A program made the position numbers and the translations under genes. From Amycolatopsis alkalitolerans (GTDB taxonomy: Bacteria > Actinomycetota > Actinomycetes > Mycobacteriales > Pseudonocardiaceae), in the NCBI RefSeq assembly GCF_006152065.1, contig NZ_VDFW01000003.1, forward strand, positions 248,001-312,000: a stretch of DNA of 64,000 bases, read 5' to 3'. This document shows positions 1-64,000 of the stretch, piece by piece. A model generated the notes under the pieces. That model was not told the origin of the DNA. It saw only the letters and a program-made list of their open reading frames with translations, and ran no database searches. Position 1 is the stretch's first letter, and every line of letters begins with the position of its first letter.

Positions 1-202
1 CCCGATCGACGTCCGGGGTTCGCAGAACGCGCCGTACAACGGGGTGCCGACGGTGCCGAGTCAGCAGCAGGTGAACCAGAACGCGGACCGTCCGCAGCAG
101 CAGCTGGCCGAGCAGGCCGGGCAGTCCGGCCCGCCCGGGGTCGCCGGTTCGCCCGGGGTGTCCATCAACAGCCTCGCCGGCCTGCTGGGCCTGCCCGGCT
201 GA
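1..202 (+). CDS. C-terminal fragment of an Mce-family lipid-transport protein (5' end outside window)
   Basis: The window opens inside this gene. The frame runs from base 2 to the TGA at 200-202, leaving about 66 residues. The visible tail is low complexity, rich in Pro, Gln, Asn and Gly, with QQQ runs and a hydrophobic end (SLAGLLGLPG). Tails like this are common on the last Mce proteins of actinobacterial mce operons. The next two genes look like Mce-associated membrane proteins, which is the main reason for the call. Mce proteins form the envelope-spanning part of an ABC-type lipid importer. No MCE domain is visible in the fragment, so the family assignment rests on context. Confidence 0.55.
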   Translation, partial: PIDVRGSQNAPYNGVPTVPSQQQVNQNADRPQQQLAEQAGQSGPPGVAGSPGVSINSLAGLLGLPG

Positions 203-238
203 CCGGGACGCCACACCGCCTACCTACTCTGGAGTGTT

Positions 239-829
239 ATGAGTTCCGAGGACCTGGAAACGCCGACGGAGGAGACCTCTGCGGAGGAGCCCTCCGAATC
301 GGGCGACGGCGGCTCGAACAGCCGCTACCTCGTGCTCGGCACCGCCGCGCTGGCCACCGCCGCGCTGATCCTGGCGGCGGTCTTCGGGATCCAGTGGTGG
401 TCGGCCTCCGGCAACGACAACCTCGCGCTGGCCCAGGCGCGGGATGCGGTGGTCAAGCAGGGCGGGATCGCGGTCAAGGCCTACACCGAGCTGGACTACA
501 CCAATCCCGACGCGTTCTTCCAGAACGTCATGAACGTGTCCACAAGCGACATGCAGACGCTGATGAAGAACTCGGAGGCCAACTACCGCCAGTCGCTCGC
601 GCAGGCCAAGACCAAGGTCACCACGACCGTGCAGGACATCGGCGTCGAAGAACTCGACGATCACGCCGGCAAGGCCAGCTTCCTCGCGGCCATCAGCACG
701 CTCGTGACCCAGAACGGGCAGCAGCCGGTCGCGAAGCCGTTGCGGCTGGAGGTCCAGATGACCCGGGTCGGGCAGGACTGGAAGGTGTCCGGGATCAGTT
801 CGGTGCCGCTCGTCAGCAGCGGTCAGTAA
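239..829 (+). CDS. Mce-associated membrane protein (Mam)
   Basis: This protein has 196 residues: an acidic Glu/Ser/Thr-rich cytoplasmic N-terminus (1-28), one membrane helix (about 31-53, ending IQWW) and an extracytoplasmic alpha/beta domain. The domain shows the pattern usual in Mce-associated proteins: an A-x-x-A-V helix after the membrane, a Tyr-rich stretch (AYTELDYTNPDAFF) and a C-terminal VGQDWKVSGI strand. The ATG at 239 lies 36 nt after the upstream Mce stop, so the genes are probably one operon. Mam proteins are thought to stabilise or assemble the Mce lipid-transport complex. No catalytic motif is seen. Confidence 0.75.
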   Translation: MSSEDLETPTEETSAEEPSESGDGGSNSRYLVLGTAALATAALILAAVFGIQWWSASGNDNLALAQARDAVVKQGGIAVKAYTELDYTNPDAFFQNVMNVSTSDMQTLMKNSEANYRQSLAQAKTKVTTTVQDIGVEELDDHAGKASFLAAISTLVTQNGQQPVAKPLRLEVQMTRVGQDWKVSGISSVPLVSSGQ

Positions 830-852
830 GCGCCGCAGGAACGGAGTTCGTC

Positions 853-1695
853 GTGCCAACCAGCAACCATGGCCGCCCGCAGTCGGTGCGGCGGCCCAGG
901 GTAGCGGGCCTGCGCCGGCCATCGCCGGGCCCGCGGCCGGAGACCGAAGAGCGGTCGGATGGCCCGGAGATCGCGGAGAGCCTCTTCACGCCCGCGCCCA
1001 AGAAGCCGAGCCCGCGGGCGAAGCATCGGGACAGTGGTAAGCCGAAGCCCGCCGACTTTTTCGAGGCCGAGACCGAGGTCGCGCACGATGAGCCGGAGCC
1101 CCGGGTGCGGGTCCGCCGTCCCCGGAACCCGTACGTCATCGCGGGCGCGCTGTTCGGGCTCGCCGTCGTGCTGGCCGGGTTCGCGGTGTTCTTCAAGATC
1201 AAGGACAACGAGATCAGTGCGGCCACGGACAATACCGCGCTGCTGGACGCGGGTCGTACCGCACAGGTGAACCAGGCCGCGACGAACGCGGCGGCGACAC
1301 TGTTCTCCTATGACTACAACGACATCGCGAAGACCCAGAACGCCGCCAAGGACCTGCTGCTCAACGACGACGTCCGGGCGAAGTACAACAGCCTGATGGG
1401 CCAGGTCGAGCGCCTCGCGCCGCAGCAGAAGATCGTGGTCACGGTCAAGGCGAGCCGCAGCGCCGTCATCATGCTGAACGGCGACACCGCGCGCGTGATG
1501 GTCTTCGTCGACCAGACCGCCACCCGGACCGACCAGAACCAGACCTCCAGCGGCAGCGCCCAGCTGTGGATGAACATGAAGTACGTGGACGGGAAGTGGA
1601 AGGTCAACGCCATGGACACGTACAACTCCCAGCCCGCCGCCAGCACGGCGCCGGCCCCGAGCAGTCAGCCGTCCGCCCCGCGGCCGTCCCGCTGA
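853..1695 (+). CDS. Second Mce-associated membrane protein
   Basis: This protein has 280 residues. I chose the GTG at 853 because GGAG at 843-846 lies 6 nt upstream and only 23 nt separate it from the previous stop; the open frame extends further upstream but overlaps the previous gene. The long Arg/Pro/Lys-rich N-terminus (1-90) is cytoplasmic, one helix spans about 93-114, and the outer domain ends in DGKWKVNAMDTY, parallel to the VGQDWKVSGI end of the previous protein. A Ser/Pro/Ala tail follows. It is a divergent paralogue of its neighbour and likely acts in the same Mce lipid-import complex. Confidence 0.7.
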   Translation: MPTSNHGRPQSVRRPRVAGLRRPSPGPRPETEERSDGPEIAESLFTPAPKKPSPRAKHRDSGKPKPADFFEAETEVAHDEPEPRVRVRRPRNPYVIAGALFGLAVVLAGFAVFFKIKDNEISAATDNTALLDAGRTAQVNQAATNAAATLFSYDYNDIAKTQNAAKDLLLNDDVRAKYNSLMGQVERLAPQQKIVVTVKASRSAVIMLNGDTARVMVFVDQTATRTDQNQTSSGSAQLWMNMKYVDGKWKVNAMDTYNSQPAASTAPAPSSQPSAPRPSR

Positions 1696-1700
1696 GCCGG

Positions 1701-2486
1701 ATGGCGCCTGGTGGTCTCTTCGACTACGACGCCGAAGTGGCGCCGCACAACCGGCGATTCCGCGAAGTCGCCGCCGTCGGCGCGCAGGACCGCGTGCTCG
1801 ACGTCGGCTGCGGCACCGGCCAGTCGACGCGGGAGGCCGCCCGCGCGGCAGCCGCCGGGAGCGTGCTCGGGGTGGATCTGTCCGCTCCCGCGCTCGAACA
1901 GGCTCGTCGGCTCACCGAAGACGAAGGGCTGGGCAACGTCGCGTACCTGCGCGCCGACGCCGCCGCGCACGAGTTCGCCCAGGCGCATTTCGACCTGTGC
2001 CTCAGCCGGTTCGGCACCATGTTCTTCCCCGACCCCGTCGCGGCGTTCACCAACCTCGCCCATGCCCTGCGCCCGGCGGCGCGCCTGGTGCTGCTGGTGT
2101 GGCAGGACCGCGAGCGCAACGAGTGGGCGACAGCGGTCGACGAAGCCATCACCCGGACACCGCCCCCGCCCCGGCCCGGCGAGGACCCGTTCGCGCTCGC
2201 CGACCCGGCCACCACGGAACGCATCCTGACCACGGCCGGGTTCACCGACGTCGCGTTCACCGACGTGCACGAGCCCGTCTACTACGGCCCGGACGCCGCC
2301 GTCGCCTACGACATGGTGCTCAGCCTCCGCCGGCCGCAGCAGTTGCTCGCGCACGCCGACGCGGGCGACGAGGCACGGCGCCGGCTGCGCGCCTTGCTGG
2401 GCGCGCGCGAGCGCGGCGAAGGCGTGTACTTCGACTCGCGTGCCTGGCTCGTCACCGCGGAACGGCGGGCCGCCCGCGTGCGTTGA
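1701..2486 (+). CDS. SAM-dependent methyltransferase (class I)
   Basis: This protein has 261 residues. The ATG at 1701 is 5 nt after the previous stop. Motif I (VLDVGCGTGQST, about 32-43) binds S-adenosylmethionine, GVDLS about 20 residues later is the acidic strand-2 loop, and RADAA then DLCLSRFGTMFFPDP follow as motifs II/III of the UbiE/class I fold. The C-terminal half carries a substrate cap with a conserved-looking TTAGFTDVAFTDV segment. The substrate cannot be read from sequence. Tight spacing to the mce genes suggests co-transcription, but a link to lipid transport is only inference. Confidence 0.8.
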   Translation: MAPGGLFDYDAEVAPHNRRFREVAAVGAQDRVLDVGCGTGQSTREAARAAAAGSVLGVDLSAPALEQARRLTEDEGLGNVAYLRADAAAHEFAQAHFDLCLSRFGTMFFPDPVAAFTNLAHALRPAARLVLLVWQDRERNEWATAVDEAITRTPPPPRPGEDPFALADPATTERILTTAGFTDVAFTDVHEPVYYGPDAAVAYDMVLSLRRPQQLLAHADAGDEARRRLRALLGARERGEGVYFDSRAWLVTAERRAARVR

Positions 2487-2517
2487 AGGGCTACTGGGCC
2501 GAGCGCAGGGGGCAGCC

Positions 2518-3042
2518 ATGGGTGACCCGTTCAACGGGGCGGTGAGCTGGGACAACCTCGGCGACGACCGCATCGGTGTATGCCATCCCGGGTACGTCGG
2601 CCTGTTCCGGGTCCACGTCGACGGGCTGCTCAAGCTTGCGCGGCGCCGCCTCGCCGAGCACGAGCGGGGTGAGCTCGGGCGGCTCGACCCTCGCCTGGAT
2701 TCCGTGCTGTGGATGCGCCGCCTCGGCGAGAACATCCCGGCGGCCGCCGAGCTCGACGTGCTGCAGCCGGCCGCCAACCGCTTCCAGGCCGTGCTCGATC
2801 TGCTGCCCTCCGTCGGCGGCGTCCTGGTGCTGCACGGCTGGCAGGATCGCTACCTGGTCGGCACCGTCGCGCTGGACGTCAAGGTCGCCATCGAGGCGTG
2901 GCTGCGCGCGTGGTCGCTGGGGGAGCTGGTGGACGGGCGGCCGTGCCCGGACGCGGCGGCGCTGCGGGTGTGGCAACGGCAGTGCCGGTGGCTGGGTGAG
3001 CAGATCGTCGACCCGCTCCAGCCCGAACCCGAGGCGGCGTGA
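2518..3042 (+). CDS. Conserved-looking protein of unknown function, 174 residues
   Basis: The ATG at 2518 follows a GCAGGGGGC purine stretch, 31 nt after the methyltransferase stop. The predicted protein is soluble and mostly helical, rich in Arg, Leu, Trp and Asp, with a central GGVLVLHGWQDRYLVGT segment and several Trp residues (SWDNLGD, VLWMRR, EAWLRAW, VWQRQCRW). No membrane segment, signal peptide or known catalytic motif was recognised. Codon bias is typical of the region. It is the last gene before the rpoB promoter region and probably ends the mce-methyltransferase transcription unit. I do not recognise the family. Confidence 0.6.
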   Translation: MGDPFNGAVSWDNLGDDRIGVCHPGYVGLFRVHVDGLLKLARRRLAEHERGELGRLDPRLDSVLWMRRLGENIPAAAELDVLQPAANRFQAVLDLLPSVGGVLVLHGWQDRYLVGTVALDVKVAIEAWLRAWSLGELVDGRPCPDAAALRVWQRQCRWLGEQIVDPLQPEPEAA

Positions 3043-3411
3043 ATCCGCAGGTCGGAGGCCGGTTATCACCTCGTGTACACCATGCGACCACATTGCGCCA
3101 ACCGGCGGGTTGAAGGCGTGGCATCTTGACTCAGACGGCTCTGGGGGTCACGCTTACTCCCGACAGCAACGCCCTGCGGGAGGGCGAAGCTGGGAGGCGT
3201 ACCTGAAGACGGTGTGATCGAGATCTGGGCCCCATCGGAAGCGCCCCTCGACAAGGCACGTCTTTCGGGCTAGACTGCTTCTTTGCGCTGCCCACTTTCA
3301 GGCTGCCCGGGCACGGCAGCTAGACTAGTGAGCACCACGGCACCCCTGACAGTCGCATTAGTAGTTGCTAACGCGGCTGCTCACCGCTCATTGTCCCCGG
3401 AAGGACGCATC
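3043..3411 (+). promoter_or_regulatory. rpoB promoter and leader region, three candidate promoters
   Basis: This 369-nt region holds no supported gene. The best promoter is TCGACA (3248-3253), a 17-nt spacer, then TAGACT (3271-3276). A second TAGACT lies at 3321-3326 behind a weak TTCAGG (3297-3302, 18 nt). A third possibility is CTGACA (3346-3351) with TAACGC (3369-3374), 17 nt apart. All resemble principal-sigma (HrdB/SigA) promoters. AAGGA at 3401-3405 is the rpoB ribosome-binding site, 6 nt before the TTG start. A short hairpin-like CCCTGCGGGAGGG lies about 3172-3184. The promoter assignments are by eye. Confidence 0.6.
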
Positions 3412-6912
<3,501 letters not shown>

Positions 6913-6919
6913 CCCAGCC

Positions 6920-6958
6920 ACCTGGTGGGGGCAAGCCTCCCGCGTGCCCCCACCAGGT
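6920..6958 (+). other. Strong stem-loop between rpoB and rpoC
   Basis: A perfect 14-bp inverted repeat, ACCTGGTGGGGGCA (6920-6933) and TGCCCCCACCAGGT (6945-6958), encloses an 11-nt loop, starting 8 nt after the rpoB stop. No T-run follows, so a full intrinsic terminator is unlikely. It could be a partial attenuator, an RNase processing site or an RNA stabiliser that sets the rpoB:rpoC ratio. rpoC has its own AAGGGGA site (6988-6994) downstream. Confidence 0.75.
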
Positions 6959-7003
6959 AGCCGACCCCGATAGCCACCTCTATTTCCAAGGGGATGCAAC
7001 GCT

Positions 7004-10915
<3,912 letters not shown>

Positions 10916-10928
10916 TCTCGTAGCAACG

Positions 10929-10965
10929 CGAAGCCCCCGGCTCCCTCGCGGAGCCGGGGGCTTCG
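10929..10965 (+). terminator. rpoBC intrinsic terminator
   Basis: A 16-bp perfect stem (10929-10944 with 10950-10965, CGAAGCCCCCGGCTCC on the left) closes on a 5-nt loop, beginning 14 nt after the rpoC stop. It is followed by GTCGCCGTT rather than a clean T-run, as is common in high-GC actinobacteria. Confidence 0.85.
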
Positions 10966-11018
10966 TCGCCGTTGGACACCCCGGAAAAACGGACGATATC
11001 GGTCATCGGCCCGGGGCG

Positions 11019-11047
11019 TTGGTGATTCCGGTGAAGCGGGGTAGGTA
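11019..11047 (+). promoter_or_regulatory. Candidate promoter of the 50-residue gene
   Basis: TTGGTG (11019-11024) and TAGGTA (11042-11047) are spaced by exactly 17 nt, 43 nt before the ATG of the small gene. The position after the rpoC terminator fits an independent transcription unit. Confidence 0.45.
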
Positions 11048-11089
11048 GCGTGTCGGGCGGGAGGGAAGGCGCGAACCCAGGAGGGGACC

Positions 11090-11242
11090 ATGAGCACCGA
11101 AGAGAACGTGGACCGGGAAGAGACCCCGCAGTCCGGACGGCACGCCGCACCGGAGGGCGCCCCGCGTCATCCGGCGATCGATCTGACCCGGGATCCGAAC
11201 CCCGGTAAACCCGATCACGCGAAACCGGACGACGACGACTGA
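11090..11242 (+). CDS. Small acidic protein, 50 residues, unknown function
   Basis: The ATG at 11090 is preceded by AGGAGGGG (11079-11086), among the best ribosome-binding sites in the window. The product is hydrophilic and probably disordered. It starts MSTEENVDREE, has an APRHPAIDLTRDPNPGKP centre and ends in PDDDD. There are no Cys, aromatic or membrane residues. It has its own candidate promoter and lies between the rpoC terminator and a second terminator, so it looks like a real monocistronic gene and not readthrough sequence. No family is recognised. Confidence 0.7.
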   Translation: MSTEENVDREETPQSGRHAAPEGAPRHPAIDLTRDPNPGKPDHAKPDDDD

Positions 11243-11249
11243 CCGAACC

Positions 11250-11279
11250 AAGGGCGCCCCGCCGCCGGGGCGCCCTTTT
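11250..11279. terminator. Bidirectional terminator between convergent genes
   Basis: A 12-bp stem (AAGGGCGCCCCG, 11250-11261, with 11266-11277) closes on a 4-nt loop. A-rich sequence is on the left and TTTT (11276-11279) on the right. It serves the 50-residue gene from one side and the minus-strand operon ending at 11285 from the other. Confidence 0.85.
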
Positions 11280-11284
11280 CCAGG

Positions 11285-11869
11285 TCAGCTCGTGGTCAGC
11301 TCGTCGAGCACCCGGAGCAACCGCTTGCGTTTGAGGCTGCCGCACCAGCTGATGGAGCGGAAGCCGTGGCCCTCCTGGCGCACGTCCTGCTTGACCTCGG
11401 GCCTGCGGTTGCGCGCCCACTCCGTGAAGTGCGGGTACAGCGCGATCGGGTCACCGTCGACCGCCGTGACCCGGTTGCCGTCGTGAAACCCGTCGAACGG
11501 CCGGGCCCCGACCACCGTGCTGACGACGGAATAGGTGGTCGCGTTGGTCTCCCACTGGTTGTGCACGGAGTCGAAGCGGCGCCCCCAGACCACCCGGACC
11601 TGGACGCCGTGCACCGGGCGCCCCCGGTACACGCCGAGGATCTCGCACTCGGTGCCGGGCAGCGGAACCTCCCAGCTCTGCCTGCCGTCGCCGGGCAGCT
11701 CACGCGGGGCGCGTGCCGGGCCTGTCCGCACCCGCCAGCCGTACCGCCCGGCCAACTGCGGGAGCTGGATATGCCGGAACACCGCGGGGGACAGGACGAG
11801 ATAACCGACCCACACGAGCAACGGCACGACGACGATCGCGCTGACGATCCCGCTCGCGTCGAAGGTCAC
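11285..11869 (-). CDS. Membrane-anchored protein, last gene of T7SS-target cassette (paralogue of upstream gene)
   Basis: This protein has 194 residues: an N-terminal hydrophobic helix (about 7-30), then an extracellular or cytoplasmic beta-rich domain with Trp residues and a basic C-terminus (LKRKRLLRVLDELTTS). Its start overlaps the previous stop by 4 nt (ATGA), so translation is coupled. The C-terminal third aligns by eye with the preceding gene product (PHFTEWARNR and PEFEEWFREN; RLLRVLDEL and KLLRSLDFL), so the two are likely tandem duplicates. Function is unknown. Immunity, membrane docking or accessory roles for the WXG protein upstream are guesses from position. Confidence 0.7.
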   Translation of the reverse strand: MTFDASGIVSAIVVVPLLVWVGYLVLSPAVFRHIQLPQLAGRYGWRVRTGPARAPRELPGDGRQSWEVPLPGTECEILGVYRGRPVHGVQVRVVWGRRFDSVHNQWETNATTYSVVSTVVGARPFDGFHDGNRVTAVDGDPIALYPHFTEWARNRRPEVKQDVRQEGHGFRSISWCGSLKRKRLLRVLDELTTS

Positions 11870-12429
11870 GGCAACTCGGCCTTGTGGATCGGCAACCGCT
11901 CGGCCACGTCGACGAGGAAGTCAAGGCTGCGAAGCAGTTTGCCGCGGTTCATCGTGGCGCCGCTGCGGACCGTAAGATGGCCGTTCGCCGCCTCGAAGCT
12001 CGAGCAGCGGGACGCGTTCTCCCTGAACCATTCCTCGAATTCGGGCGACACGATGCCGTCCGGGCTGAGTTCGTCCAGGCCGGTCAGCTTCACGACGCAG
12101 TTCGGCAACGGCGCGGTGACTTTGATCCGGACTATCCACCGCGTTTTTTTCGTATACATCGGCTGATCCGGGGCCGTGCTCACGTTTCGTGCGCTGTCCG
12201 TGTACTGGTATGCGCCGCACGCGTAGCCGCGATATTTCCCCCGAAATCCCCGGCTGATCCACGTCCCGGTCGCGGACAGTGGTTTTTCGCGAAACTCCTC
12301 CCAGCCGTTCGCCTTCGCCAGCACGGTGAGGTCGCGGGCGCGGCGACGCGAGACGAGCAAGCTGCATCCGAACAGCGCCAGCAGTAGCGCGATGATCGCC
12401 AGAACGAGGTAAGCGTCTCCGGTCAACAT
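11866..12429 (-). CDS. Membrane-anchored protein, fourth gene of T7SS-target cassette
   Basis: This protein has 187 residues. An N-terminal helix (about 6-27, LVLAIIALLLALFG) is followed by a basic RRRARD stop-transfer and a soluble domain with an NGWEEF segment and C-terminal KLLRSLDFLVDVAERL. The stop of the WXG gene and this start share one base (TGATG). It is a paralogue of the next gene and shows no catalytic signature. Paired small membrane proteins after a secreted WXG protein are a common arrangement in T7SS effector loci, but no immunity activity can be claimed from sequence. Confidence 0.7.
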   Translation of the reverse strand: MLTGDAYLVLAIIALLLALFGCSLLVSRRRARDLTVLAKANGWEEFREKPLSATGTWISRGFRGKYRGYACGAYQYTDSARNVSTAPDQPMYTKKTRWIVRIKVTAPLPNCVVKLTGLDELSPDGIVSPEFEEWFRENASRCSSFEAANGHLTVRSGATMNRGKLLRSLDFLVDVAERLPIHKAELP

Positions 12430-13595
12430 CAGAAGTCGAGGTCCTCGCTGGTTTCCTCGGTGGTCTGCTCCTCACCGCTTTCGCCATAGGTGACGGCCTT
12501 GCCGATGCCCTGCCCGTAGGTGTTCGCCTTGCCGGCCACGGAAGCGCCGGTCTGGAATTTCTCCTTGGCAGTGGAGTACTTGGCACCGCCCAGCCCGACT
12601 GTTCCCGCACCGGCCTTTGCCGCGGTTTCCTTCATCGACTCGCCGAATCCCTTGGCGGCCCTGCCGCCGACCATGCCGTCCTTGCCGGCGAGCTTGCCCA
12701 GATTGCCGGCCATCGGACCCGCTTCCAGCTTTCCGAGGTCCTTGTTCAGCTTCATGATGTCCTTGAAGTTCCCCTTCCACTGCGTGAAGAAGTCCTTCAT
12801 CTTCTGCAGGAACTGCTTGATCTTGTCGAGGATCTCCTTGAGCTTCTGGATGTAGCGGCTCACCTTCGAACCGGTCTGCGCGCCCCGGACGGCGGTGGCG
12901 CCACCGGCGGCCGCGGTCGAGCCGCCACACGTCGGCACCGCCGCCGCCAGCGCGGGGATCCAGATCATGATCAGCCAAGTGATCAGCTCGGTCAGGATCG
13001 CCTTGATGAACTCCTCGATCACCTGCATCACCATGCTGGAGATCTGCAGCAGCTGCGCGATGTCCCCGGCCTGGCCGGCGATCCCCTCGATGCCGTCGGA
13101 GAACGCCGCGAGCTTCTTCCCCGCGGTCTCGGCAGCCTGGCCGCTCCACTGCGACAGCGACGTCTTGGCCTCCTCGGCGAACTTCTGGCTGTAGCTCACG
13201 AGCCCCTGCGCGATCGAACCGAAGTTGCCCGCGGCGTTCGCCAGCGCGGGCCCGTCACCGCTGACGAAGTGGATCGCGTCCTGCAGAGGCTGCACCACGG
13301 TCATCAGGAAGTTGAGGCCCTGCCCGACCAGCCAGCCGATCGGGTCGGAGGCGATGCTCGAGACGCTCATGCACGAGCTCACGAAGCTCGCCCCGCTGGC
13401 CGCGATCCCGGCGATCTCACCGCCGGACACCTTGCCGTCGGCCAGCGCGCCCTTTGCCGTGTTGTACGCGCTGAACCCGCTGCCCAGCGGACCGGGCAGG
13501 GCGCCGGGGATCTTGTCCGTGTTGATGAGACCGGGATCGCCCTGCTTGGTGATGGTGATGTTGCTGGCCTTGCCGGTCACCTTCTCGTCGGCCAT
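12429..13595 (-). CDS. WXG100-superfamily T7SS target, 388 residues, no known toxin domain
   Basis: After a 40-residue polar N-terminus, the protein follows the pattern of actinobacterial ESX-exported large WXG proteins: DPIGWLVGQGLNFL, VQPLQDAIHFVSGD, ANAAGNFGSIAQ, then the helix-turn-helix W150-S-G152. A strongly hydrophobic segment (about 196-220, ILTELITWLIMIWIP) follows, then a Lys-rich amphipathic helix (about 245-290) and a Gly/Ala/Lys-rich, finally acidic tail (EETSEDLDF). In toxin relatives a C-terminal nuclease or similar domain would follow the helical part; none is visible here. It lies 3 nt after the EspC-like gene. Likely an exported partner or pore-like structural protein (inference). 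Confidence 0.7.
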   Translation of the reverse strand: MADEKVTGKASNITITKQGDPGLINTDKIPGALPGPLGSGFSAYNTAKGALADGKVSGGEIAGIAASGASFVSSCMSVSSIASDPIGWLVGQGLNFLMTVVQPLQDAIHFVSGDGPALANAAGNFGSIAQGLVSYSQKFAEEAKTSLSQWSGQAAETAGKKLAAFSDGIEGIAGQAGDIAQLLQISSMVMQVIEEFIKAILTELITWLIMIWIPALAAAVPTCGGSTAAAGGATAVRGAQTGSKVSRYIQKLKEILDKIKQFLQKMKDFFTQWKGNFKDIMKLNKDLGKLEAGPMAGNLGKLAGKDGMVGGRAAKGFGESMKETAAKAGAGTVGLGGAKYSTAKEKFQTGASVAGKANTYGQGIGKAVTYGESGEEQTTEETSEDLDF

Positions 13596-13598
13596 GAC

Positions 13599-13967
13599 TC
13601 ACGATCCCTTCGGGGCGGGGCCCATTGTCGGTGTGCGCGAGGGCGCCGGATCGGTCAGCAGCTTCAGCACCTGGCCGAGCAGTTGCTTGCTGTCCTCCTC
13701 GTGGCCGTCGTAGGCGTTCGCCGCGCCGCTGAACTTCTCGCTCGCGGCCTGCAGCCCGTTCGCCATCTCGGTCAGCAGGTCGTTCAGGTCGCCGAGCATC
13801 TCCGTGTACTTGCCCTTCACGAAGATCCCGACGACGCCCCACGACTTGTCCCCGACGTCGGAGGAGCCGACCAGCCCTGAGACCTCCTTGGGCACGGCGA
13901 TGTCGCCGTTCAGCCGTCCCGAGTACGCGCGCAGCGCCTTGACGACGACCTCGTGCCCGCCACCCAT
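13599..13967 (-). CDS. EspC-like T7SS target protein
   Basis: This 122-residue helical-hairpin protein begins MGGGHEVVVKALRAY. It has the W43-G44 turn (KSWGVVG) followed by a second long helix and the export-type motif Y86-D-G-H-E90 (YxxxD/E). It matches the general layout of the EspC/DUF2580 family of ESX-associated proteins, which are about 100-120 residues and often encoded next to a larger WXG or PPE-like partner. The start overlaps the previous stop by one base, and the next gene starts 3 nt downstream. It is probably exported as a dimer with the 388-residue protein. Confidence 0.7.
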   Translation of the reverse strand: MGGGHEVVVKALRAYSGRLNGDIAVPKEVSGLVGSSDVGDKSWGVVGIFVKGKYTEMLGDLNDLLTEMANGLQAASEKFSGAANAYDGHEEDSKQLLGQVLKLLTDPAPSRTPTMGPAPKGS

Positions 13968-14530
13968 CAGCGGTCCTCCTCGTCGTAGAGGTTGAGGAAG
14001 CGGTTCCCGGACGGGTCGTTCCCGCTGCTCGGCGGGGCGGGCCGGGCCGGCGGTTCCTCGCGGCGAAGCACCGCCTGCTCCGAGTAGTCCTCCGTCTCGA
14101 CGGCACGGGCGGGCCGCTTCGGCTGTTCCTCCATCGACGCCCGCAGCTCTTCCGGCGTGGTGCCGAACAGCTGGGCCTGCGTGTCGAGCACCTGGTCCAT
14201 GAGATGCATGCCGTCGCCGGCGTGCTCCTCGACGATCCCGGCCTGCTTCCGCGCCGACTCGGCGACGGCCTGCTGGAGCGTGCCCAGCACGGCCGAGGAC
14301 AGCGCCTGCGGGGACTGCCGGAGCGCGGCCTCGGTGAACCTGATGTCCTTGACCGAGCCGCCGGGCCCCGCGACGACGGTGACCGAGCGGTCCGCCGACG
14401 TCGCCGTCGCCTCCACGCCGGCGATCTCCGCCTGCATCTGGTCCAGCCCCGAGAACTGCTCGTCCACGTGCTGAAGCTTCGCCTGGAACTGCTCGAACTG
14501 GGCCACCAGCTGGTCGAACTCGGCCGACAT
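13967..14530 (-). CDS. YbaB/EbfC-like protein heading the T7SS-target cassette
   Basis: This protein has 187 residues. I chose the ATG at 14530 because GGGAGG lies just upstream on the minus strand; the open frame extends further but without that support. An N-terminal helix (FDQLVAQFEQFQAKLQHV) leads into the YbaB core strands (DRSVTVVAGPGGSVKDIRF) and a helix, then an acidic Pro/Arg-rich tail ending NLYDEEDR. YbaB-like proteins recur at the head of ESX-associated gene clusters; EspL of mycobacterial ESX-1 is, from memory, described as YbaB-like. A chaperone-like or nucleoid role is possible. First gene of the five-gene operon. Confidence 0.75.
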   Translation of the reverse strand: MSAEFDQLVAQFEQFQAKLQHVDEQFSGLDQMQAEIAGVEATATSADRSVTVVAGPGGSVKDIRFTEAALRQSPQALSSAVLGTLQQAVAESARKQAGIVEEHAGDGMHLMDQVLDTQAQLFGTTPEELRASMEEQPKRPARAVETEDYSEQAVLRREEPPARPAPPSSGNDPSGNRFLNLYDEEDR

Positions 14531-15028
14531 ATGCGCCTCCCGCCGTCTACTGAACGCGCCCCCATGATGACCCAGTGCGGGCTTCGCCGGGGCAGAACGG
14601 GTGAAATGCCCATAACTGGTCACTCGTCCGAGCGGTCGGAATGAACCGCGTCTACCGCGCGTTGAAAGAACCGGCGGAACCCGCCGGGATCCGAAAGACC
14701 GCAGGGTACGGCGTGAAAATCCGCTAGACTGAATAGTCAAGCCACCCAGCCCGCGTAGCGCACGCCTAAACGCACCCCGATGTGGTAGGCCCCAAAACGG
14801 GCGGGTATCTTTGACGACTGTGCCCGGCGCATGTCGGGCTGCTCTGCGCGCCATCTGGCTCGCCAAGGGGTGCCTGTGCACCCCAGCGGCCGTTTCGGCA
14901 CGGCGGAGCTCCGCGGAAATCCGAGGGAACGTTACCGGCCGCAAGGCCTAGACGCGGGCCGACACGCCCGACCTCGGGGGCCGGGGATCGAAGACGGAAC
15001 AAGCAGTACGCGACAGAAAGCTGGTCCA
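14531..15028. promoter_or_regulatory. Divergent region: cassette promoter and long rpsL leader
   Basis: This 498-nt stretch has no supported gene. On the plus strand a TAGACT -10 box at 14725-14730 has no good -35 box and would give an rpsL leader of about 290 nt. The leader contains several inverted repeats, including GCGGAGCTCCGC near 14906 and CGGGC-CGACAC-GCCCG at about 14956-14971. The block GACACGCCCGACC (14961-14973) recurs in the rpsJ leader. A 7-bp hairpin (CCGGCGG/CCGCCGG) lies near 14671. For the minus-strand operon I see only the ribosome-binding site and no convincing promoter. Confidence 0.5.
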
Positions 15029-15403
15029 TTGCCCACGATCCAGCAGCTGGTCCGCAAGGGCCGCCAGGACAAGGCTGCCAAGCAGAAGACCGCGGCGCTC
15101 AAGGGGAGCCCGCAGCGGCGTGGCGTGTGCACTCGCGTGTACACCACGACCCCCAAGAAGCCGAACTCGGCGCTGCGCAAGGTCGCGCGTGTGAAGCTGA
15201 CCAGCGGCATCGAGGTCACCGCCTACATCCCGGGCGAGGGCCACAACCTGCAGGAGCACTCGATGGTGCTCGTGCGTGGTGGTCGCGTCAAGGACCTCCC
15301 CGGCGTCCGCTACAAGATCATTCGCGGTTCTCTCGACACGCAGGGCGTCAAGAACCGCAAGCAGGCGCGCAGCCGGTACGGCGCGAAGAAGGAGAAGAGC
15401 TGA
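15029..15403 (+). CDS. rpsL: 30S ribosomal protein S12
   Basis: This protein has 124 residues, the normal length. It starts at TTG 15029 ([11 protein letters not shown]); the ribosome-binding site is weak (GAAAG about 15015). S12 sits at the decoding centre. The streptomycin-site residues are wild type: Lys43 in TTPKKPNS and Lys88 in GRVKDLPG. The stop overlaps the rpsG start by one base (TGATG). Confidence 0.98.
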
Positions 15404-15873
15404 TGCCCCGCAAGGGTCCGGCCCCGAAGCGGCCGCTGATCTCCGACCCCGTCTACGCCTCGCCGCTGGTCACCCAGCTGGTGAACAAGGTGCTCAAGGA
15501 CGGTAAGCGGTCGGTCGCCCAGCACATCGTCTACGGCGCGCTCGAGGGCGCACGTGAGAAGACCGGCACCGACCCGGTGGTCACCCTCAAGCGCGCGCTC
15601 GACAACGTGAAGCCCGCGATCGAGGTGAAGAGCCGCCGCGTCGGTGGTGCCACCTACCAGGTGCCGATCGAGGTCAAGCCCGGCCGCTCGACCACCCTTG
15701 CGCTCCGCTGGATCGTCACCTTCGCGCGCCAGCGCCGGGAGAAGACGATGATCGAGCGCCTGCAGAACGAGCTGCTCGACGCGAGCAACGGCCTCGGGGC
15801 CAGCGTGAAGCGCCGCGAGGACACCCACAAGATGGCCGAATCGAACAAGGCGTTCGCCCACTACCGGTGGTGA
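15403..15873 (+). CDS. rpsG: 30S ribosomal protein S7
   Basis: This protein has 156 residues, the typical length. ATG at 15403 is coupled to the rpsL stop. The sequence opens [18 protein letters not shown] and carries the conserved [11 protein letters not shown] and ALRWIV segments. S7 nucleates the 16S 3' major domain and lines the E site. It is second in the str operon. Confidence 0.98.
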
Positions 15874-15937
15874 ACGTAGCCCGGCTGCCGACGAAAGCCT
15901 GGCCGGGCCCCACGCTTCCAGACAGGGGAACAGTGCA

Positions 15938-18037
15938 GTGGCACGCGAAGTGCTGACCGACCTGAACAAGGTCCGCAACATCGGCATCATGGCCCACATC
16001 GACGCCGGTAAGACCACCACGACCGAACGGATCCTGTTCTACACCGGGATCAACTACAAGATCGGCGAGGTGCACGACGGCGCCGCGACGATGGACTGGA
16101 TGGAGGAGGAGCAGAAGCGGGGTATCACCATTACCTCCGCTGCTACCACCACCTTCTGGAACGACTACCAGATCAACCTGATCGACACGCCTGGCCACGT
16201 CGACTTCACGGTCGAGGTGGAGCGCAACCTGCGCGTGCTCGACGGTGCCGTCGCGGTGTTCGACGGCAAGGAAGGTGTCGAACCGCAGTCCGAGCAGGTG
16301 TGGCGCCAGGCCGACAAGTACGAGGTCCCGCGCATCTGCTTCGTCAACAAGATGGACAAGCTCGGCGCGGACTTCTACTTCACCGTGAGCACCATCGAGC
16401 AGCGCCTCGGTGTCCGGCCGCTGCCGATCCAGCTGCCGATCGGCGCCGAGAACGATTTCGAGGGCGTCATCGACCTGGTCCGGATGAAGGCCCTGGTCTG
16501 GCGCGGTGAGGTCAAGAAGGGCGACGACTACGCGGTCGAGGACATCCCGGCCGAGCTCGCCGAGCGCGCCGCGGAGTACCGCGAGAAGCTGGTCGAGGCC
16601 GTTGCCGAGACCGACGACGCGATGATGGAGAAGTTCCTCGAGGGCGAGGAGCTGACCGAGGCCGAGATCAAGTCCGGTATCCGCAAGCTGGTGGTCACCC
16701 GCGAGGCGTTCCCGGTGCTGGCCGGCTCCGCGTTCAAGAACAAGGGTGTGCAGCCCATGCTCGACGCGGTGATCGACTACCTGCCGTCGCCGCTGGACGT
16801 GCCCGCCGTCGAGGGCGTCCTGCCCGACGGCGAGACCCCGGCCTCGCGCAAGGCGTCGACCGACGAGCCGTTCTCGGCGCTGGCGTTCAAGATCGCGGCG
16901 CACCCGTTCTTCGGCAAGCTGACCTACATCCGGGTCTACTCGGGCAAGGTCGCCTCCGGCGCTCAGGTCATCAACTCGACCAAGGAGCGCAAGGAGCGCA
17001 TCGGGAAGATCTTCCAGATGCACTCCAACAAGGAAAACCCGATGGACGACGCCCAGGCCGGCCACATCTACGCGGTCATCGGGCTGAAGGACACCACCAC
17101 GGGTGACACCTTGTGCGATCCGCAGCACCCCATCGTGCTCGAGTCGATGACCTTCCCCGAGCCGGTCATCCGGGTCGCCATCGAGCCGAAGACCAAGGCC
17201 GACCAGGAGAAGCTGTCCCTGGCCATCCAGAAGCTGGCCGAGGAGGACCCGACGTTCCAGGTCAACCTGGACGAGGAGACCGGGCAGACGATCATCGCCG
17301 GGATGGGCGAGCTGCACCTCGAGGTGCTGGTGAACCGGATGAAGTCCGACTACAAGGTCGAGGCCAACATCGGTAAACCGCAGGTCGCCTACCGCGAGAC
17401 GATCCGCAAGACGGTCGAAAAGCACGAGTTCACGCACAAGAAGCAGACCGGTGGCTCCGGTCAGTTCGCCAAGGTGATCATCAAGCTGGAGCCGCTGGCC
17501 ACGTCGGACGGTGCACTCTACGAGTTCGACAACAAGGTCACCGGTGGCCGCATCCCCCGGGAGTACATCCCCTCGGTGGACGCGGGCGCGCAGGACGCCA
17601 TGCAGTACGGCGTGCTGGCCGGATACCCGCTCGTCGGGTTGAAGGTGACCTTGTTGGACGGTGCGTACCACGAGGTCGACTCTTCGGAGATGGCATTCAA
17701 GATCGCCGGTTCGATGGCGCTCAAGGAAGCCGCGAGGAAGGCCAGCCCGGTACTGCTGGAACCGATGATGGCGGTCGAGGTGACCACACCCGAGGACTAC
17801 ATGGGTGACGTCATCGGCGACCTCAACTCCCGCCGTGGCCAGATCCAGGCCATGGAGGAGCGGGCGGGCACCCGTGTCGTGAAGGCACTGGTTCCGCTCT
17901 CGGAGATGTTCGGGTACGTCGGCGACCTGCGGTCTCGCACCCAGGGTCGCGCGAACTACTCCATGCAGTTCGACTCCTACGCCGAGGTTCCGGCGAACGT
18001 CGCGAAGGAGATCATCGCGAAGGCGACGGGGGAGTAA
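15938..18037 (+). CDS. fusA: Elongation factor G
   Basis: This protein has 699 residues. GTG at 15938 has AGGGGA (15924-15929) 8 nt upstream. The GTPase motifs are intact: G1 AHIDAGKT (19-26), RGITI switch, DTPGHVDF and NKMDK. Domains II-V follow with the domain IV segment [10 protein letters not shown]. It drives ribosomal translocation and recycling using GTP. Third gene of the str operon. Confidence 0.98.
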
Positions 18038-18163
18038 TCCCGTAGCACCCGATGCGGGCGCGAAAGGGGCCTCCCCTAAGGTCCGCACAACCGACCAGTA
18101 CGAGTCGCTGTCCGGCTAGCCACGTCGGCCGGTGAGCAAGCAAGAGTCCAGGAGGACATTCCA

Positions 18164-19357
18164 GTGGCGAAGGCGAAGTTCGAGCGGAGCAAGCCGCACG
18201 TCAACATCGGAACCATCGGTCACGTCGACCACGGGAAGACCACTCTGACCGCGGCGATCACCAAGGTTCTGCACGACAAGTGGCCGGAGCTGAACGAGTC
18301 GCGCGCGTTCGACCAGATCGACAACGCGCCGGAAGAGAAGCAGCGCGGTATCACGATCAACATCTCGCACGTCGAGTACCAGACCGAGAAGCGTCACTAC
18401 GCCCACGTGGACGCCCCCGGTCACGCGGACTACATCAAGAACATGATCACCGGTGCCGCCCAGATGGACGGCGCGATCCTGGTGGTCGCCGCGACCGACG
18501 GCCCGATGCCGCAGACCCGTGAGCACGTGCTGCTGGCCCGCCAGGTTGGTGTGCCCTACATCGTCGTGGCGCTGAACAAGGCCGACATGGTCGACGACGA
18601 GGAGATCCTGGAGCTCGTCGAGCTCGAGGTTCGTGAGCTGCTGTCCTCGCAGGAGTTCCCCGGCGACGACGCCCCGGTGATCCAGGTCTCCGGTCTCAAG
18701 GCCCTCGAGGGTGACCCGAAGTGGAGCCAGTCCGTGCTCGACCTGATGGACGCGGTGGACGAGAACGTGCCGGACCCGGTGCGTGACCTCGACCGGCCGT
18801 TCCTGATGCCGATCGAGGACGTGTTCACCATCACCGGCCGTGGCACCGTGGTGACCGGCCGCGTGGAGCGCGGTGTCATCAACGTCAACGAAGAGGTCGA
18901 GATCGTCGGCATCAAGGAGAAGTCGCAGAAGACGACTGTCACCGGTGTCGAGATGTTCCGCAAGCTGCTCGACTCCGGCCAGGCGGGTGACAACGTCGGC
19001 CTGCTCCTGCGCGGTATCAAGCGTGAGGACGTCGAGCGCGGCCAGGTCGTCGTGAAGCCCGGCACCACGACTCCGCACACGGAGTTCGAGGGCTCGGTCT
19101 ACATCCTGTCCAAGGACGAGGGTGGCCGGCACACGCCGTTCTTCAACAACTACCGCCCGCAGTTCTACTTCCGTACCACCGACGTGACCGGCGTGGTGAC
19201 CCTCCCCGAGGGCACCGAGATGGTCATGCCGGGCGACAACACCGAGATCTCGGTGCAGCTGATCCAGCCGGTCGCCATGGACGAGGGTCTGCGGTTCGCC
19301 ATCCGTGAGGGTGGCCGGACCGTCGGCGCGGGCCAGGTTACGAAGATCGTCAAGTGA
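18164..19357 (+). CDS. tuf: Elongation factor Tu
   Basis: This protein has 397 residues. GTG at 18164 is preceded by AGGAGGA. G1 GHVDHGKT (19-26), [14 protein letters not shown] and NKADM are intact, and the C-terminal GGRTVGAG segment looks standard. EF-Tu carries aminoacyl-tRNA to the ribosome. The 126-nt gap after fusA contains no clear terminator, so tuf is probably read from the str operon, perhaps with an extra internal promoter. No second tuf copy is present in the window. Confidence 0.98.
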
Positions 19358-19364
19358 TTCCGCT

Positions 19365-19400
19365 CAGCCCCGGGGCCTTATAGCACCCCGGGGCTGGGTT
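19365..19400 (+). terminator. str operon terminator after tuf
   Basis: An 11-bp stem (CAGCCCCGGGG 19365-19375 with 19386-19396) closes on a 10-nt loop (CCTTATAGCA), 7 nt after the tuf stop, followed by GGTT. Confidence 0.8.
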
Positions 19401-19654
19401 GTGAACTCACGTATGCGACACTATTCGGGTTGCTCGTCGCAGGGCGGCCGATTCTCGATGCAGATTCGGCCGCCTTGGCGCGAGTAGCCTGGTGCCGGGC
19501 CTTCCCGGCAGGAATCCAGACCAACCGGCACGACACTGATCCTCCTGAGGATCAGTCTGCGCACCGGGCGCGACACGCCCGACCGCGTGGACCGGGTGAA
19601 ACTCGGTTGACGTGCGGAAATAGCGGCACAAGACGGTAAGGACGAGCTGCAACC
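19401..19654 (+). promoter_or_regulatory. S10 operon promoter and structured leader
   Basis: This region contains four consecutive inverted repeats: 19440-19451/19466-19477 (12 bp with one G-U), 19493-19499/19504-19510 (7 bp, CCTT loop), the near-continuous palindrome 19535-19556 (10-nt arms, ACTGATCCTC), and CGGGCG/CGCCCG at 19565-19570/19576-19581 with loop CGACA. The last includes GACACGCCCGACC (19572-19584), also found in the rpsL leader. A weak promoter (TTGTGA 19399, TATTCG 19422, 17-nt spacer) may lie at the left edge. In E. coli the S10 leader is the target of L4 autoregulation; whether that applies here is unknown. Confidence 0.55.
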
Positions 19655-19960
19655 ATGGCGGGACAGAAGATCCGCATCAGGCTCAAGGCCTACGACCACG
19701 AGGCGATCGACGCCAGCGCGCGCAAGATCGTGGAGACGGTGACGCGCACCGGAGCCTCGGTCGTCGGACCTGTGCCGCTGCCTACGGAGAAGAACGTTTA
19801 CTGCGTCATCCGCTCGCCGCACAAGTACAAGGACTCGCGCGAGCACTTCGAGATGCGTACGCACAAGCGTCTGATCGACATCGTCGACCCGACGCCGAAG
19901 ACGGTCGACGCGCTCATGCGCATCGACCTTCCAGCGAGCGTTGACGTCAACATCCAGTAA
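19655..19960 (+). CDS. rpsJ: 30S ribosomal protein S10 (NusE)
   Basis: This protein has 101 residues. ATG at 19655 follows AAGGACGAG. It opens [16 protein letters not shown] and contains [13 protein letters not shown]. Besides its place in the 30S head, S10 acts as NusE in antitermination and transcription-translation coupling. First gene of the S10 operon. Confidence 0.98.
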
Positions 19961-19989
19961 GCGCATGCGCAGCGGCGGAGAAGAGACTC

Positions 19990-20646
19990 ATGTCTGACAG
20001 GGAAGTGAAGGGCATCCTGGGCACCAAGCTCGGCATGACCCAGGTCTTCGGCGAGGACAACCGGGTGATCCCGGTGACCGTCGTGCAGGCCGGGCCGAAT
20101 GTCGTCACCCAGGTGCGCACCAAGGACAAGGACGGCTACGAGGCCGTGCAGCTGGCGTTCGGTGCCGTCGACCCGCGCAGGGTCAACAAGCCGCGCACCG
20201 GCCATTTCGACAAGGCCGGGGTGACCCCGCGCCGCCACGTCGCGGAGCTGCGCACCGCCGACGCCGGCAGCTACGAGGTGGGCCAGGAGATCACCGCCGA
20301 GGTGTTCCCCGCGGGCTCGCGCGTCGACGTGACCGGCACCAGCAAGGGCAAGGGCTACGCCGGTGTCATGAAGCGGCACGGTTTCAAGGGCCAGGGCGCG
20401 AGCCACGGTAACCAGGCCAAGCACCGCGCTCCCGGTTCGATCGGTGGCTGCGCCACCCCGGGCCGCGTGTTCAAGGGGCTGCGGATGGCCGGCCGGATGG
20501 GTAACGCCAGGACCACGACGCAGGGCCTCACCGTGCACGCCGTGCGCGCCGAGGACGGGCTGCTGCTCATCAAGGGTGCCGTCCCCGGTCCCAAGGGCAG
20601 CCTCGTGTTCGTCAAGACCGCCGCGAAGGGTGGTGCGACCGCATGA
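19990..20646 (+). CDS. rplC: 50S ribosomal protein L3
   Basis: This protein has 218 residues, the usual actinobacterial length. ATG at 19990 follows GCGGAGAAGAG. It opens [14 protein letters not shown] and carries the [14 protein letters not shown]-type loop that reaches the peptidyl-transferase centre. It overlaps rplD by 4 nt (ATGA). Confidence 0.98.
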
Positions 20647-21326
20647 CCAGCGTGGAGATCAAGACGCCGGCCGGCGCCGCGGAAGGCACGGTCGAGCTCC
20701 CCGCGGAGATCTTCGACGTGCAGGCGAACTTGCCGCTGATGCACCAGGTCGTGGTGGCCCAGCAGGCCGCGGCCCGCCAGGGCACGCACGACACCAAGAC
20801 CCGCGGTGAGGTCTCCGGTGGCGGCAAGAAGCCGTACCGGCAGAAGGGCACCGGCCGCGCCCGCCAGGGTTCGACCCGCGCGCCGCAGTTCACCGGTGGT
20901 GGCGTCGTGCACGGCCCTACGCCGCGCGACTACACCCAGCGCACCCCGAAGAAGATGAAGGCCGCCGCTCTCCGCGGCGCGCTGTCGGACCGGGCGCGCA
21001 ACGGGCAGCTGCACGTGGTGACCGAGCTGGTGACCGGCGAGAAGCCGTCCACGAAGGCCGCGAAGGCCGCGCTGGCCGCAGTCACGCAGGCGAAGCGGGT
21101 GCTGGTCGTGCTCAGCCGCGACGAGGAGCTGTCGTGGCTGTCGGCGCGGAACCTCCAGCATGTGCACCTGATCCACCCGGACCAGCTCAACACCTACGAC
21201 GTGCTGGTCAACGACGACGTGGTGTTCACGAAGGCGGCTTACGACGTCTTCGTCGCCGGCCCGGCCAAGGGCAGGGCCGTCAAGGCCTCGGCGACGTCCA
21301 GCGAGCTGGAAGGGAGTGACCAGTGA
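20643..21326 (+). CDS. rplD: 50S ribosomal protein L4
   Basis: This protein has 227 residues. ATG at 20643 is coupled to rplC. The extended tunnel loop ([18 protein letters not shown]) is intact. L4 lines the exit tunnel and in E. coli also represses its own operon; the structured leader upstream of rpsJ would be the place to look for that here. Its stop overlaps the rplW GTG (GTGA). Confidence 0.98.
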
Positions 21327-21634
21327 GCAGCGTGGCGATTCCCGACCCGCGTGACATCCTGCTCGCGCCGGTGATCTCCGAGAAGTCCTACGGGCTGCTC
21401 GAGGACCACAAGTACACGTTCATCGTGCGCCCGGACGCCAACAAGACCCAGATCAAGATCGCCGTCGAGCAGATCTTCGGGGTCAAGGTGGTCAGCGTGA
21501 ACACGCTGAACCGGCCGGGCAAGCGCAAGCGGACCCGCTACGGCTTTGGCAAGCGCAAGGACACCAAGCGCGCCATCGTGACGCTGTCCGCCGAGAGCAA
21601 GCCGATCGAGATCTTCGGCGGACCCGCCGCGTAA
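21323..21634 (+). CDS. rplW: 50S ribosomal protein L23
   Basis: This protein has 103 residues with a GTG start overlapping the rplD stop. It contains [18 protein letters not shown] and the loop [20 protein letters not shown]23 sits at the tunnel exit and docks trigger factor and SRP. Confidence 0.97.
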
Positions 21635-21649
21635 GGGACTGAGCACACC

Positions 21650-22483
21650 ATGGGTATTCGCAAGTACAAGCCGACGACGCCGGGCCGTCGTGGCGCGAGC
21701 GTCTCGGACTTCGCCGAGATCACCCGGTCGACGCCGGAGAAGTCGCTGCTGCGCCCGCTGAGCAAGACCGGCGGTCGCAACTCGTCCGGCAAGATCACCA
21801 CCCGGCACAAGGGCGGCGGGCACAAGCGGGCGTACCGGATCATCGACTTCCGGCGCCACGACAAGGACGGCGTGCCGGCCAAGGTCGCGCACATCGAGTA
21901 CGACCCGAACCGGTCCGCCCGGATCGCGTTGCTGCACTACGCGGACGGCGAGAAGCGCTACATCATCGCGCCGAACAACCTGAAGCAGGGCGACCGCGTC
22001 GAGGCGGGCCCGCGCGCCGACATCAAGCCAGGCAACAACCTGCCGCTGCGCAACATCCCGGTCGGCACCGTGGTGCACGCGATCGAACTCCGCCCCGGTG
22101 GCGGCGCGAAGATCGCCCGCTCCGCCGGCGCCCGGGTGCAGCTGGTGGCCAAGGACGGGCCGTACGCCCAGCTGCGGATGCCTTCGGGCGAGATCCGCAA
22201 CGTGGACGTGCGCAACCGCGCCACGGTCGGCGAGGTCGGCAACTCCGAGCATCAGAACATCAACTGGGGCAAGGCAGGCCGCAACCGCTGGCGGGGCAAG
22301 CGCCCCACCGTCCGTGGTGTCGTGATGAACCCGGTCGACCACCCGCACGGTGGTGGTGAGGGCAAGACCTCCGGTGGCCGCCACCCGGTCAACCCGAACG
22401 GCAAGCCCGAGGGCCGTACGCGTCGCCGCAAGCCGTCCGACGCCCTTATCGTCCGCCGCCGCAAGACCGGCAAGAAGCGCTAA
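21650..22483 (+). CDS. rplB: 50S ribosomal protein L2
   Basis: This protein has 277 residues. ATG at 21650. It contains the conserved RHKGGGHKR and [12 protein letters not shown] segments; the latter includes the histidine near the peptidyl-transferase centre. It ends in a very basic tail (RRRKTGKKR). L2 joins the subunits and supports peptide-bond formation. Confidence 0.98.
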
Positions 22484-22504
22484 GAGCAGGGAGGTTAGAA
22501 GAAC

Positions 22505-22786
22505 ATGCCGCGCAGCCTGAAGAAGGGCCCGTTCGTGGACGACCACCTGCTCAAGAAGGTGGACGCGCTGAACGACTCGGGTAAGAAGACGGTGATCAAG
22601 ACGTGGTCCCGCCGGTCCACGATCATCCCCGACATGCTGGGGCACACGATCGCCGTGCACGACGGCCGCAAGCACGTCCCGGTGTTCGTCACCGAGGCGA
22701 TGGTGGGTCACAAGCTGGGCGAGTTCGCCCCGACGCGGACCTTCAAGGGTCACATCAAGGACGACCGCAAGTCGCGCCGCCGCTGA
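22505..22786 (+). CDS. rpsS: 30S ribosomal protein S19
   Basis: This protein has 93 residues. ATG at 22505 is preceded by GGGAGG. It opens [15 protein letters not shown] and contains [11 protein letters not shown] and [13 protein letters not shown]. It binds the 16S 3' domain with S13. Confidence 0.98.
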
Positions 22787-22813
22787 GCGCGCACCGAGAA
22801 GAGGAACTAACGA

Positions 22814-23230
22814 ATGAGTGCCCAGAAAGACGCTACGGCCGAGGAGCTTCCCACGGCCTACGCGCGGGCTCGCTTCGTCCGGGACTCGCCGATGAAGGTG
22901 CGCCGGGTGATCGAGCTGATCAAGGGTCGTAGCGCACAGGAGGCGCTGGCGATCCTGCGGTTCGCGCCGCAGGCGGCGAGCCAGCCGGTGGCGAAGGTGC
23001 TGGCCAGTGCCATGGCCAACGCCGAGAACAACCTGGATCTGGACCCGGACACGCTGTGGATCAAGAACGCCTACGCGGACGAGGGCCCGACGCTCAAGCG
23101 CATCCGCCCGCGCGCCCAGGGGCGTGCCTACCGGATCCGCAAGCGCACGAGCCACATCACGGTCGAGGTCGAGTCCCGGCCGGAGTCTTCGCGGGCCAAG
23201 AAGAGCGGTAAGAAGAAGGGTGGCCGGTAG
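22814..23230 (+). CDS. rplV: 50S ribosomal protein L22
   Basis: This protein has 138 residues. ATG at 22814 follows AGAGGAA. It has the conserved [14 protein letters not shown] and the tunnel loop [14 protein letters not shown]; the C-terminus is a Lys/Arg-rich tail ([10 protein letters not shown]). It is followed by adjacent TAG codons and then the rpsC GTG. Confidence 0.97.
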
Positions 23231-23232
23231 TA

Positions 23233-24084
<852 letters not shown>

Positions 24085-24087
24085 GGC

Positions 24088-24507
24088 GTGCTCGTCCCAC
24101 GCAAGGTCAAGCACCGCAAGCAGCACCACCCGAGGCGCACCGGTGCCGCCACCGGCGGCACGAAGGTGAACTTCGGCGAGTACGGCATTCAGGCGCTTGA
24201 ACACGCTTACGTGACCAACCGGCAGATCGAGTCCGCTCGTATCGCGATGACCCGGCACATCAAGCGTGGCGGCAAGATCTGGATCAATATCTTCCCGGAC
24301 CGTCCGCTGACCAAGAAGCCGGCCGAAACCCGGATGGGTTCCGGCAAGGGTTCGCCGGAGTGGTGGATCGCCAACGTCAAGCCGGGCCGCGTCATGTTCG
24401 AGATGAGCTTCCCGAACGAGGCGACCGCCCGCGAGGCGCTGCGCCGCGCGATCCACAAGCTGCCCATGAAGTGCCGCATCGTGACCCGTGAAGGTGGTGA
24501 GTTCTGA
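24088..24507 (+). CDS. rplP: 50S ribosomal protein L16
   Basis: This protein has 139 residues with a GTG start at 24088, 3 nt after rpsC. It opens [17 protein letters not shown] and contains [17 protein letters not shown]. It helps position the tRNA acceptor arm in the A site. The stop shares one base with the rpmC start. Confidence 0.98.
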
Positions 24508-24755
24508 TGGCGAAGGCAGGGGTCGCCCCGTCGGACCTGCGTGAGCTCACCCACGAGGAGCTCGTGCTGCGCCTCAAGGAGGCCAAGGAGGAGCTGTTCA
24601 ACCTCCGCTTCCAGATGGCCACCGGGCAGCTGGACAACAACCGCCGGCTGCGGACGGTCAAGACGGACATCGCGCGGATCTACACGATCATGCGTGAGCG
24701 GGAGCTGGGCCTGTCGGTCGCTCCCGAAGGTGAGAACGAGGAAGGTGCCGCATGA
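24507..24755 (+). CDS. rpmC: 50S ribosomal protein L29
   Basis: This protein has 82 residues: a two-helix protein with [26 protein letters not shown] and an acidic C-terminal extension (EGENEEGAA). It is coupled at both ends (TGATG with rplP, ATGA with rpsQ). Confidence 0.97.
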
Positions 24756-25057
24756 GCGAGACCGAGAACGACGCCGCGGTCACGCCTGTTCAGAAGCCTG
24801 ACTCGGGCCGTAACTACCGCAAGGTCCGGGAAGGCTACGTCGTGTCCGACAAGATGGACAAGACGATCGTGGTCGAGCTCGAGGACCGCAAGAAGCACCC
24901 GAAGTACCCGAAGGTCGTCCGCACCACCAGCAAGGTGAAGGCGCACGACGAGGAGAACAGCGCCGGCAAGGGTGACCGCGTGGTTCTCATGGAGACCCGC
25001 CCGCTGTCGGCCACCAAGCGGTGGCGGCTCGTGCGGATCGTGGAGAAGGCCAAGTAA
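24752..25057 (+). CDS. rpsQ: 30S ribosomal protein S17
   Basis: This protein has 101 residues. A short acidic N-terminal extension precedes the OB fold ([18 protein letters not shown], then [18 protein letters not shown]). ATG overlaps the rpmC stop by 4 nt. An 80-nt gap follows, marking the S10/spc boundary. Confidence 0.97.
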
Positions 25058-25137
25058 CCAGGGGCCTGGCCGACCAGGTCCCTTCCGTTCCGCCAGGCTC
25101 AGGCGACTGAGAACCGGCGAGACATACAGGAGTTGAC

Positions 25138-25506
25138 GTGATCCAGCAGGAGTCGCGGCTGCGAGTCGCCGACAACACGGGTGCCAAGGAGATCCTCTGC
25201 ATCCGCGTGCTCGGCGGTTCGGGGCGGCGCTACGCGGGTATCGGCGACATCATCGTCGCCACCGTTAAGGACGCCATCCCGGCTGCCGGGGTGAAGAAGG
25301 GTGACGTGGTCAAGGCCGTCGTCGTCCGCACGGTGAAGGAGCGGCGTCGCCCGGACGGCTCCTACATCCGGTTCGACGAGAACGCCGCGGTGCTCATCAG
25401 GAACGACAACGAGCCGCGTGGGACCCGTATCTTCGGCCCGGTCGGCCGTGAGCTGCGTGACCGCAAGTTCATGAAGATCATCTCGCTGGCTCCGGAGGTG
25501 CTCTAG
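25138..25506 (+). CDS. rplN: 50S ribosomal protein L14
   Basis: This protein has 122 residues with a GTG start after CAGGAG. It contains [18 protein letters not shown] and FDENAAVLI. It contacts 16S rRNA at an intersubunit bridge. It is the first gene of the spc group; no clear promoter is seen in the preceding 80 nt, so readthrough from the S10 operon is likely. Confidence 0.98.
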
Positions 25507-25508
25507 AG

Positions 25509-25823
25509 ATGAAGGTCAAGAAGGGCGACACGGTCGTCGTCATCTCGGGCAAGGACAAGGGCGCCAAGGGCAAGGTCATCCAGGCCTACCCGAAGGAGCA
25601 GCGCGTGCTGGTCGAGGGCGTGAACCGGATCAAGAAGCACACCCGGATCACCCAGACCCAGCGCGGTGCGCAGTCCGGCGGCATCGTGACGCAGGAGGCG
25701 CCGATCCACGTGTCGAACGTGATGGTTGTCGACTCCGACGGCAAGCCGGCCCGGGTCGGCTACCGCATCGGCGAGGACGGCAAGAAGGTTCGCATCTCGC
25801 GCCGGAACGGTAAGGACATCTGA
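25509..25823 (+). CDS. rplX: 50S ribosomal protein L24
   Basis: This protein has 104 residues. ATG at 25509 is 2 nt after rplN. The KOW motif ([19 protein letters not shown]) is at the N-terminus. It initiates 50S assembly on 23S domain I. The stop shares one base with the rplE start. Confidence 0.97.
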
Positions 25824-26386
25824 TGACGACCGCAGAGAAAGTCGCGCCGCGGTTGAAGACCCGCTACCGCGAGCAGATCAAGGACGAGCTCCGGCAGGAG
25901 TTCGGCTACGCCAACGTGCACCAGATCCCCGGCGTGGTGAAGGTCGTCGTCAACATGGGCGTCGGCGACGCCGCGCGGGACAGCAAGCTGATCGAGGGCG
26001 CCATCCGCGACCTGGCCGCCATCACCGGGCAGAAGCCCGAGGTGCGCCGGGCGCGCAAGTCCATCGCGCAGTTCAAGCTGCGTGAGGGTCAGCCCATCGG
26101 TGCCCGCGTCACGTTGCGCGGGGACTACATGTGGGAGTTCCTGGACCGGCTGCTGAGCATCGCGCTGCCGCGTATCCGTGACTTCCGCGGGCTCTCGCCC
26201 AAGCAGTTCGACGGCAACGGGAACTACACGTTCGGTCTCAGCGAGCAGTCGATGTTCCACGAGATCGACCCCGACTCCATCGACCGCCCCCGCGGTATGG
26301 ACGTCACCGTCGTCACCACCGCTACCACCGATGACGAGGGCCGCTCGCTGCTTCGCAAGCTCGGCTTCCCGTTCAAGGAGAACTGA
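25823..26386 (+). CDS. rplE: 50S ribosomal protein L5
   Basis: This protein has 187 residues. ATG is coupled to rplX. It contains the 5S-binding and P-site loop regions ([23 protein letters not shown] and [11 protein letters not shown]). The stop shares one base with rpsN (TGATG). Confidence 0.97.
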
Positions 26387-26571
26387 TGGCCAAGAAGGCT
26401 CTGATCGCCAAGGCGGCCCGCAAGCCCAAGTTCAAGGTGCGCGCGTACACCCGCTGCAACCGCTGCGGCCGGCCGCATTCGGTGTTCCGCAAGTTCGGGC
26501 TGTGCCGGATCTGCCTCCGCGAGATGGCGCACGCGGGCGAGCTGCCGGGCGTGTCCAAGTCCAGCTGGTAA
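26386..26571 (+). CDS. rpsN: 30S ribosomal protein S14, zinc-binding type Z
   Basis: This protein has 61 residues, the short zinc-binding form. Cys24-x2-Cys27 and Cys40-x2-Cys43 form the ribbon. The longer zinc-free S14 found as a backup in many actinobacteria is not in this window. Confidence 0.97.
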
Positions 26572-26651
26572 TCCAAGAACTCTCAGCTCCCACTTCGCCA
26601 CAGGCCCTCGGACGACCGGGGGAACCAGGCGAGAAAGGTTGACTGGTCACC

Positions 26652-27050
26652 ATGACGATGACCGACCCGATCGCAGACTTCCTGACGCGTCTGCGCAACG
26701 CCAACTCGGCGTACCACGACGAGGTCGTGCTGCCCCATTCGAAGCTCAAGGCGAACATCGCGGAGATCCTCAAGCGTGAGGGTTACATCGCGGGCTATCG
26801 CGCGGAGCCGGGCGAGAAGCACAAGAACCTCATCGTCGAACTGAAGTACGGCCGCAACCGTGAGCGCAGCATCGCGGGCCTGCGCCGGGTGTCCAAGCCC
26901 GGTCTGCGGGTGTACGCGAAGTCGACCGAGCTGCCCAGCGTGCTCGGCGGTCTCGGCATCGCGATCATCTCGACGTCCGGTGGCCTGCAGACCGACCGGC
27001 AGGCCAAGCGCAATGGTGTGGGCGGGGAAGTCCTCGCCTACGTCTGGTGA
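26652..27050 (+). CDS. rpsH: 30S ribosomal protein S8
   Basis: This protein has 132 residues. ATG at 26652 ([17 protein letters not shown]); an ATG two codons on is an alternative. GAGAAAGG lies upstream. It contains the RNA-binding C-terminal motif [13 protein letters not shown]. In E. coli S8 is the spc-operon repressor. Confidence 0.97.
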
Positions 27051-27066
27051 GGAAGGGAGAGCAGGC

Positions 27067-27606
27067 ATGTCACGTATCGGAAAGCTGCCCATTCCCGTCC
27101 CCGCCGGGGTCGAGGTGACCATCGACGGTCGGCTGATCTCGGTCAAGGGCCCCAAGGGCACCCTGTCGCACACCATCGCCGAGCCGATCTTCGTCGAGCG
27201 CGACGAGGACGGCACGCTGCAGGTCAAGCGACCCAACGACGAGCGGGAGAGCAGGGCCCTGCACGGGCTCACCCGGACCCTGGTGAACAACCTGGTCGTG
27301 GGGGTGACCGACGGGTACGAGAAGAAGCTCGAGATCCACGGTGTCGGTTACCGCGTGCAGGCCAAGGGCAGCAACCTGGAGTTCGCCCTCGGCTACAGCC
27401 ACCCCGTGGTGATCGAGGCGCCGGAAGGCATCACCTTCAAGGTCGAGAGCCCGACCCGGTTCTCGGTCTCCGGCATCGACAAGCAGAAGGTCGGCCAGAC
27501 GGCCGCGGTGATCCGCAAGCTGCGCCGCCCCGACCCGTACAAGGGCAAGGGGCTGCGCTACGAGGGTGAGCGCATCCGTCGCAAGGTCGGAAAGACGGGT
27601 AAGTGA
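27067..27606 (+). CDS. rplF: 50S ribosomal protein L6
   Basis: This protein has 179 residues. ATG at 27067 is preceded by GGAAGGGAGAG; longer open frame upstream overlaps rpsH and is ignored. It has the duplicated L6 fold with [13 protein letters not shown] and [16 protein letters not shown]. It binds near the sarcin-ricin loop. Confidence 0.97.
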
Positions 27607-27608
27607 TC

Positions 27609-28010
27609 ATGAGCGACACTGCAACCACGAAGCGGAAGCCGGTCGGCAAGGACGTTTCGACCCGGCGCCGCGTCGCGAAGACGCGCCGTCACTTCCGGCT
27701 CCGCAAGAAGATCAGCGGCACCGCGCAGCGGCCCCGCCTGTCGGTCAAGCGCTCCTCCCGGCACATCTATGTCCAGGTGATCGACGACCTGGCCGGCCAC
27801 ACGCTGGCCTCGGCGTCCACCATGGAGGCGGACGCGCGCGCCGTGGAGGGCGACAAGAAGGCGAAGGCCGCGAAGGTCGGCGAGCTGCTGGCCGCCCGTG
27901 CGAAGAACGCGGGCATCACGAGCGTCGTGTTCGACCACGGTGGCAACGGCTACCACGGCCGTATCGCGGCGCTGGCCGACGCCGCCCGTGAGGGCGGGTT
28001 GGAGTTCTGA
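27609..28010 (+). CDS. rplR: 50S ribosomal protein L18
   Basis: This protein has 133 residues from the ATG at 27609. A GTG at 27603 overlapping the rplF stop (GTGA) is an equally possible start and would add two residues. It has the basic N-terminus and [20 protein letters not shown], with [12 protein letters not shown] near the end. It binds 5S rRNA with L5. Confidence 0.95.
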
Positions 28011-28059
28011 GACCAGTGACGATGCAGTACCAGCGCGAAAATTACGGAAGGAAAGCCTG

Positions 28060-28704
28060 ATGCCGGGACGTACACGGCAATTCGGCGGCGGTCAGGGCGG
28101 TCAAGGCGGCCAGGGCGGTAACGACCGCGGCGACCGTCGCGACCGCAGGGACCGTCGCGACAGTGGCCGTGGCGGGGCCGGCCAGGACAAGACCCCGCAC
28201 CTCGAGCGCGTGGTCGCCATCAACCGCGTCGCCAAGGTCGTCAAGGGTGGCCGGCGCTTCAGCTTCACCGCGCTGGTCGTCGTCGGGGACGGCGACGGTC
28301 AGGTCGGCGTCGGCTACGGCAAGGCCAAGGAAGTTCCCGCGGCCATCGCCAAGGGTGTCGAGGAAGCCAAGAAGAACTTCTTCCGCGTTCCCCGGATCGC
28401 CGGCACCATCCCGCACCCGATCCAGGGTGAGGACGCCGCCGGTGTGGTGCTGCTCCGCCCGGCCAGCGCCGGTACCGGTGTGATCGCCGGCGGCCCGGTG
28501 CGTGCGGTGCTGGAGTGCGCGGGCGTGCACGACGTGCTGTCGAAGTCGCTCGGCAGCGACAACGCGATCAACATCGTGCACGCGACCGTGGCGGCGCTCA
28601 AGGGCCTGCAGCGTCCGGAAGAGGTGGCGGCCCGCCGTGGCCTGCCGCTCGAGGACGTCGCGCCGGCGCGCATGCTGCGCCAGCGCGCGGGACAGGGGGT
28701 CTGA
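28060..28704 (+). CDS. rpsE: 30S ribosomal protein S5 with Gly/Arg/Asp-rich N-terminal extension
   Basis: This protein has 214 residues. ATG at 28060 has GGAAGGAAAG upstream. Before the S5 domain ([20 protein letters not shown]) there is a repetitive extension: GGQ repeats (residues about 9-18) followed by DRR repeats and an RGG-like stretch. The double-stranded RNA-binding and helicase-site residues of S5 look intact. The extension is low complexity and probably disordered. Confidence 0.97.
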
Positions 28705-28705
28705 C

Positions 28706-28891
28706 ATGGCTCAGCTCAAGGTCACCCAGGTCAAGAGCAAGATCGGGACCAAGCAGAACCACCGGGACTCGCTGCGGACCCTCGGCCTGCGCAAGATCCG
28801 GCAGTCCGTGGTCCGGGAGGACACTCCCGAGGTCCGTGGCCTCATCCACACGGTGCGTCACCTCGTGACCGTTGAGGAGGTCAAGGCATGA
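28706..28891 (+). CDS. rpmD: 50S ribosomal protein L30
   Basis: This protein has 61 residues, the usual length. ATG at 28706 is 1 nt after the rpsE stop. It contains [19 protein letters not shown] and [20 protein letters not shown]. The stop overlaps the rplO start (ATGA). Confidence 0.97.
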
Positions 28892-29331
28892 CCGCCATCA
28901 AGATCCACCACCTGCGGCCCGCGCCGGGCGCGAAGCGCGACAAGATCCGGGTCGGCCGCGGTGAGGGTTCGAAGGGCAAGACCGCGGGTCGCGGTACCAA
29001 GGGCACCAAGGCCCGCAAGAACGTGCCCGCCGGGTTCGAGGGTGGGCAGATGCCCATCCACATGCGGCTGCCGAAGCTGCGTGGCTTCAAGAACCGGTTC
29101 CGCACGGAGTACCAGCCGGTGAACGTGGGCGACATCGCCCGGGTGTTCACCGAAGGTGGCGCCGTGTCGAAGGAGGACCTGGCCGCCCGCGGTCTGGTCC
29201 GCAAGGGCAAGCTGGTGAAGGTGCTGGGCGGCGGTGAGGTCGGCGTCAAGCTGGATGTCACTGCCGACGCCTTCTCCACCTCGGCCAAGGAGAAGCTCGA
29301 AGCCGCTGGTGGCACCGCCACCAAGGCCTGA
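28888..29331 (+). CDS. rplO: 50S ribosomal protein L15
   Basis: This protein has 147 residues. ATG is coupled to rpmD. The Gly/Lys-rich N-terminus ([20 protein letters not shown]) and [20 protein letters not shown] are typical. It is the last gene before a very strong terminator, so the spc operon ends here instead of running on into secY. Confidence 0.97.
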
Positions 29332-29336
29332 CGCTC

Positions 29337-29380
29337 CAAACCAAACGGCCCGCCGGAAAACCGGCGGGCCGTTTGGTTTG
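29337..29380 (+). terminator. spc operon terminator (20-bp stem)
   Basis: A perfect 20-bp stem (29337-29356 with 29361-29380) closes on an AAAA loop, starting 5 nt after the rplO stop. The outer arm is CAAACCAAACGG on the left and ends GTTTGGTTTG on the right, so it can work on both strands. Confidence 0.9.
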
Positions 29381-29412
29381 TCCGGGATGCCCTGAGGTGC
29401 CACGATCGAAGG

Positions 29413-29994
29413 ATGACAGAGGGGGAGGCACCGGCCGAGAGCGTCCGCAGGTCGCCCTCGTGGTTCGGGACGCGGCTGCTGGGTGTGCTCGCGTGCGCGG
29501 TCGCGGCGGCGCTCGCGATCGCCGGGTCCTTCCTGCCGCTGGTCTCGGGGCAGTTGAGCCTCGGCGGCAGCGCGGCGATGAGGTTGACGGTCACCGGCTG
29601 GAAGCTGACCGCCGAGGGTGTGCCCCCGGCCTTGACTGGCGGCGGGGTCGCGCAAAACGGTTACCCGCTCACGGTCTCCGGCGCGTTGCTCATCATCGCC
29701 GCCATCTTCGGACTGATCGCGGCCATCCGGACGGCGCCCGCGGGCGCGCGGTCGCTCGCCGTGCTGTCCGGGGCCGTCGCGGCTGCCTTCCTCGCGGGCA
29801 CGGTGGCCACCGTCGCCGTCGAGGCGGCCAACGTGCTGGACACGCTCCGGCCGGCGGGCGCCGGCGCGGGCGGTTCGGGGTTCGGCGCGAGCCTCGGCGC
29901 CGGCTTCTGGCTCGAACTCGTCGCGGTGGTGCTGGCCATCGCCGCGGTGGTGCTCGTGGCGCTCCCGGTTCCCCGTGGCTACTCGCAGCAGTAA
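29413..29994 (+). CDS. Predicted four-helix membrane protein between rplO and secY
   Basis: This protein has 193 residues. ATG at 29413; GAAGG lies directly before the start, too close for normal initiation, so the mRNA may be leaderless or the start slightly different. Hydrophobic segments lie at about 20-43, 90-107, 113-138 and 160-183, with a Gly-rich loop (PAGAGAGGSGFGAS). No motif is recognised. It lies outside the spc operon, after the big terminator, and 180 nt before secY. A competing overlapping frame (29373-30068) is Arg/Gly-rich and looks like a shadow. Confidence 0.65.
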   Translation: MTEGEAPAESVRRSPSWFGTRLLGVLACAVAAALAIAGSFLPLVSGQLSLGGSAAMRLTVTGWKLTAEGVPPALTGGGVAQNGYPLTVSGALLIIAAIFGLIAAIRTAPAGARSLAVLSGAVAAAFLAGTVATVAVEAANVLDTLRPAGAGAGGSGFGASLGAGFWLELVAVVLAIAAVVLVALPVPRGYSQQ

Positions 29995-30174
29995 AGGCAA
30001 CCTGCGGTGAGGCAGGTCGTGCCCCGCTGTTAGAGTCGGCAGCACGCTGCGGGACGAGTCTGTCCTGAAGCGCCCCTGGCTTGCCCGCCAGGCAGTTGTG
30101 TACCTGCCGGCCACCGTGGCCGGCCAAGCCGATCGCCGGCGACACCCGCTGGCGACGCCGAGGAGGTCCCCCGC
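29995..30174 (+). promoter_or_regulatory. secY promoter and leader with alternative stem-loops
   Basis: A TAGAGT -10-like box lies at 30031-30036 without a convincing -35. In the leader, CCTGGC (30075-30080) can pair with GCCAGG (30087-30092). Alternatively GGCTTG (30078-30083) can pair with CAAGCC (30125-30130) around an inner hairpin GCCGGCCA/TGGCCGGC (30106-30113/30117-30124). The two outer pairings share bases and exclude each other. The secY ribosome-binding site AGGAGG is at 30161-30166. Confidence 0.4.
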
Positions 30175-31482
30175 GTGCTCAGCGCCTTCCGCTCGGCCTT
30201 CGCTACGCCGGACCTGCGCAAGAAGATCCTGTTCACGCTGATGATCGTGGCCGTCTACCGGATCGGTGCGGTCACGCCGGCGCCCGGGGTCTCCTATCCC
30301 AACGTGCAGGCCTGTGGGGCTCAGGCCGATTCATCGGGCATCTACTCGCTGCTGAACCTCTTCAGCGGTGGCGCGCTCCTGCAGCTGTCGATCTTCTCGA
30401 CCGGCATCATGCCCTACATCACGGCGAGCATCATCGTCCAGCTGCTCACGGTGGTCATCCCACGGTTCGAGGAGCTGCAGAAAGAAGGCCAGGCCGGCCA
30501 GAACAAGCTGACCCAGTACACGCGGTACCTGACGATCGCGCTCGCGATCCTGCAGGCGACCGGTGTCGTCGCGCTCGCCGACCGTGGCCAGCTCTTCCCG
30601 AACTGCACCCAGTCGATCATCCCGGACAACAGCATCTGGTCGCTGGCGATCATCGTCATCACCATGACCGCCGGCACCGCGGTGATGATGTGGCTGGGCG
30701 AGCTCATCACCGAGCGCGGCGTCGGCAACGGCATGTCGATCCTGATCTTCCTGAACATCGCGGCCCGGATCCCGGCCGAGGGCATCAACATCCTCAACGG
30801 CCAGGGCGGCGTGGTCTTCGCCCTCGTGTGCGTGTTCGGCCTGGTCATCATCGCCAGCGTCATCTTCGTCGAGCAGGGTCAGCGCCGGATCCCGGTGCAG
30901 TACGCCAAGCGCATGATCGGCCGGCGGATGTACGGCGGGACCTCGACGTACCTGCCGATCAAGGTCAACCAGGCCGGTGTCATCCCGGTCATCTTCGCTT
31001 CGTCGCTGCTCTATCTGCCGCAGCTGATCGCCCAGCTCATCAACGGCTCGGGCAGCAACTCCGGCTGGTACGTGTTCCTGCAGAACTACATCATCAACCA
31101 GGGCAACTGGGTACACATCCTGCTGTACTTCGCCCTGATCATCTTCTTCACGTACTTCTACATCACGATCACGTTCAACGTGGACGAGCGTGCGGAGGAG
31201 ATGAAGAAGTTCGGCGGCTTCATCCCCGGCATCCGGCCAGGGCGGCCGACCGCGGAGTACCTGAACTTCGTGCTCGGCCGGATCACCCTGCCGGGATCGC
31301 TGTACCTGGGCGTCATCGCCATCCTGCCGAACTTCTTCCTGTCGATCACCCAGCAGGGCAACAACCAGAGCTTCCCGTTCGGTGGGACGGCTGTGCTGAT
31401 CATGGTCGGTGTCGGACTCGACACCGTCAAGCAGATCGAGAGCCAGCTGATGCAGCGCAACTACGAAGGGTTTCTGCGATGA
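30175..31482 (+). CDS. secY: Preprotein translocase subunit SecY
   Basis: This protein has 435 residues with about ten membrane helices. GTG at 30175 has AGGAGG 8 nt upstream. The conserved [21 protein letters not shown] plug/TM2 region (split here for length) and the cytoplasmic loop [16 protein letters not shown] that contacts SecA and the ribosome are present. It forms the SecYEG channel in the cytoplasmic membrane. The stop overlaps adk by 4 nt. Confidence 0.98.
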
Positions 31483-32033
31483 CACGCCTGGTTCTGGTCG
31501 GCCCGCCCGGAGCGGGGAAGGGTACTCAGGCGGACGCCCTTTCGGAGAAGCTGTCGATCCCGCACATCTCGACCGGCGACCTGTTCCGCACCCACGTCTC
31601 CGAGCGGACACCGCTCGGTGAGGAGGCCAAGCGCTACCTCGACTCGGGTGAGCTCGTGCCGGACACGGTGACCAACGAGATGGTGCGCGAGCGGCTGGCC
31701 GAGCCCGACGCGAACGACGGCTTCCTGCTCGACGGGTTCCCGCGCAACACCAAGCAGGCCGAGGTCCTCGGCCAGCTGCTGGGCGAGGTGAACCAGAAGC
31801 TCGACGCGGTGATCCAGCTCGAGGTGCCCGAGGACGTCGTGGTGAACAGGCTGCTCTCGCGTGGCCGCGCGGACGACAGCGAGGACGTGATCCGCCGCCG
31901 CCAGCAGGTGTACTGGTCGGAGACCGCACCGCTGCTCGACTACTACCGCGACATCCTGATCAAGGTCGACGGCGTCGGCGAGATCGACGAGATCGCTTCT
32001 CGCGTCCTCGACGCGCTGCGCGATCGCCGGTGA
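31479..32033 (+). CDS. adk: Adenylate kinase, short-lid form
   Basis: This protein has 184 residues, the short actinobacterial type without the extended zinc lid. ATG at 31479 overlaps the secY stop. P-loop [10 protein letters not shown] (8-17), AMP-binding STGDLFR and DGFPRN are intact, and LSRGRADD marks the short lid. It interconverts ATP + AMP and 2 ADP. Its stop overlaps the map GTG start (GTGA). Confidence 0.97.
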
Positions 32034-32854
32034 ACCGGGGGCCGTTCGGAGTGCTGAAGCTGCTGAGACGGCGGAATTCGATCGAGGTCAAGACCCGGGG
32101 GCAGCTCGACGCCATGCGGGCGGCGGGCCTGGTGGTGCAGCGCACGCTCGCGCTGCTGGCCGAGTCGGCGAAACCGGGGGTGAGCACGGCGGAGCTCGAC
32201 GAGCTCGCCGAGCAGAGCATCCGGGACGCCGGGGCGGTGCCTTCGTTCAAGGGATACCACGGCTTCCCGGCCTCGATCTGCGCCTCGGTGAACAACCAGA
32301 TCGTGCACGGCATCCCGGCGAAGACCACGGTGCTGGCCGACGGTGACCTGATCTCGATCGACTGCGGTGCCATCCTCGACGGCTGGCACGGCGACTCCGC
32401 GGTCACGCTGGCCATCGGCACGGTCTCGGCCGCCGACCTGGCGCTTTCGGCCGCCACCAGGGCCGCGATGTGGGCCGGGATCAAGGCCGCGGTGCCCGGG
32501 GCGAAGCTCACCGACATCTCGCACGCCATCCAGTCCGCCGCGGACGCGGCCTCGGCCGCCGACGGGGTCGATTACGGCCAGATCGTCGAGTACGGCGGTC
32601 ACGGCATCGGCCGCGAGATGCACATGGACCCGTTCCTGCCGAACATCGGCAAGCCGGGCAAGGGCCCGCGGCTCGAAGCCGGGATGGCGCTGGCGATCGA
32701 GCCGATGCTGACCGGTGGTTCGAACGAGACCGTCGAGCTGGAGGACGGCTGGACCGTGGTCACCGCGGACGGCTCCCGCGCCGCCCACTGGGAGCACACG
32801 GTCGCCATCACCGCCGATGGCCCCTGGGTACTGACGGCCCCGGAACAAGACTGA
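32030..32854 (+). CDS. map: Type I methionine aminopeptidase
   Basis: This protein has 274 residues. GTG at 32030 is coupled to adk. The five metal ligands are visible: Asp111, Asp122 (WHGDSA), His191 (GGHGIG), Glu224 (AIEPML) and Glu255 (WEHTVAI). It removes the initiator Met from nascent proteins. The gene order secY-adk-map is conserved in bacteria. Confidence 0.96.
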
Positions 32855-33056
32855 GCCAACGCTCGTTTAACACACGTCACCCCGCCTCGCATGCTGCGAC
32901 ACGGGGTGCGTAGACTGTCTAGTCGGCGTACTCAGCACGCCGAGTCCAGCGCGCTCGTGAACAGTTTTTCAGCTTTGGAGTCGGAGTGCCGTGTGCGTCG
33001 GCACCACCTAGGCAGGCAAGAACGGTGCGCAGCCATTATCACGAAACGCGGAGGAC
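32855..33056 (+). promoter_or_regulatory. infA promoter and leader
   Basis: A TAGACT -10 box lies at 32911-32916. An inverted repeat CACCCCG (32878-32884)/CGGGGTG (32902-32908) straddles the place where the -35 would be, and no good -35 hexamer is seen. A 7-bp hairpin TCGGCGT/ACGCCGA (32923-32929/32937-32943) lies just downstream in the transcript. The 202-nt region has no supported gene. Confidence 0.45.
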
Positions 33057-33278
33057 ATGGCTAAGAAAGACGGGGCCATCGAGGTCGAGGGTCGCGTGGT
33101 CGAGCCACTCCCCAACGCGATGTTCCGAGTCGAGTTGGAGAACGGCCACAAGGTCCTGGCACATATCAGCGGCAAGATGCGGCAGCACTACATCCGCATC
33201 CTGCCGGAGGACCGGGTCGTCGTGGAGCTCTCGCCCTACGACTTGTCCCGTGGTCGCATCGTCTACCGCTACAAGTGA
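33057..33278 (+). CDS. infA: Translation initiation factor IF-1
   Basis: This protein has 73 residues, an S1-like OB fold ([19 protein letters not shown], then [19 protein letters not shown]). ATG at 33057 follows GCGGAGG. It occupies the ribosomal A site during initiation. It heads the infA-rpmJ-rpsM group. Confidence 0.98.
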
Positions 33279-33311
33279 TGACGGTGAGCAACGCATAAGG
33301 AAGCAGGAGAC

Positions 33312-33425
33312 GTGAAGGTTCAGCCGAGCGTCAAGAAGATCTGCGACAAGTGCAAGGTGATCCGCCGCCACGGCCGGATCATGGTGATCTGCGAGAACCT
33401 GCGTCACAAGCAGCGTCAGGGCTGA
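33312..33425 (+). CDS. rpmJ: 50S ribosomal protein L36, zinc-binding form
   Basis: This protein has 37 residues. GTG at 33312 has GCAGGAG upstream. It opens [16 protein letters not shown] and carries the zinc ligands Cys11, Cys14, Cys27 and His32, so it is the C+ form. It is 33 nt after infA. Confidence 0.97.
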
Positions 33426-33627
33426 TCGCGCACTCCGCGCAGAGCGGATTGACGGCGAAAACCTCCCCGCACCTGCCGCGCCCGAACGGGCACGGCACAC
33501 CCCCGGACTCCAGGCCGGGGCCGGGACACCAGCCGCGCGAGCGGATGGCAAGACAGCGAGTCGGTCCCGGGACCGGGTGGGGAGCACACCTGGAGCCAGC
33601 AGAAACCACGAAGGAGCTAGAGCCGCC
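33426..33627 (+). promoter_or_regulatory. Structured leader of the rpsM (alpha) operon
   Basis: This 202-nt gap has no supported gene. It holds at least four inverted repeats: TCCGC/GCGGA (33434-33438/33444-33448), GCCCG-AA-CGGGC (33480-33491), CCCCGG/CCGGGG (33501-33506/33515-33520) and the 14-nt palindrome CGGTCCCGGGACCG (33562-33575). The rpsM ribosome-binding site AAGGAG is at about 33611. In E. coli S4 represses the alpha operon through its leader; a similar role here is only a possibility. Confidence 0.45.
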
Positions 33628-34008
33628 ATGGCACGACTCGCCGGCGTCGATCTCCCCCGCGAGAAGCGGTTGGAGATCGCGCTGACTTACATCTACGGCA
33701 TCGGCCGTACCCGCTCCAAGGAGCTCATCGCGGCATCGGCCCTGAACCCGGACACCCGGGTGCGGGACCTTTCCGACGACGACCTCGTCAAGCTGCGGGA
33801 CTACATCGAAGAGAACTTCAAGGTCGAGGGTGACCTTCGCCGCGAGGTGAACGCCGATATCCGGCGCAAGATCGAGATCGGCACCTACCAGGGGCTGCGG
33901 TGGCGGCGCGGACTTCCCGTCCGTGGCCAGCGCACCAAGACCAACGCCCGTACCCGCAAGGGGCCGAAGAAGACGGTCGCCGGCAAGAAGAAGGCTGGCA
34001 AGAAGTGA
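33628..34008 (+). CDS. rpsM: 30S ribosomal protein S13
   Basis: This protein has 126 residues. ATG at 33628 ([21 protein letters not shown]), with AAGGAG upstream. It contains GIGRTRS and the basic tail [17 protein letters not shown]. It contacts the P-site tRNA and L5. Its stop overlaps the next small gene by 4 nt (GTGA). Confidence 0.97.
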
Positions 34009-34196
34009 GCGTCCAGGGCAAGAAGGTCGTGCGGATGCGCGGTCAGCGCCTCACGCACGCGTCAGCTGTTTCGCCGAAGGCTCTCTACGCCCGCCCGATG
34101 GCCCTGCGCCAGCTCTACGCCGACGCCGGTTCCGTGATCCGGCGCGGGCAGCAGGAAGCGCGCATGGCCGCCGAGCAGACCGACAACTCGCGCTAA
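34005..34196 (+). CDS. Novel 63-residue basic protein embedded in the alpha operon
   Basis: GTG at 34005 overlaps the rpsM stop (GTGA), and TAA at 34194-34196 lies just before the rpsK ribosome-binding site (GAGGAG, 34199-34204), so the gene fills the whole rpsM-rpsK gap. Nearly all codons end in G or C. The product starts [16 protein letters not shown], has a middle [18 protein letters not shown] and a helical Arg/Gln/Glu end. Net charge is about +8, with no Cys, Trp or membrane segment. rpsM and rpsK are normally adjacent. A ribosome-associated protein is plausible from charge and position. I recognise no family. Confidence 0.7.
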
Positions 34197-34215
34197 CGAG
34201 GAGAATCACCCCCAC

Positions 34216-34620
34216 ATGCCACCCAAGTCTCGTACCGCCGGGACCAAGAAGGTCCGGCGGAAGGAAAAGAAGAACGTGGCCCACGGCCACGCGCACATCA
34301 AGAGCACGTTCAACAACACGATCGTGTCCATCACCGACCCGAACGGCGCGGTGATCTCGTGGGCGTCGTCGGGCCACGTCGGGTTCAAGGGCTCGCGCAA
34401 GTCCACCCCGTTCGCCGCCCAGATGGCCGCCGAGAACGCCGCCCGCAAGGCCGCGGAGCACGGCATGAAGAAGGTCGACGTCTTCGTGAAGGGCCCGGGT
34501 TCGGGCCGCGAGACGGCGATCCGCTCGCTGCAGGCCGCCGGTCTCGAGGTCGGCACCATCCAGGACGTGACCCCGCAGCCGCACAACGGTTGCCGCCCGC
34601 CCAAGCGGCGCCGGGTCTGA
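34216..34620 (+). CDS. rpsK: 30S ribosomal protein S11
   Basis: This protein has 134 residues. ATG at 34216 ([20 protein letters not shown]). It contains [18 protein letters not shown] and [16 protein letters not shown], the tail near the mRNA exit. GAGGAG lies 11 nt upstream. Confidence 0.97.
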
Positions 34621-34643
34621 GGAACGGGGAGGAGTAACAGAAC

Positions 34644-35249
34644 ATGGCTCGCTACACCGGCCCCGCGACTCGAGTCTCGCGGCGCCTCAAGGTTGACCTG
34701 ATCGGCGGCGACCAGGCTTTCGAGCGTCGCCCGTACCCGCCCGGCCAGCACGGCCGCGGCCGGGTAAAGGAGAGCGAATACCTGCTCCAGCTGCAGGAGA
34801 AGCAGAAGGCCCGGCACACCTACGGCGTGCTGGAGAAGCAGTTCAGCCGCTACTACAAGGAAGCGGCGCGCCGGCAGGGCAAGACCGGTGAGAACCTGCT
34901 GCAGATCCTGGAGTCCCGGCTGGACAACGTGATCTACCGCGCAGGTATCGCGCGCACCCGCCGCCAGGCTCGCCAGCTGGTGTCCCACGGGCACTTCCTG
35001 GTCAACGGCGTCAAGGTGAACATCCCCAGCTACCAGGTGACCAAGTGGGACATCATCGACGTGCGGTCCAAGTCGCTGTCGATGCTGCCGTTCGTGGCCG
35101 CGAAGGAATCGTTCGGAGACCGCCCCATCCCGGCCTGGCTGCAGGTCGTGCCGTCCAACCTCCGTGTCCTGGTGCACCAGCTCCCCGAGCGGGCCCAGAT
35201 CGAGGTTCCGGTGCAGGAACAGCTGATCGTCGAGTTCTACTCGAAGTGA
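34644..35249 (+). CDS. rpsD: 30S ribosomal protein S4
   Basis: This protein has 201 residues. ATG at 34644 has GGGGAGGAG upstream. The N-terminus ([19 protein letters not shown]) lacks the zinc cysteines, so it is the C-minus form. The S4 RNA-binding domain ([20 protein letters not shown], then HGHFLVNG) is intact. It initiates 30S assembly. Confidence 0.97.
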
Positions 35250-35255
35250 TCACCG

Positions 35256-35283
35256 GTGGCGGCACGCACCCGCGTGCCGCCAC
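35256..35283 (+). other. Hairpin between rpsD and rpoA
   Basis: A perfect 12-bp stem (GTGGCGGCACGC 35256-35267 with 35272-35283) closes on an ACCC loop, 6 nt after the rpsD stop. Only a weak T-run follows (CCCTTTC at about 35293), so it may be a partial attenuator or mRNA stabiliser separating r-protein from RNA polymerase expression. Confidence 0.7.
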
Positions 35284-35340
35284 TACGCCATCCCTTTCGG
35301 CGTCATATGGCGGGCGCCGGCAGGAAAGGAAAGAACGAAA

Positions 35341-36402
35341 GTGCTGATTTCACAGCGACCGGCCCTCGGCGAGGAGCCGATCAACGAGACACGGTCCCGG
35401 TTCACCATCGAGCCGCTGGAGCCGGGCTTCGGCTACACCCTCGGCAACTCGCTGCGGCGCACGCTGCTGTCGTCCATCCCGGGCGCGGCGGTCACGAGCA
35501 TCCGCATCGACGGGGTGCTGCACGAGTTCACCACCGTCCCGGGGGTGAAGGAAGACGTCACCGACATCATCCTGAACCTCAAGGAGCTGGTCGTCTCGTC
35601 CGAAGAGGACGAGCCGGTCACCATGTACCTGCGCAAGCAGGGCCCGGGCGAGGTCACCGCGGCGGACATCGTGCCGCCCGCGGGTGTCACCGTGCACAAC
35701 CCCGATCTGCACATCGCCTCGCTGAACGGCAAGGGCAAGCTGGAGATCGAGCTGGTCGTCGAGCGCGGCCGGGGGTACGTGCCGGCCCTGCAGAACAAGC
35801 AGGCCGGTGCCGAGATCGGCCGGATCCCGGTCGACTCGATCTACTCGCCCGTGCTGAAGGTCACCTACAAGGTCGAGGCGACCCGTGTCGAGCAGCGCAC
35901 CGACTTCGACAAGCTGATCGTGGACGTGGAGACCAAGCCGTCGATCACGCCCCGGGACGCGGTCGCGTCGGCCGGCAAGACGCTGGTGGAGCTGTTCGGT
36001 CTCGCGCGCGAGCTGAACGTCGACGCCGAGGGCATCGAGATCGGCCCGTCGCCGCAGGAAGCGGACACCATCGCCGCCTACGCGATGCCGATCGAGGACC
36101 TGGACCTCACGGTCCGGTCGTACAACTGCCTCAAGCGCGAGGGTATCCACACGGTCGGCGAGCTCGTTTCGCGCAGCGAGGCGGACCTGCTCGACATCCG
36201 CAACTTCGGTGCCAAGTCGATCGACGAGGTGAAGCTGAAGCTGGTGGGCCTGGGCCTCGCGCTCAAGGACAGCCCGCCCGGGTTCGACCCGACGACCGCC
36301 GCCGCCACCTACGACGGCGAAGGCTGGTCCGACAGCGTCGACGGTATTTCCGATGCTGGCCACGACGACGGCCAGGACTACGCAGAGACGGAGCAGCTGT
36401 AG
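35341..36402 (+). CDS. rpoA: RNA polymerase alpha subunit
   Basis: This protein has 353 residues. GTG at 35341 has AGGAAAGGAAAG upstream. The N-terminal dimerisation domain ([20 protein letters not shown]) and the C-terminal DNA-binding domain ([30 protein letters not shown]) are intact. A linker and an acidic tail ([12 protein letters not shown]) follow the usual actinobacterial pattern. Confidence 0.98.
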
Positions 36403-36411
36403 GCCGCTGAT

Positions 36412-36447
36412 CGCCTGTCCACCGTGGACATCCACTGTGGACAGGCG
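36412..36447 (+). other. Hairpin between rpoA and rplQ
   Basis: An 11-bp stem (CGCCTGTCCAC 36412-36422 with 36437-36447) encloses a 14-nt loop, 9 nt after the rpoA stop. The loop and right arm contain the palindrome TCCACTGTGGA (36431-36441), which occurs elsewhere in the window. There is no T-run. Confidence 0.6.
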
Positions 36448-36482
36448 CGGCCGCCAGCCGCGAAGCTGAACGAGGAGAAGCA

Positions 36483-37085
36483 ATGCCCACCCCCACGAAG
36501 GGCCCCCGTCTCGGTGGATCGCCTGCGCACGAGCGGTTGATCTTGGCGAACCTGGCCACGTCGCTGTTCGAGCACGGCAAGATCACCACCACCGAGGCCA
36601 AGGCGCGCCGGATGCGTCCGCTCGCCGAGAAGCTGATCACCAAGGCCAAGCGCGGTGATCTGCACAACCGGCGCCAGATCCAGCGGGTCATCCGCGACAA
36701 GGATGTGGTGCACAAGCTGCTCGCCGAGATCGGGCCGCACTTCGCCGACCGCACCGGCGGTTACACCCGGATCACCAAGACGATGCCGCGCAAGGGCGAC
36801 AACGCGCCGATGGCGGTTATCGAACTGGTGTCGGAGAAGACCGTGACGTCCGAGGCCGAGCGGGCCCGCAAGACCCGCTTCGCGAAGGACGAGGCCAAGG
36901 CGGAGGCTCCGGCCGAGGAGACCGTGGAGGCTCCCGAGGCCGCCGAGGAGGACGTCGAGGCTGCCGCTTCGGCCACCGAGGAGGCCGCCGCCGAGGGTGC
37001 CGAGGAGGAGGCCCCCGAGGCCGAGGCCAAGTCCGAGGAAGCCGCCGAGGAGGCTGCGGACGAGTCCAAGAAGGACGAGTCCTGA
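36483..37085 (+). CDS. rplQ: 50S ribosomal protein L17 with long acidic C-terminal tail
   Basis: This protein has 200 residues; the L17 domain is about 120 ([20 protein letters not shown] to [10 protein letters not shown]). The remaining 70-80 residues are an Ala/Glu-rich low-complexity tail ending ESKKDES. ATG at 36483 has GAGGAG upstream. The tail is likely disordered. The stop TGA is embedded in CTGA, where truA may start. Confidence 0.97.
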
Positions 37086-37978
37086 CGGCTGGACCCGGTC
37101 CACGCAACGAGCCCGCTTTCCCCATCGGGGAGGGCGGGCTTGTTCGTCTGCGCCTTGACGTCAGCTACGACGGCACGGACTTCTCCGGCTGGGCCCGCCA
37201 GCCCGGGCGGCGCACCGTGCAGGGGCTGATCGAGGACGCGCTGGCCAAGCAGCCGCCGGGGGAGTCGGTTCCGGGCTCGGTCGTGGTGGCGGGGCGGACC
37301 GATGCCGGGGTGCATGCCACGGGTCAGGTCGTGCACGTCGACGTCGTGCCGTCGTGCGCGGCCGGCCGGCTCCCGGTGGACGAGCACGGGATCCCGGACC
37401 TGGTGCGGATGCGTCACCGGTGGAACCGGTACCTGCCGGGCGATGTGCGGGTGCTCTCGGCTCGCGTGGCGCCGCCGGGTTTCGACGCGCGGTTCTCGGC
37501 GGTGCGCCGGCACTACCGTTACCGGGTGTCAGACGCGCCGTGGGGCGTCGATCCGTTGCTGCGCCGGGACACGCTCGGTTGGGGGCGATCGCTGTCTCTG
37601 GAGGCGCTGAACGACGCGTCCCGGACCTTGCTGGGGCTGCGGGACTTCGCGGCGTTCTGCAAGCAGCGCGAAGGCAGTACGACCGTCCGCGAACTCCAGC
37701 GATTTACCTGGCGCCGGCTCGACACGCATCTCGTGGAGGCGGAGGTCTCGGCGGACGCCTTCTGCCACTCGATGGTGCGCAGCCTCGTCGGCGCACTGTT
37801 GATGGTCGGCGACGGCCGGCGCCCGCTCGACTGGCCGGCCTCCTTGCTGCGCGGCCGCGTCCGGGACAGCGCCGTCGCCCCACCGCACGCCCTGACCCTC
37901 GTGGCCGTCGACTACCCCCCGGACGAAGACCTGGCGATCCGGGCCACCCAAACCCGCGCCGTCCGCGACCCCCTCTGA
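37082..37978 (+). CDS. truA: tRNA pseudouridine(38-40) synthase TruA, probable CTG start
   Basis: The conserved N-terminus ([19 protein letters not shown]) lies upstream of the first in-frame ATG/GTG/TTG codon, the GTG at 37217. I therefore chose CTG at 37082, which overlaps the rplQ stop (CTGA) and has AAGGA (37071-37075) 6 nt upstream; this gives 298 residues, near the 296 I recall for M. tuberculosis TruA. CTG at 37148 is an alternative. The catalytic aspartate is in [14 protein letters not shown], and [11 protein letters not shown] and [16 protein letters not shown] are typical. It modifies uridines 38-40 in the tRNA anticodon arm. The family call is firm; the start is not. Confidence 0.9.
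37110..37140 (+). terminator. Terminator-like hairpin downstream of rplQ, inside the 5' end of truA
   Basis: A 14-bp stem with two G-U pairs (AGCCCGCTTTCCCC 37110-37123 with 37127-37140) closes on an ATC loop, 24 nt after the rplQ stop, followed by TGTTCGTC. If truA starts at CTG 37082 the hairpin lies in its coding sequence, so translation could melt it. Confidence 0.65.
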
Positions 37979-37993
37979 CCCCGGCGGGGTGGG

Positions 37994-38716
37994 TCAGTCG
38001 CCGCGGCGGACGGGGCCTAGGAGTTGCTGTTCCTTTCCCGTGGTGACCAGGCGCAGCGGGCGCCACAGGTTCGTGCCCAGCGCCACCACCTGGTCGTCCT
38101 TGAGGGTCGTCAGCTGGCGCATCATCTGCGGCGGCAGCCGCCAGATCCGTGCGGCGAGTTCGGCCTGGCCGACCGGCAACCGCTGCATGAGCACGATGTC
38201 CGCCGCGTTCGCGACGGTCGTCGCCTGCGGATGCAGGTACGGCAGCACATACACCGTCGTCTGCCACGCCGACCGCGGCGGGAACAGGTCCTGCGGTGTC
38301 GGACCGCCGTCGGTCACCACCAGCAACGGGGCGTCCTCCGACGGGCGAGGCAGATCGACCGGGGTCAGGCGGCGGATCTGCACCAGCGGCGAGGGCCGCC
38401 CGTTCGGCCCGCTGCCCGCCGCCTTCGGCAGCACCTGCCAGGCCGCCGGCCGCCCGGTCGCGATGACCACCCACGCCCCGACCGCCATCGCGCGCAGCGC
38501 CACCTGCCGCGCGAGGTACAGACCACCGACGAGCACGATGCGCGTCGGCACCGAGCGCAGCGCCGAGATCGTCAGCGGTTCGCCACCGAGCCCGGACCCC
38601 ACGACGATGCCGCCGCGGTCACCGGACGGGCTGATCGCGTCCAGCAGTTTTGGGTCCACGGTGAACTCGGGCGCGACGCCGTTGTTCCGGCCGGGATCAC
38701 GCAGACGCAGGCTCAT
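37994..38716 (-). CDS. EccE-linked protein of unknown function, possibly a degenerate nucleotide-binding fold
   Basis: This protein has 240 residues. The ATG at 38716 has AAGGAGGG just upstream and overlaps the stop of a 31-residue gene. It is predicted soluble. The strand-loop segments RIVLVGGLYLARQVALRAM, AWVVIATGRPAAW and APLLVVTDGGPTPQ sit where a P-loop, a strand and a Walker B would sit in an FtsK/EccC-like ATPase, but the P-loop lysine is missing. Gene order links it to eccE. A pseudo-ATPase partner of the secretion complex is my best guess, at low confidence. The 3' end converges with truA, 15 nt apart. Confidence 0.65.
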   Translation of the reverse strand: MSLRLRDPGRNNGVAPEFTVDPKLLDAISPSGDRGGIVVGSGLGGEPLTISALRSVPTRIVLVGGLYLARQVALRAMAVGAWVVIATGRPAAWQVLPKAAGSGPNGRPSPLVQIRRLTPVDLPRPSEDAPLLVVTDGGPTPQDLFPPRSAWQTTVYVLPYLHPQATTVANAADIVLMQRLPVGQAELAARIWRLPPQMMRQLTTLKDDQVVALGTNLWRPLRLVTTGKEQQLLGPVRRGD

Positions 38717-38808
38717 GCGCCCTCCTTGGCGGACGCGGCAAGCCGCGGCAGTGTCATCGCGTCGGCCAGCATGGTGCTCGATGATTCGGACCTGCAAGCA
38801 GTCCTCAT
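38713..38808 (-). CDS. 31-residue coupled mini-gene between eccE and its partner
   Basis: On the minus strand, ATG at 38808-38806 overlaps the eccE stop (ATGA), and its own TGA at 38715-38713 overlaps the ATG of the next gene (ATGA again). GGGAGGG (38820-38814) lies 5 nt before the start. The product begins MRTACRSESSSTMLADAM and ends AASAKEGA. The double 4-nt overlap plus a strong ribosome-binding site argue that ribosomes run through it. It could be a coupling leader or a small structural peptide. Confidence 0.55.
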   Translation of the reverse strand: MRTACRSESSSTMLADAMTLPRLAASAKEGA

Positions 38809-40256
38809 GCCGTCCCTCCCATCGGCAAGGTCGCGGCAAACCCCTCGACCTGCAACCCGCGCAGCGGGGTCAGTGACACCCCGACCCGATCGGCCAGAGT
38901 GGACAGCCTGTCTTCGGCCGCGTCGAGCTCACGCGGGTTCCGCGCGCTCATCCGCACGACACCGCGCAGCCCGATCTGGCCCTCGTCGTCCGCGGGCGAG
39001 ATCGACAGCGCCACCGTCGCCGACAGTGCGCGAACACTCGTCAACGCGTTGAGGCTGCTGGTGATCTTGCCCTTCGGCCAGCTTGTGACCGCGTAGCTGG
39101 CATGCCCGATCCCCGCCGCCGTCGCGCTCGTCCAGTGCTCGCGCAGCCCGATCCGGCCTTCGCTGCCCGCGACCGCGGTCAGCTCGGCCGCGGAGATACC
39201 GGCCCGCAGCAGCTCGTCCGGGTCCAGCGGCCGGGTCGGCACCCCGCGGGACTCCAGCGCGTTGCGCACCCGCGACAGCGCGCCGATCAGCGCGCGGTGC
39301 GCACCGACGACCCCGCCGCCGCGCTCCCGCACCGCGGCCGGGCAGCGCCGCGGGTCGAGCCGGATCGCCACCCACGTCGTGCGCCGGGCGGCCGCCGGCA
39401 GCGGGCCGAGCACCTCCATGTACGAGCTGAGCGCGGGCGACTCCGACGGCAGCGCCGCGCTCCCCGGGTACGTGTGCCAGATGACCTGGATGGAGTCGAG
39501 GACGACGCCACGGTCCTCCAGGCACGGGGCGAGCGCCGACAGCGGCAGGCTCGGCGCGCCACCGGCCTGGGTGATCAGCGCCGGCGCCGGTTCGACCAGC
39601 AACACGGCCGTCCACGTGCCGTCGTGCCAGGCCAGGCCGACCTGCTGGCGCTCGTGGTCGGTGCCGTGCGCGACCACCAGGTCCGGCACGACGAGGCGCA
39701 GCAGGCTGATCCGCGCGTCCTCGGGCCCGGTCACCGACTCGTCCTGGTTCGGTTCCACGTTCGGCGGGGGCGGGGTCGCGACCCGGTCGTGCGAACGGAA
39801 CAGGTAGCGCAGGGTCAGTCCGAACCATTGGGTGAACCACTTGCCGCGCCAGCGGATGATCGCGATCAGCAGCGCGACAGCGGCGATGCCGATGCCGATG
39901 TACAGCAGCGACTTGTTGATCGTGAGCAGGATCAGGCCGATCGCGAGGCCGACTTCGAGTACGACGAGGTTGACGACGGGGAACGGTCCGAGGCTCGCGC
40001 TCGAGCGTCGCCGATGTGCGGGCGGCGCGATCGGCGCCGGCGCGGGTCCCCCGGACGGCTGAGACGAGGGCGGCGGCCCACCAGGCCCCCCGGGCCCACC
40101 AGGTCCCCCCGGCCCGCCCGGACCCCCCGGACCACGAGGCGGCATCCCGCCGCCGGGGCCTCCCGGCCCACCTCGACGTGGTGGCGGACCCGCCGGTCGC
40201 CTGGGCGGCGGCGAGCCGGGAGGCCCGCCCGGTCGTGGCGGCGTGGTGACGGACAT
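38805..40256 (-). CDS. eccE: Type VII secretion protein EccE
   Basis: This protein has 483 residues: a Pro/Gly/Arg-rich N-terminal tail (1-88) with collagen-like GGP repeats, two membrane helices (about 91-110 and 114-131), then a large soluble domain with the EccE-type segments QQVGLAWHDGTWTAVLLVEP and RTTWVAIRLDPRRCP. EccE lies at the periphery of the ESX membrane complex. ATG at 40256; a palindrome in the divergent eccB promoter region lies about 80 nt upstream. M. tuberculosis ESX-4 lacks eccE to my knowledge, while some other actinobacterial ESX-4 loci keep it. Confidence 0.85.
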   Translation of the reverse strand: MSVTTPPRPGGPPGSPPPRRPAGPPPRRGGPGGPGGGMPPRGPGGPGGPGGPGGPGGPGGPPPSSQPSGGPAPAPIAPPAHRRRSSASLGPFPVVNLVVLEVGLAIGLILLTINKSLLYIGIGIAAVALLIAIIRWRGKWFTQWFGLTLRYLFRSHDRVATPPPPNVEPNQDESVTGPEDARISLLRLVVPDLVVAHGTDHERQQVGLAWHDGTWTAVLLVEPAPALITQAGGAPSLPLSALAPCLEDRGVVLDSIQVIWHTYPGSAALPSESPALSSYMEVLGPLPAAARRTTWVAIRLDPRRCPAAVRERGGGVVGAHRALIGALSRVRNALESRGVPTRPLDPDELLRAGISAAELTAVAGSEGRIGLREHWTSATAAGIGHASYAVTSWPKGKITSSLNALTSVRALSATVALSISPADDEGQIGLRGVVRMSARNPRELDAAEDRLSTLADRVGVSLTPLRGLQVEGFAATLPMGGTA

Positions 40257-40395
40257 CCGCGCTTTCTCTTCCCCTCGTCGGACAGCTGAACCGCAAGGGA
40301 ACCCTAGCCCGAGTTCCGTGAATCTCGCACCAGTACGGTTCTCATACGGTTATCCTGCGGAACCGTACCGCGACTCGGGGAGCTGTAGGTCGAGA
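40257..40395. promoter_or_regulatory. Divergent eccE/eccB promoter region with operator-like palindrome
   Basis: The perfect 9-bp inverted repeat GTACGGTTC (40333-40341)/GAACCGTAC (40360-40368) flanks an 18-nt centre containing TATCCT (40351-40356), a -10-like box for eccB. A half-site-like TACGGTT also repeats inside the centre. It resembles the binding site of a dimeric regulator. No clean -35 box was found on either strand. Confidence 0.5.
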
Positions 40396-41994
40396 ATGCC
40401 GTCAACACCGACAACCAAATCTCAGGTCCAGGCGTACCGGTTCGTGCTGCGCCGCATGCAGTCCGCCCTGGTCCGGCGGGATGCCGTGATGCTGCACGAT
40501 CCGATGCGGACCCACGGCCGGGCGACACTCGTCGGGTTCATTCTCGGCCTGCTGGGCGCCGTGGGGTTCATCGTCTTCGGCCTCATCAGCCCGTCGCCGT
40601 CGGTGCCCGACTCGGGGATCGTCATCGGCGAGCAGTCCGGCACGATCTACGTCGTCTCGGGCACTCCGAAGTCACTGACGCCGACGTTCAACCTCGCCTC
40701 CGCGCGGCTCCTGCTGTTGTCCCAGTCGCAGGGCGGCGGCGGCCAGATCTCGCCGCCGACGGTGGTGCCCGACAGCGCGCTCGAGGACATCCCGCACAAC
40801 CGGCGGACCGGGATCGTGGACGGTCCGCAGCTGCTGCCGACGGCCGACCAGCGCATCAGCGACAACTGGGGCGTGTGCGACAACCTGACGATCAACAAGA
40901 ACCTGCCCGACACGCTCCAGCTGCCGCAGGCGAAGAACGAGACCACGGTCTACGCCGGCGTGCCGAATCTCGGTACCGAGCTCTCGACCAACTCGGCCGT
41001 GCTGGCCAAGGCGGACAACGGCAAGTTCTATCTGATCTACCGGCTCGCCAGTAACCCGAACGATCCGAACGCGGACACGGTCCGCGCCGCGGTCGACCCG
41101 ACGCAGACCGCGGTGATCTCGGTGTTCGGGCTGAGCCCGCAGCTCGTCCGGCCCATCTCGATCGGCCTGCTCAACGCGATCCCCGAGGTGACCCCGCTCG
41201 CGCCGCCGGTCGCGCCGAACCAGGGTGCGGCTTCACAGTTCCCGAAGCTGCAGGCCGAAGGGCTGAAGGTCGGCAACGTCTTCAAGGTCAACACCACGAG
41301 CGGGGCGCCCGACGTCTATGTCGTGCTGACGAACGGCATCCAGCGGGTGTCGCCTGCGGTCGGCGACCTGATCCGTGCCGCGCAGCCGGGTAGCAAGAAC
41401 ATCCCGCTGCTCGGGCCGAACGAGATCAACGGTATCGAGCAGGTGCAGCCCACCGCGCCCGGCGCGCTGCCGGTGAACACGATGCCGTCGCAGGTGCCGA
41501 CGATTCTCGACCCGCTGAAGTCCCCGACGACGTGCCTCGGCTGGAGCGTCGTGAACAACGAGCCGCACACGGTGGTTTCGGTCGGCGAGCAGCTCCCGAC
41601 GCCGCCGAACGCGAAGCTGATCGACATCGGCAAGCCGGGGCCGACCGGGCTCAAGATCGACCACTTCTACCTGCCGCCGGGCCGCGCGGCGGTCGTCCAG
41701 TCGGCGACCTCGGCCGCGTCGTTCAACAAGGGACCGATGAGCCTGGTCACCGACAACGGCCTGGTCTACGGGATTCCGGACGCGAACACGTTGAAGGGCC
41801 TCGGCCTGGACAACCCGCCGCCCCGCCCGGCCCCGGATGCGATCCTTCAGCTGCTGCCAACCGGCTCGTCGCTGAACGTGACCGACGCGCGCAGGAGCTA
41901 CGACGACATCCCGGTCGACCCGAACGCCGGCACGTACCCGGCGCAGCAGAGCCAGGCGGCGACGGCGGGCACGGGTACGGGCAACGGCAACTGA
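40396..41994 (+). CDS. eccB: Type VII secretion protein EccB
   Basis: This protein has 532 residues. I chose the ATG at 40396 because the protein then begins with the typical EccB start (MPSTPTTKSQVQAYRF); GTCGAGA lies upstream. After a 40-residue cytoplasmic part (LVRRDAVMLHDPMRTH) there is one membrane helix (about 42-65) and a long periplasmic domain with R1-R4-type repeats and paired cysteines (GVCDN, TTCLGW). EccB is the main periplasmic component of the ESX core complex. The C-terminus is Gly/Asn/Thr-rich. Confidence 0.92.
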   Translation: MPSTPTTKSQVQAYRFVLRRMQSALVRRDAVMLHDPMRTHGRATLVGFILGLLGAVGFIVFGLISPSPSVPDSGIVIGEQSGTIYVVSGTPKSLTPTFNLASARLLLLSQSQGGGGQISPPTVVPDSALEDIPHNRRTGIVDGPQLLPTADQRISDNWGVCDNLTINKNLPDTLQLPQAKNETTVYAGVPNLGTELSTNSAVLAKADNGKFYLIYRLASNPNDPNADTVRAAVDPTQTAVISVFGLSPQLVRPISIGLLNAIPEVTPLAPPVAPNQGAASQFPKLQAEGLKVGNVFKVNTTSGAPDVYVVLTNGIQRVSPAVGDLIRAAQPGSKNIPLLGPNEINGIEQVQPTAPGALPVNTMPSQVPTILDPLKSPTTCLGWSVVNNEPHTVVSVGEQLPTPPNAKLIDIGKPGPTGLKIDHFYLPPGRAAVVQSATSAASFNKGPMSLVTDNGLVYGIPDANTLKGLGLDNPPPRPAPDAILQLLPTGSSLNVTDARRSYDDIPVDPNAGTYPAQQSQAATAGTGTGNGN

Positions 41995-42100
41995 CCGGCT
42001 TGTGCTTCTAAGCGGCGGAGCCGCTTGCTGTGGGGCAAGCAACTGGTACCGCCTCAGGTTCCGCCACCCGCACCGCTCTGCAAGGCGCTTTCAACCATTG
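41995..42100. other. Stem-loop-rich gap between convergent eccB and mycP
   Basis: Two mutually exclusive hairpins are visible: AAGCGGC/GCCGCTT (42010-42016/42020-42026) and GCTTGC/GCAAGC (42023-42028/42035-42040). The palindromic GGTACC follows at about 42045. The region probably terminates both convergent genes. Its compact arrangement of short palindromes resembles repeated intergenic elements, but no second copy is in this window. Confidence 0.45.
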
Positions 42101-43555
42101 TTATGCCGTGCGGTTGCGGCGGATGGTGTGGACGACGAAGAGGGTTACGAGCAGGACCAGCAGCCCGCCGCCGGTGCCCACGAGCGCCACGATCATCGGC
42201 GTCCAGTTCTTGTAGGCCGCCGGCGGCAGTCCTGAGGGGAGCCGCTCGGCCGTGGCCGGCGGGATGCCTTCCTCGGACGGCACGACGGCCGTCAGCGCCG
42301 CGACCGGGTTGATCACGCCGTACCCGATGTAGTCGTCCCGCCCGCCGGGCGCGCCCGGGTGCTGGGCCGTCGCCTCGATCCGGTGCATGACCTGGTGGGC
42401 GTTGAGCTTCGGGAACTGCGCGCGGACGAGCGCCGCCAGGCCCGCGACGTACGGCGACGCGAAGCTCGTGCCCTGGATGTCCTGCAACTGGCCGTTCTCG
42501 ACGACTTGGTTGGCCAGCGCGCTCGAGCCGGTCGACGGGTCTAGGGAAGTGATCTTGGTGCCCGGCGCGGCCACGCTGACCCACGGGCCGTGCACGCTGA
42601 ACTGCGCGACGCCGCCCGACTCGTCGATCGCGGCGACCGACAGGACGTCATCGGCGAACCACGGCGGGCTGACGATCGACTGGGGCTTGTTGGGGTCGGG
42701 CTGGTCGTTCTGCTTGCACGTCTGCGAGGTGTTCCCCGCCGCTGCCACGACCACGACGTCCTTGACGTCCACCGCGTAGTGGATCGCCGCCTGCAGTTGC
42801 TGCTCCCCGGAGTTGATCGTGCCGTCGGCCGGCCGGCAGTTGTCCACCGACATGTTGATCACGTTCACGCCCAGGTTGGCCGCGCGGACGACCGCCTCGG
42901 CGAGCGTCTGCGTGTTACCCGCGCCCTGGCCCTGCTCCCGGCTGCCGCCGTTGTCCCCGCCGGACTGACCCCCGCCGCCGGCCTGCTGGTCGGGTGGCCC
43001 GTAGTCCTGGCTCGACTGCCGGATCGAAACGATCTTCGCGTCCGGCGCGACGCCCTTGAACCCGATGTCGGGCGGCGTGTTCGCGGCGATGATCCCGGCC
43101 ACCTCGGTGCCGTGGCCGTCGCAGTCCTGTAGCCCGTTGTCCGGTGGGTTGACGTAGTCACCGCCCGATTCGACACCGAACCGGAAGTACGGATGCTGGG
43201 TGACGCCGGTGTCGATCACGGCGATCCGCATGCCGCCGCCCGCACTGCCGCGTGACGCGACGGCGAGCTTCTGCGCCTCCTCGATCCGCAGGTACTGCTG
43301 GCCCCAGGGCTTCTCGCGCGGCACGATGTTGTTGTCCAGATCGCGGGTGACGCATTTGGTCTTCTGCGTGTACGGGAACTGCGTCTGGTGCCCGCCCCCG
43401 TCGTTCGGCGTGGCGCCGACGTTCACCGGCGGCGGGGTCCACGGCTCGTTCGCCGTCGACGAGGTCTGCGCCAGGGCGGAGAGCGGACTGAAGACCCCGA
43501 AGGCCCCAGCGAGCAGAACGGCCGCCGACCGGCCGGGTACCCCCAAGGTACGCAC
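42101..43555 (-). CDS. mycP: Mycosin (subtilisin-like serine protease of the ESX system)
   Basis: This protein has 484 residues from the GTG at 43555, 14 nt after eccD, with GAGAGGGG upstream. A signal peptide (about 1-30, cleavage after SALAQ) precedes an N-terminal extension. The catalytic triad is Asp115 (AVIDTG), His148 (DGHGTEVAG) and Ser364 (GTSFASPYVAG), with Asn275 as oxyanion residue. A Gly/Gln-rich insertion (about 188-214) sits between His and Ser, longer than usual. A C-terminal helix (VALVGTGGGLLVLLVTLFVV) anchors it. It stabilises the ESX complex from the outside. Confidence 0.93.
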   Translation of the reverse strand: MRTLGVPGRSAAVLLAGAFGVFSPLSALAQTSSTANEPWTPPPVNVGATPNDGGGHQTQFPYTQKTKCVTRDLDNNIVPREKPWGQQYLRIEEAQKLAVASRGSAGGGMRIAVIDTGVTQHPYFRFGVESGGDYVNPPDNGLQDCDGHGTEVAGIIAANTPPDIGFKGVAPDAKIVSIRQSSQDYGPPDQQAGGGGQSGGDNGGSREQGQGAGNTQTLAEAVVRAANLGVNVINMSVDNCRPADGTINSGEQQLQAAIHYAVDVKDVVVVAAAGNTSQTCKQNDQPDPNKPQSIVSPPWFADDVLSVAAIDESGGVAQFSVHGPWVSVAAPGTKITSLDPSTGSSALANQVVENGQLQDIQGTSFASPYVAGLAALVRAQFPKLNAHQVMHRIEATAQHPGAPGGRDDYIGYGVINPVAALTAVVPSEEGIPPATAERLPSGLPPAAYKNWTPMIVALVGTGGGLLVLLVTLFVVHTIRRNRTA

Positions 43556-43569
43556 GCGCGCGACCCCTC

Positions 43570-44964
43570 TCACTTGAACGAGACGTGGCGCAGCACCGTG
43601 TACAGGTTCATCACCGCGAGCGCGAGCGGGAGCACCGTCGCGATGCAGATGGCCTCGAAGATCTCGACCGTGCGCCGCAACGGCGGCGAGAACCGCTGGT
43701 TCGGGAAGATCACGCCCACCACCAGCGAGCCCGCGGCCACCAACACCAGCGCGGCGAACACCCACAGCAGCCGGCCGGTCGTGCTCTGCGTGAAGATCCA
43801 CCCGATCAGGATGCCGGCCGCGGACACCATGCCGGTGGTCAGCAGGGCGACGGCCTGCGCGCCGTTCGCGTACGAGCGCGCCCGCAGCAGCAGGACCAGC
43901 GTCGCGACGACGCCGGTGATGATCCCGAAGACGCCCGGCGCGGTGGCGGTGATGATCGCGGCGACGGCGGCCGCGCCACCGCAGCCGATGAGCAGCCCGG
44001 TCATGTAGTTGTGCGCGACCGCGGTGCGCCGCTCGATCACCGTGTAGTCCGGGTACGCCTCGTTCTCCCTGAGTTCCTCGGCGGTGCCGGGCACGTTGGG
44101 CAGCGGGAGCTTCGCGAGCCAGATGGTGGCCCTCGGCAGGACCGAGATCGCGGCGAGCGAGACCGCCGCGGTGCCGGCCGCGATGCCCGGGGCAGGATGC
44201 GCGATCAGGGTCGCCACGGTGAACGTGAGCACCCCGATGACCCCGGCCGTGGCGGCGGCGATGAAGGCCGTGATGCCCGCGCCCATGATCATGATCGCGA
44301 CGGCCGCGACGATCACCACGAGCCCGCTGCCCAGCAGCAGGTTCGCCCGGATGGTCAGCCCCGGCACGGCGGAGAACCCGGCGACGAACGCGAACGGCAG
44401 CCCGCCGGCGGCCGCGATCACCACCCCGGTGCTCTTGGCCTGGTAGGCGTTGGCGAGCGTTGCGCCGACAGCGAGGCAGGCGATGGCGGCGACACCGGCG
44501 GTCAGTGCGGCGGCGATACCGTTGCCCCCGAACACGGGCCCGCCCATGAACAGCGCGAAGGCCGCGGCGACCAGCGCGAGCCCGCCCGCGATGTGCCCGA
44601 TCCGGTTGGCCGTCTCCTTGGTCCACGGCCGGAAGCTGTCCGGATCCGCGTCCGCGATCGCGTCCACGACGTCGTCGTAGAGCGGGGGCGGCGGGTTGTC
44701 GTTGCGCCGCCGCAGCTGGAGCAGTTCACCGTCGACCACGCCGAGCGAGGCCAGCGTGCGGCTCGGGTCCAGCGGGGCGTCGCCGAGCTTGGCCAGTGTC
44801 CAGCCGCCGTGGCGGGCGCCCCCGTCCGGCGAGGTCTCCTTGGCCATGTCCAGCAGCATCGGCAGCAGGTCCGCGACCGCGACGTCGGCCGGCAGCGCGA
44901 CGTCGATCCGGGTACTCGGTGCGACCACCGTGACCCTGCTGAATACCGTCGTGCCCGTTGCCAC
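43570..44964 (-). CDS. eccD: Type VII secretion integral membrane protein EccD
   Basis: This protein has 464 residues with a GTG start at 44964 and AGGGGG upstream. The N-terminal ubiquitin-like domain (TVVAPSTRIDVALPADVAVA to GELLQLRRR, about 1-87) is followed by a linker and about eleven membrane helices (from about 125). It ends in MNLYTVLRHVSFK. EccD dimers form the membrane barrel of the ESX pore. It is the first gene of the eccD-mycP pair, the same order and orientation as in mycobacterial ESX-4. Confidence 0.93.
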   Translation of the reverse strand: MATGTTVFSRVTVVAPSTRIDVALPADVAVADLLPMLLDMAKETSPDGGARHGGWTLAKLGDAPLDPSRTLASLGVVDGELLQLRRRNDNPPPPLYDDVVDAIADADPDSFRPWTKETANRIGHIAGGLALVAAAFALFMGGPVFGGNGIAAALTAGVAAIACLAVGATLANAYQAKSTGVVIAAAGGLPFAFVAGFSAVPGLTIRANLLLGSGLVVIVAAVAIMIMGAGITAFIAAATAGVIGVLTFTVATLIAHPAPGIAAGTAAVSLAAISVLPRATIWLAKLPLPNVPGTAEELRENEAYPDYTVIERRTAVAHNYMTGLLIGCGGAAAVAAIITATAPGVFGIITGVVATLVLLLRARSYANGAQAVALLTTGMVSAAGILIGWIFTQSTTGRLLWVFAALVLVAAGSLVVGVIFPNQRFSPPLRRTVEIFEAICIATVLPLALAVMNLYTVLRHVSFK

Positions 44965-45230
44965 CTGCGTGCCCCCTAAGAGAGAGAATGCTGCGGGCTA
45001 CTTATACCTAATCGCCACCGCTGGTCGCAGCCCGCCACCCGCCGAAAATTTTCCGGACTGTCGGTGGGCGGCTCTAGTATTAACGCACCTGGGGTCACCA
45101 CGGGGTGGTTTTGGGGAGAACCGGTCCGGCTTGGGCAGTATCGCCGCGGCGAGCGCCGGGGTTCGCTACCGTGTGAACGGCCCTGGACCAGGCAGGCAGT
45201 CCGGGCGTCGAGTTGAAGAGGGGTCCTTCG
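44965..45230. promoter_or_regulatory. Divergent eccD/eccC promoter region
   Basis: On the plus strand TTCCGG (45051-45056) and TAGTAT (45075-45080), 18 nt apart, would give an eccC leader of about 150 nt. On the minus strand a TATAAG box at about 45006-45001 may serve eccD. GAAAATTTTC at about 45044-45053 is an AT-rich palindrome in otherwise GC-rich DNA. A weaker ECF-like pair (GGACC about 45185, CGTCG 45206-45210) lies just before eccC. No gene is supported in the 266 nt. Confidence 0.45.
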
Positions 45231-48200
45231 GTGAGCACGCTGCAGTTCAAGAAATCGCCACGGCTGGCTGCGCCGCGCCCACCCGGTGGGGAGGTGCACC
45301 TGGAGCCGCCGCCCGAGGTGCCGCGCACGATCCCCGGCAATGTCGTGCAGAAGATGATGCCCGTGGTCATGATCGTGGCCACGCTGGGCATGGTCGTCGT
45401 GATGTTCACGACTGGCGGCGCGGCCGCGCGCAGCCCGCTGACCTTGATGTTCCCGATGATGATGCTCATGTCGATGGGCGGCATGTTCGCCGGCGGCGGG
45501 CGCGGCGGGGGGCAGAAGAAAGCGGAGATGAACGAGGACCGCAAGGATTACTTGCGTTACCTCGGCCAGATGCGTGAACGTGCCCGCGAGGCCATGGGGG
45601 ACCAGCGGGCGGCTCTCGAATGGGTGCATCCGGACCCGCAGGCGCTGTGGTCGCTCGCCGCGAGCCGCCGCATGTGGGAGCGCCGCCAGAACGATCAGGA
45701 CTTCCTTCACCTGCGCGTCGGCCGCAGCTCGCACAGGCTGGCCACCCGGCTGGTGCCGCCGCAGACCGGCCCGGTCGACGAGCTCGAGCCGATCGCCACG
45801 CTCGCGTTGCGCCGGTTCGTCCGCGCTCACTCGATCGTGCCCGATCTGCCGACGCAGATCACCCTGCGGGGATTCGCCGCCGTCAGCCTGCAGGGCGACC
45901 GCGAGCTCACCCGCGGGCTCACCCGCGCGATGCTGGCCCAGCTGGTCACCTTCCACAGCTGTGACGACGTGCTGATCGCGTTCGCCACCGCCGGCCGGGC
46001 GAAGTCGGAGTGGGAGTGGGCCAAGTGGCTGCCGCACGTGCAGCATCCCGAGCTGTCCGACGGCATCGGCCAGCTGCGGATGATGGCCGGCTCGCTCGCG
46101 CAGATCGAGCAGTGGCTGGACATGGAGCTGCGGGACCGGCCGCGGTTCTCCCGCAACGCCACGCCGAACGCGGACCAGCCGCACGTCGTGATCGTGATCG
46201 ACGACGCGGAGGTCACCCGCGAGGAGCAGATCGTCCTCGAGGAGGGCCTGGTCGGCGTCACCCTGATCGACCTGTCCGACTCGCTCGGCAACCTCGCCGC
46301 CCGCCGCGGCCTTCGGCTCGTGGTCGAGCCGACCCGTGTCGGCGCGCGCAGCGCCGGCGGGGTCGAGTGGTTCGGCAGGCCGGACACGCTGAGCGTCGTC
46401 GAGTGTGAGGCGCTGGCGCGCAAGATCTCGCCGTACCGGGTCGGCTCCGCGGCCGAGGAGGCCAGCTCGGACGAACCGCTGCTGTCCAACCCGACGCTGC
46501 TGGAGTTGCTCGGCATCCCGGGCGATCCGATGACCTTCGACGTCCAGCAGGCCTGGCGGCCGAGGCCGGTCCGCGACCGGTACCGGGTGCCGTTCGGGGT
46601 GGGCGAGTTCGGCCAGCAGGTCGAGCTCGACATCAAGGAAGCGGCCATGGAGGGCATGGGCCCGCACGGCCTGTGCATCGGCGCGACCGGTTCCGGTAAG
46701 TCGGAGTTCCTGCGCACCCTCGTGCTCGGTCTGCTCGCCACGCATTCGAGCACCGCGCTCAACATGATCCTGGTCGACTTCAAGGGTGGTGCGACGTTCC
46801 TCGGTCTGGACAAGGCCCCGCACGTCGCCGCCACGATCACCAACCTCGCCGGTGACCTGACTCTGGTCGACCGCATGCGGGACGCCATCGCCGGTGAGGT
46901 GGCCCGGCGCCAGGAGGTGCTGGCGAAGGGCAACTACAAGAACGTGTGGGACTACGAGAAGGCCCGCGAGAACGGCGCCGACCTCGACCCGATGCCCGCA
47001 CTGTTCATCTGCATCGACGAGTTCTCCGAGATGCTCAACGAGAAGCCCGACTTCATCGAGATCTTCCTGCAGATCGGCCGTGTCGGCCGGTCGCTGCAGA
47101 TGCACATGCTGCTCGCCTCGCAGCGGCTGGAAGAGGGCAAGCTGCGTGGTCTGGACACCTACCTGTCCTACCGCATCGGTCTGAAGACGTTCTCCGCCGC
47201 CGAGTCGCGGGCGGCGATCGGCGTGCCGGACGCGTTCGAGCTGCCCTCGATCCCCGGTTCCGGGTATCTCAAGTTCGACACCTCGACGATGGTCCGGTTC
47301 AAGGCGTCCTATGTGTCCGGCCCGTACCGGCCGGCGGGCATCAAGACCGCGGGCCCGGTGTCCACTGTGGTCCGGGCGGACAAGCGGCCGCAGCTGTTCG
47401 TGCCCGACTTCGTGGAGCTGCCACCGGAGCCCGAACCGGAACCGGAGCCGATCGAGGCGGAGCCGGCCCGGGACGAGTCCGACGAGGCCACCGAGCCCAC
47501 CGAACTCGAGGTGATCGTCGACAGGCTGGTGGGCCAGGGCCCGCCGGCGCACGAGGTGTGGCTGCCGCCGCTGGACGAGTCGAACTCGCTGGACACCCTG
47601 CTGCCGAACCTCAACCCGACCGAGGACCGTGGTCTCTCGCCCGTCGGCTTCTTCGGCAACGGCAAGTTGCAGGTGCCGATCGGCGTCGTGGACCGGCCGT
47701 TCGAGCAGCGCCGTGACCCGTTGTGGGCGGACTTCTCGGGTGCGACCGGGCACGGCGTCGTGGTGGGCGGGCCGCAGTCGGGCAAGTCCACCCTGCTGCG
47801 CACGCTGATCATGTCGATGTCGCTGGCGAACACGCCCGAGGAGGTGCAGTTCTACTGCGTCGACCTCGGTGGTGGCACGCTCGCCGGGCTCGCCGGGCTG
47901 CCGCACGTTGGTGGTGTCGCGGTCGCCCGGCGCGAGCCGGACAAGGCACGCCGCATCATCGCCGAGCTCAACACACTGGCCAACGAGCGGGAAGGCCTGT
48001 TCGGGTCGCTCGGCATCGACTCGATGGCTGACTTCCGCAACCGCAAGCGCCGGGGCGAGATCACCCCTGAGCAGGATCCCTTCGGCGACGCCTTCCTGAT
48101 CGTCGACGGCTGGCGCGCCCTGCGTGACGATTTCGACGAGCTGGAGCCGCAGATCACCGCGCTCGCGCAGCGCGGTCTGGCCTACGGGGTCCATGTGATC

Positions 48201-49244
48201 ATCGCGTCCACCCGGTGGGCCGATATCCGGCCGGCGATCAAGGACATGCTGGGCACCCGGTTCGAGCTCCGGCTCGGTGACCCGAGTGAGTCCGAAATCG
48301 ACCGTCGCACCGCGGTGAACGTGCCCGAGGGCCGTCCCGGTCGCGGTCTGACCCGCGACCGGCTGCACATGCTGATCGGGCTGCCGCGCATCGACGGCAG
48401 CAGCGACGCGGAAAATCTCCCGCCCGGGGTGGCGGACGCGATCGGCAAGATCCAGGCGGCCTGGTCGGGCCGGATCGCCCCGCAGGTCCGGCTGCTGCCG
48501 GAGGAGATCTCCTACGACGAGATCCTGTCCATGGACAAGCAGCGGCACACGAAGCTGGTCCCGATCGGTGTCAACGAGGACGAGCTGGCGCCGGTGTACC
48601 TGGACTTCGACGCCGACCCGCACTTCTTCGCCTTCGCCGACGGCGAGTCGGGCAAGACGAACCTGCTGCGGCAGGTCGCGCGCGGGATCACCGAGCGCTA
48701 CACCGCGAAGGAAGCGGTCATCGTGCTCGTGGACTACCGGCGCACGATGCTCGGCTTCATCGAGGGTGATCATCTGCTCGGCTACGCCGTGTCGGCCAAC
48801 CAGCTGGACGGCATGATCAAGGACGTCGCCGGATCGATGTCGCGGCGGCTGCCCGGTCCGGACGTCACGCAGGAACAGCTGCGCAACCGCTCGTGGTGGA
48901 AGGGCCCGGAGCTGTTCGTGCTGGTCGACGACTACGACCTGGTGGTGACGCAGTCGAGCAACCCGCTCAAGCCGTTGGCGGACTTCCTCCCGCAAGCCAA
49001 GGACGTCGGCCTGCACGTCGTCGTCGCCCGGCGCACCGGTGGTGCCGCGCGCACCTCGTACGACCCGATCATCGGCAAGCTCAAGGAGCTCTCGGCGCCG
49101 GGCCTGGTGATGAACGGCAGCAAGGACGAGGGGCAGCTGATCGGCAACGTCAAGGCCGGCCCGATGCCGCCGGGCCGCGGCAACCTGGTCAGCCGCAAGG
49201 TCGGCAAGCAGCTGATGCAGGTGTCGTGGATCCAGCCGGAGTGA
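45231..49244 (+). CDS. eccC: Type VII secretion ATPase EccC, full-length three-ATPase form
   Basis: This protein has 1337 residues. I chose GTG at 45231 because AGAGGGG lies just upstream and the protein opens STLQFKKSPRL. Two membrane helices lie at about 45-90 (PVVMIVATLGMVVVMF, LMFPMMMLMSM), then a DUF-type stalk and three FtsK-like ATPase domains: P-loops at 484-491 (GATGSGKS), 846-853 (GGPQSGKS) and 1137-1143 (DGESGKT). Walker B segments are LFICIDEF, AFLIVDGW and LFVLVDDYD. It recognises substrates and powers export. It is a single chain, unlike the split EccCa/EccCb of ESX-1. Confidence 0.95.
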   Translation: MSTLQFKKSPRLAAPRPPGGEVHLEPPPEVPRTIPGNVVQKMMPVVMIVATLGMVVVMFTTGGAAARSPLTLMFPMMMLMSMGGMFAGGGRGGGQKKAEMNEDRKDYLRYLGQMRERAREAMGDQRAALEWVHPDPQALWSLAASRRMWERRQNDQDFLHLRVGRSSHRLATRLVPPQTGPVDELEPIATLALRRFVRAHSIVPDLPTQITLRGFAAVSLQGDRELTRGLTRAMLAQLVTFHSCDDVLIAFATAGRAKSEWEWAKWLPHVQHPELSDGIGQLRMMAGSLAQIEQWLDMELRDRPRFSRNATPNADQPHVVIVIDDAEVTREEQIVLEEGLVGVTLIDLSDSLGNLAARRGLRLVVEPTRVGARSAGGVEWFGRPDTLSVVECEALARKISPYRVGSAAEEASSDEPLLSNPTLLELLGIPGDPMTFDVQQAWRPRPVRDRYRVPFGVGEFGQQVELDIKEAAMEGMGPHGLCIGATGSGKSEFLRTLVLGLLATHSSTALNMILVDFKGGATFLGLDKAPHVAATITNLAGDLTLVDRMRDAIAGEVARRQEVLAKGNYKNVWDYEKARENGADLDPMPALFICIDEFSEMLNEKPDFIEIFLQIGRVGRSLQMHMLLASQRLEEGKLRGLDTYLSYRIGLKTFSAAESRAAIGVPDAFELPSIPGSGYLKFDTSTMVRFKASYVSGPYRPAGIKTAGPVSTVVRADKRPQLFVPDFVELPPEPEPEPEPIEAEPARDESDEATEPTELEVIVDRLVGQGPPAHEVWLPPLDESNSLDTLLPNLNPTEDRGLSPVGFFGNGKLQVPIGVVDRPFEQRRDPLWADFSGATGHGVVVGGPQSGKSTLLRTLIMSMSLANTPEEVQFYCVDLGGGTLAGLAGLPHVGGVAVARREPDKARRIIAELNTLANEREGLFGSLGIDSMADFRNRKRRGEITPEQDPFGDAFLIVDGWRALRDDFDELEPQITALAQRGLAYGVHVIIASTRWADIRPAIKDMLGTRFELRLGDPSESEIDRRTAVNVPEGRPGRGLTRDRLHMLIGLPRIDGSSDAENLPPGVADAIGKIQAAWSGRIAPQVRLLPEEISYDEILSMDKQRHTKLVPIGVNEDELAPVYLDFDADPHFFAFADGESGKTNLLRQVARGITERYTAKEAVIVLVDYRRTMLGFIEGDHLLGYAVSANQLDGMIKDVAGSMSRRLPGPDVTQEQLRNRSWWKGPELFVLVDDYDLVVTQSSNPLKPLADFLPQAKDVGLHVVVARRTGGAARTSYDPIIGKLKELSAPGLVMNGSKDEGQLIGNVKAGPMPPGRGNLVSRKVGKQLMQVSWIQPE

Positions 49245-49272
49245 TCGCACCGGGCGTCCGCGGAGGTGCGGC

Positions 49273-51129
49273 GTGACAGTCCGGGTCGCGGTGGATTTCG
49301 GCACGTCCAGCACCTGCGTCGTGGCGGCGATCAACAGCCGCGAGCCGCAGGTCGCCGTCATCGACGGTCAGCCGCTCATGCCGTCGGCCGTGTACGCGGC
49401 CGCCGACGGCACGCTGTTCGTCGGGCAGGAGGCCGAGCGCCAGGCCGCGATGGATCCGTCGCGGTACGAGCCGCATCCGAAGCGCCGGATCGACGAGGGC
49501 GAGCTCCTGCTCGGTGACTCGGTGCTGCGAGTCACCGACGTGGTCCGCGCCGTGCTGTCGCGGGCGGTGTCCGAAGCGCGGCGGCTGGCCGGCGGCGCCG
49601 AGGTCGATCTGCTGGTGCTGACCCATCCCGCTGACTGGGGTGCGGTCCGGACGAGGCTCCTGCGGCAGGCCGCCGGCGGTCTCGCGCGCGACGTGACGCT
49701 CGTGCCGGAACCGGTCGCGGCAGCCGTGTTCCACGCCGCGACGTTCGCGCCGCAGGAGATCAACCAGGACCGGACGGTGGAGGTCAGCGCGCGGCCGGGG
49801 GAGACGCTGGCGGTCCTCGACCTGGGCGGCGGCACAGTCGATGTGAGCGTCGTGAGCCGCGCGCCGGCGCAGGCAGCCCGTCGCGGGTTCCAAGTTCTCG
49901 CGACGAGGGGTGATCCGAGTTTCGGCGGCGCGGACGTGGATCAGGTGCTGCTGGAGCACGTCGGCGAACTGGTGTCCTCGGCTGATCCGGAGGCGTGGCG
50001 GGAGCTCGTGGAAGGGCGAGAGCTCGCAAACCGCCGCCGCCGCCGCGTGCTGCGGCAGGATGTCCGTGGCGCGAAGGAGACACTGTCCCGGCACGCCTAC
50101 ACCGACGTGCCGATGCCGCCCCCGTTCGCCGACGCGCATGTGACCCGCGAGGACCTCGAGAAGCTCATCGCCGCGCCGCTGAGCCGTGCGGTCGAGCTCA
50201 CCGGCGCCGCGATCGAGGAAGCCGGCCTGCGGCCGAAGCAGCTCACCGCGATCTTCCTCGTCGGTGGTTCGAGCCGGATCCCGATGATCTCGCGCCTCGT
50301 GCACGAGCGCACCGGCGTCGTACCGACCACTTTGGACCAGCCGGAAACCGTTGTGGCGCGCGGAGCCCTGCTCGCCGTGCGTACCGAACCCGAACGCGCC
50401 GCGCCCCCACCGCGGCCGATGGCGGACCGGCGCACGGAACTCGTCCGCAGCCCCAACGCGCCGCGTCCCGCCGCGTTCGCCGCCCGCCCACCGGTCCGGC
50501 CCTTTTCGGCGCAGCAGGCGCGCCCGCCGGCGCCACCGCCGCCGGTGTCGCCGCCGCGAGGGATGCCGGCGCCGCCGGAGCCGCCGCGCCGTAAGAGAAA
50601 GCTGCCGTGGTTCATCGGTGGCGCGGTGGTCGTGGTCGCGGCCGTCACCGCGGGCCTGCTGCTGTGGCTCAACCGGGGCGGCGAAGCGCCGCAGGGCAAG
50701 GTCGTCGCGCAGTACGACTATCAGTTTTCGGAACCGCAGGACTGGACCCAGACCGGCGGGCAGGCACAGTATCGCGAAACGCTGATCAAACCGGCCGGCG
50801 CGGCCAACGGAAACGACGCGATCTCCGTCCAGGAATACGAACTGACCTACGACGCGACGCAGAACCCGCAGCAGCTGTCCGACAATCTGCGGCCGCTGGT
50901 CCAGGCGCCCGGTTCGGCGTACTCCGGCTTCGACGCGGACGCGACTTTCGGTGGGCGCAAGGTCATCTACTACCGGCAGGCCGGAGATTTCGGTCCGATC
51001 GACTGGTACGTCCTCGCTCAGGGGAAGGTCCAGGTGAACGTCGCGTGTCAGTACGCGACACAACAGGCACACGACCGGGTGGCTTCGGCGTGCGATCAGG
51101 TCGTGCGTTCCGTGCGGATCACCGGCTGA
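49273..51129 (+). CDS. Hsp70-like ATPase domain fused to type VII secretion-associated domain (Rv3446c-like)
   Basis: This protein has 618 residues. GTG at 49273 has GGAGG 6 nt upstream and is 28 nt after eccC. Residues 1 to about 375 form an actin/Hsp70-type ATPase fold: VAVDFGTSSTCV (phosphate 1), VLDLGGGTVDVSV (phosphate 2), PEPVAAAV and the adenosine loop LVGGSSRIPMI. A Pro/Arg-rich linker, a membrane helix (about 446-465) and an outer domain (QDWTQTGGQAQYRETLIKP, VNVACQYATQQ, two Cys) follow. The outer domain resembles the family of M. tuberculosis Rv3446c. No separate peptide-binding domain is present. It may chaperone or gate export. Confidence 0.85.
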   Translation: MTVRVAVDFGTSSTCVVAAINSREPQVAVIDGQPLMPSAVYAAADGTLFVGQEAERQAAMDPSRYEPHPKRRIDEGELLLGDSVLRVTDVVRAVLSRAVSEARRLAGGAEVDLLVLTHPADWGAVRTRLLRQAAGGLARDVTLVPEPVAAAVFHAATFAPQEINQDRTVEVSARPGETLAVLDLGGGTVDVSVVSRAPAQAARRGFQVLATRGDPSFGGADVDQVLLEHVGELVSSADPEAWRELVEGRELANRRRRRVLRQDVRGAKETLSRHAYTDVPMPPPFADAHVTREDLEKLIAAPLSRAVELTGAAIEEAGLRPKQLTAIFLVGGSSRIPMISRLVHERTGVVPTTLDQPETVVARGALLAVRTEPERAAPPPRPMADRRTELVRSPNAPRPAAFAARPPVRPFSAQQARPPAPPPPVSPPRGMPAPPEPPRRKRKLPWFIGGAVVVVAAVTAGLLLWLNRGGEAPQGKVVAQYDYQFSEPQDWTQTGGQAQYRETLIKPAGAANGNDAISVQEYELTYDATQNPQQLSDNLRPLVQAPGSAYSGFDADATFGGRKVIYYRQAGDFGPIDWYVLAQGKVQVNVACQYATQQAHDRVASACDQVVRSVRITG

Positions 51130-51271
51130 AGTCCCGGCGCACCCATTGGAGTGAGCCCTTTTCGCGACTGCGAATTCACCGCGTTTCCCGAGGTCGTGCG
51201 GTGTTTTTCCAGCGCGTTCCATAGTGGGGCATTCACTCTCGCAACTACTTCAGTGCAAACCGGGACAAGGC

Positions 51272-51308
51272 GGAACCAGTCGTGGCAAGGTCTTCGTCGT
51301 AGGTTCGT
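51272..51308 (+). promoter_or_regulatory. ECF-sigma-like promoter of the esx pair
   Basis: GGAACC (51272-51277), a 17-nt spacer, then CGTCG (51295-51299) match the general ECF pattern GGAAC-N16/17-CGTC that is reported for mycobacterial SigM. CGTCGTAGGTTCGT (51295-51308) is repeated exactly at 58262-58275 before another T7SS-target operon. Transcription would start about 50 nt before the esx ATG. Confidence 0.55.
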
Positions 51309-51355
51309 ACCAAACGCAGTACGGCGACAAACCAGAGACGAAGGGGGCAACCCTC

Positions 51356-51673
51356 ATGGCTAACGGCTTTACCGGAGACCCGGCCGACTTTGCACAGGCC
51401 CAGGTGCACGTCGACGAGTGCCAGCAGGCGATGGACCAGACGCTGGTCAAGCTGGCCAACGAGATCGAGGCGACCCGCGCGGGCTGGAGCGGCCCGGCCG
51501 CGATCGTCTTCCAGCAGGTCATGGACGCCTTCGGCGAGAAGTCGAAGAACCTGAACAAGGCGCTCGCGGACATCGGCGAGATGCTCAAGCACTCGGGTGT
51601 CGCGTACCAGACCCAGGATGACGACGTCAAGTCGAACATCAGCCAGCTGTCGAACGTTCTCGACGGCCTGTAA
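51356..51673 (+). CDS. WXG100 protein, EsxU position
   Basis: This protein has 105 residues. ATG at 51356 has AAGGGGG 8 nt upstream. It has the WXG100 helix-turn-helix with W44-S-G46 and the C-terminal export motif Y84-Q-T-Q-D88. It is first of the esx pair in the ESX-4 locus, matching M. tuberculosis esxU by position, and probably dimerises with the next product before export by EccC. It has an ECF-like promoter upstream and no signal peptide, as expected for ESX substrates. Confidence 0.88.
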   Translation: MANGFTGDPADFAQAQVHVDECQQAMDQTLVKLANEIEATRAGWSGPAAIVFQQVMDAFGEKSKNLNKALADIGEMLKHSGVAYQTQDDDVKSNISQLSNVLDGL

Positions 51674-51725
51674 ACCGACCTTCCACAGTAATTATTTGAA
51701 TTCTTGAGCTTCCAGGGAGGAAAGC

Positions 51726-52022
51726 ATGTCTGACGGCATGATCAAGGTCGACCCGGCCACAATTCACACGGCGGCGGATGGCTGCAAGACCGCGGGCCGC
51801 GACATCCAGAGCCACTTCGACACGCTGGTTCATCAGATGAAGAAGCTGACCGACAGCTGGACCGGTGACGCGATGAACCAGTGGCACGACCGGCAGCAGG
51901 AGTGGAACAAGGCGCTCGAGGACATGAACGCCCTGCTCGCCCGGATCGCGATCGCGCTGCCCGAGATCGCCGACGGTTACCAGAAGACCGACAAGGACGT
52001 CATGAACATGTTCGGCGGCTGA
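51726..52022 (+). CDS. WXG100 protein, EsxT position
   Basis: This protein has 98 residues. ATG at 51726 follows GGGAGGAAAGC. W45-T-G47 marks the turn, and Y85-Q-K-T-D89 is the YxxxD signal. It is the partner of the preceding WXG100 protein, 52 nt downstream, ending with a textbook terminator. By position it corresponds to EsxT. Both partners carry YxxxD, while classical pairs such as EsxA/EsxB have it on one. Confidence 0.9.
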   Translation: MSDGMIKVDPATIHTAADGCKTAGRDIQSHFDTLVHQMKKLTDSWTGDAMNQWHDRQQEWNKALEDMNALLARIAIALPEIADGYQKTDKDVMNMFGG

Positions 52023-52039
52023 GCGAAGCTCAATCGTCC

Positions 52040-52073
52040 AAAAGGGTTCCGGCACGCGCCGGAACCCTTTTTT
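52040..52073 (+). terminator. esx operon intrinsic terminator
   Basis: A 14-bp stem (AAAAGGGTTCCGGC 52040-52053 with 52058-52071) closes on an ACGC loop and is followed by a run of six T, 17 nt after the stop. Confidence 0.92.
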
Positions 52074-52099
52074 CGTGGCAGGACAGGTCCGGACCATTC

Positions 52100-52753
52100 C
52101 TACCTCGGGGCGCCGACCTCGTACTGGGCCTGCTCGTTGAGCACCCGCACGGTGACCTTTTTCGGTTGTCCCGCAACGGTGACCGTGCAGTCGAAGGTGG
52201 TTCCGGTCTTGACGGGCTCGTGCGCGGGGCAGCTCACGTTCTTGACGTCGCCCTCGCCGAAAGCCCCGTGGAGGATCTGCTCGACACCGTCCTCAACGGA
52301 CTTCTGGTCCAGTACGTCTCCTCCGAACGCGCCGAGCAGCCAGGCGCCCACCCCGCCCCCGGCGAGCACGACGAGCGCCGCCGCCGCGATGAGCCAGGGT
52401 TTCTTGGCCCGTTTCGGTTTCGGGGGCGCTTCGAACGCGCCGAACCCGCCGTAGCTCGCGCCCGGCGACCACGGGGCCTGGGGGTGACCATGCGGTGGCG
52501 TCGAGCCGGGGTAGCCGCCCTGCCACGGCCCGGCTTGCGGTGGGCCAGCCTGTGGTGGCGCGGCCTGCGGTGGGCCCGCCTGGGGTGGCGCGGCGTGCGG
52601 TGGTCCGGCCTGGGCTGGCGGTGATCCGGCCTGGGGTTGCCCGGCTGGCGGTGGCGGGGCCTGGGGCCGCCCCGCCTGCGGCGGATAGCCAGGCGGCTGT
52701 CCCGGCTGTTCCGGGTAACCCGGCCAGGCGCGCGGGTCCTGTGGAGAGCTCAC
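52100..52753 (-). CDS. Membrane protein with Pro/Ala/Gln-rich N-terminus and DUF4333-like domain
   Basis: This protein has 217 residues with a GTG start at 52753. Residues 1-115 are a repetitive Pro/Gln/Ala/Gly cytoplasmic tail with PPQAG repeats. One helix (about 119-141, LIAAAALVVLAGGGVGAWLL) leads to an outer domain with two cysteines (NVSCPAHEPVKTGTTFDCTV) and a final EQAQYEV strand, the pattern of DUF4333 proteins of actinobacterial envelopes. It is 4 nt after the upstream lipoprotein gene, so they form an operon. Function unknown. It converges on the esx terminator. Confidence 0.75.
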   Translation of the reverse strand: MSSPQDPRAWPGYPEQPGQPPGYPPQAGRPQAPPPPAGQPQAGSPPAQAGPPHAAPPQAGPPQAAPPQAGPPQAGPWQGGYPGSTPPHGHPQAPWSPGASYGGFGAFEAPPKPKRAKKPWLIAAAALVVLAGGGVGAWLLGAFGGDVLDQKSVEDGVEQILHGAFGEGDVKNVSCPAHEPVKTGTTFDCTVTVAGQPKKVTVRVLNEQAQYEVGAPR

Positions 52754-52757
52754 GTCG

Positions 52758-53642
52758 TCACCGGCCCTGGATCTCGCGCATGCGCGCGTAGAAGTCGCTC
52801 ACGGCGGCGCTGTCCGGGAGCACCGTCACGTCCGCCGGGTCGGGCACCTTCGGCAGGTCGTTCTCGGTGGGCGTCCCGTCCAGACGGTAGTGCTCGTTCA
52901 ACTCCACCTCGTGCCCGCTGCCCCTGACCAGCCCGCTCAGCCGGATCTCCGTCAGCCTGCCCTTCGCGTCGAGCACGAGCCGCGCCGCCAGGGTCTGCGC
53001 CTTCATCGCCGGGGTGATCTTGTCGAGGATCGACTGCGGGAACACCACCACCCGGTTGTCGAGGAACGAGCCGAGCGTCACGTCCGTGGTGAGTTCCAGG
53101 CTCCCGTCCGGTGCGCTGCGCGCGGTCTTCGCGCGGCCGTGGTCCACCGCGTCCGACACCGTACTGAGCATCTTGCACAGCCCCTGCGACCCGGCCCAGA
53201 AGCACTCGTTCAGGTCACCCCCGGTATAGGGCATCGACACCCAGTGTGTCGGCGCGAGGCTTGCGTACACCGGGCCGAGAAGCATGTACTCGACCGGGCT
53301 GTTGGCCGGGTGGAACGTGTCGAGGAACTCGTTGGAGTCGAGGTTCGAATGGTTCCTCGACAGCCGCGACGGGGGCCGCCCGAGTTGCACCGCCGAGACC
53401 GTGCTGTTGATCTTCTGCTGGTCGAAGCGGGCGAACGTGTCCTGGACGCTCTTCTTCGCGTCGGTCCCGCTGAACTGGTTACCCAGCTTGTCCAAGGTCG
53501 CGGAGAACTTGGCGCTCACGTACTTCGCGGCCTCCGCGCCGTTGGGGACCGGGCTGCCCGCCTTGGCGCTGCCGCACCCGGTGACGAGCAACGTGAGACA
53601 CGCGAACAGGGCGGTGAGCTGGCTCGCGGTGCGCACGGTCAC
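52758..53642 (-). CDS. Secreted lipoprotein, unknown function
   Basis: This protein has 294 residues from the GTG at 53642. GTG at 53636 is an alternative, and the open frame extends to 53714. The signal peptide ends in the lipobox LVTGC, so the mature protein is lipid-anchored. The outer domain contains two Cys (NECFWAGSQGLCK) and a C-terminal strand-rich part (LAARLVLDAKGRLTEIRL), resembling beta-sandwich lipoproteins of the LppX/LprG style only loosely. There is no good ribosome-binding site. A TATTAC box 9 nt before the GTG suggests a leaderless transcript. Confidence 0.7.
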   Translation of the reverse strand: MTVRTASQLTALFACLTLLVTGCGSAKAGSPVPNGAEAAKYVSAKFSATLDKLGNQFSGTDAKKSVQDTFARFDQQKINSTVSAVQLGRPPSRLSRNHSNLDSNEFLDTFHPANSPVEYMLLGPVYASLAPTHWVSMPYTGGDLNECFWAGSQGLCKMLSTVSDAVDHGRAKTARSAPDGSLELTTDVTLGSFLDNRVVVFPQSILDKITPAMKAQTLAARLVLDAKGRLTEIRLSGLVRGSGHEVELNEHYRLDGTPTENDLPKVPDPADVTVLPDSAAVSDFYARMREIQGR

Positions 53643-53791
53643 GGCGTCACAGTAATATGGAACCCGCACCACACCCCCGCTTTCCGCTCGATCGGAGTGA
53701 GGGGGTATCTTCATATGTCGTTGTGCGCTGCGGCGCGAACCGCGCTAGGCCCGCACCGACCCCACACGCAAGTTGACGACGAGGTAGACCC

Positions 53792-54244
53792 TTGCCCACG
53801 TACAGCCCGAAGCCTGGCGACATCACCCGTGCCTGGCACGTGATCGACGCCGAGAATGTCGTGCTCGGCCGCCTCGCGACCGAGGTCGCCACGCTGCTGC
53901 GCGGCAAGCACAAGCCGACGTTCGCTCCTCACGTCGACACCGGTGACTTCGTCATCATCGTGAACGCCGAGAAGGTCGCGCTCACCGGTAACAAACGCGA
54001 GCAGAAGTTCGCCTACCGGCACAGCGGCTACCCCGGTGGTCTGCGCAAGCGCTCGTTCGGCGAGCTGCTGGAGACCCGTCCCGAGCGGCTGCTCGAGAAG
54101 GTCGTGAAGGGCATGCTGCCGAAGAACAAGCTCGGCCGCGCCCAGGCGAAGAAGCTCAAGGTGTATGCCGGCCCGCAGCACCCGCACGCGGCCCAGCAGC
54201 CGCAGCCGTACGAGATCACCAAGATCGCGCAGGTCGCCCAGTGA
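53792..54244 (+). CDS. rplM: 50S ribosomal protein L13
   Basis: This protein has 150 residues. TTG at 53792 has ACGAGG upstream. It contains [20 protein letters not shown] and [20 protein letters not shown]. It is an early 50S assembly protein. The stop overlaps the rpsI start by 4 nt (GTGA). Confidence 0.97.
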
Positions 54245-54786
54245 GTGAGGAACAGTTGACCAGCACCGAGAACGAGGCCGCGGACCTCGCCGAGGCCACC
54301 GAGACCCCTGCCGCTGAGGCCGCCACCGAGGCCCCGGAGGCCACCGACGGCGTGGTCACCAGCGAGACCCCGGCCGCGCCGCGCCCGTCGCGTGCCGCCG
54401 GTGGCTCCGCGCAGACCGTCGGCCGCCGCAAGGAGGCCGTCGTCCGCGTGCGGCTCGTCCCGGGCACCGGCGCGTTCAAGCTCAACGGCCGCAGCCTCGA
54501 GGAGTACTTCCCGAACAAGGTCCACCAGCAGCTCATCCGTGAGCCGCTGATCACCGTCGAGAAGCCCGAGTCGTTCGACATCTTCGGCAACCTCAGGGGC
54601 GGCGGCATCTCCGGCCAGGCCGGTGCGCTGCGCCTGGCGATCGCCCGCGCGCTGGTCGAGGTCGACGCCGACGACCGCCCCGCGCTGAAGAAGGCCGGCT
54701 TCCTGACGCGGGACGCCCGGTCCACCGAGCGCAAGAAGTACGGTCTCAAGAAGGCCCGCAAGGCCCCGCAGTACAGCAAGCGGTAA
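54241..54786 (+). CDS. rpsI: 30S ribosomal protein S9 with acidic N-terminal extension
   Basis: This protein has 181 residues against about 130 for the S9 domain. The first 55 residues are an Ala/Glu/Thr-rich acidic extension; the domain then starts [17 protein letters not shown] and ends with the P-site tail [15 protein letters not shown] at 54241 is coupled to rplM. Acidic extensions occur on other actinobacterial S9 proteins. Confidence 0.97.
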
Positions 54787-54788
54787 GA

Positions 54789-54864
54789 GGGGGTCGAACC
54801 CCCCGCCAGGGGCGAGCCCCTGGACCCTCGGCGGCGTACGTTGGTTGTCACCCGTACGCCGCCG
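54789..54864 (+). terminator. Three tandem hairpins between rpsI and glmM
   Basis: Hairpins lie at 54789-54803 (GGGGGT/ACCCCC), 54806-54823 (CCAGGGG/CCCCTGG, CGAG loop) and 54829-54864 (12-bp CGGCGGCGTACG stem, 12-nt loop). The first begins 2 nt after the rpsI stop. They probably terminate rplM-rpsI, with the third a candidate attenuator or second terminator upstream of glmM. The first two look like a compact intergenic repeat, but no second copy is in the window. Confidence 0.65.
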
Positions 54865-54921
54865 CTCGCGTTTGCGGGACTGTTGGTTTCGGCCCTGTGG
54901 TTTTTGAGGAGACTCGCTCAG

Positions 54922-56256
54922 ATGGCTCGCCTGTTCGGCACCGACGGGGTTCGTGGTCTCGCGAACGGTGACCTGACCCCCGAGCTCGCACTTGCCGTCG
55001 CGGCCAGCGCCGCGCGGGTACTCGCCGCTCATGACCGCTCGCACCGGCCCGTCGCCGTCGTCGGCCGGGATCCGAGGGCCAGCGGTGAGATGCTCGAAGC
55101 CGCCGTGGTGGCAGGGCTCGCCTCCGCCGGCGCCGACGTGCGCCGCGTCGGCGTGCTGCCGACGCCCGCGGTCGCGCACCTGGTCGGCGCGCTGGACGCG
55201 GATCTCGGTGTGATGATCTCCGCGTCGCACAACCCGATGCCCGACAACGGGATCAAGCTCTTCGCGGCGGGCGGGCACAAGCTTCCCGACGGGATCGAGG
55301 ACGAGATCGAAGCCGGCCTGCGCAGTGACGCGGGTCGCCCGACCGGCGCCGAGATCGGCCGGGTTTCCGACGTCACGGATGCCCTCGAGCGCTACACCCA
55401 GCATCTGCTGGCGTCCATCTCGCACCCGCTGACCGGGCTGCGAGTGGTGGTCGACTGCGCGAACGGCGCCGCCTCGTTCGCCGCGCCGGAGGTGTACCGG
55501 AAGGCGGGCGCGGACGTCGTCGCGATCCACGCCGAGCCCGACGGCATCAACATCAACGAGGACTGCGGCTCGACGCACGTCGACCAGTTGCGGGACGCGG
55601 TCCGCGAGCACCGCGCGGATCTGGGCATCGCCCACGACGGGGACGCCGATCGTTGCCTCGCCGTGGACGCGTCGGGCGAACTCGTCGACGGCGACCAGAT
55701 CATGGCGGTGCTGGCCCTCGCGATGGCCGAAGCCGGCGAGTTGACGCACGACACGCTCGTCGCGACCGTGATGAGCAACCTGGGCCTGCACCTGGCCATG
55801 CGGGACAACGGCGTGCACCTGCGCACGACCGCGGTCGGTGACCGCTATGTGCTGGAGGAGCTGCGGGCCGGCGGGTTCGCCCTCGGCGGCGAGCAGTCCG
55901 GGCACGTCGTGTTCCCCGGCTTCGCCACGACGGGCGACGGCCTGTTGACCGCGCTGCGCCTGATGAGCCGGGTCGCCGAGACCGGCAAGCCGCTGGCCGA
56001 GCTGGCCGGGGTGATGCGCCGGCTGCCGCAGGTGCTGGTCAACGTGCGGGTCGCGGACAAGGCCGCGGTCGTAGGCTCGGACGTGGTCAAGGGTGCGGTG
56101 GCCGACGTCGAGGCCGAGCTGGGCGAGCAGGGCCGGGTGCTGCTGCGGCAGTCCGGCACCGAGCAGCTCGTGCGGGTCATGGTCGAGGCGCCTTCACACG
56201 AGATCGCCCAGGCTTCGGCCGAGCGGCTGGCCGGCGTCGTGTCCTCGGTCGCCTGA
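54922..56256 (+). CDS. glmM: Phosphoglucosamine mutase
   Basis: This protein has 444 residues, the standard length. I chose the ATG at 54922 ([12 protein letters not shown]) with GAGGAG 10 nt upstream; an upstream frame extension is not supported. The phosphoserine is Ser102 in [11 protein letters not shown], the metal loop is DGDADR, the substrate loop is GGEQSGH, and the phosphate-binding RQSGTE is near the end. It converts glucosamine-6-phosphate to glucosamine-1-phosphate for UDP-GlcNAc and peptidoglycan. glmS at the window's end makes its substrate. Confidence 0.97.
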
Positions 56257-56261
56257 CCCCG

Positions 56262-57932
<1,671 letters not shown>

Positions 57933-57941
57933 ATTCATTGC

Positions 57942-58205
57942 ATGGTTGAGCCCTCCGTCGCGGAAATCCGGAAAATCGTGTGCGACACCTTCCTGCTCGA
58001 TCCCGCATCGGTGGAACCGGACACCCCGCTGGAGGAGCTGGGTATCGACTCGAAAGGCCGGATCCGGCTGCTTGCCACGCTCGAGGTCTTCTACGAAGTG
58101 ACCATCGATCTCGACGAGCGCGACCGGCTCACCGATATCGCGGCCGTGGCGCGGGTGCTCGCCGAAGCCAGGGACAACAAACCAGGTGAAACGGCTGCGT
58201 CCTGA
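57942..58205 (+). CDS. Acyl carrier protein, partner of the FAAL
   Basis: This protein has 87 residues. ATG at 57942. The phosphopantetheine serine is Ser37 in LGIDSKGRIRLL; the usual DSL is DSK here, a charge change next to the modified Ser. Helix 1 (VAEIRKIVCDTFLLDP) and the acidic helix 2/3 region are typical. The arrangement FAAL-ACP suggests synthesis of an acylated product or an acyl donor for an enzyme elsewhere. Co-transcription with glmM is possible given the tight spacing. Confidence 0.85.
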   Translation: MVEPSVAEIRKIVCDTFLLDPASVEPDTPLEELGIDSKGRIRLLATLEVFYEVTIDLDERDRLTDIAAVARVLAEARDNKPGETAAS

Positions 58206-58239
58206 ATGCCGCATTGAGTACATTCATTGCATATGTAAC

Positions 58240-58275
58240 GGCACCGAGCGCAGCCGGAGAGCGTCGTAGGTTCGT
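58240..58275 (+). promoter_or_regulatory. ECF-sigma-like promoter of the second T7SS-target operon
   Basis: GGCACC (58240-58245), a 16-nt spacer, then CGTCGTAGGTTCGT (58262-58275). The 14-nt block is identical to that before the esx pair at 51295-51308, and the -35-like box differs from GGAACC by one base. It lies 27 nt before the ATG at 58303. Confidence 0.5.
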
Positions 58276-58302
58276 GACCGGGCCTGGTGAGGGGGAGTCG
58301 AG

Positions 58303-58614
58303 ATGAGCGGTGGCTATACCGCGAGCGCCGATGCGATGTCCACGGCGTCGAAGCGGATCACGCAGCTGGCGGAGGACTTGCCGGACAAGAACACCGATCT
58401 CGCCAGCTCCCCGGTGAACCAGCAGGGCTTCGGCCAGGCGCACGGCGACCACGCGCAGAAGTACATCACCGGTGTGCAGACGCTGTGGCAGGCCGTGAGC
58501 GGGTACAGCGACACGCTCAAGGCGTACGGCACCAACATCGGCTCCGGCGGCAAGGCCTACGCCGAGAACGACCAGGCCCAGGGCAACGCGGTCAGCAAGG
58601 CGGGGAGTCAGTAA
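58303..58614 (+). CDS. EspC-like T7SS target, 103 residues
   Basis: ATG at 58303 follows GAGGGGGAG. The protein is an all-helical hairpin with a GFG turn (residues 42-44, in place of WXG), followed by a helix and the export motif Y86-A-E-N-D90. No signal peptide. By size and position between glmM and glmS it resembles M. tuberculosis Rv3440c (from memory). The stop shares one base with the next gene (TAATG), so the two products are made together and may be co-exported. Confidence 0.72.
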   Translation: MSGGYTASADAMSTASKRITQLAEDLPDKNTDLASSPVNQQGFGQAHGDHAQKYITGVQTLWQAVSGYSDTLKAYGTNIGSGGKAYAENDQAQGNAVSKAGSQ

Positions 58615-61037
58615 TGGCGAAGACGTGGCCCGAGGTCAAGAAGCTGCTGGACGACCCGAGTGTCCCGCCGGAACAGAAGACGATACTGCTGTCCAGCTGG
58701 CAGCAGGAGAACAAGCCGCCGCTGTTCGAGGGCCTGCCCGCCACCTCGACGCAGGCCGAGCGCGACGAAGCGGCGAAGTACGCGGACGTTTACGGCTCGA
58801 ACCCCATGATGGGTTTCCAGGGCACCGACGCGGCCTACGTCGCCGCGAAGCAGGCCGGGGACCAGGCGAGCTACAACGAGCGCGAAGAGAAGAAGGCCGT
58901 CGACGACGGCAAGACGCAACTCGACGGCAAGCAGGCGCCTGCCCCGGGTGGCACGGGCACCAAGACCTCCGACGAGCTGTTCGACGCCGCCGAGCCCGCG
59001 CTGAAACTGTTCCAGACCTTCGGTTCGCTGCTGGCGAAGATCCCGGACGACTGCCGTGGCAACACCCGGCCGCTGGACTACAACAACGACATCAAGAAGC
59101 GCTTCGACGAGCAGCGCGGGATCAGCTTCGCGAACTTCCTCGACGACGCGGACCATTTCAAGACCGGGTCGACCACAGTGGACGGCACGGTCAAGGACAC
59201 CGGATCGGCGCTCAGCACGCTGTTCCACACCTGGACCGGTTCGGGGGCGAACGCCGCTTCGGACCACTACAACGACCAGATCCTGCCCAAGGCCAACAAA
59301 CTGGGCCAGACCCTCGAGGACGCGAACACGGCGACCACCACGGCGGTCAGCACGCTTTTCCGGCTGTGCAAGGGAAAGGCCGATGCGGTCGTCAACATGT
59401 ACACCGACCAGGTGGGCCAGGCCGACTACAACATGGCCCAGAAGGTCGTCGGTGTCGCGAACGGGGAGCACGCCGGCAAGGACGATCTCCGCGCGATCGC
59501 CGGCTGGATGGACATGAACTTCGGCACCAACCTGACCGACGCGCTCGACGACGACGGGTGCTGCGACGACGACGACATCAAGAAGCAGGGCCAGGACCTG
59601 GCCAAGCAGTGGATCCAGAACCACTTCAACCCGGACATGTGGGACCGGTTGTACAAGGGGTTCGACAAGACCTGCACGGACACGAAGGATCTGGTGAACC
59701 AGGCCTACGACGCGCTCGACGGCGTCATGGGCAAGATCAAGAACGAGTTCGAGGGCGCGGCGGAGCCCCCCGGCCAGACGCAGCCGAGCCAGACCCAGCC
59801 GAGCCAGACTCAGCCGAGCCAGACCAGTACTGGTACGGGCGGCGGGGGCGGCGGCGCCTCCACCCCGTCGGCCACCACACCTTCGGCGACGACACCGTCC
59901 ACTGAGGACCCGAGCGCCATCGCCGACGCGGCCAAGAAGGAAGCGTCCGAGGGGATCAACCCGTACACCGGCAAGCCGATGGAGACCGATCCGCAGACCG
60001 GTCAGCCGTACCCGATCGATCCGAAGACGGGCGAGCCGATCAAGGACGCCGGCGGCGAGCCGGAGACCATGAAGGTCCAGCAGGGCGACAAGACGATCGA
60101 GATGTCCGAGCCGGACAAGGACGGCAAGATGGACGTCAAGGTCGGCGACGGGAGCGGGCAGCCCAAGGACTACAAGCTCGACTGGGGCGACGGCAAGGAC
60201 ACGTCCGGCGCGCAGAGTGCTCCTGCCGCGGGCCAGCCCGGGCCGGACGGCACGTACAAGCCCGGGCCGGACGGGAAGATCCACATCGAGGACGGCAACG
60301 TCAAGATCACCGCGGAACGTCCACAGGGGCCGGACGGGCCGACGGTCGTCACCGTCGACGACGGTAGCGGTCACCCGGCCACGTACACCCTCGGTGAGGA
60401 CAAGAACGGCGCGCCCGACGCCCAGAGCATGGTGGGCAAGGACGACGGCTCGGCGCCGCGGCCCGGCGATGCCGCGACCGCTTCCAGCGGAGTGCCCGGC
60501 AGTGCCCCCGCTCCGCCGGTCGAGTCGGCCGCTGCTGTCGGTGGCGACGGCGCGACGGCGCCCGACACGTCGAGCACGCCCGCGGATGTGGGCGGAACCA
60601 CCCCGGACGGCGCCGGTGCGACGGCGCCGGCGACGAGCGCGGACGGCCTGAGTGCGGTCGGTGCCGGCGTGGGCGGTGCCGAGGGTTCGGTCAGTGGCTC
60701 CCTCGGCGACGCGGCCTCCCTCGGCGAAGGTACGCACACGGGCGCGACGCTGCATCAGCCCACGGGCGCCGCGCTCGGTGCGCCGCCGCCCGGGATGCAG
60801 CCGGTCGGCACACCCGACGCGGCGGCCTCGCAGCAGCAGACCCCGCCCGGCGGTGGGATGGGCGGGATGGGCGGCATGATGGGCGGTATGGGCGCGGCCG
60901 GTGGCGGCGGCGAGGACCAGGAGCGCAGTTCGCGTTCGTACCGCATCGACGGCGGCATCTTCAACTCGGGCGGGAACGGCGGCCGGATCAGTGGCTCGCT
61001 CGACGAAGAGGGCGACCGGTCCGTCACGCAGCGGTAG
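58614..61037 (+). CDS. Large T7SS-target-like protein, 807 residues, low-complexity
   Basis: ATG at 58614 is coupled to the previous gene. The N-terminal 380 residues are mostly helical, with W207-T-G209 in a WXG-like helix-turn-helix. A Cys/Asp cluster (DDDGCCDDDD, about 312-321) may bind metal. Then come a QPSQT repeat (about 387-404), a Ser/Thr/Pro stretch, two related modules of about 45 residues (VGDGSGQPKDYKL and VDDGSGHPATYTL), Ala/Gly/Thr-rich sequence and a Gly/Met-rich GGMGGMMGGMG tail. No signal peptide. It probably corresponds to the Ala/Pro-rich Rv3439c of M. tuberculosis. Exported matrix or partner protein is inferred. Confidence 0.7.
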   Translation: MAKTWPEVKKLLDDPSVPPEQKTILLSSWQQENKPPLFEGLPATSTQAERDEAAKYADVYGSNPMMGFQGTDAAYVAAKQAGDQASYNEREEKKAVDDGKTQLDGKQAPAPGGTGTKTSDELFDAAEPALKLFQTFGSLLAKIPDDCRGNTRPLDYNNDIKKRFDEQRGISFANFLDDADHFKTGSTTVDGTVKDTGSALSTLFHTWTGSGANAASDHYNDQILPKANKLGQTLEDANTATTTAVSTLFRLCKGKADAVVNMYTDQVGQADYNMAQKVVGVANGEHAGKDDLRAIAGWMDMNFGTNLTDALDDDGCCDDDDIKKQGQDLAKQWIQNHFNPDMWDRLYKGFDKTCTDTKDLVNQAYDALDGVMGKIKNEFEGAAEPPGQTQPSQTQPSQTQPSQTSTGTGGGGGGASTPSATTPSATTPSTEDPSAIADAAKKEASEGINPYTGKPMETDPQTGQPYPIDPKTGEPIKDAGGEPETMKVQQGDKTIEMSEPDKDGKMDVKVGDGSGQPKDYKLDWGDGKDTSGAQSAPAAGQPGPDGTYKPGPDGKIHIEDGNVKITAERPQGPDGPTVVTVDDGSGHPATYTLGEDKNGAPDAQSMVGKDDGSAPRPGDAATASSGVPGSAPAPPVESAAAVGGDGATAPDTSSTPADVGGTTPDGAGATAPATSADGLSAVGAGVGGAEGSVSGSLGDAASLGEGTHTGATLHQPTGAALGAPPPGMQPVGTPDAAASQQQTPPGGGMGGMGGMMGGMGAAGGGGEDQERSSRSYRIDGGIFNSGGNGGRISGSLDEEGDRSVTQR

Positions 61038-61046
61038 GAGGGGCAC

Positions 61047-61475
61047 ATGGTCTCGGACGAGATGCAGCGGTTGCAGGCGAAGATGGACGGGCTGGTGCGC
61101 GAGCAGGCGGACCGGCGGGAGATGCTCGAGCGGCAGGGCGAGGAGATCAAGGCCAAATCGCGCGAGTACATGACCAAGCAGGTCCAGGCCGCGGAACGGT
61201 ACGTTCAGCACAGGCGCGAGCTCGGCCGCCGCGAGCGCGAGGCCGGGGGCTGGAGCACCGAGAAGACGCTGGCCGAGCGGAACACGGTGATGGCCTTCGG
61301 CCCGGAAGACGAGGAGCGCGAGGGCTACCGCACGCCCGAGCCGTTGTCGTCACGCTCGACCGAGTCGATCCCCAGCCCCACCGCCGCCGAGCCTGCAGAG
61401 CGCCCGCGCGGCCGCCACTCTCGCAACGATGCGTTCGACGACGACGATTTCTCGAACAACAGCTGGCTGGACTGA
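61047..61475 (+). CDS. Coiled-coil protein with acidic tail, third gene of the cassette
   Basis: This protein has 142 residues. ATG at 61047 has GGAGGGG upstream, 9 nt after the previous stop. Residues 1 to about 70 form a highly charged coiled coil (MQRLQAKMDGLVREQADRRE). The rest is polar and ends DDDDFSNNSWLD. The helical start resembles the N-terminal helix of YbaB-like proteins, and the first T7SS cassette also contains a YbaB-like gene; the YbaB strands are absent here. A chaperone for the exported partners is possible. Confidence 0.65.
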   Translation: MVSDEMQRLQAKMDGLVREQADRREMLERQGEEIKAKSREYMTKQVQAAERYVQHRRELGRREREAGGWSTEKTLAERNTVMAFGPEDEEREGYRTPEPLSSRSTESIPSPTAAEPAERPRGRHSRNDAFDDDDFSNNSWLD

Positions 61476-61481
61476 AGAACC

Positions 61482-62294
61482 TCAGGCCGCCGCGGTCAGG
61501 CTCGGGTCGAACTCGATGGCGGCGTGCTTGACGTTCGCCTCCAGCAGCGGCCGGTATTTGCTCGTACCCGTCAGGTGCGTCAGGAAGAACGCCGTGAACA
61601 GGGCCCGGACGAGCCGTTGCGTGCGCCGCTGCGGTTTGCCCTGCAGGAGACGCTGGCTCCAGTGGGTGCCCTCGGTCACGGCCAGGTGTGTCGACTTGTC
61701 GAGAATCCGGAGCTGGACCGGGCCACCCCACGCCTTCGCGATCGCCTCGGCGTTGCCGGAGGCCGGGGTTACCAGGTCGCCCTCGACGGCCAGGTGCAGG
61801 CCCGGAATCGTGAGCTTCCGCGCGGCCGTGGTGGCTTGCGGCAGCGTCTGTGCCGCGGCGAACGTGGCGACCGCCTTGACCCTGGTGTCCGCCGCCGCGG
61901 CCAGCACGGCCGCGCCGCCACCGACCGAATGCCCCGCCAGCCCCAGCTTCGCCGGGTCGACGCTGAGCCCGCCCGGGCCGAGGCGGACGCCGGTGATGAG
62001 GTCGAGCGTCGCGCGCAGATCGGCGGCGAACGTCCGGTGCGAGGGCAGCGGGCCGCGCTGCGTCGACGGCGCCGCCGCGACGATGCCCCAGCTCGCCAGG
62101 TGAGCCAGCAGTTCGCGGTACCGCCCAGGCGGCTGGAGCCAGCCGTGCCCGAACGCGATGCCCGGCAGGCCGAGGCCGCTGCGCGGGGTGAACACCACAC
62201 CGGGCAGCCCGGCGAGCGCGAGGTTGCCGCGCACCACGTCGTGTGGTCCGGGGTGCGACAGCTCTTCGAGCAGGTCCTTCGGCTTGGCGCCCAT
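61482..62294 (-). CDS. Alpha/beta hydrolase, dienelactone-hydrolase/cutinase-like
   Basis: This protein has 270 residues. The nucleophile elbow is G-H-S123-V-G-G, with the likely triad partners Asp173 (VEGDLVTP) and His203 (KSTHLAV) in the expected order, and an oxyanion-type AFGHGWLQPP earlier. No signal peptide, so it is cytoplasmic. The substrate is unknown; esters or lipids are typical for the group. It converges with the coiled-coil gene (6 nt between stops). A similar gene lies at this place in M. tuberculosis (Rv3438, from memory). Confidence 0.82.
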   Translation of the reverse strand: MGAKPKDLLEELSHPGPHDVVRGNLALAGLPGVVFTPRSGLGLPGIAFGHGWLQPPGRYRELLAHLASWGIVAAAPSTQRGPLPSHRTFAADLRATLDLITGVRLGPGGLSVDPAKLGLAGHSVGGGAAVLAAAADTRVKAVATFAAAQTLPQATTAARKLTIPGLHLAVEGDLVTPASGNAEAIAKAWGGPVQLRILDKSTHLAVTEGTHWSQRLLQGKPQRRTQRLVRALFTAFFLTHLTGTSKYRPLLEANVKHAAIEFDPSLTAAA

Positions 62295-62367
62295 GGCCGG
62301 AGCTTAGCCGGGGAGGTGGGTACGAGCCGGGCGAGGGCATGCGCCGAGCGCCAGTACTCTCGGGCGG
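62295..62367. promoter_or_regulatory. Divergent promoter gap, probable leaderless glmS start
   Basis: TACTCT (62355-62360) ends 7 nt before the glmS GTG at 62368, so transcription would start at or near the start codon, and there is no ribosome-binding site. No -35 match and no glmS ribozyme-like structure were seen. The region is only 73 nt and also has to serve the hydrolase gene. Confidence 0.45.
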
Positions 62368-64000
62368 GTGTGCGGAATCGTGGGATACGTCGGGCACCGG
62401 GCGGCACTCGATGTCGTGCTGGGCGGCCTCCGGCGGATGGAATACCGAGGCTACGACTCGGCCGGCGTCGCGGTGCTGGACGGCGCCGGGACGCTGACCG
62501 TCGAGCGCAAGGCGGGCCGGCTGGCGAACCTGGAGCAGGAACTCGGCGCCACCGGCCGTGACCGGTTCTCCGGCACCGCCGGAATGGGCCACACCCGGTG
62601 GGCCACGCACGGCGCGCCCGTCGACCGCAACTCGCACCCGCACCGCGACACCAGCGAGCGGGTCGCGGTGGTGCACAACGGGATCATCGAGAACTTCGCC
62701 ACCCTGCGCGCCGAACTGGAGGCCGAAGGGGTCGAGCTGACCAGCGACACCGACACGGAGACGGCCGCTCACCTGATCGCCCGCGCCTACGCCGAGGGCC
62801 CGACGGCGGGTGACCTGCCGGCGAGCGTGCGGACCGTATGCCGCCGGCTCGAAGGCGCGTTCACCCTGGTCGTCACCCATGCCGACCAGCCGGACCTGAT
62901 CGTCGCGGCGCGCCGGTCCTCGCCGCTGGTGGTGGGCGTCGGCGAGGGTGAGACGTTCGTCGCCTCGGACGTCTCGGCCTTCATCGAGCACACCCGCGAG
63001 GCTGTCGAGCTGGGCCAGGACCAGCTCGTCGTGATCACGCGCGACGGCTACGAGGTCACCGACTTCGCGGGCGAGCCCGCGCAGGCCAAGCCCTTCACGG
63101 TCGCGTGGGACCTTTCGGCCGCCGAGAAGGGCGGCCACGACTACTTCATGCTCAAGGAGATCGAGGAGCAGCCGGAGGCGCTCGCGAACACGCTGCGCGG
63201 GCATTTCGACCACGGCCGCATCGTGCTCGACGAGCAGCGGATAGCCGATCAGGACCTGCGTGACGTGGACAAGGTGTTCGTCGTCGCGTGCGGCACCGCG
63301 TATCACTCGGGGCTCATCGCGAAGTACGCGATCGAGCACTGGACGCGGCTGCCGGTCGAGGTCGAGCTGGCGAGCGAGTTCCGCTACCGCGACCCGGTGC
63401 TGGACCGCGACACGCTCGTGGTCGCGATCTCGCAGTCGGGCGAAACGGCGGACACGCTCGAAGCGGTCCGGCACGCGCGTGGCCAGAAGGCTCGGGTGCT
63501 CGCGATCTGCAACACCAACGGCGCGCAGATCCCCCGCGAATCCGACGCCGTGCTGTACACGCACGCCGGGCCGGAGGTGGGCGTCGCCGCGACGAAGACG
63601 TTCACGTCGCAGATCGCCGCCAACTACCTGGTGGGCCTCGCGCTCGCGCAGGCGCGCGGCACGAAGTACCCGGACGAGGTGGCGCGCGAGTTCGCCGAGC
63701 TGGAGGCGATGCCGGCGGCCGTCCAGAAAGCTCTGTCCACTGTGGATCACGTGCGGAAGCTGGGCCGGGAGATGGCCGATTCGAAGGCCGTGCTGTTCCT
63801 CGGCAGGCACGTCGGGTTCCCGGTCGCGCTCGAAGGCGCGCTGAAGCTGAAGGAACTGGCGTACATGCACGCCGAGGGTTTCGCGGCCGGTGAGCTGAAG
63901 CACGGCCCGATCGCGCTGATCGAGAGCGGGCTCCCGGTGGTCGTGGTGATGCCTTCGCCGAAGGGGCGCGGGGTGCTGCACGCGAAGCTGGTGTCGAACA
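62368..64000 (+). CDS. glmS: Glutamine-fructose-6-phosphate aminotransferase, 3' truncated by window end
   Basis: GTG at 62368 gives MCGIVGYVG, so Cys2 becomes the N-terminal nucleophile of the glutaminase domain. About 544 of some 620 residues are present. GHTRWATHG and HNGIIENF are glutaminase motifs; the SIS domains show CGTAYHSGL, ISQSGETADT and the start of the second SIS domain with ELKHGPIALI. It makes glucosamine-6-phosphate from fructose-6-phosphate and glutamine, the step before GlmM encoded 6 kb upstream. Confidence 0.96.
   Translation, partial: MCGIVGYVGHRAALDVVLGGLRRMEYRGYDSAGVAVLDGAGTLTVERKAGRLANLEQELGATGRDRFSGTAGMGHTRWATHGAPVDRNSHPHRDTSERVAVVHNGIIENFATLRAELEAEGVELTSDTDTETAAHLIARAYAEGPTAGDLPASVRTVCRRLEGAFTLVVTHADQPDLIVAARRSSPLVVGVGEGETFVASDVSAFIEHTREAVELGQDQLVVITRDGYEVTDFAGEPAQAKPFTVAWDLSAAEKGGHDYFMLKEIEEQPEALANTLRGHFDHGRIVLDEQRIADQDLRDVDKVFVVACGTAYHSGLIAKYAIEHWTRLPVEVELASEFRYRDPVLDRDTLVVAISQSGETADTLEAVRHARGQKARVLAICNTNGAQIPRESDAVLYTHAGPEVGVAATKTFTSQIAANYLVGLALAQARGTKYPDEVAREFAELEAMPAAVQKALSTVDHVRKLGREMADSKAVLFLGRHVGFPVALEGALKLKELAYMHAEGFAAGELKHGPIALIESGLPVVVVMPSPKGRGVLHAKLVSN

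Follow-up and report, generated by a model that had tools for sequence, protein, structure and literature searches.

What is a small, basic reading frame doing between rpsM and rpsK in Amycolatopsis alkalitolerans? We addressed this question in a 64,000-nucleotide stretch of its genome (contig NZ_VDFW01000003.1, positions 248,001 to 312,000), hereafter called the window, whose own numbering is used throughout; all features named below lie on its + strand.

The gene at the rpsM-rpsK junction

The small ORF (34005..34196), whose product we call the rpsM-rpsK small protein, encodes 63 amino acids from a GTG start and lies between rpsM (33628..34008), the gene for S13, and rpsK (34216..34620, with its ATG at 34216), the gene for S11. 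It shares its strand and 4 nt with rpsM, as the GTG at 34005 overlaps the rpsM TGA (34006-34008) in a GTGA start/stop overlap (34005..34008) that suggests coupling by re-initiation. At its other end, the TAA (34194-34196) lies 19 nt from the rpsK ATG, and the rpsK ribosome-binding site, GAGGAG (34198..34203), occupies part of this spacer. The product has 12 K/R and 4 D/E residues, a net charge of +8, a pI of 11.5 and a mass of 7.0 kDa. A preliminary description of this DNA had reported that the space between rpsM and rpsK is taken up entirely by a basic frame of 63 codons, whose start shares a GTGA with the end of rpsM and whose stop lies 3 nt ahead of the rpsK ribosome-binding site, here its GGAG part (34200-34203); we re-derived the coordinates and the charge from the sequence, and the observation as first noted was confirmed.

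Most printed gaps of genomes without the small gene (hereafter non-carriers) also have a GGAG-type site before rpsK. For the small ORF itself, a possible ribosome-binding site is GAAGG (33990..33994), located within the end of rpsM and 10 nt before the GTG. GAAGGC was present in 19 of 19 sequences of one alignment (A2), but given that GAAGG also encodes the S13 tail, its conservation proves nothing. Promoter-like and terminator-like sites were looked for on the + strand between 33000 and 36500, and none was found.

Distribution of homologues in Pseudonocardiaceae

The preliminary description had proposed a homologue search in Pseudonocardiales as a check. We searched a sample of 200 Pseudonocardiaceae genomes, initially with the window protein and then with a 35-sequence profile (alignment A1), and homologues were found in 82 genomes representing 19 of 46 genera, with one match per genome for the A1 profile. 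Within these carrier genera, 82 of the 83 genomes sampled have the gene, the remaining one (G049) lacks an rpsM hit, and no loss of the gene was seen. At all 151 loci bearing a relative, the ORF was intact directly before rpsK; this count includes repeats, many of them the same place fetched twice (an earlier count gave 90 distinct nucleotide sequences), and 149 loci were scored by script and two (L174 and L201) by eye, their S13 being frame-broken or cut in the draft. The 90 distinct homologues encode 58-68 amino acids and are all basic (+5 to +13, pI 10.4-12.0), and they start at an offset of -4 relative to the rpsM stop in 77 cases, -1 in five and +2 in eight. Among named records, from which that of the window itself may be missing, the nearest match to the window protein was found in Amycolatopsis acidicola, with 83% identity.

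Two sub-families could be recognized. One comprises Amycolatopsis, Prauserella, Saccharomonospora, Haloechinothrix and Thermocrispum, with its own variant of the core motif, and the other Actinokineospora, Kibdelosporangium, Actinocrispum, Labedaea and Herbihabitans, with ...xPxALRDLYxDAG..xR... or close variants, preceded by an arginine-rich stretch.

Beyond the family sample, in a core-peptide scan of one genome per species across 84,980 species, the pattern was matched 87 times and 69 loci were confirmed, labelled as Pseudonocardiaceae in 66 cases, as Rhodococcus in one, and without a family in two. One of the 69 loci belongs to a bin labelled as an unclassified 'Actinomycetes bacterium'. 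The locus labelled 'Rhodococcus rhodnii' NRRL B-16535 (L200, JOAA01000031.1) has S13-S11-S4 proteins that join Kibdelosporangium aridum in a tree with a branch length of zero, and judging from these sequences the Rhodococcus label is probably wrong. Another locus, labelled 'Candidatus Melainabacteria bacterium' (L201, CAJCJE010000099.1), is a 3404-base contig with an actinobacterial S11 and the small protein; as its length and frames match those of a contig of a family genome (G011), this taxon label also looks wrong. In Saccharomonospora sp. CUA-673 (L174), the beginning and the end of S13 lie in different frames in the draft, probably due to a sequencing or assembly error. Profile searches outside the family yielded two weak matches among 296 genomes at class level (E 0.0072 and 0.0078) and two among 150 genomes at order level (E 5.9e-4 and 0.0073), in searches that scored part of the first-look candidates, so that very divergent relatives could escape. 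We took these four matches as chance and rejected them as relatives; no rpsM was present in the surrounding 2-3 kb of any of them. The gene is a conserved one with a fixed place, restricted to part of one family.

Selection on the small protein

We measured selection mainly on 41 disjoint homologue pairs with 2-25% nucleotide difference. In the ORF frame, pN/pS was 0.271; the other two sense frames gave 1.82 and 2.32, while rpsM gave 0.147 in the same 41 pairs. The antisense frames gave 0.403, 1.54 and 2.61, the low first value presumably arising because silent positions in that frame face those of the sense frame. These pairs contained 288 nonsynonymous differences, versus 509 ± 10 with the same changes placed at random, and codon positions 1, 2 and 3 accounted for 152, 113 and 431 of the 696 differences. 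Ratios were higher when all 4005 pairs were used, with a median dN/dS of 0.56 versus 0.17 for rpsM; this median was taken over those 3650 pairs whose pS lay between 0.1 and 0.6, and 92% of them were below 1. Thus, the small protein evolves faster than S13 by both measures, and the small ORF also had more synonymous differences than rpsM. The dN/dS check suggested in the preliminary description hence detects purifying selection in the ORF frame that is lacking in the other two sense frames. As homologues were found too, the gene withstands the comparative part of the refutation proposed there.

Constraint was unevenly distributed along the protein. Residues 23-48 (34071..34148) form a conserved core and are the most constrained part, with a pN/pS over all pairs of 0.39, compared to 0.81 for the N-terminal and 0.69 for the C-terminal part. 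Besides the start Met, nine residues (P, A, L, R, L, Y, D, G, R) were invariant in the 35 sequences of A1, and eight residues were invariant in a 58-sequence alignment. Judged from intact homologues and these substitution patterns, the small ORF is a real protein-coding gene specific to this lineage.

Empty sites and origin of the gene

The preliminary description had stated that rpsM and rpsK are adjacent in familiar actinobacterial operons, and the non-carriers bear this out. In 41 of them from the same family, the rpsM-rpsK gap measured -1 to 61 nt and held no such frame; they were examined out of 117 non-carriers in the 200-genome sample and cover 21 of 27 non-carrier genera. Given these short gaps, the small ORF is an insertion relative to its neighbours. 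In other families of the order, the gap measured -1 to 147 nt, and none of the 28 loci measured had an ORF of at least 50 aa ending before rpsK. At several loci with a gap of -1 (L067, L072, L077-L079, L100, L115 and L118), a single base is shared between the stop codon of rpsM and the start codon of rpsK (TAATG or TGATG); as these loci belong to several lineages, tight coupling of both genes recurs without the insert.

To place the gain, S13, S11 and S4 were combined into a tree of 135 rows, 87 of distinct carriers and 48 of non-carriers. A free quick search on all rows implied two changes, with two non-carriers, L099 (g3) and L113 (g37), joining one carrier sub-clade at support 0; both of them carry the S13 Trp described below. 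A tree keeping the carriers together was 33.6 log units above the free-search tree (p-AU 0.879), and a smaller tree with 37 of the 87 carrier rows implied one change, with a branch support of 57. Given that the carriers-together tree was better and not rejected, one origin is the better reading. From these trees, the gene was probably gained once, probably in the ancestor of a clade including Amycolatopsis, Prauserella, Saccharomonospora, Haloechinothrix, Thermocrispum, Kibdelosporangium and Actinokineospora, and a later loss in g3 and g37 is possible. We rejected a mobile origin: the core-peptide scan of viral contigs returned 35 stretches that fit the pattern, none of which was confirmed as a relative, and tblastn with the single protein found no relative in plasmids. 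A single PHROGs match at 0.083 was taken as chance. The gene possibly arose de novo, which is compatible with the data.

Family and structure searches

The preliminary description had also stated that the product matches no ribosomal protein, and our searches agree. The window protein matched 0 families in Pfam and NCBIfam at E 10 or less, and the 35-sequence profile had 0 matches in the PDB at the same threshold. We took as chance the sole PDB match of the single protein, a weak one to a DegV protein (3egl, E 0.53), as well as the Pfam matches by single members to SpdB (0.024), SOTI (0.056) and Toxin_28 (0.18). In the open-access literature, seen mostly as titles and openings of abstracts, no paper was recognizable as dealing with the rpsM-rpsK small protein; subscription papers were outside the scope of this search. 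AlphaFold, run on A1, gave a poor model overall (pLDDT 62.5, pTM 0.27), in which residues 1-23 are unstructured, helices span residues 24-28 and 32-61, and confidence is best at residues 31-50. The best reading of this model is a small protein with a predicted unstructured basic N-terminus followed by a conserved helical core.

Evidence on a ribosomal role

The idea in the preliminary description that this might be a lineage-specific ribosomal or ribosome-associated protein holds in part: the protein is lineage-specific, basic and under purifying selection, and its start overlaps rpsM, while its binding to the ribosome is what we infer. Small size and basicity, as found here, are usual for bacterial ribosomal proteins and insufficient alone. 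Retention throughout the carrier lineage, seen in all but one of the sampled genomes of carrier genera, is also in keeping with such a role.

Codon usage was intermediate. The codon adaptation index (CAI) of the small ORF was 0.687, between the mean of 20 reference ribosomal-protein genes (0.755, range 0.62-0.89) and that of 116 background genes (0.608); this value was reached by 37% of 62-codon background pieces, while 8% of ribosomal-protein pieces were as low. The S13 gene itself had a CAI of 0.619, and homologues evaluated with the weights of the window ranged from 0.36 to 0.76. Given this intermediate CAI and a synonymous divergence higher than that of rpsM, the small ORF is at most a candidate for high expression. 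The GTGA overlap permits re-initiation at any efficiency, and the near-stoichiometric synthesis proposed in the preliminary description is one possible outcome.

Other ribosomal components were compared between carriers and non-carriers. In the S13 of the window, Trp92 (codon 33901-33903) replaces the His mostly seen in non-carriers, and the R-H-R-R motif of S13 reads R-W-R-R in all 56 carrier genomes checked. The same R-W-R-R was present in 12 of 41 family non-carriers, representing 4 of 21 genera (g3, g7, g11 and g37), and in none of 29 genomes from other families. Given that one origin makes carriers non-independent and that the Trp also occurs without the gene, we consider it a lead only, confounded with ancestry. 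S13 residue 92 underwent three state changes on the 135-row tree, which points to repeated change. A filter for co-change in S13, S11 and S4 (37 carrier versus 20 non-carrier rows) was passed by two columns, W at S13 92 and S at S11 52, and we judged the latter, an A-to-S difference, too mild to weigh as a signal. In 16S rRNA, no position separated carriers from non-carriers at thresholds of ≥90% of carriers and ≤25% of non-carriers (24 sequences from 15 carrier genera versus 26 from 18 non-carrier genera).

Proposed function and alternative explanations

We consider it somewhat better than an even bet that the small protein works on the ribosome, either as a structural protein or as an assembly or stability factor, two roles not separable here. 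Ribosomes finishing rpsM would re-initiate at the GTG of the small ORF, so that the small protein would be made along with small-subunit proteins. Its basic, unstructured N-terminal tail (about residues 1-23) may contact rRNA, while the C-terminal helix, conserved and modelled at residues 32-61, may dock on a protein or rRNA surface of the ribosome, plausibly at the small-subunit head near S13. The protein would then either belong to the ribosome as a peripheral component specific to this lineage or help to assemble or stabilize the 30S subunit. In this scheme, we infer the expression level, rRNA binding, position and function of the small protein.

The alternatives differ in what they take to be functional at this locus. 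If a longer spacer merely happened to contain a high-GC ORF, no function would be needed at all, and spurious frames are indeed common in high-GC genomes, with 65 ORFs of at least 30 aa between 31500 and 38000; however, purifying selection in frame and clade-wide retention make this reading negligible. Hardly more credible is an RNA element, such as a leader-like regulator or a protein-binding site, over which the ORF would be incidental. Such elements are frequent in ribosomal-protein operons, and S4 leader candidates are given for rpsM-rpsK-rpsD operons of Clostridia and Fusobacteriales in excerpts of a published paper (PMC7247131). Yet in our locus Rfam gave no match at E 1 or less over 33000-35400, the native RNA folded no better than shuffles (z +1.51, with 189 of 200 shuffles folding equally well or better), the covariation term was unfavourable, with a double change in 2 of 32 predicted pairs, and third codon positions hold 431 of the 696 differences. 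We rejected a ribosomal leader RNA because the conserved, covarying structure expected of it was not found.

A regulatory peptide, whose translation or nascent-chain stalling tunes the output of S11 versus S13 while the finished protein has no function, would suit a start that overlaps rpsM, an rpsK ribosome-binding site just past the stop and a core that is the most constrained part, and bacteria do have nascent arrest peptides, as described in excerpts of one article (PMC7897499). Nevertheless, 58-68 codons, a persistently basic N-terminus and a core ending about 15 codons before the stop resemble a working protein, and the examined non-carriers lack such a frame, so that we regard this explanation as improbable. 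Unlikely too, but deserving more weight, is that the basic protein uses the operon for growth-rate-matched expression and acts elsewhere, for instance on RNA polymerase, other RNA or DNA. Gene order by itself leaves the partner unfixed, proteins of this small, basic and helical type bind a wide range of nucleic acids, profile searches found no ribosomal relative, and the same cluster includes downstream an ORF (35341-36402) that, from its sequence, we take to be rpoA. Against this, the small gene was always directly between rpsM and rpsK and never beside rpoA across the 151 loci. Action on the ribosome thus remains the explanation that we prefer. Its fullest version, which we put forward tentatively and think doubtful as a whole, is that a new ribosomal protein arose de novo, or almost so, within the short rpsM-rpsK spacer of one actinobacterial clade, with the S13 His-to-Trp change at or before the same step, and has been kept since in carrier genera.

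Comparison with known small ribosomal proteins

How ribosomes acquire new proteins is stated to be unknown in excerpts of a study of microsporidian ribosomes (PMC10764239). The small protein is a candidate case from cultured soil actinobacteria: it forms two sub-families, its retention is nearly complete, and related genera show the empty site. If the reading as a new ribosomal protein is true, the empty sites in non-carrier genera would let its capture be dated and replayed, and if the protein is on the ribosome, Amycolatopsis and its relatives would have a component shown by no chain in the PDB copy searched. If it is not, it would still be a conserved protein specific to this lineage, with a reading frame that begins within the end of a core ribosomal gene.

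Small additional ribosomal proteins are a known kind in actinobacteria, and the small protein matches no solved chain searched. Excerpts of a study of the M. smegmatis ribosome describe two new proteins, one of them bL37, which is buried deep within a pocket of the rRNA and is described as restricted to high-GC actinobacteria (PMC5876184), and bS22 is described in Streptomyces in the portion consulted of another paper (PMC13118837). Similar to bL37 and bS22, the protein described here would be a small extra protein of restricted distribution. In contrast to both, its gene lies inside the rpsM-rpsK junction in part of one family only, and no sequence relation to them was found in Pfam and PDB searches. 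We take PF08213 (COX24_C) to be bS22; it matched in 187 of the 200 family genomes, carriers and most non-carriers alike, including a match elsewhere in the source genome (G000:C23:106827-106922). Replacement of bS22 was rejected, as 0 of 35 members match PF08213 and carriers have kept it. PF08213 was missing in 13 family genomes (10 of g38, two of g35 and one of g6), none of them in a carrier genus, which is possibly a lineage loss of a ribosomal protein.

A further likeness is to bS21 (Ribosomal_S21, PF01165), a small, basic, helical small-subunit protein, with which the small protein presumably shares a faint 'ALR...AG...R' pattern. None of the 35 members matched PF01165 at E 1 or less, and bS21 was over the cut-off in 0 of 100 family genomes searched, with two sub-threshold matches at E 0.005. 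Replacement of bS21 was also rejected, given that no member matches PF01165 and that the new gene tracks no bS21 loss. Finally, msL1 and msL2 of microsporidian ribosomes, as described in excerpts (PMC10764239), are eukaryotic and were found in ribosomes, while the small protein is known from sequence alone; if its ribosome binding is true, it would represent a bacterial counterpart of msL1 and msL2 with empty sites in its relatives.
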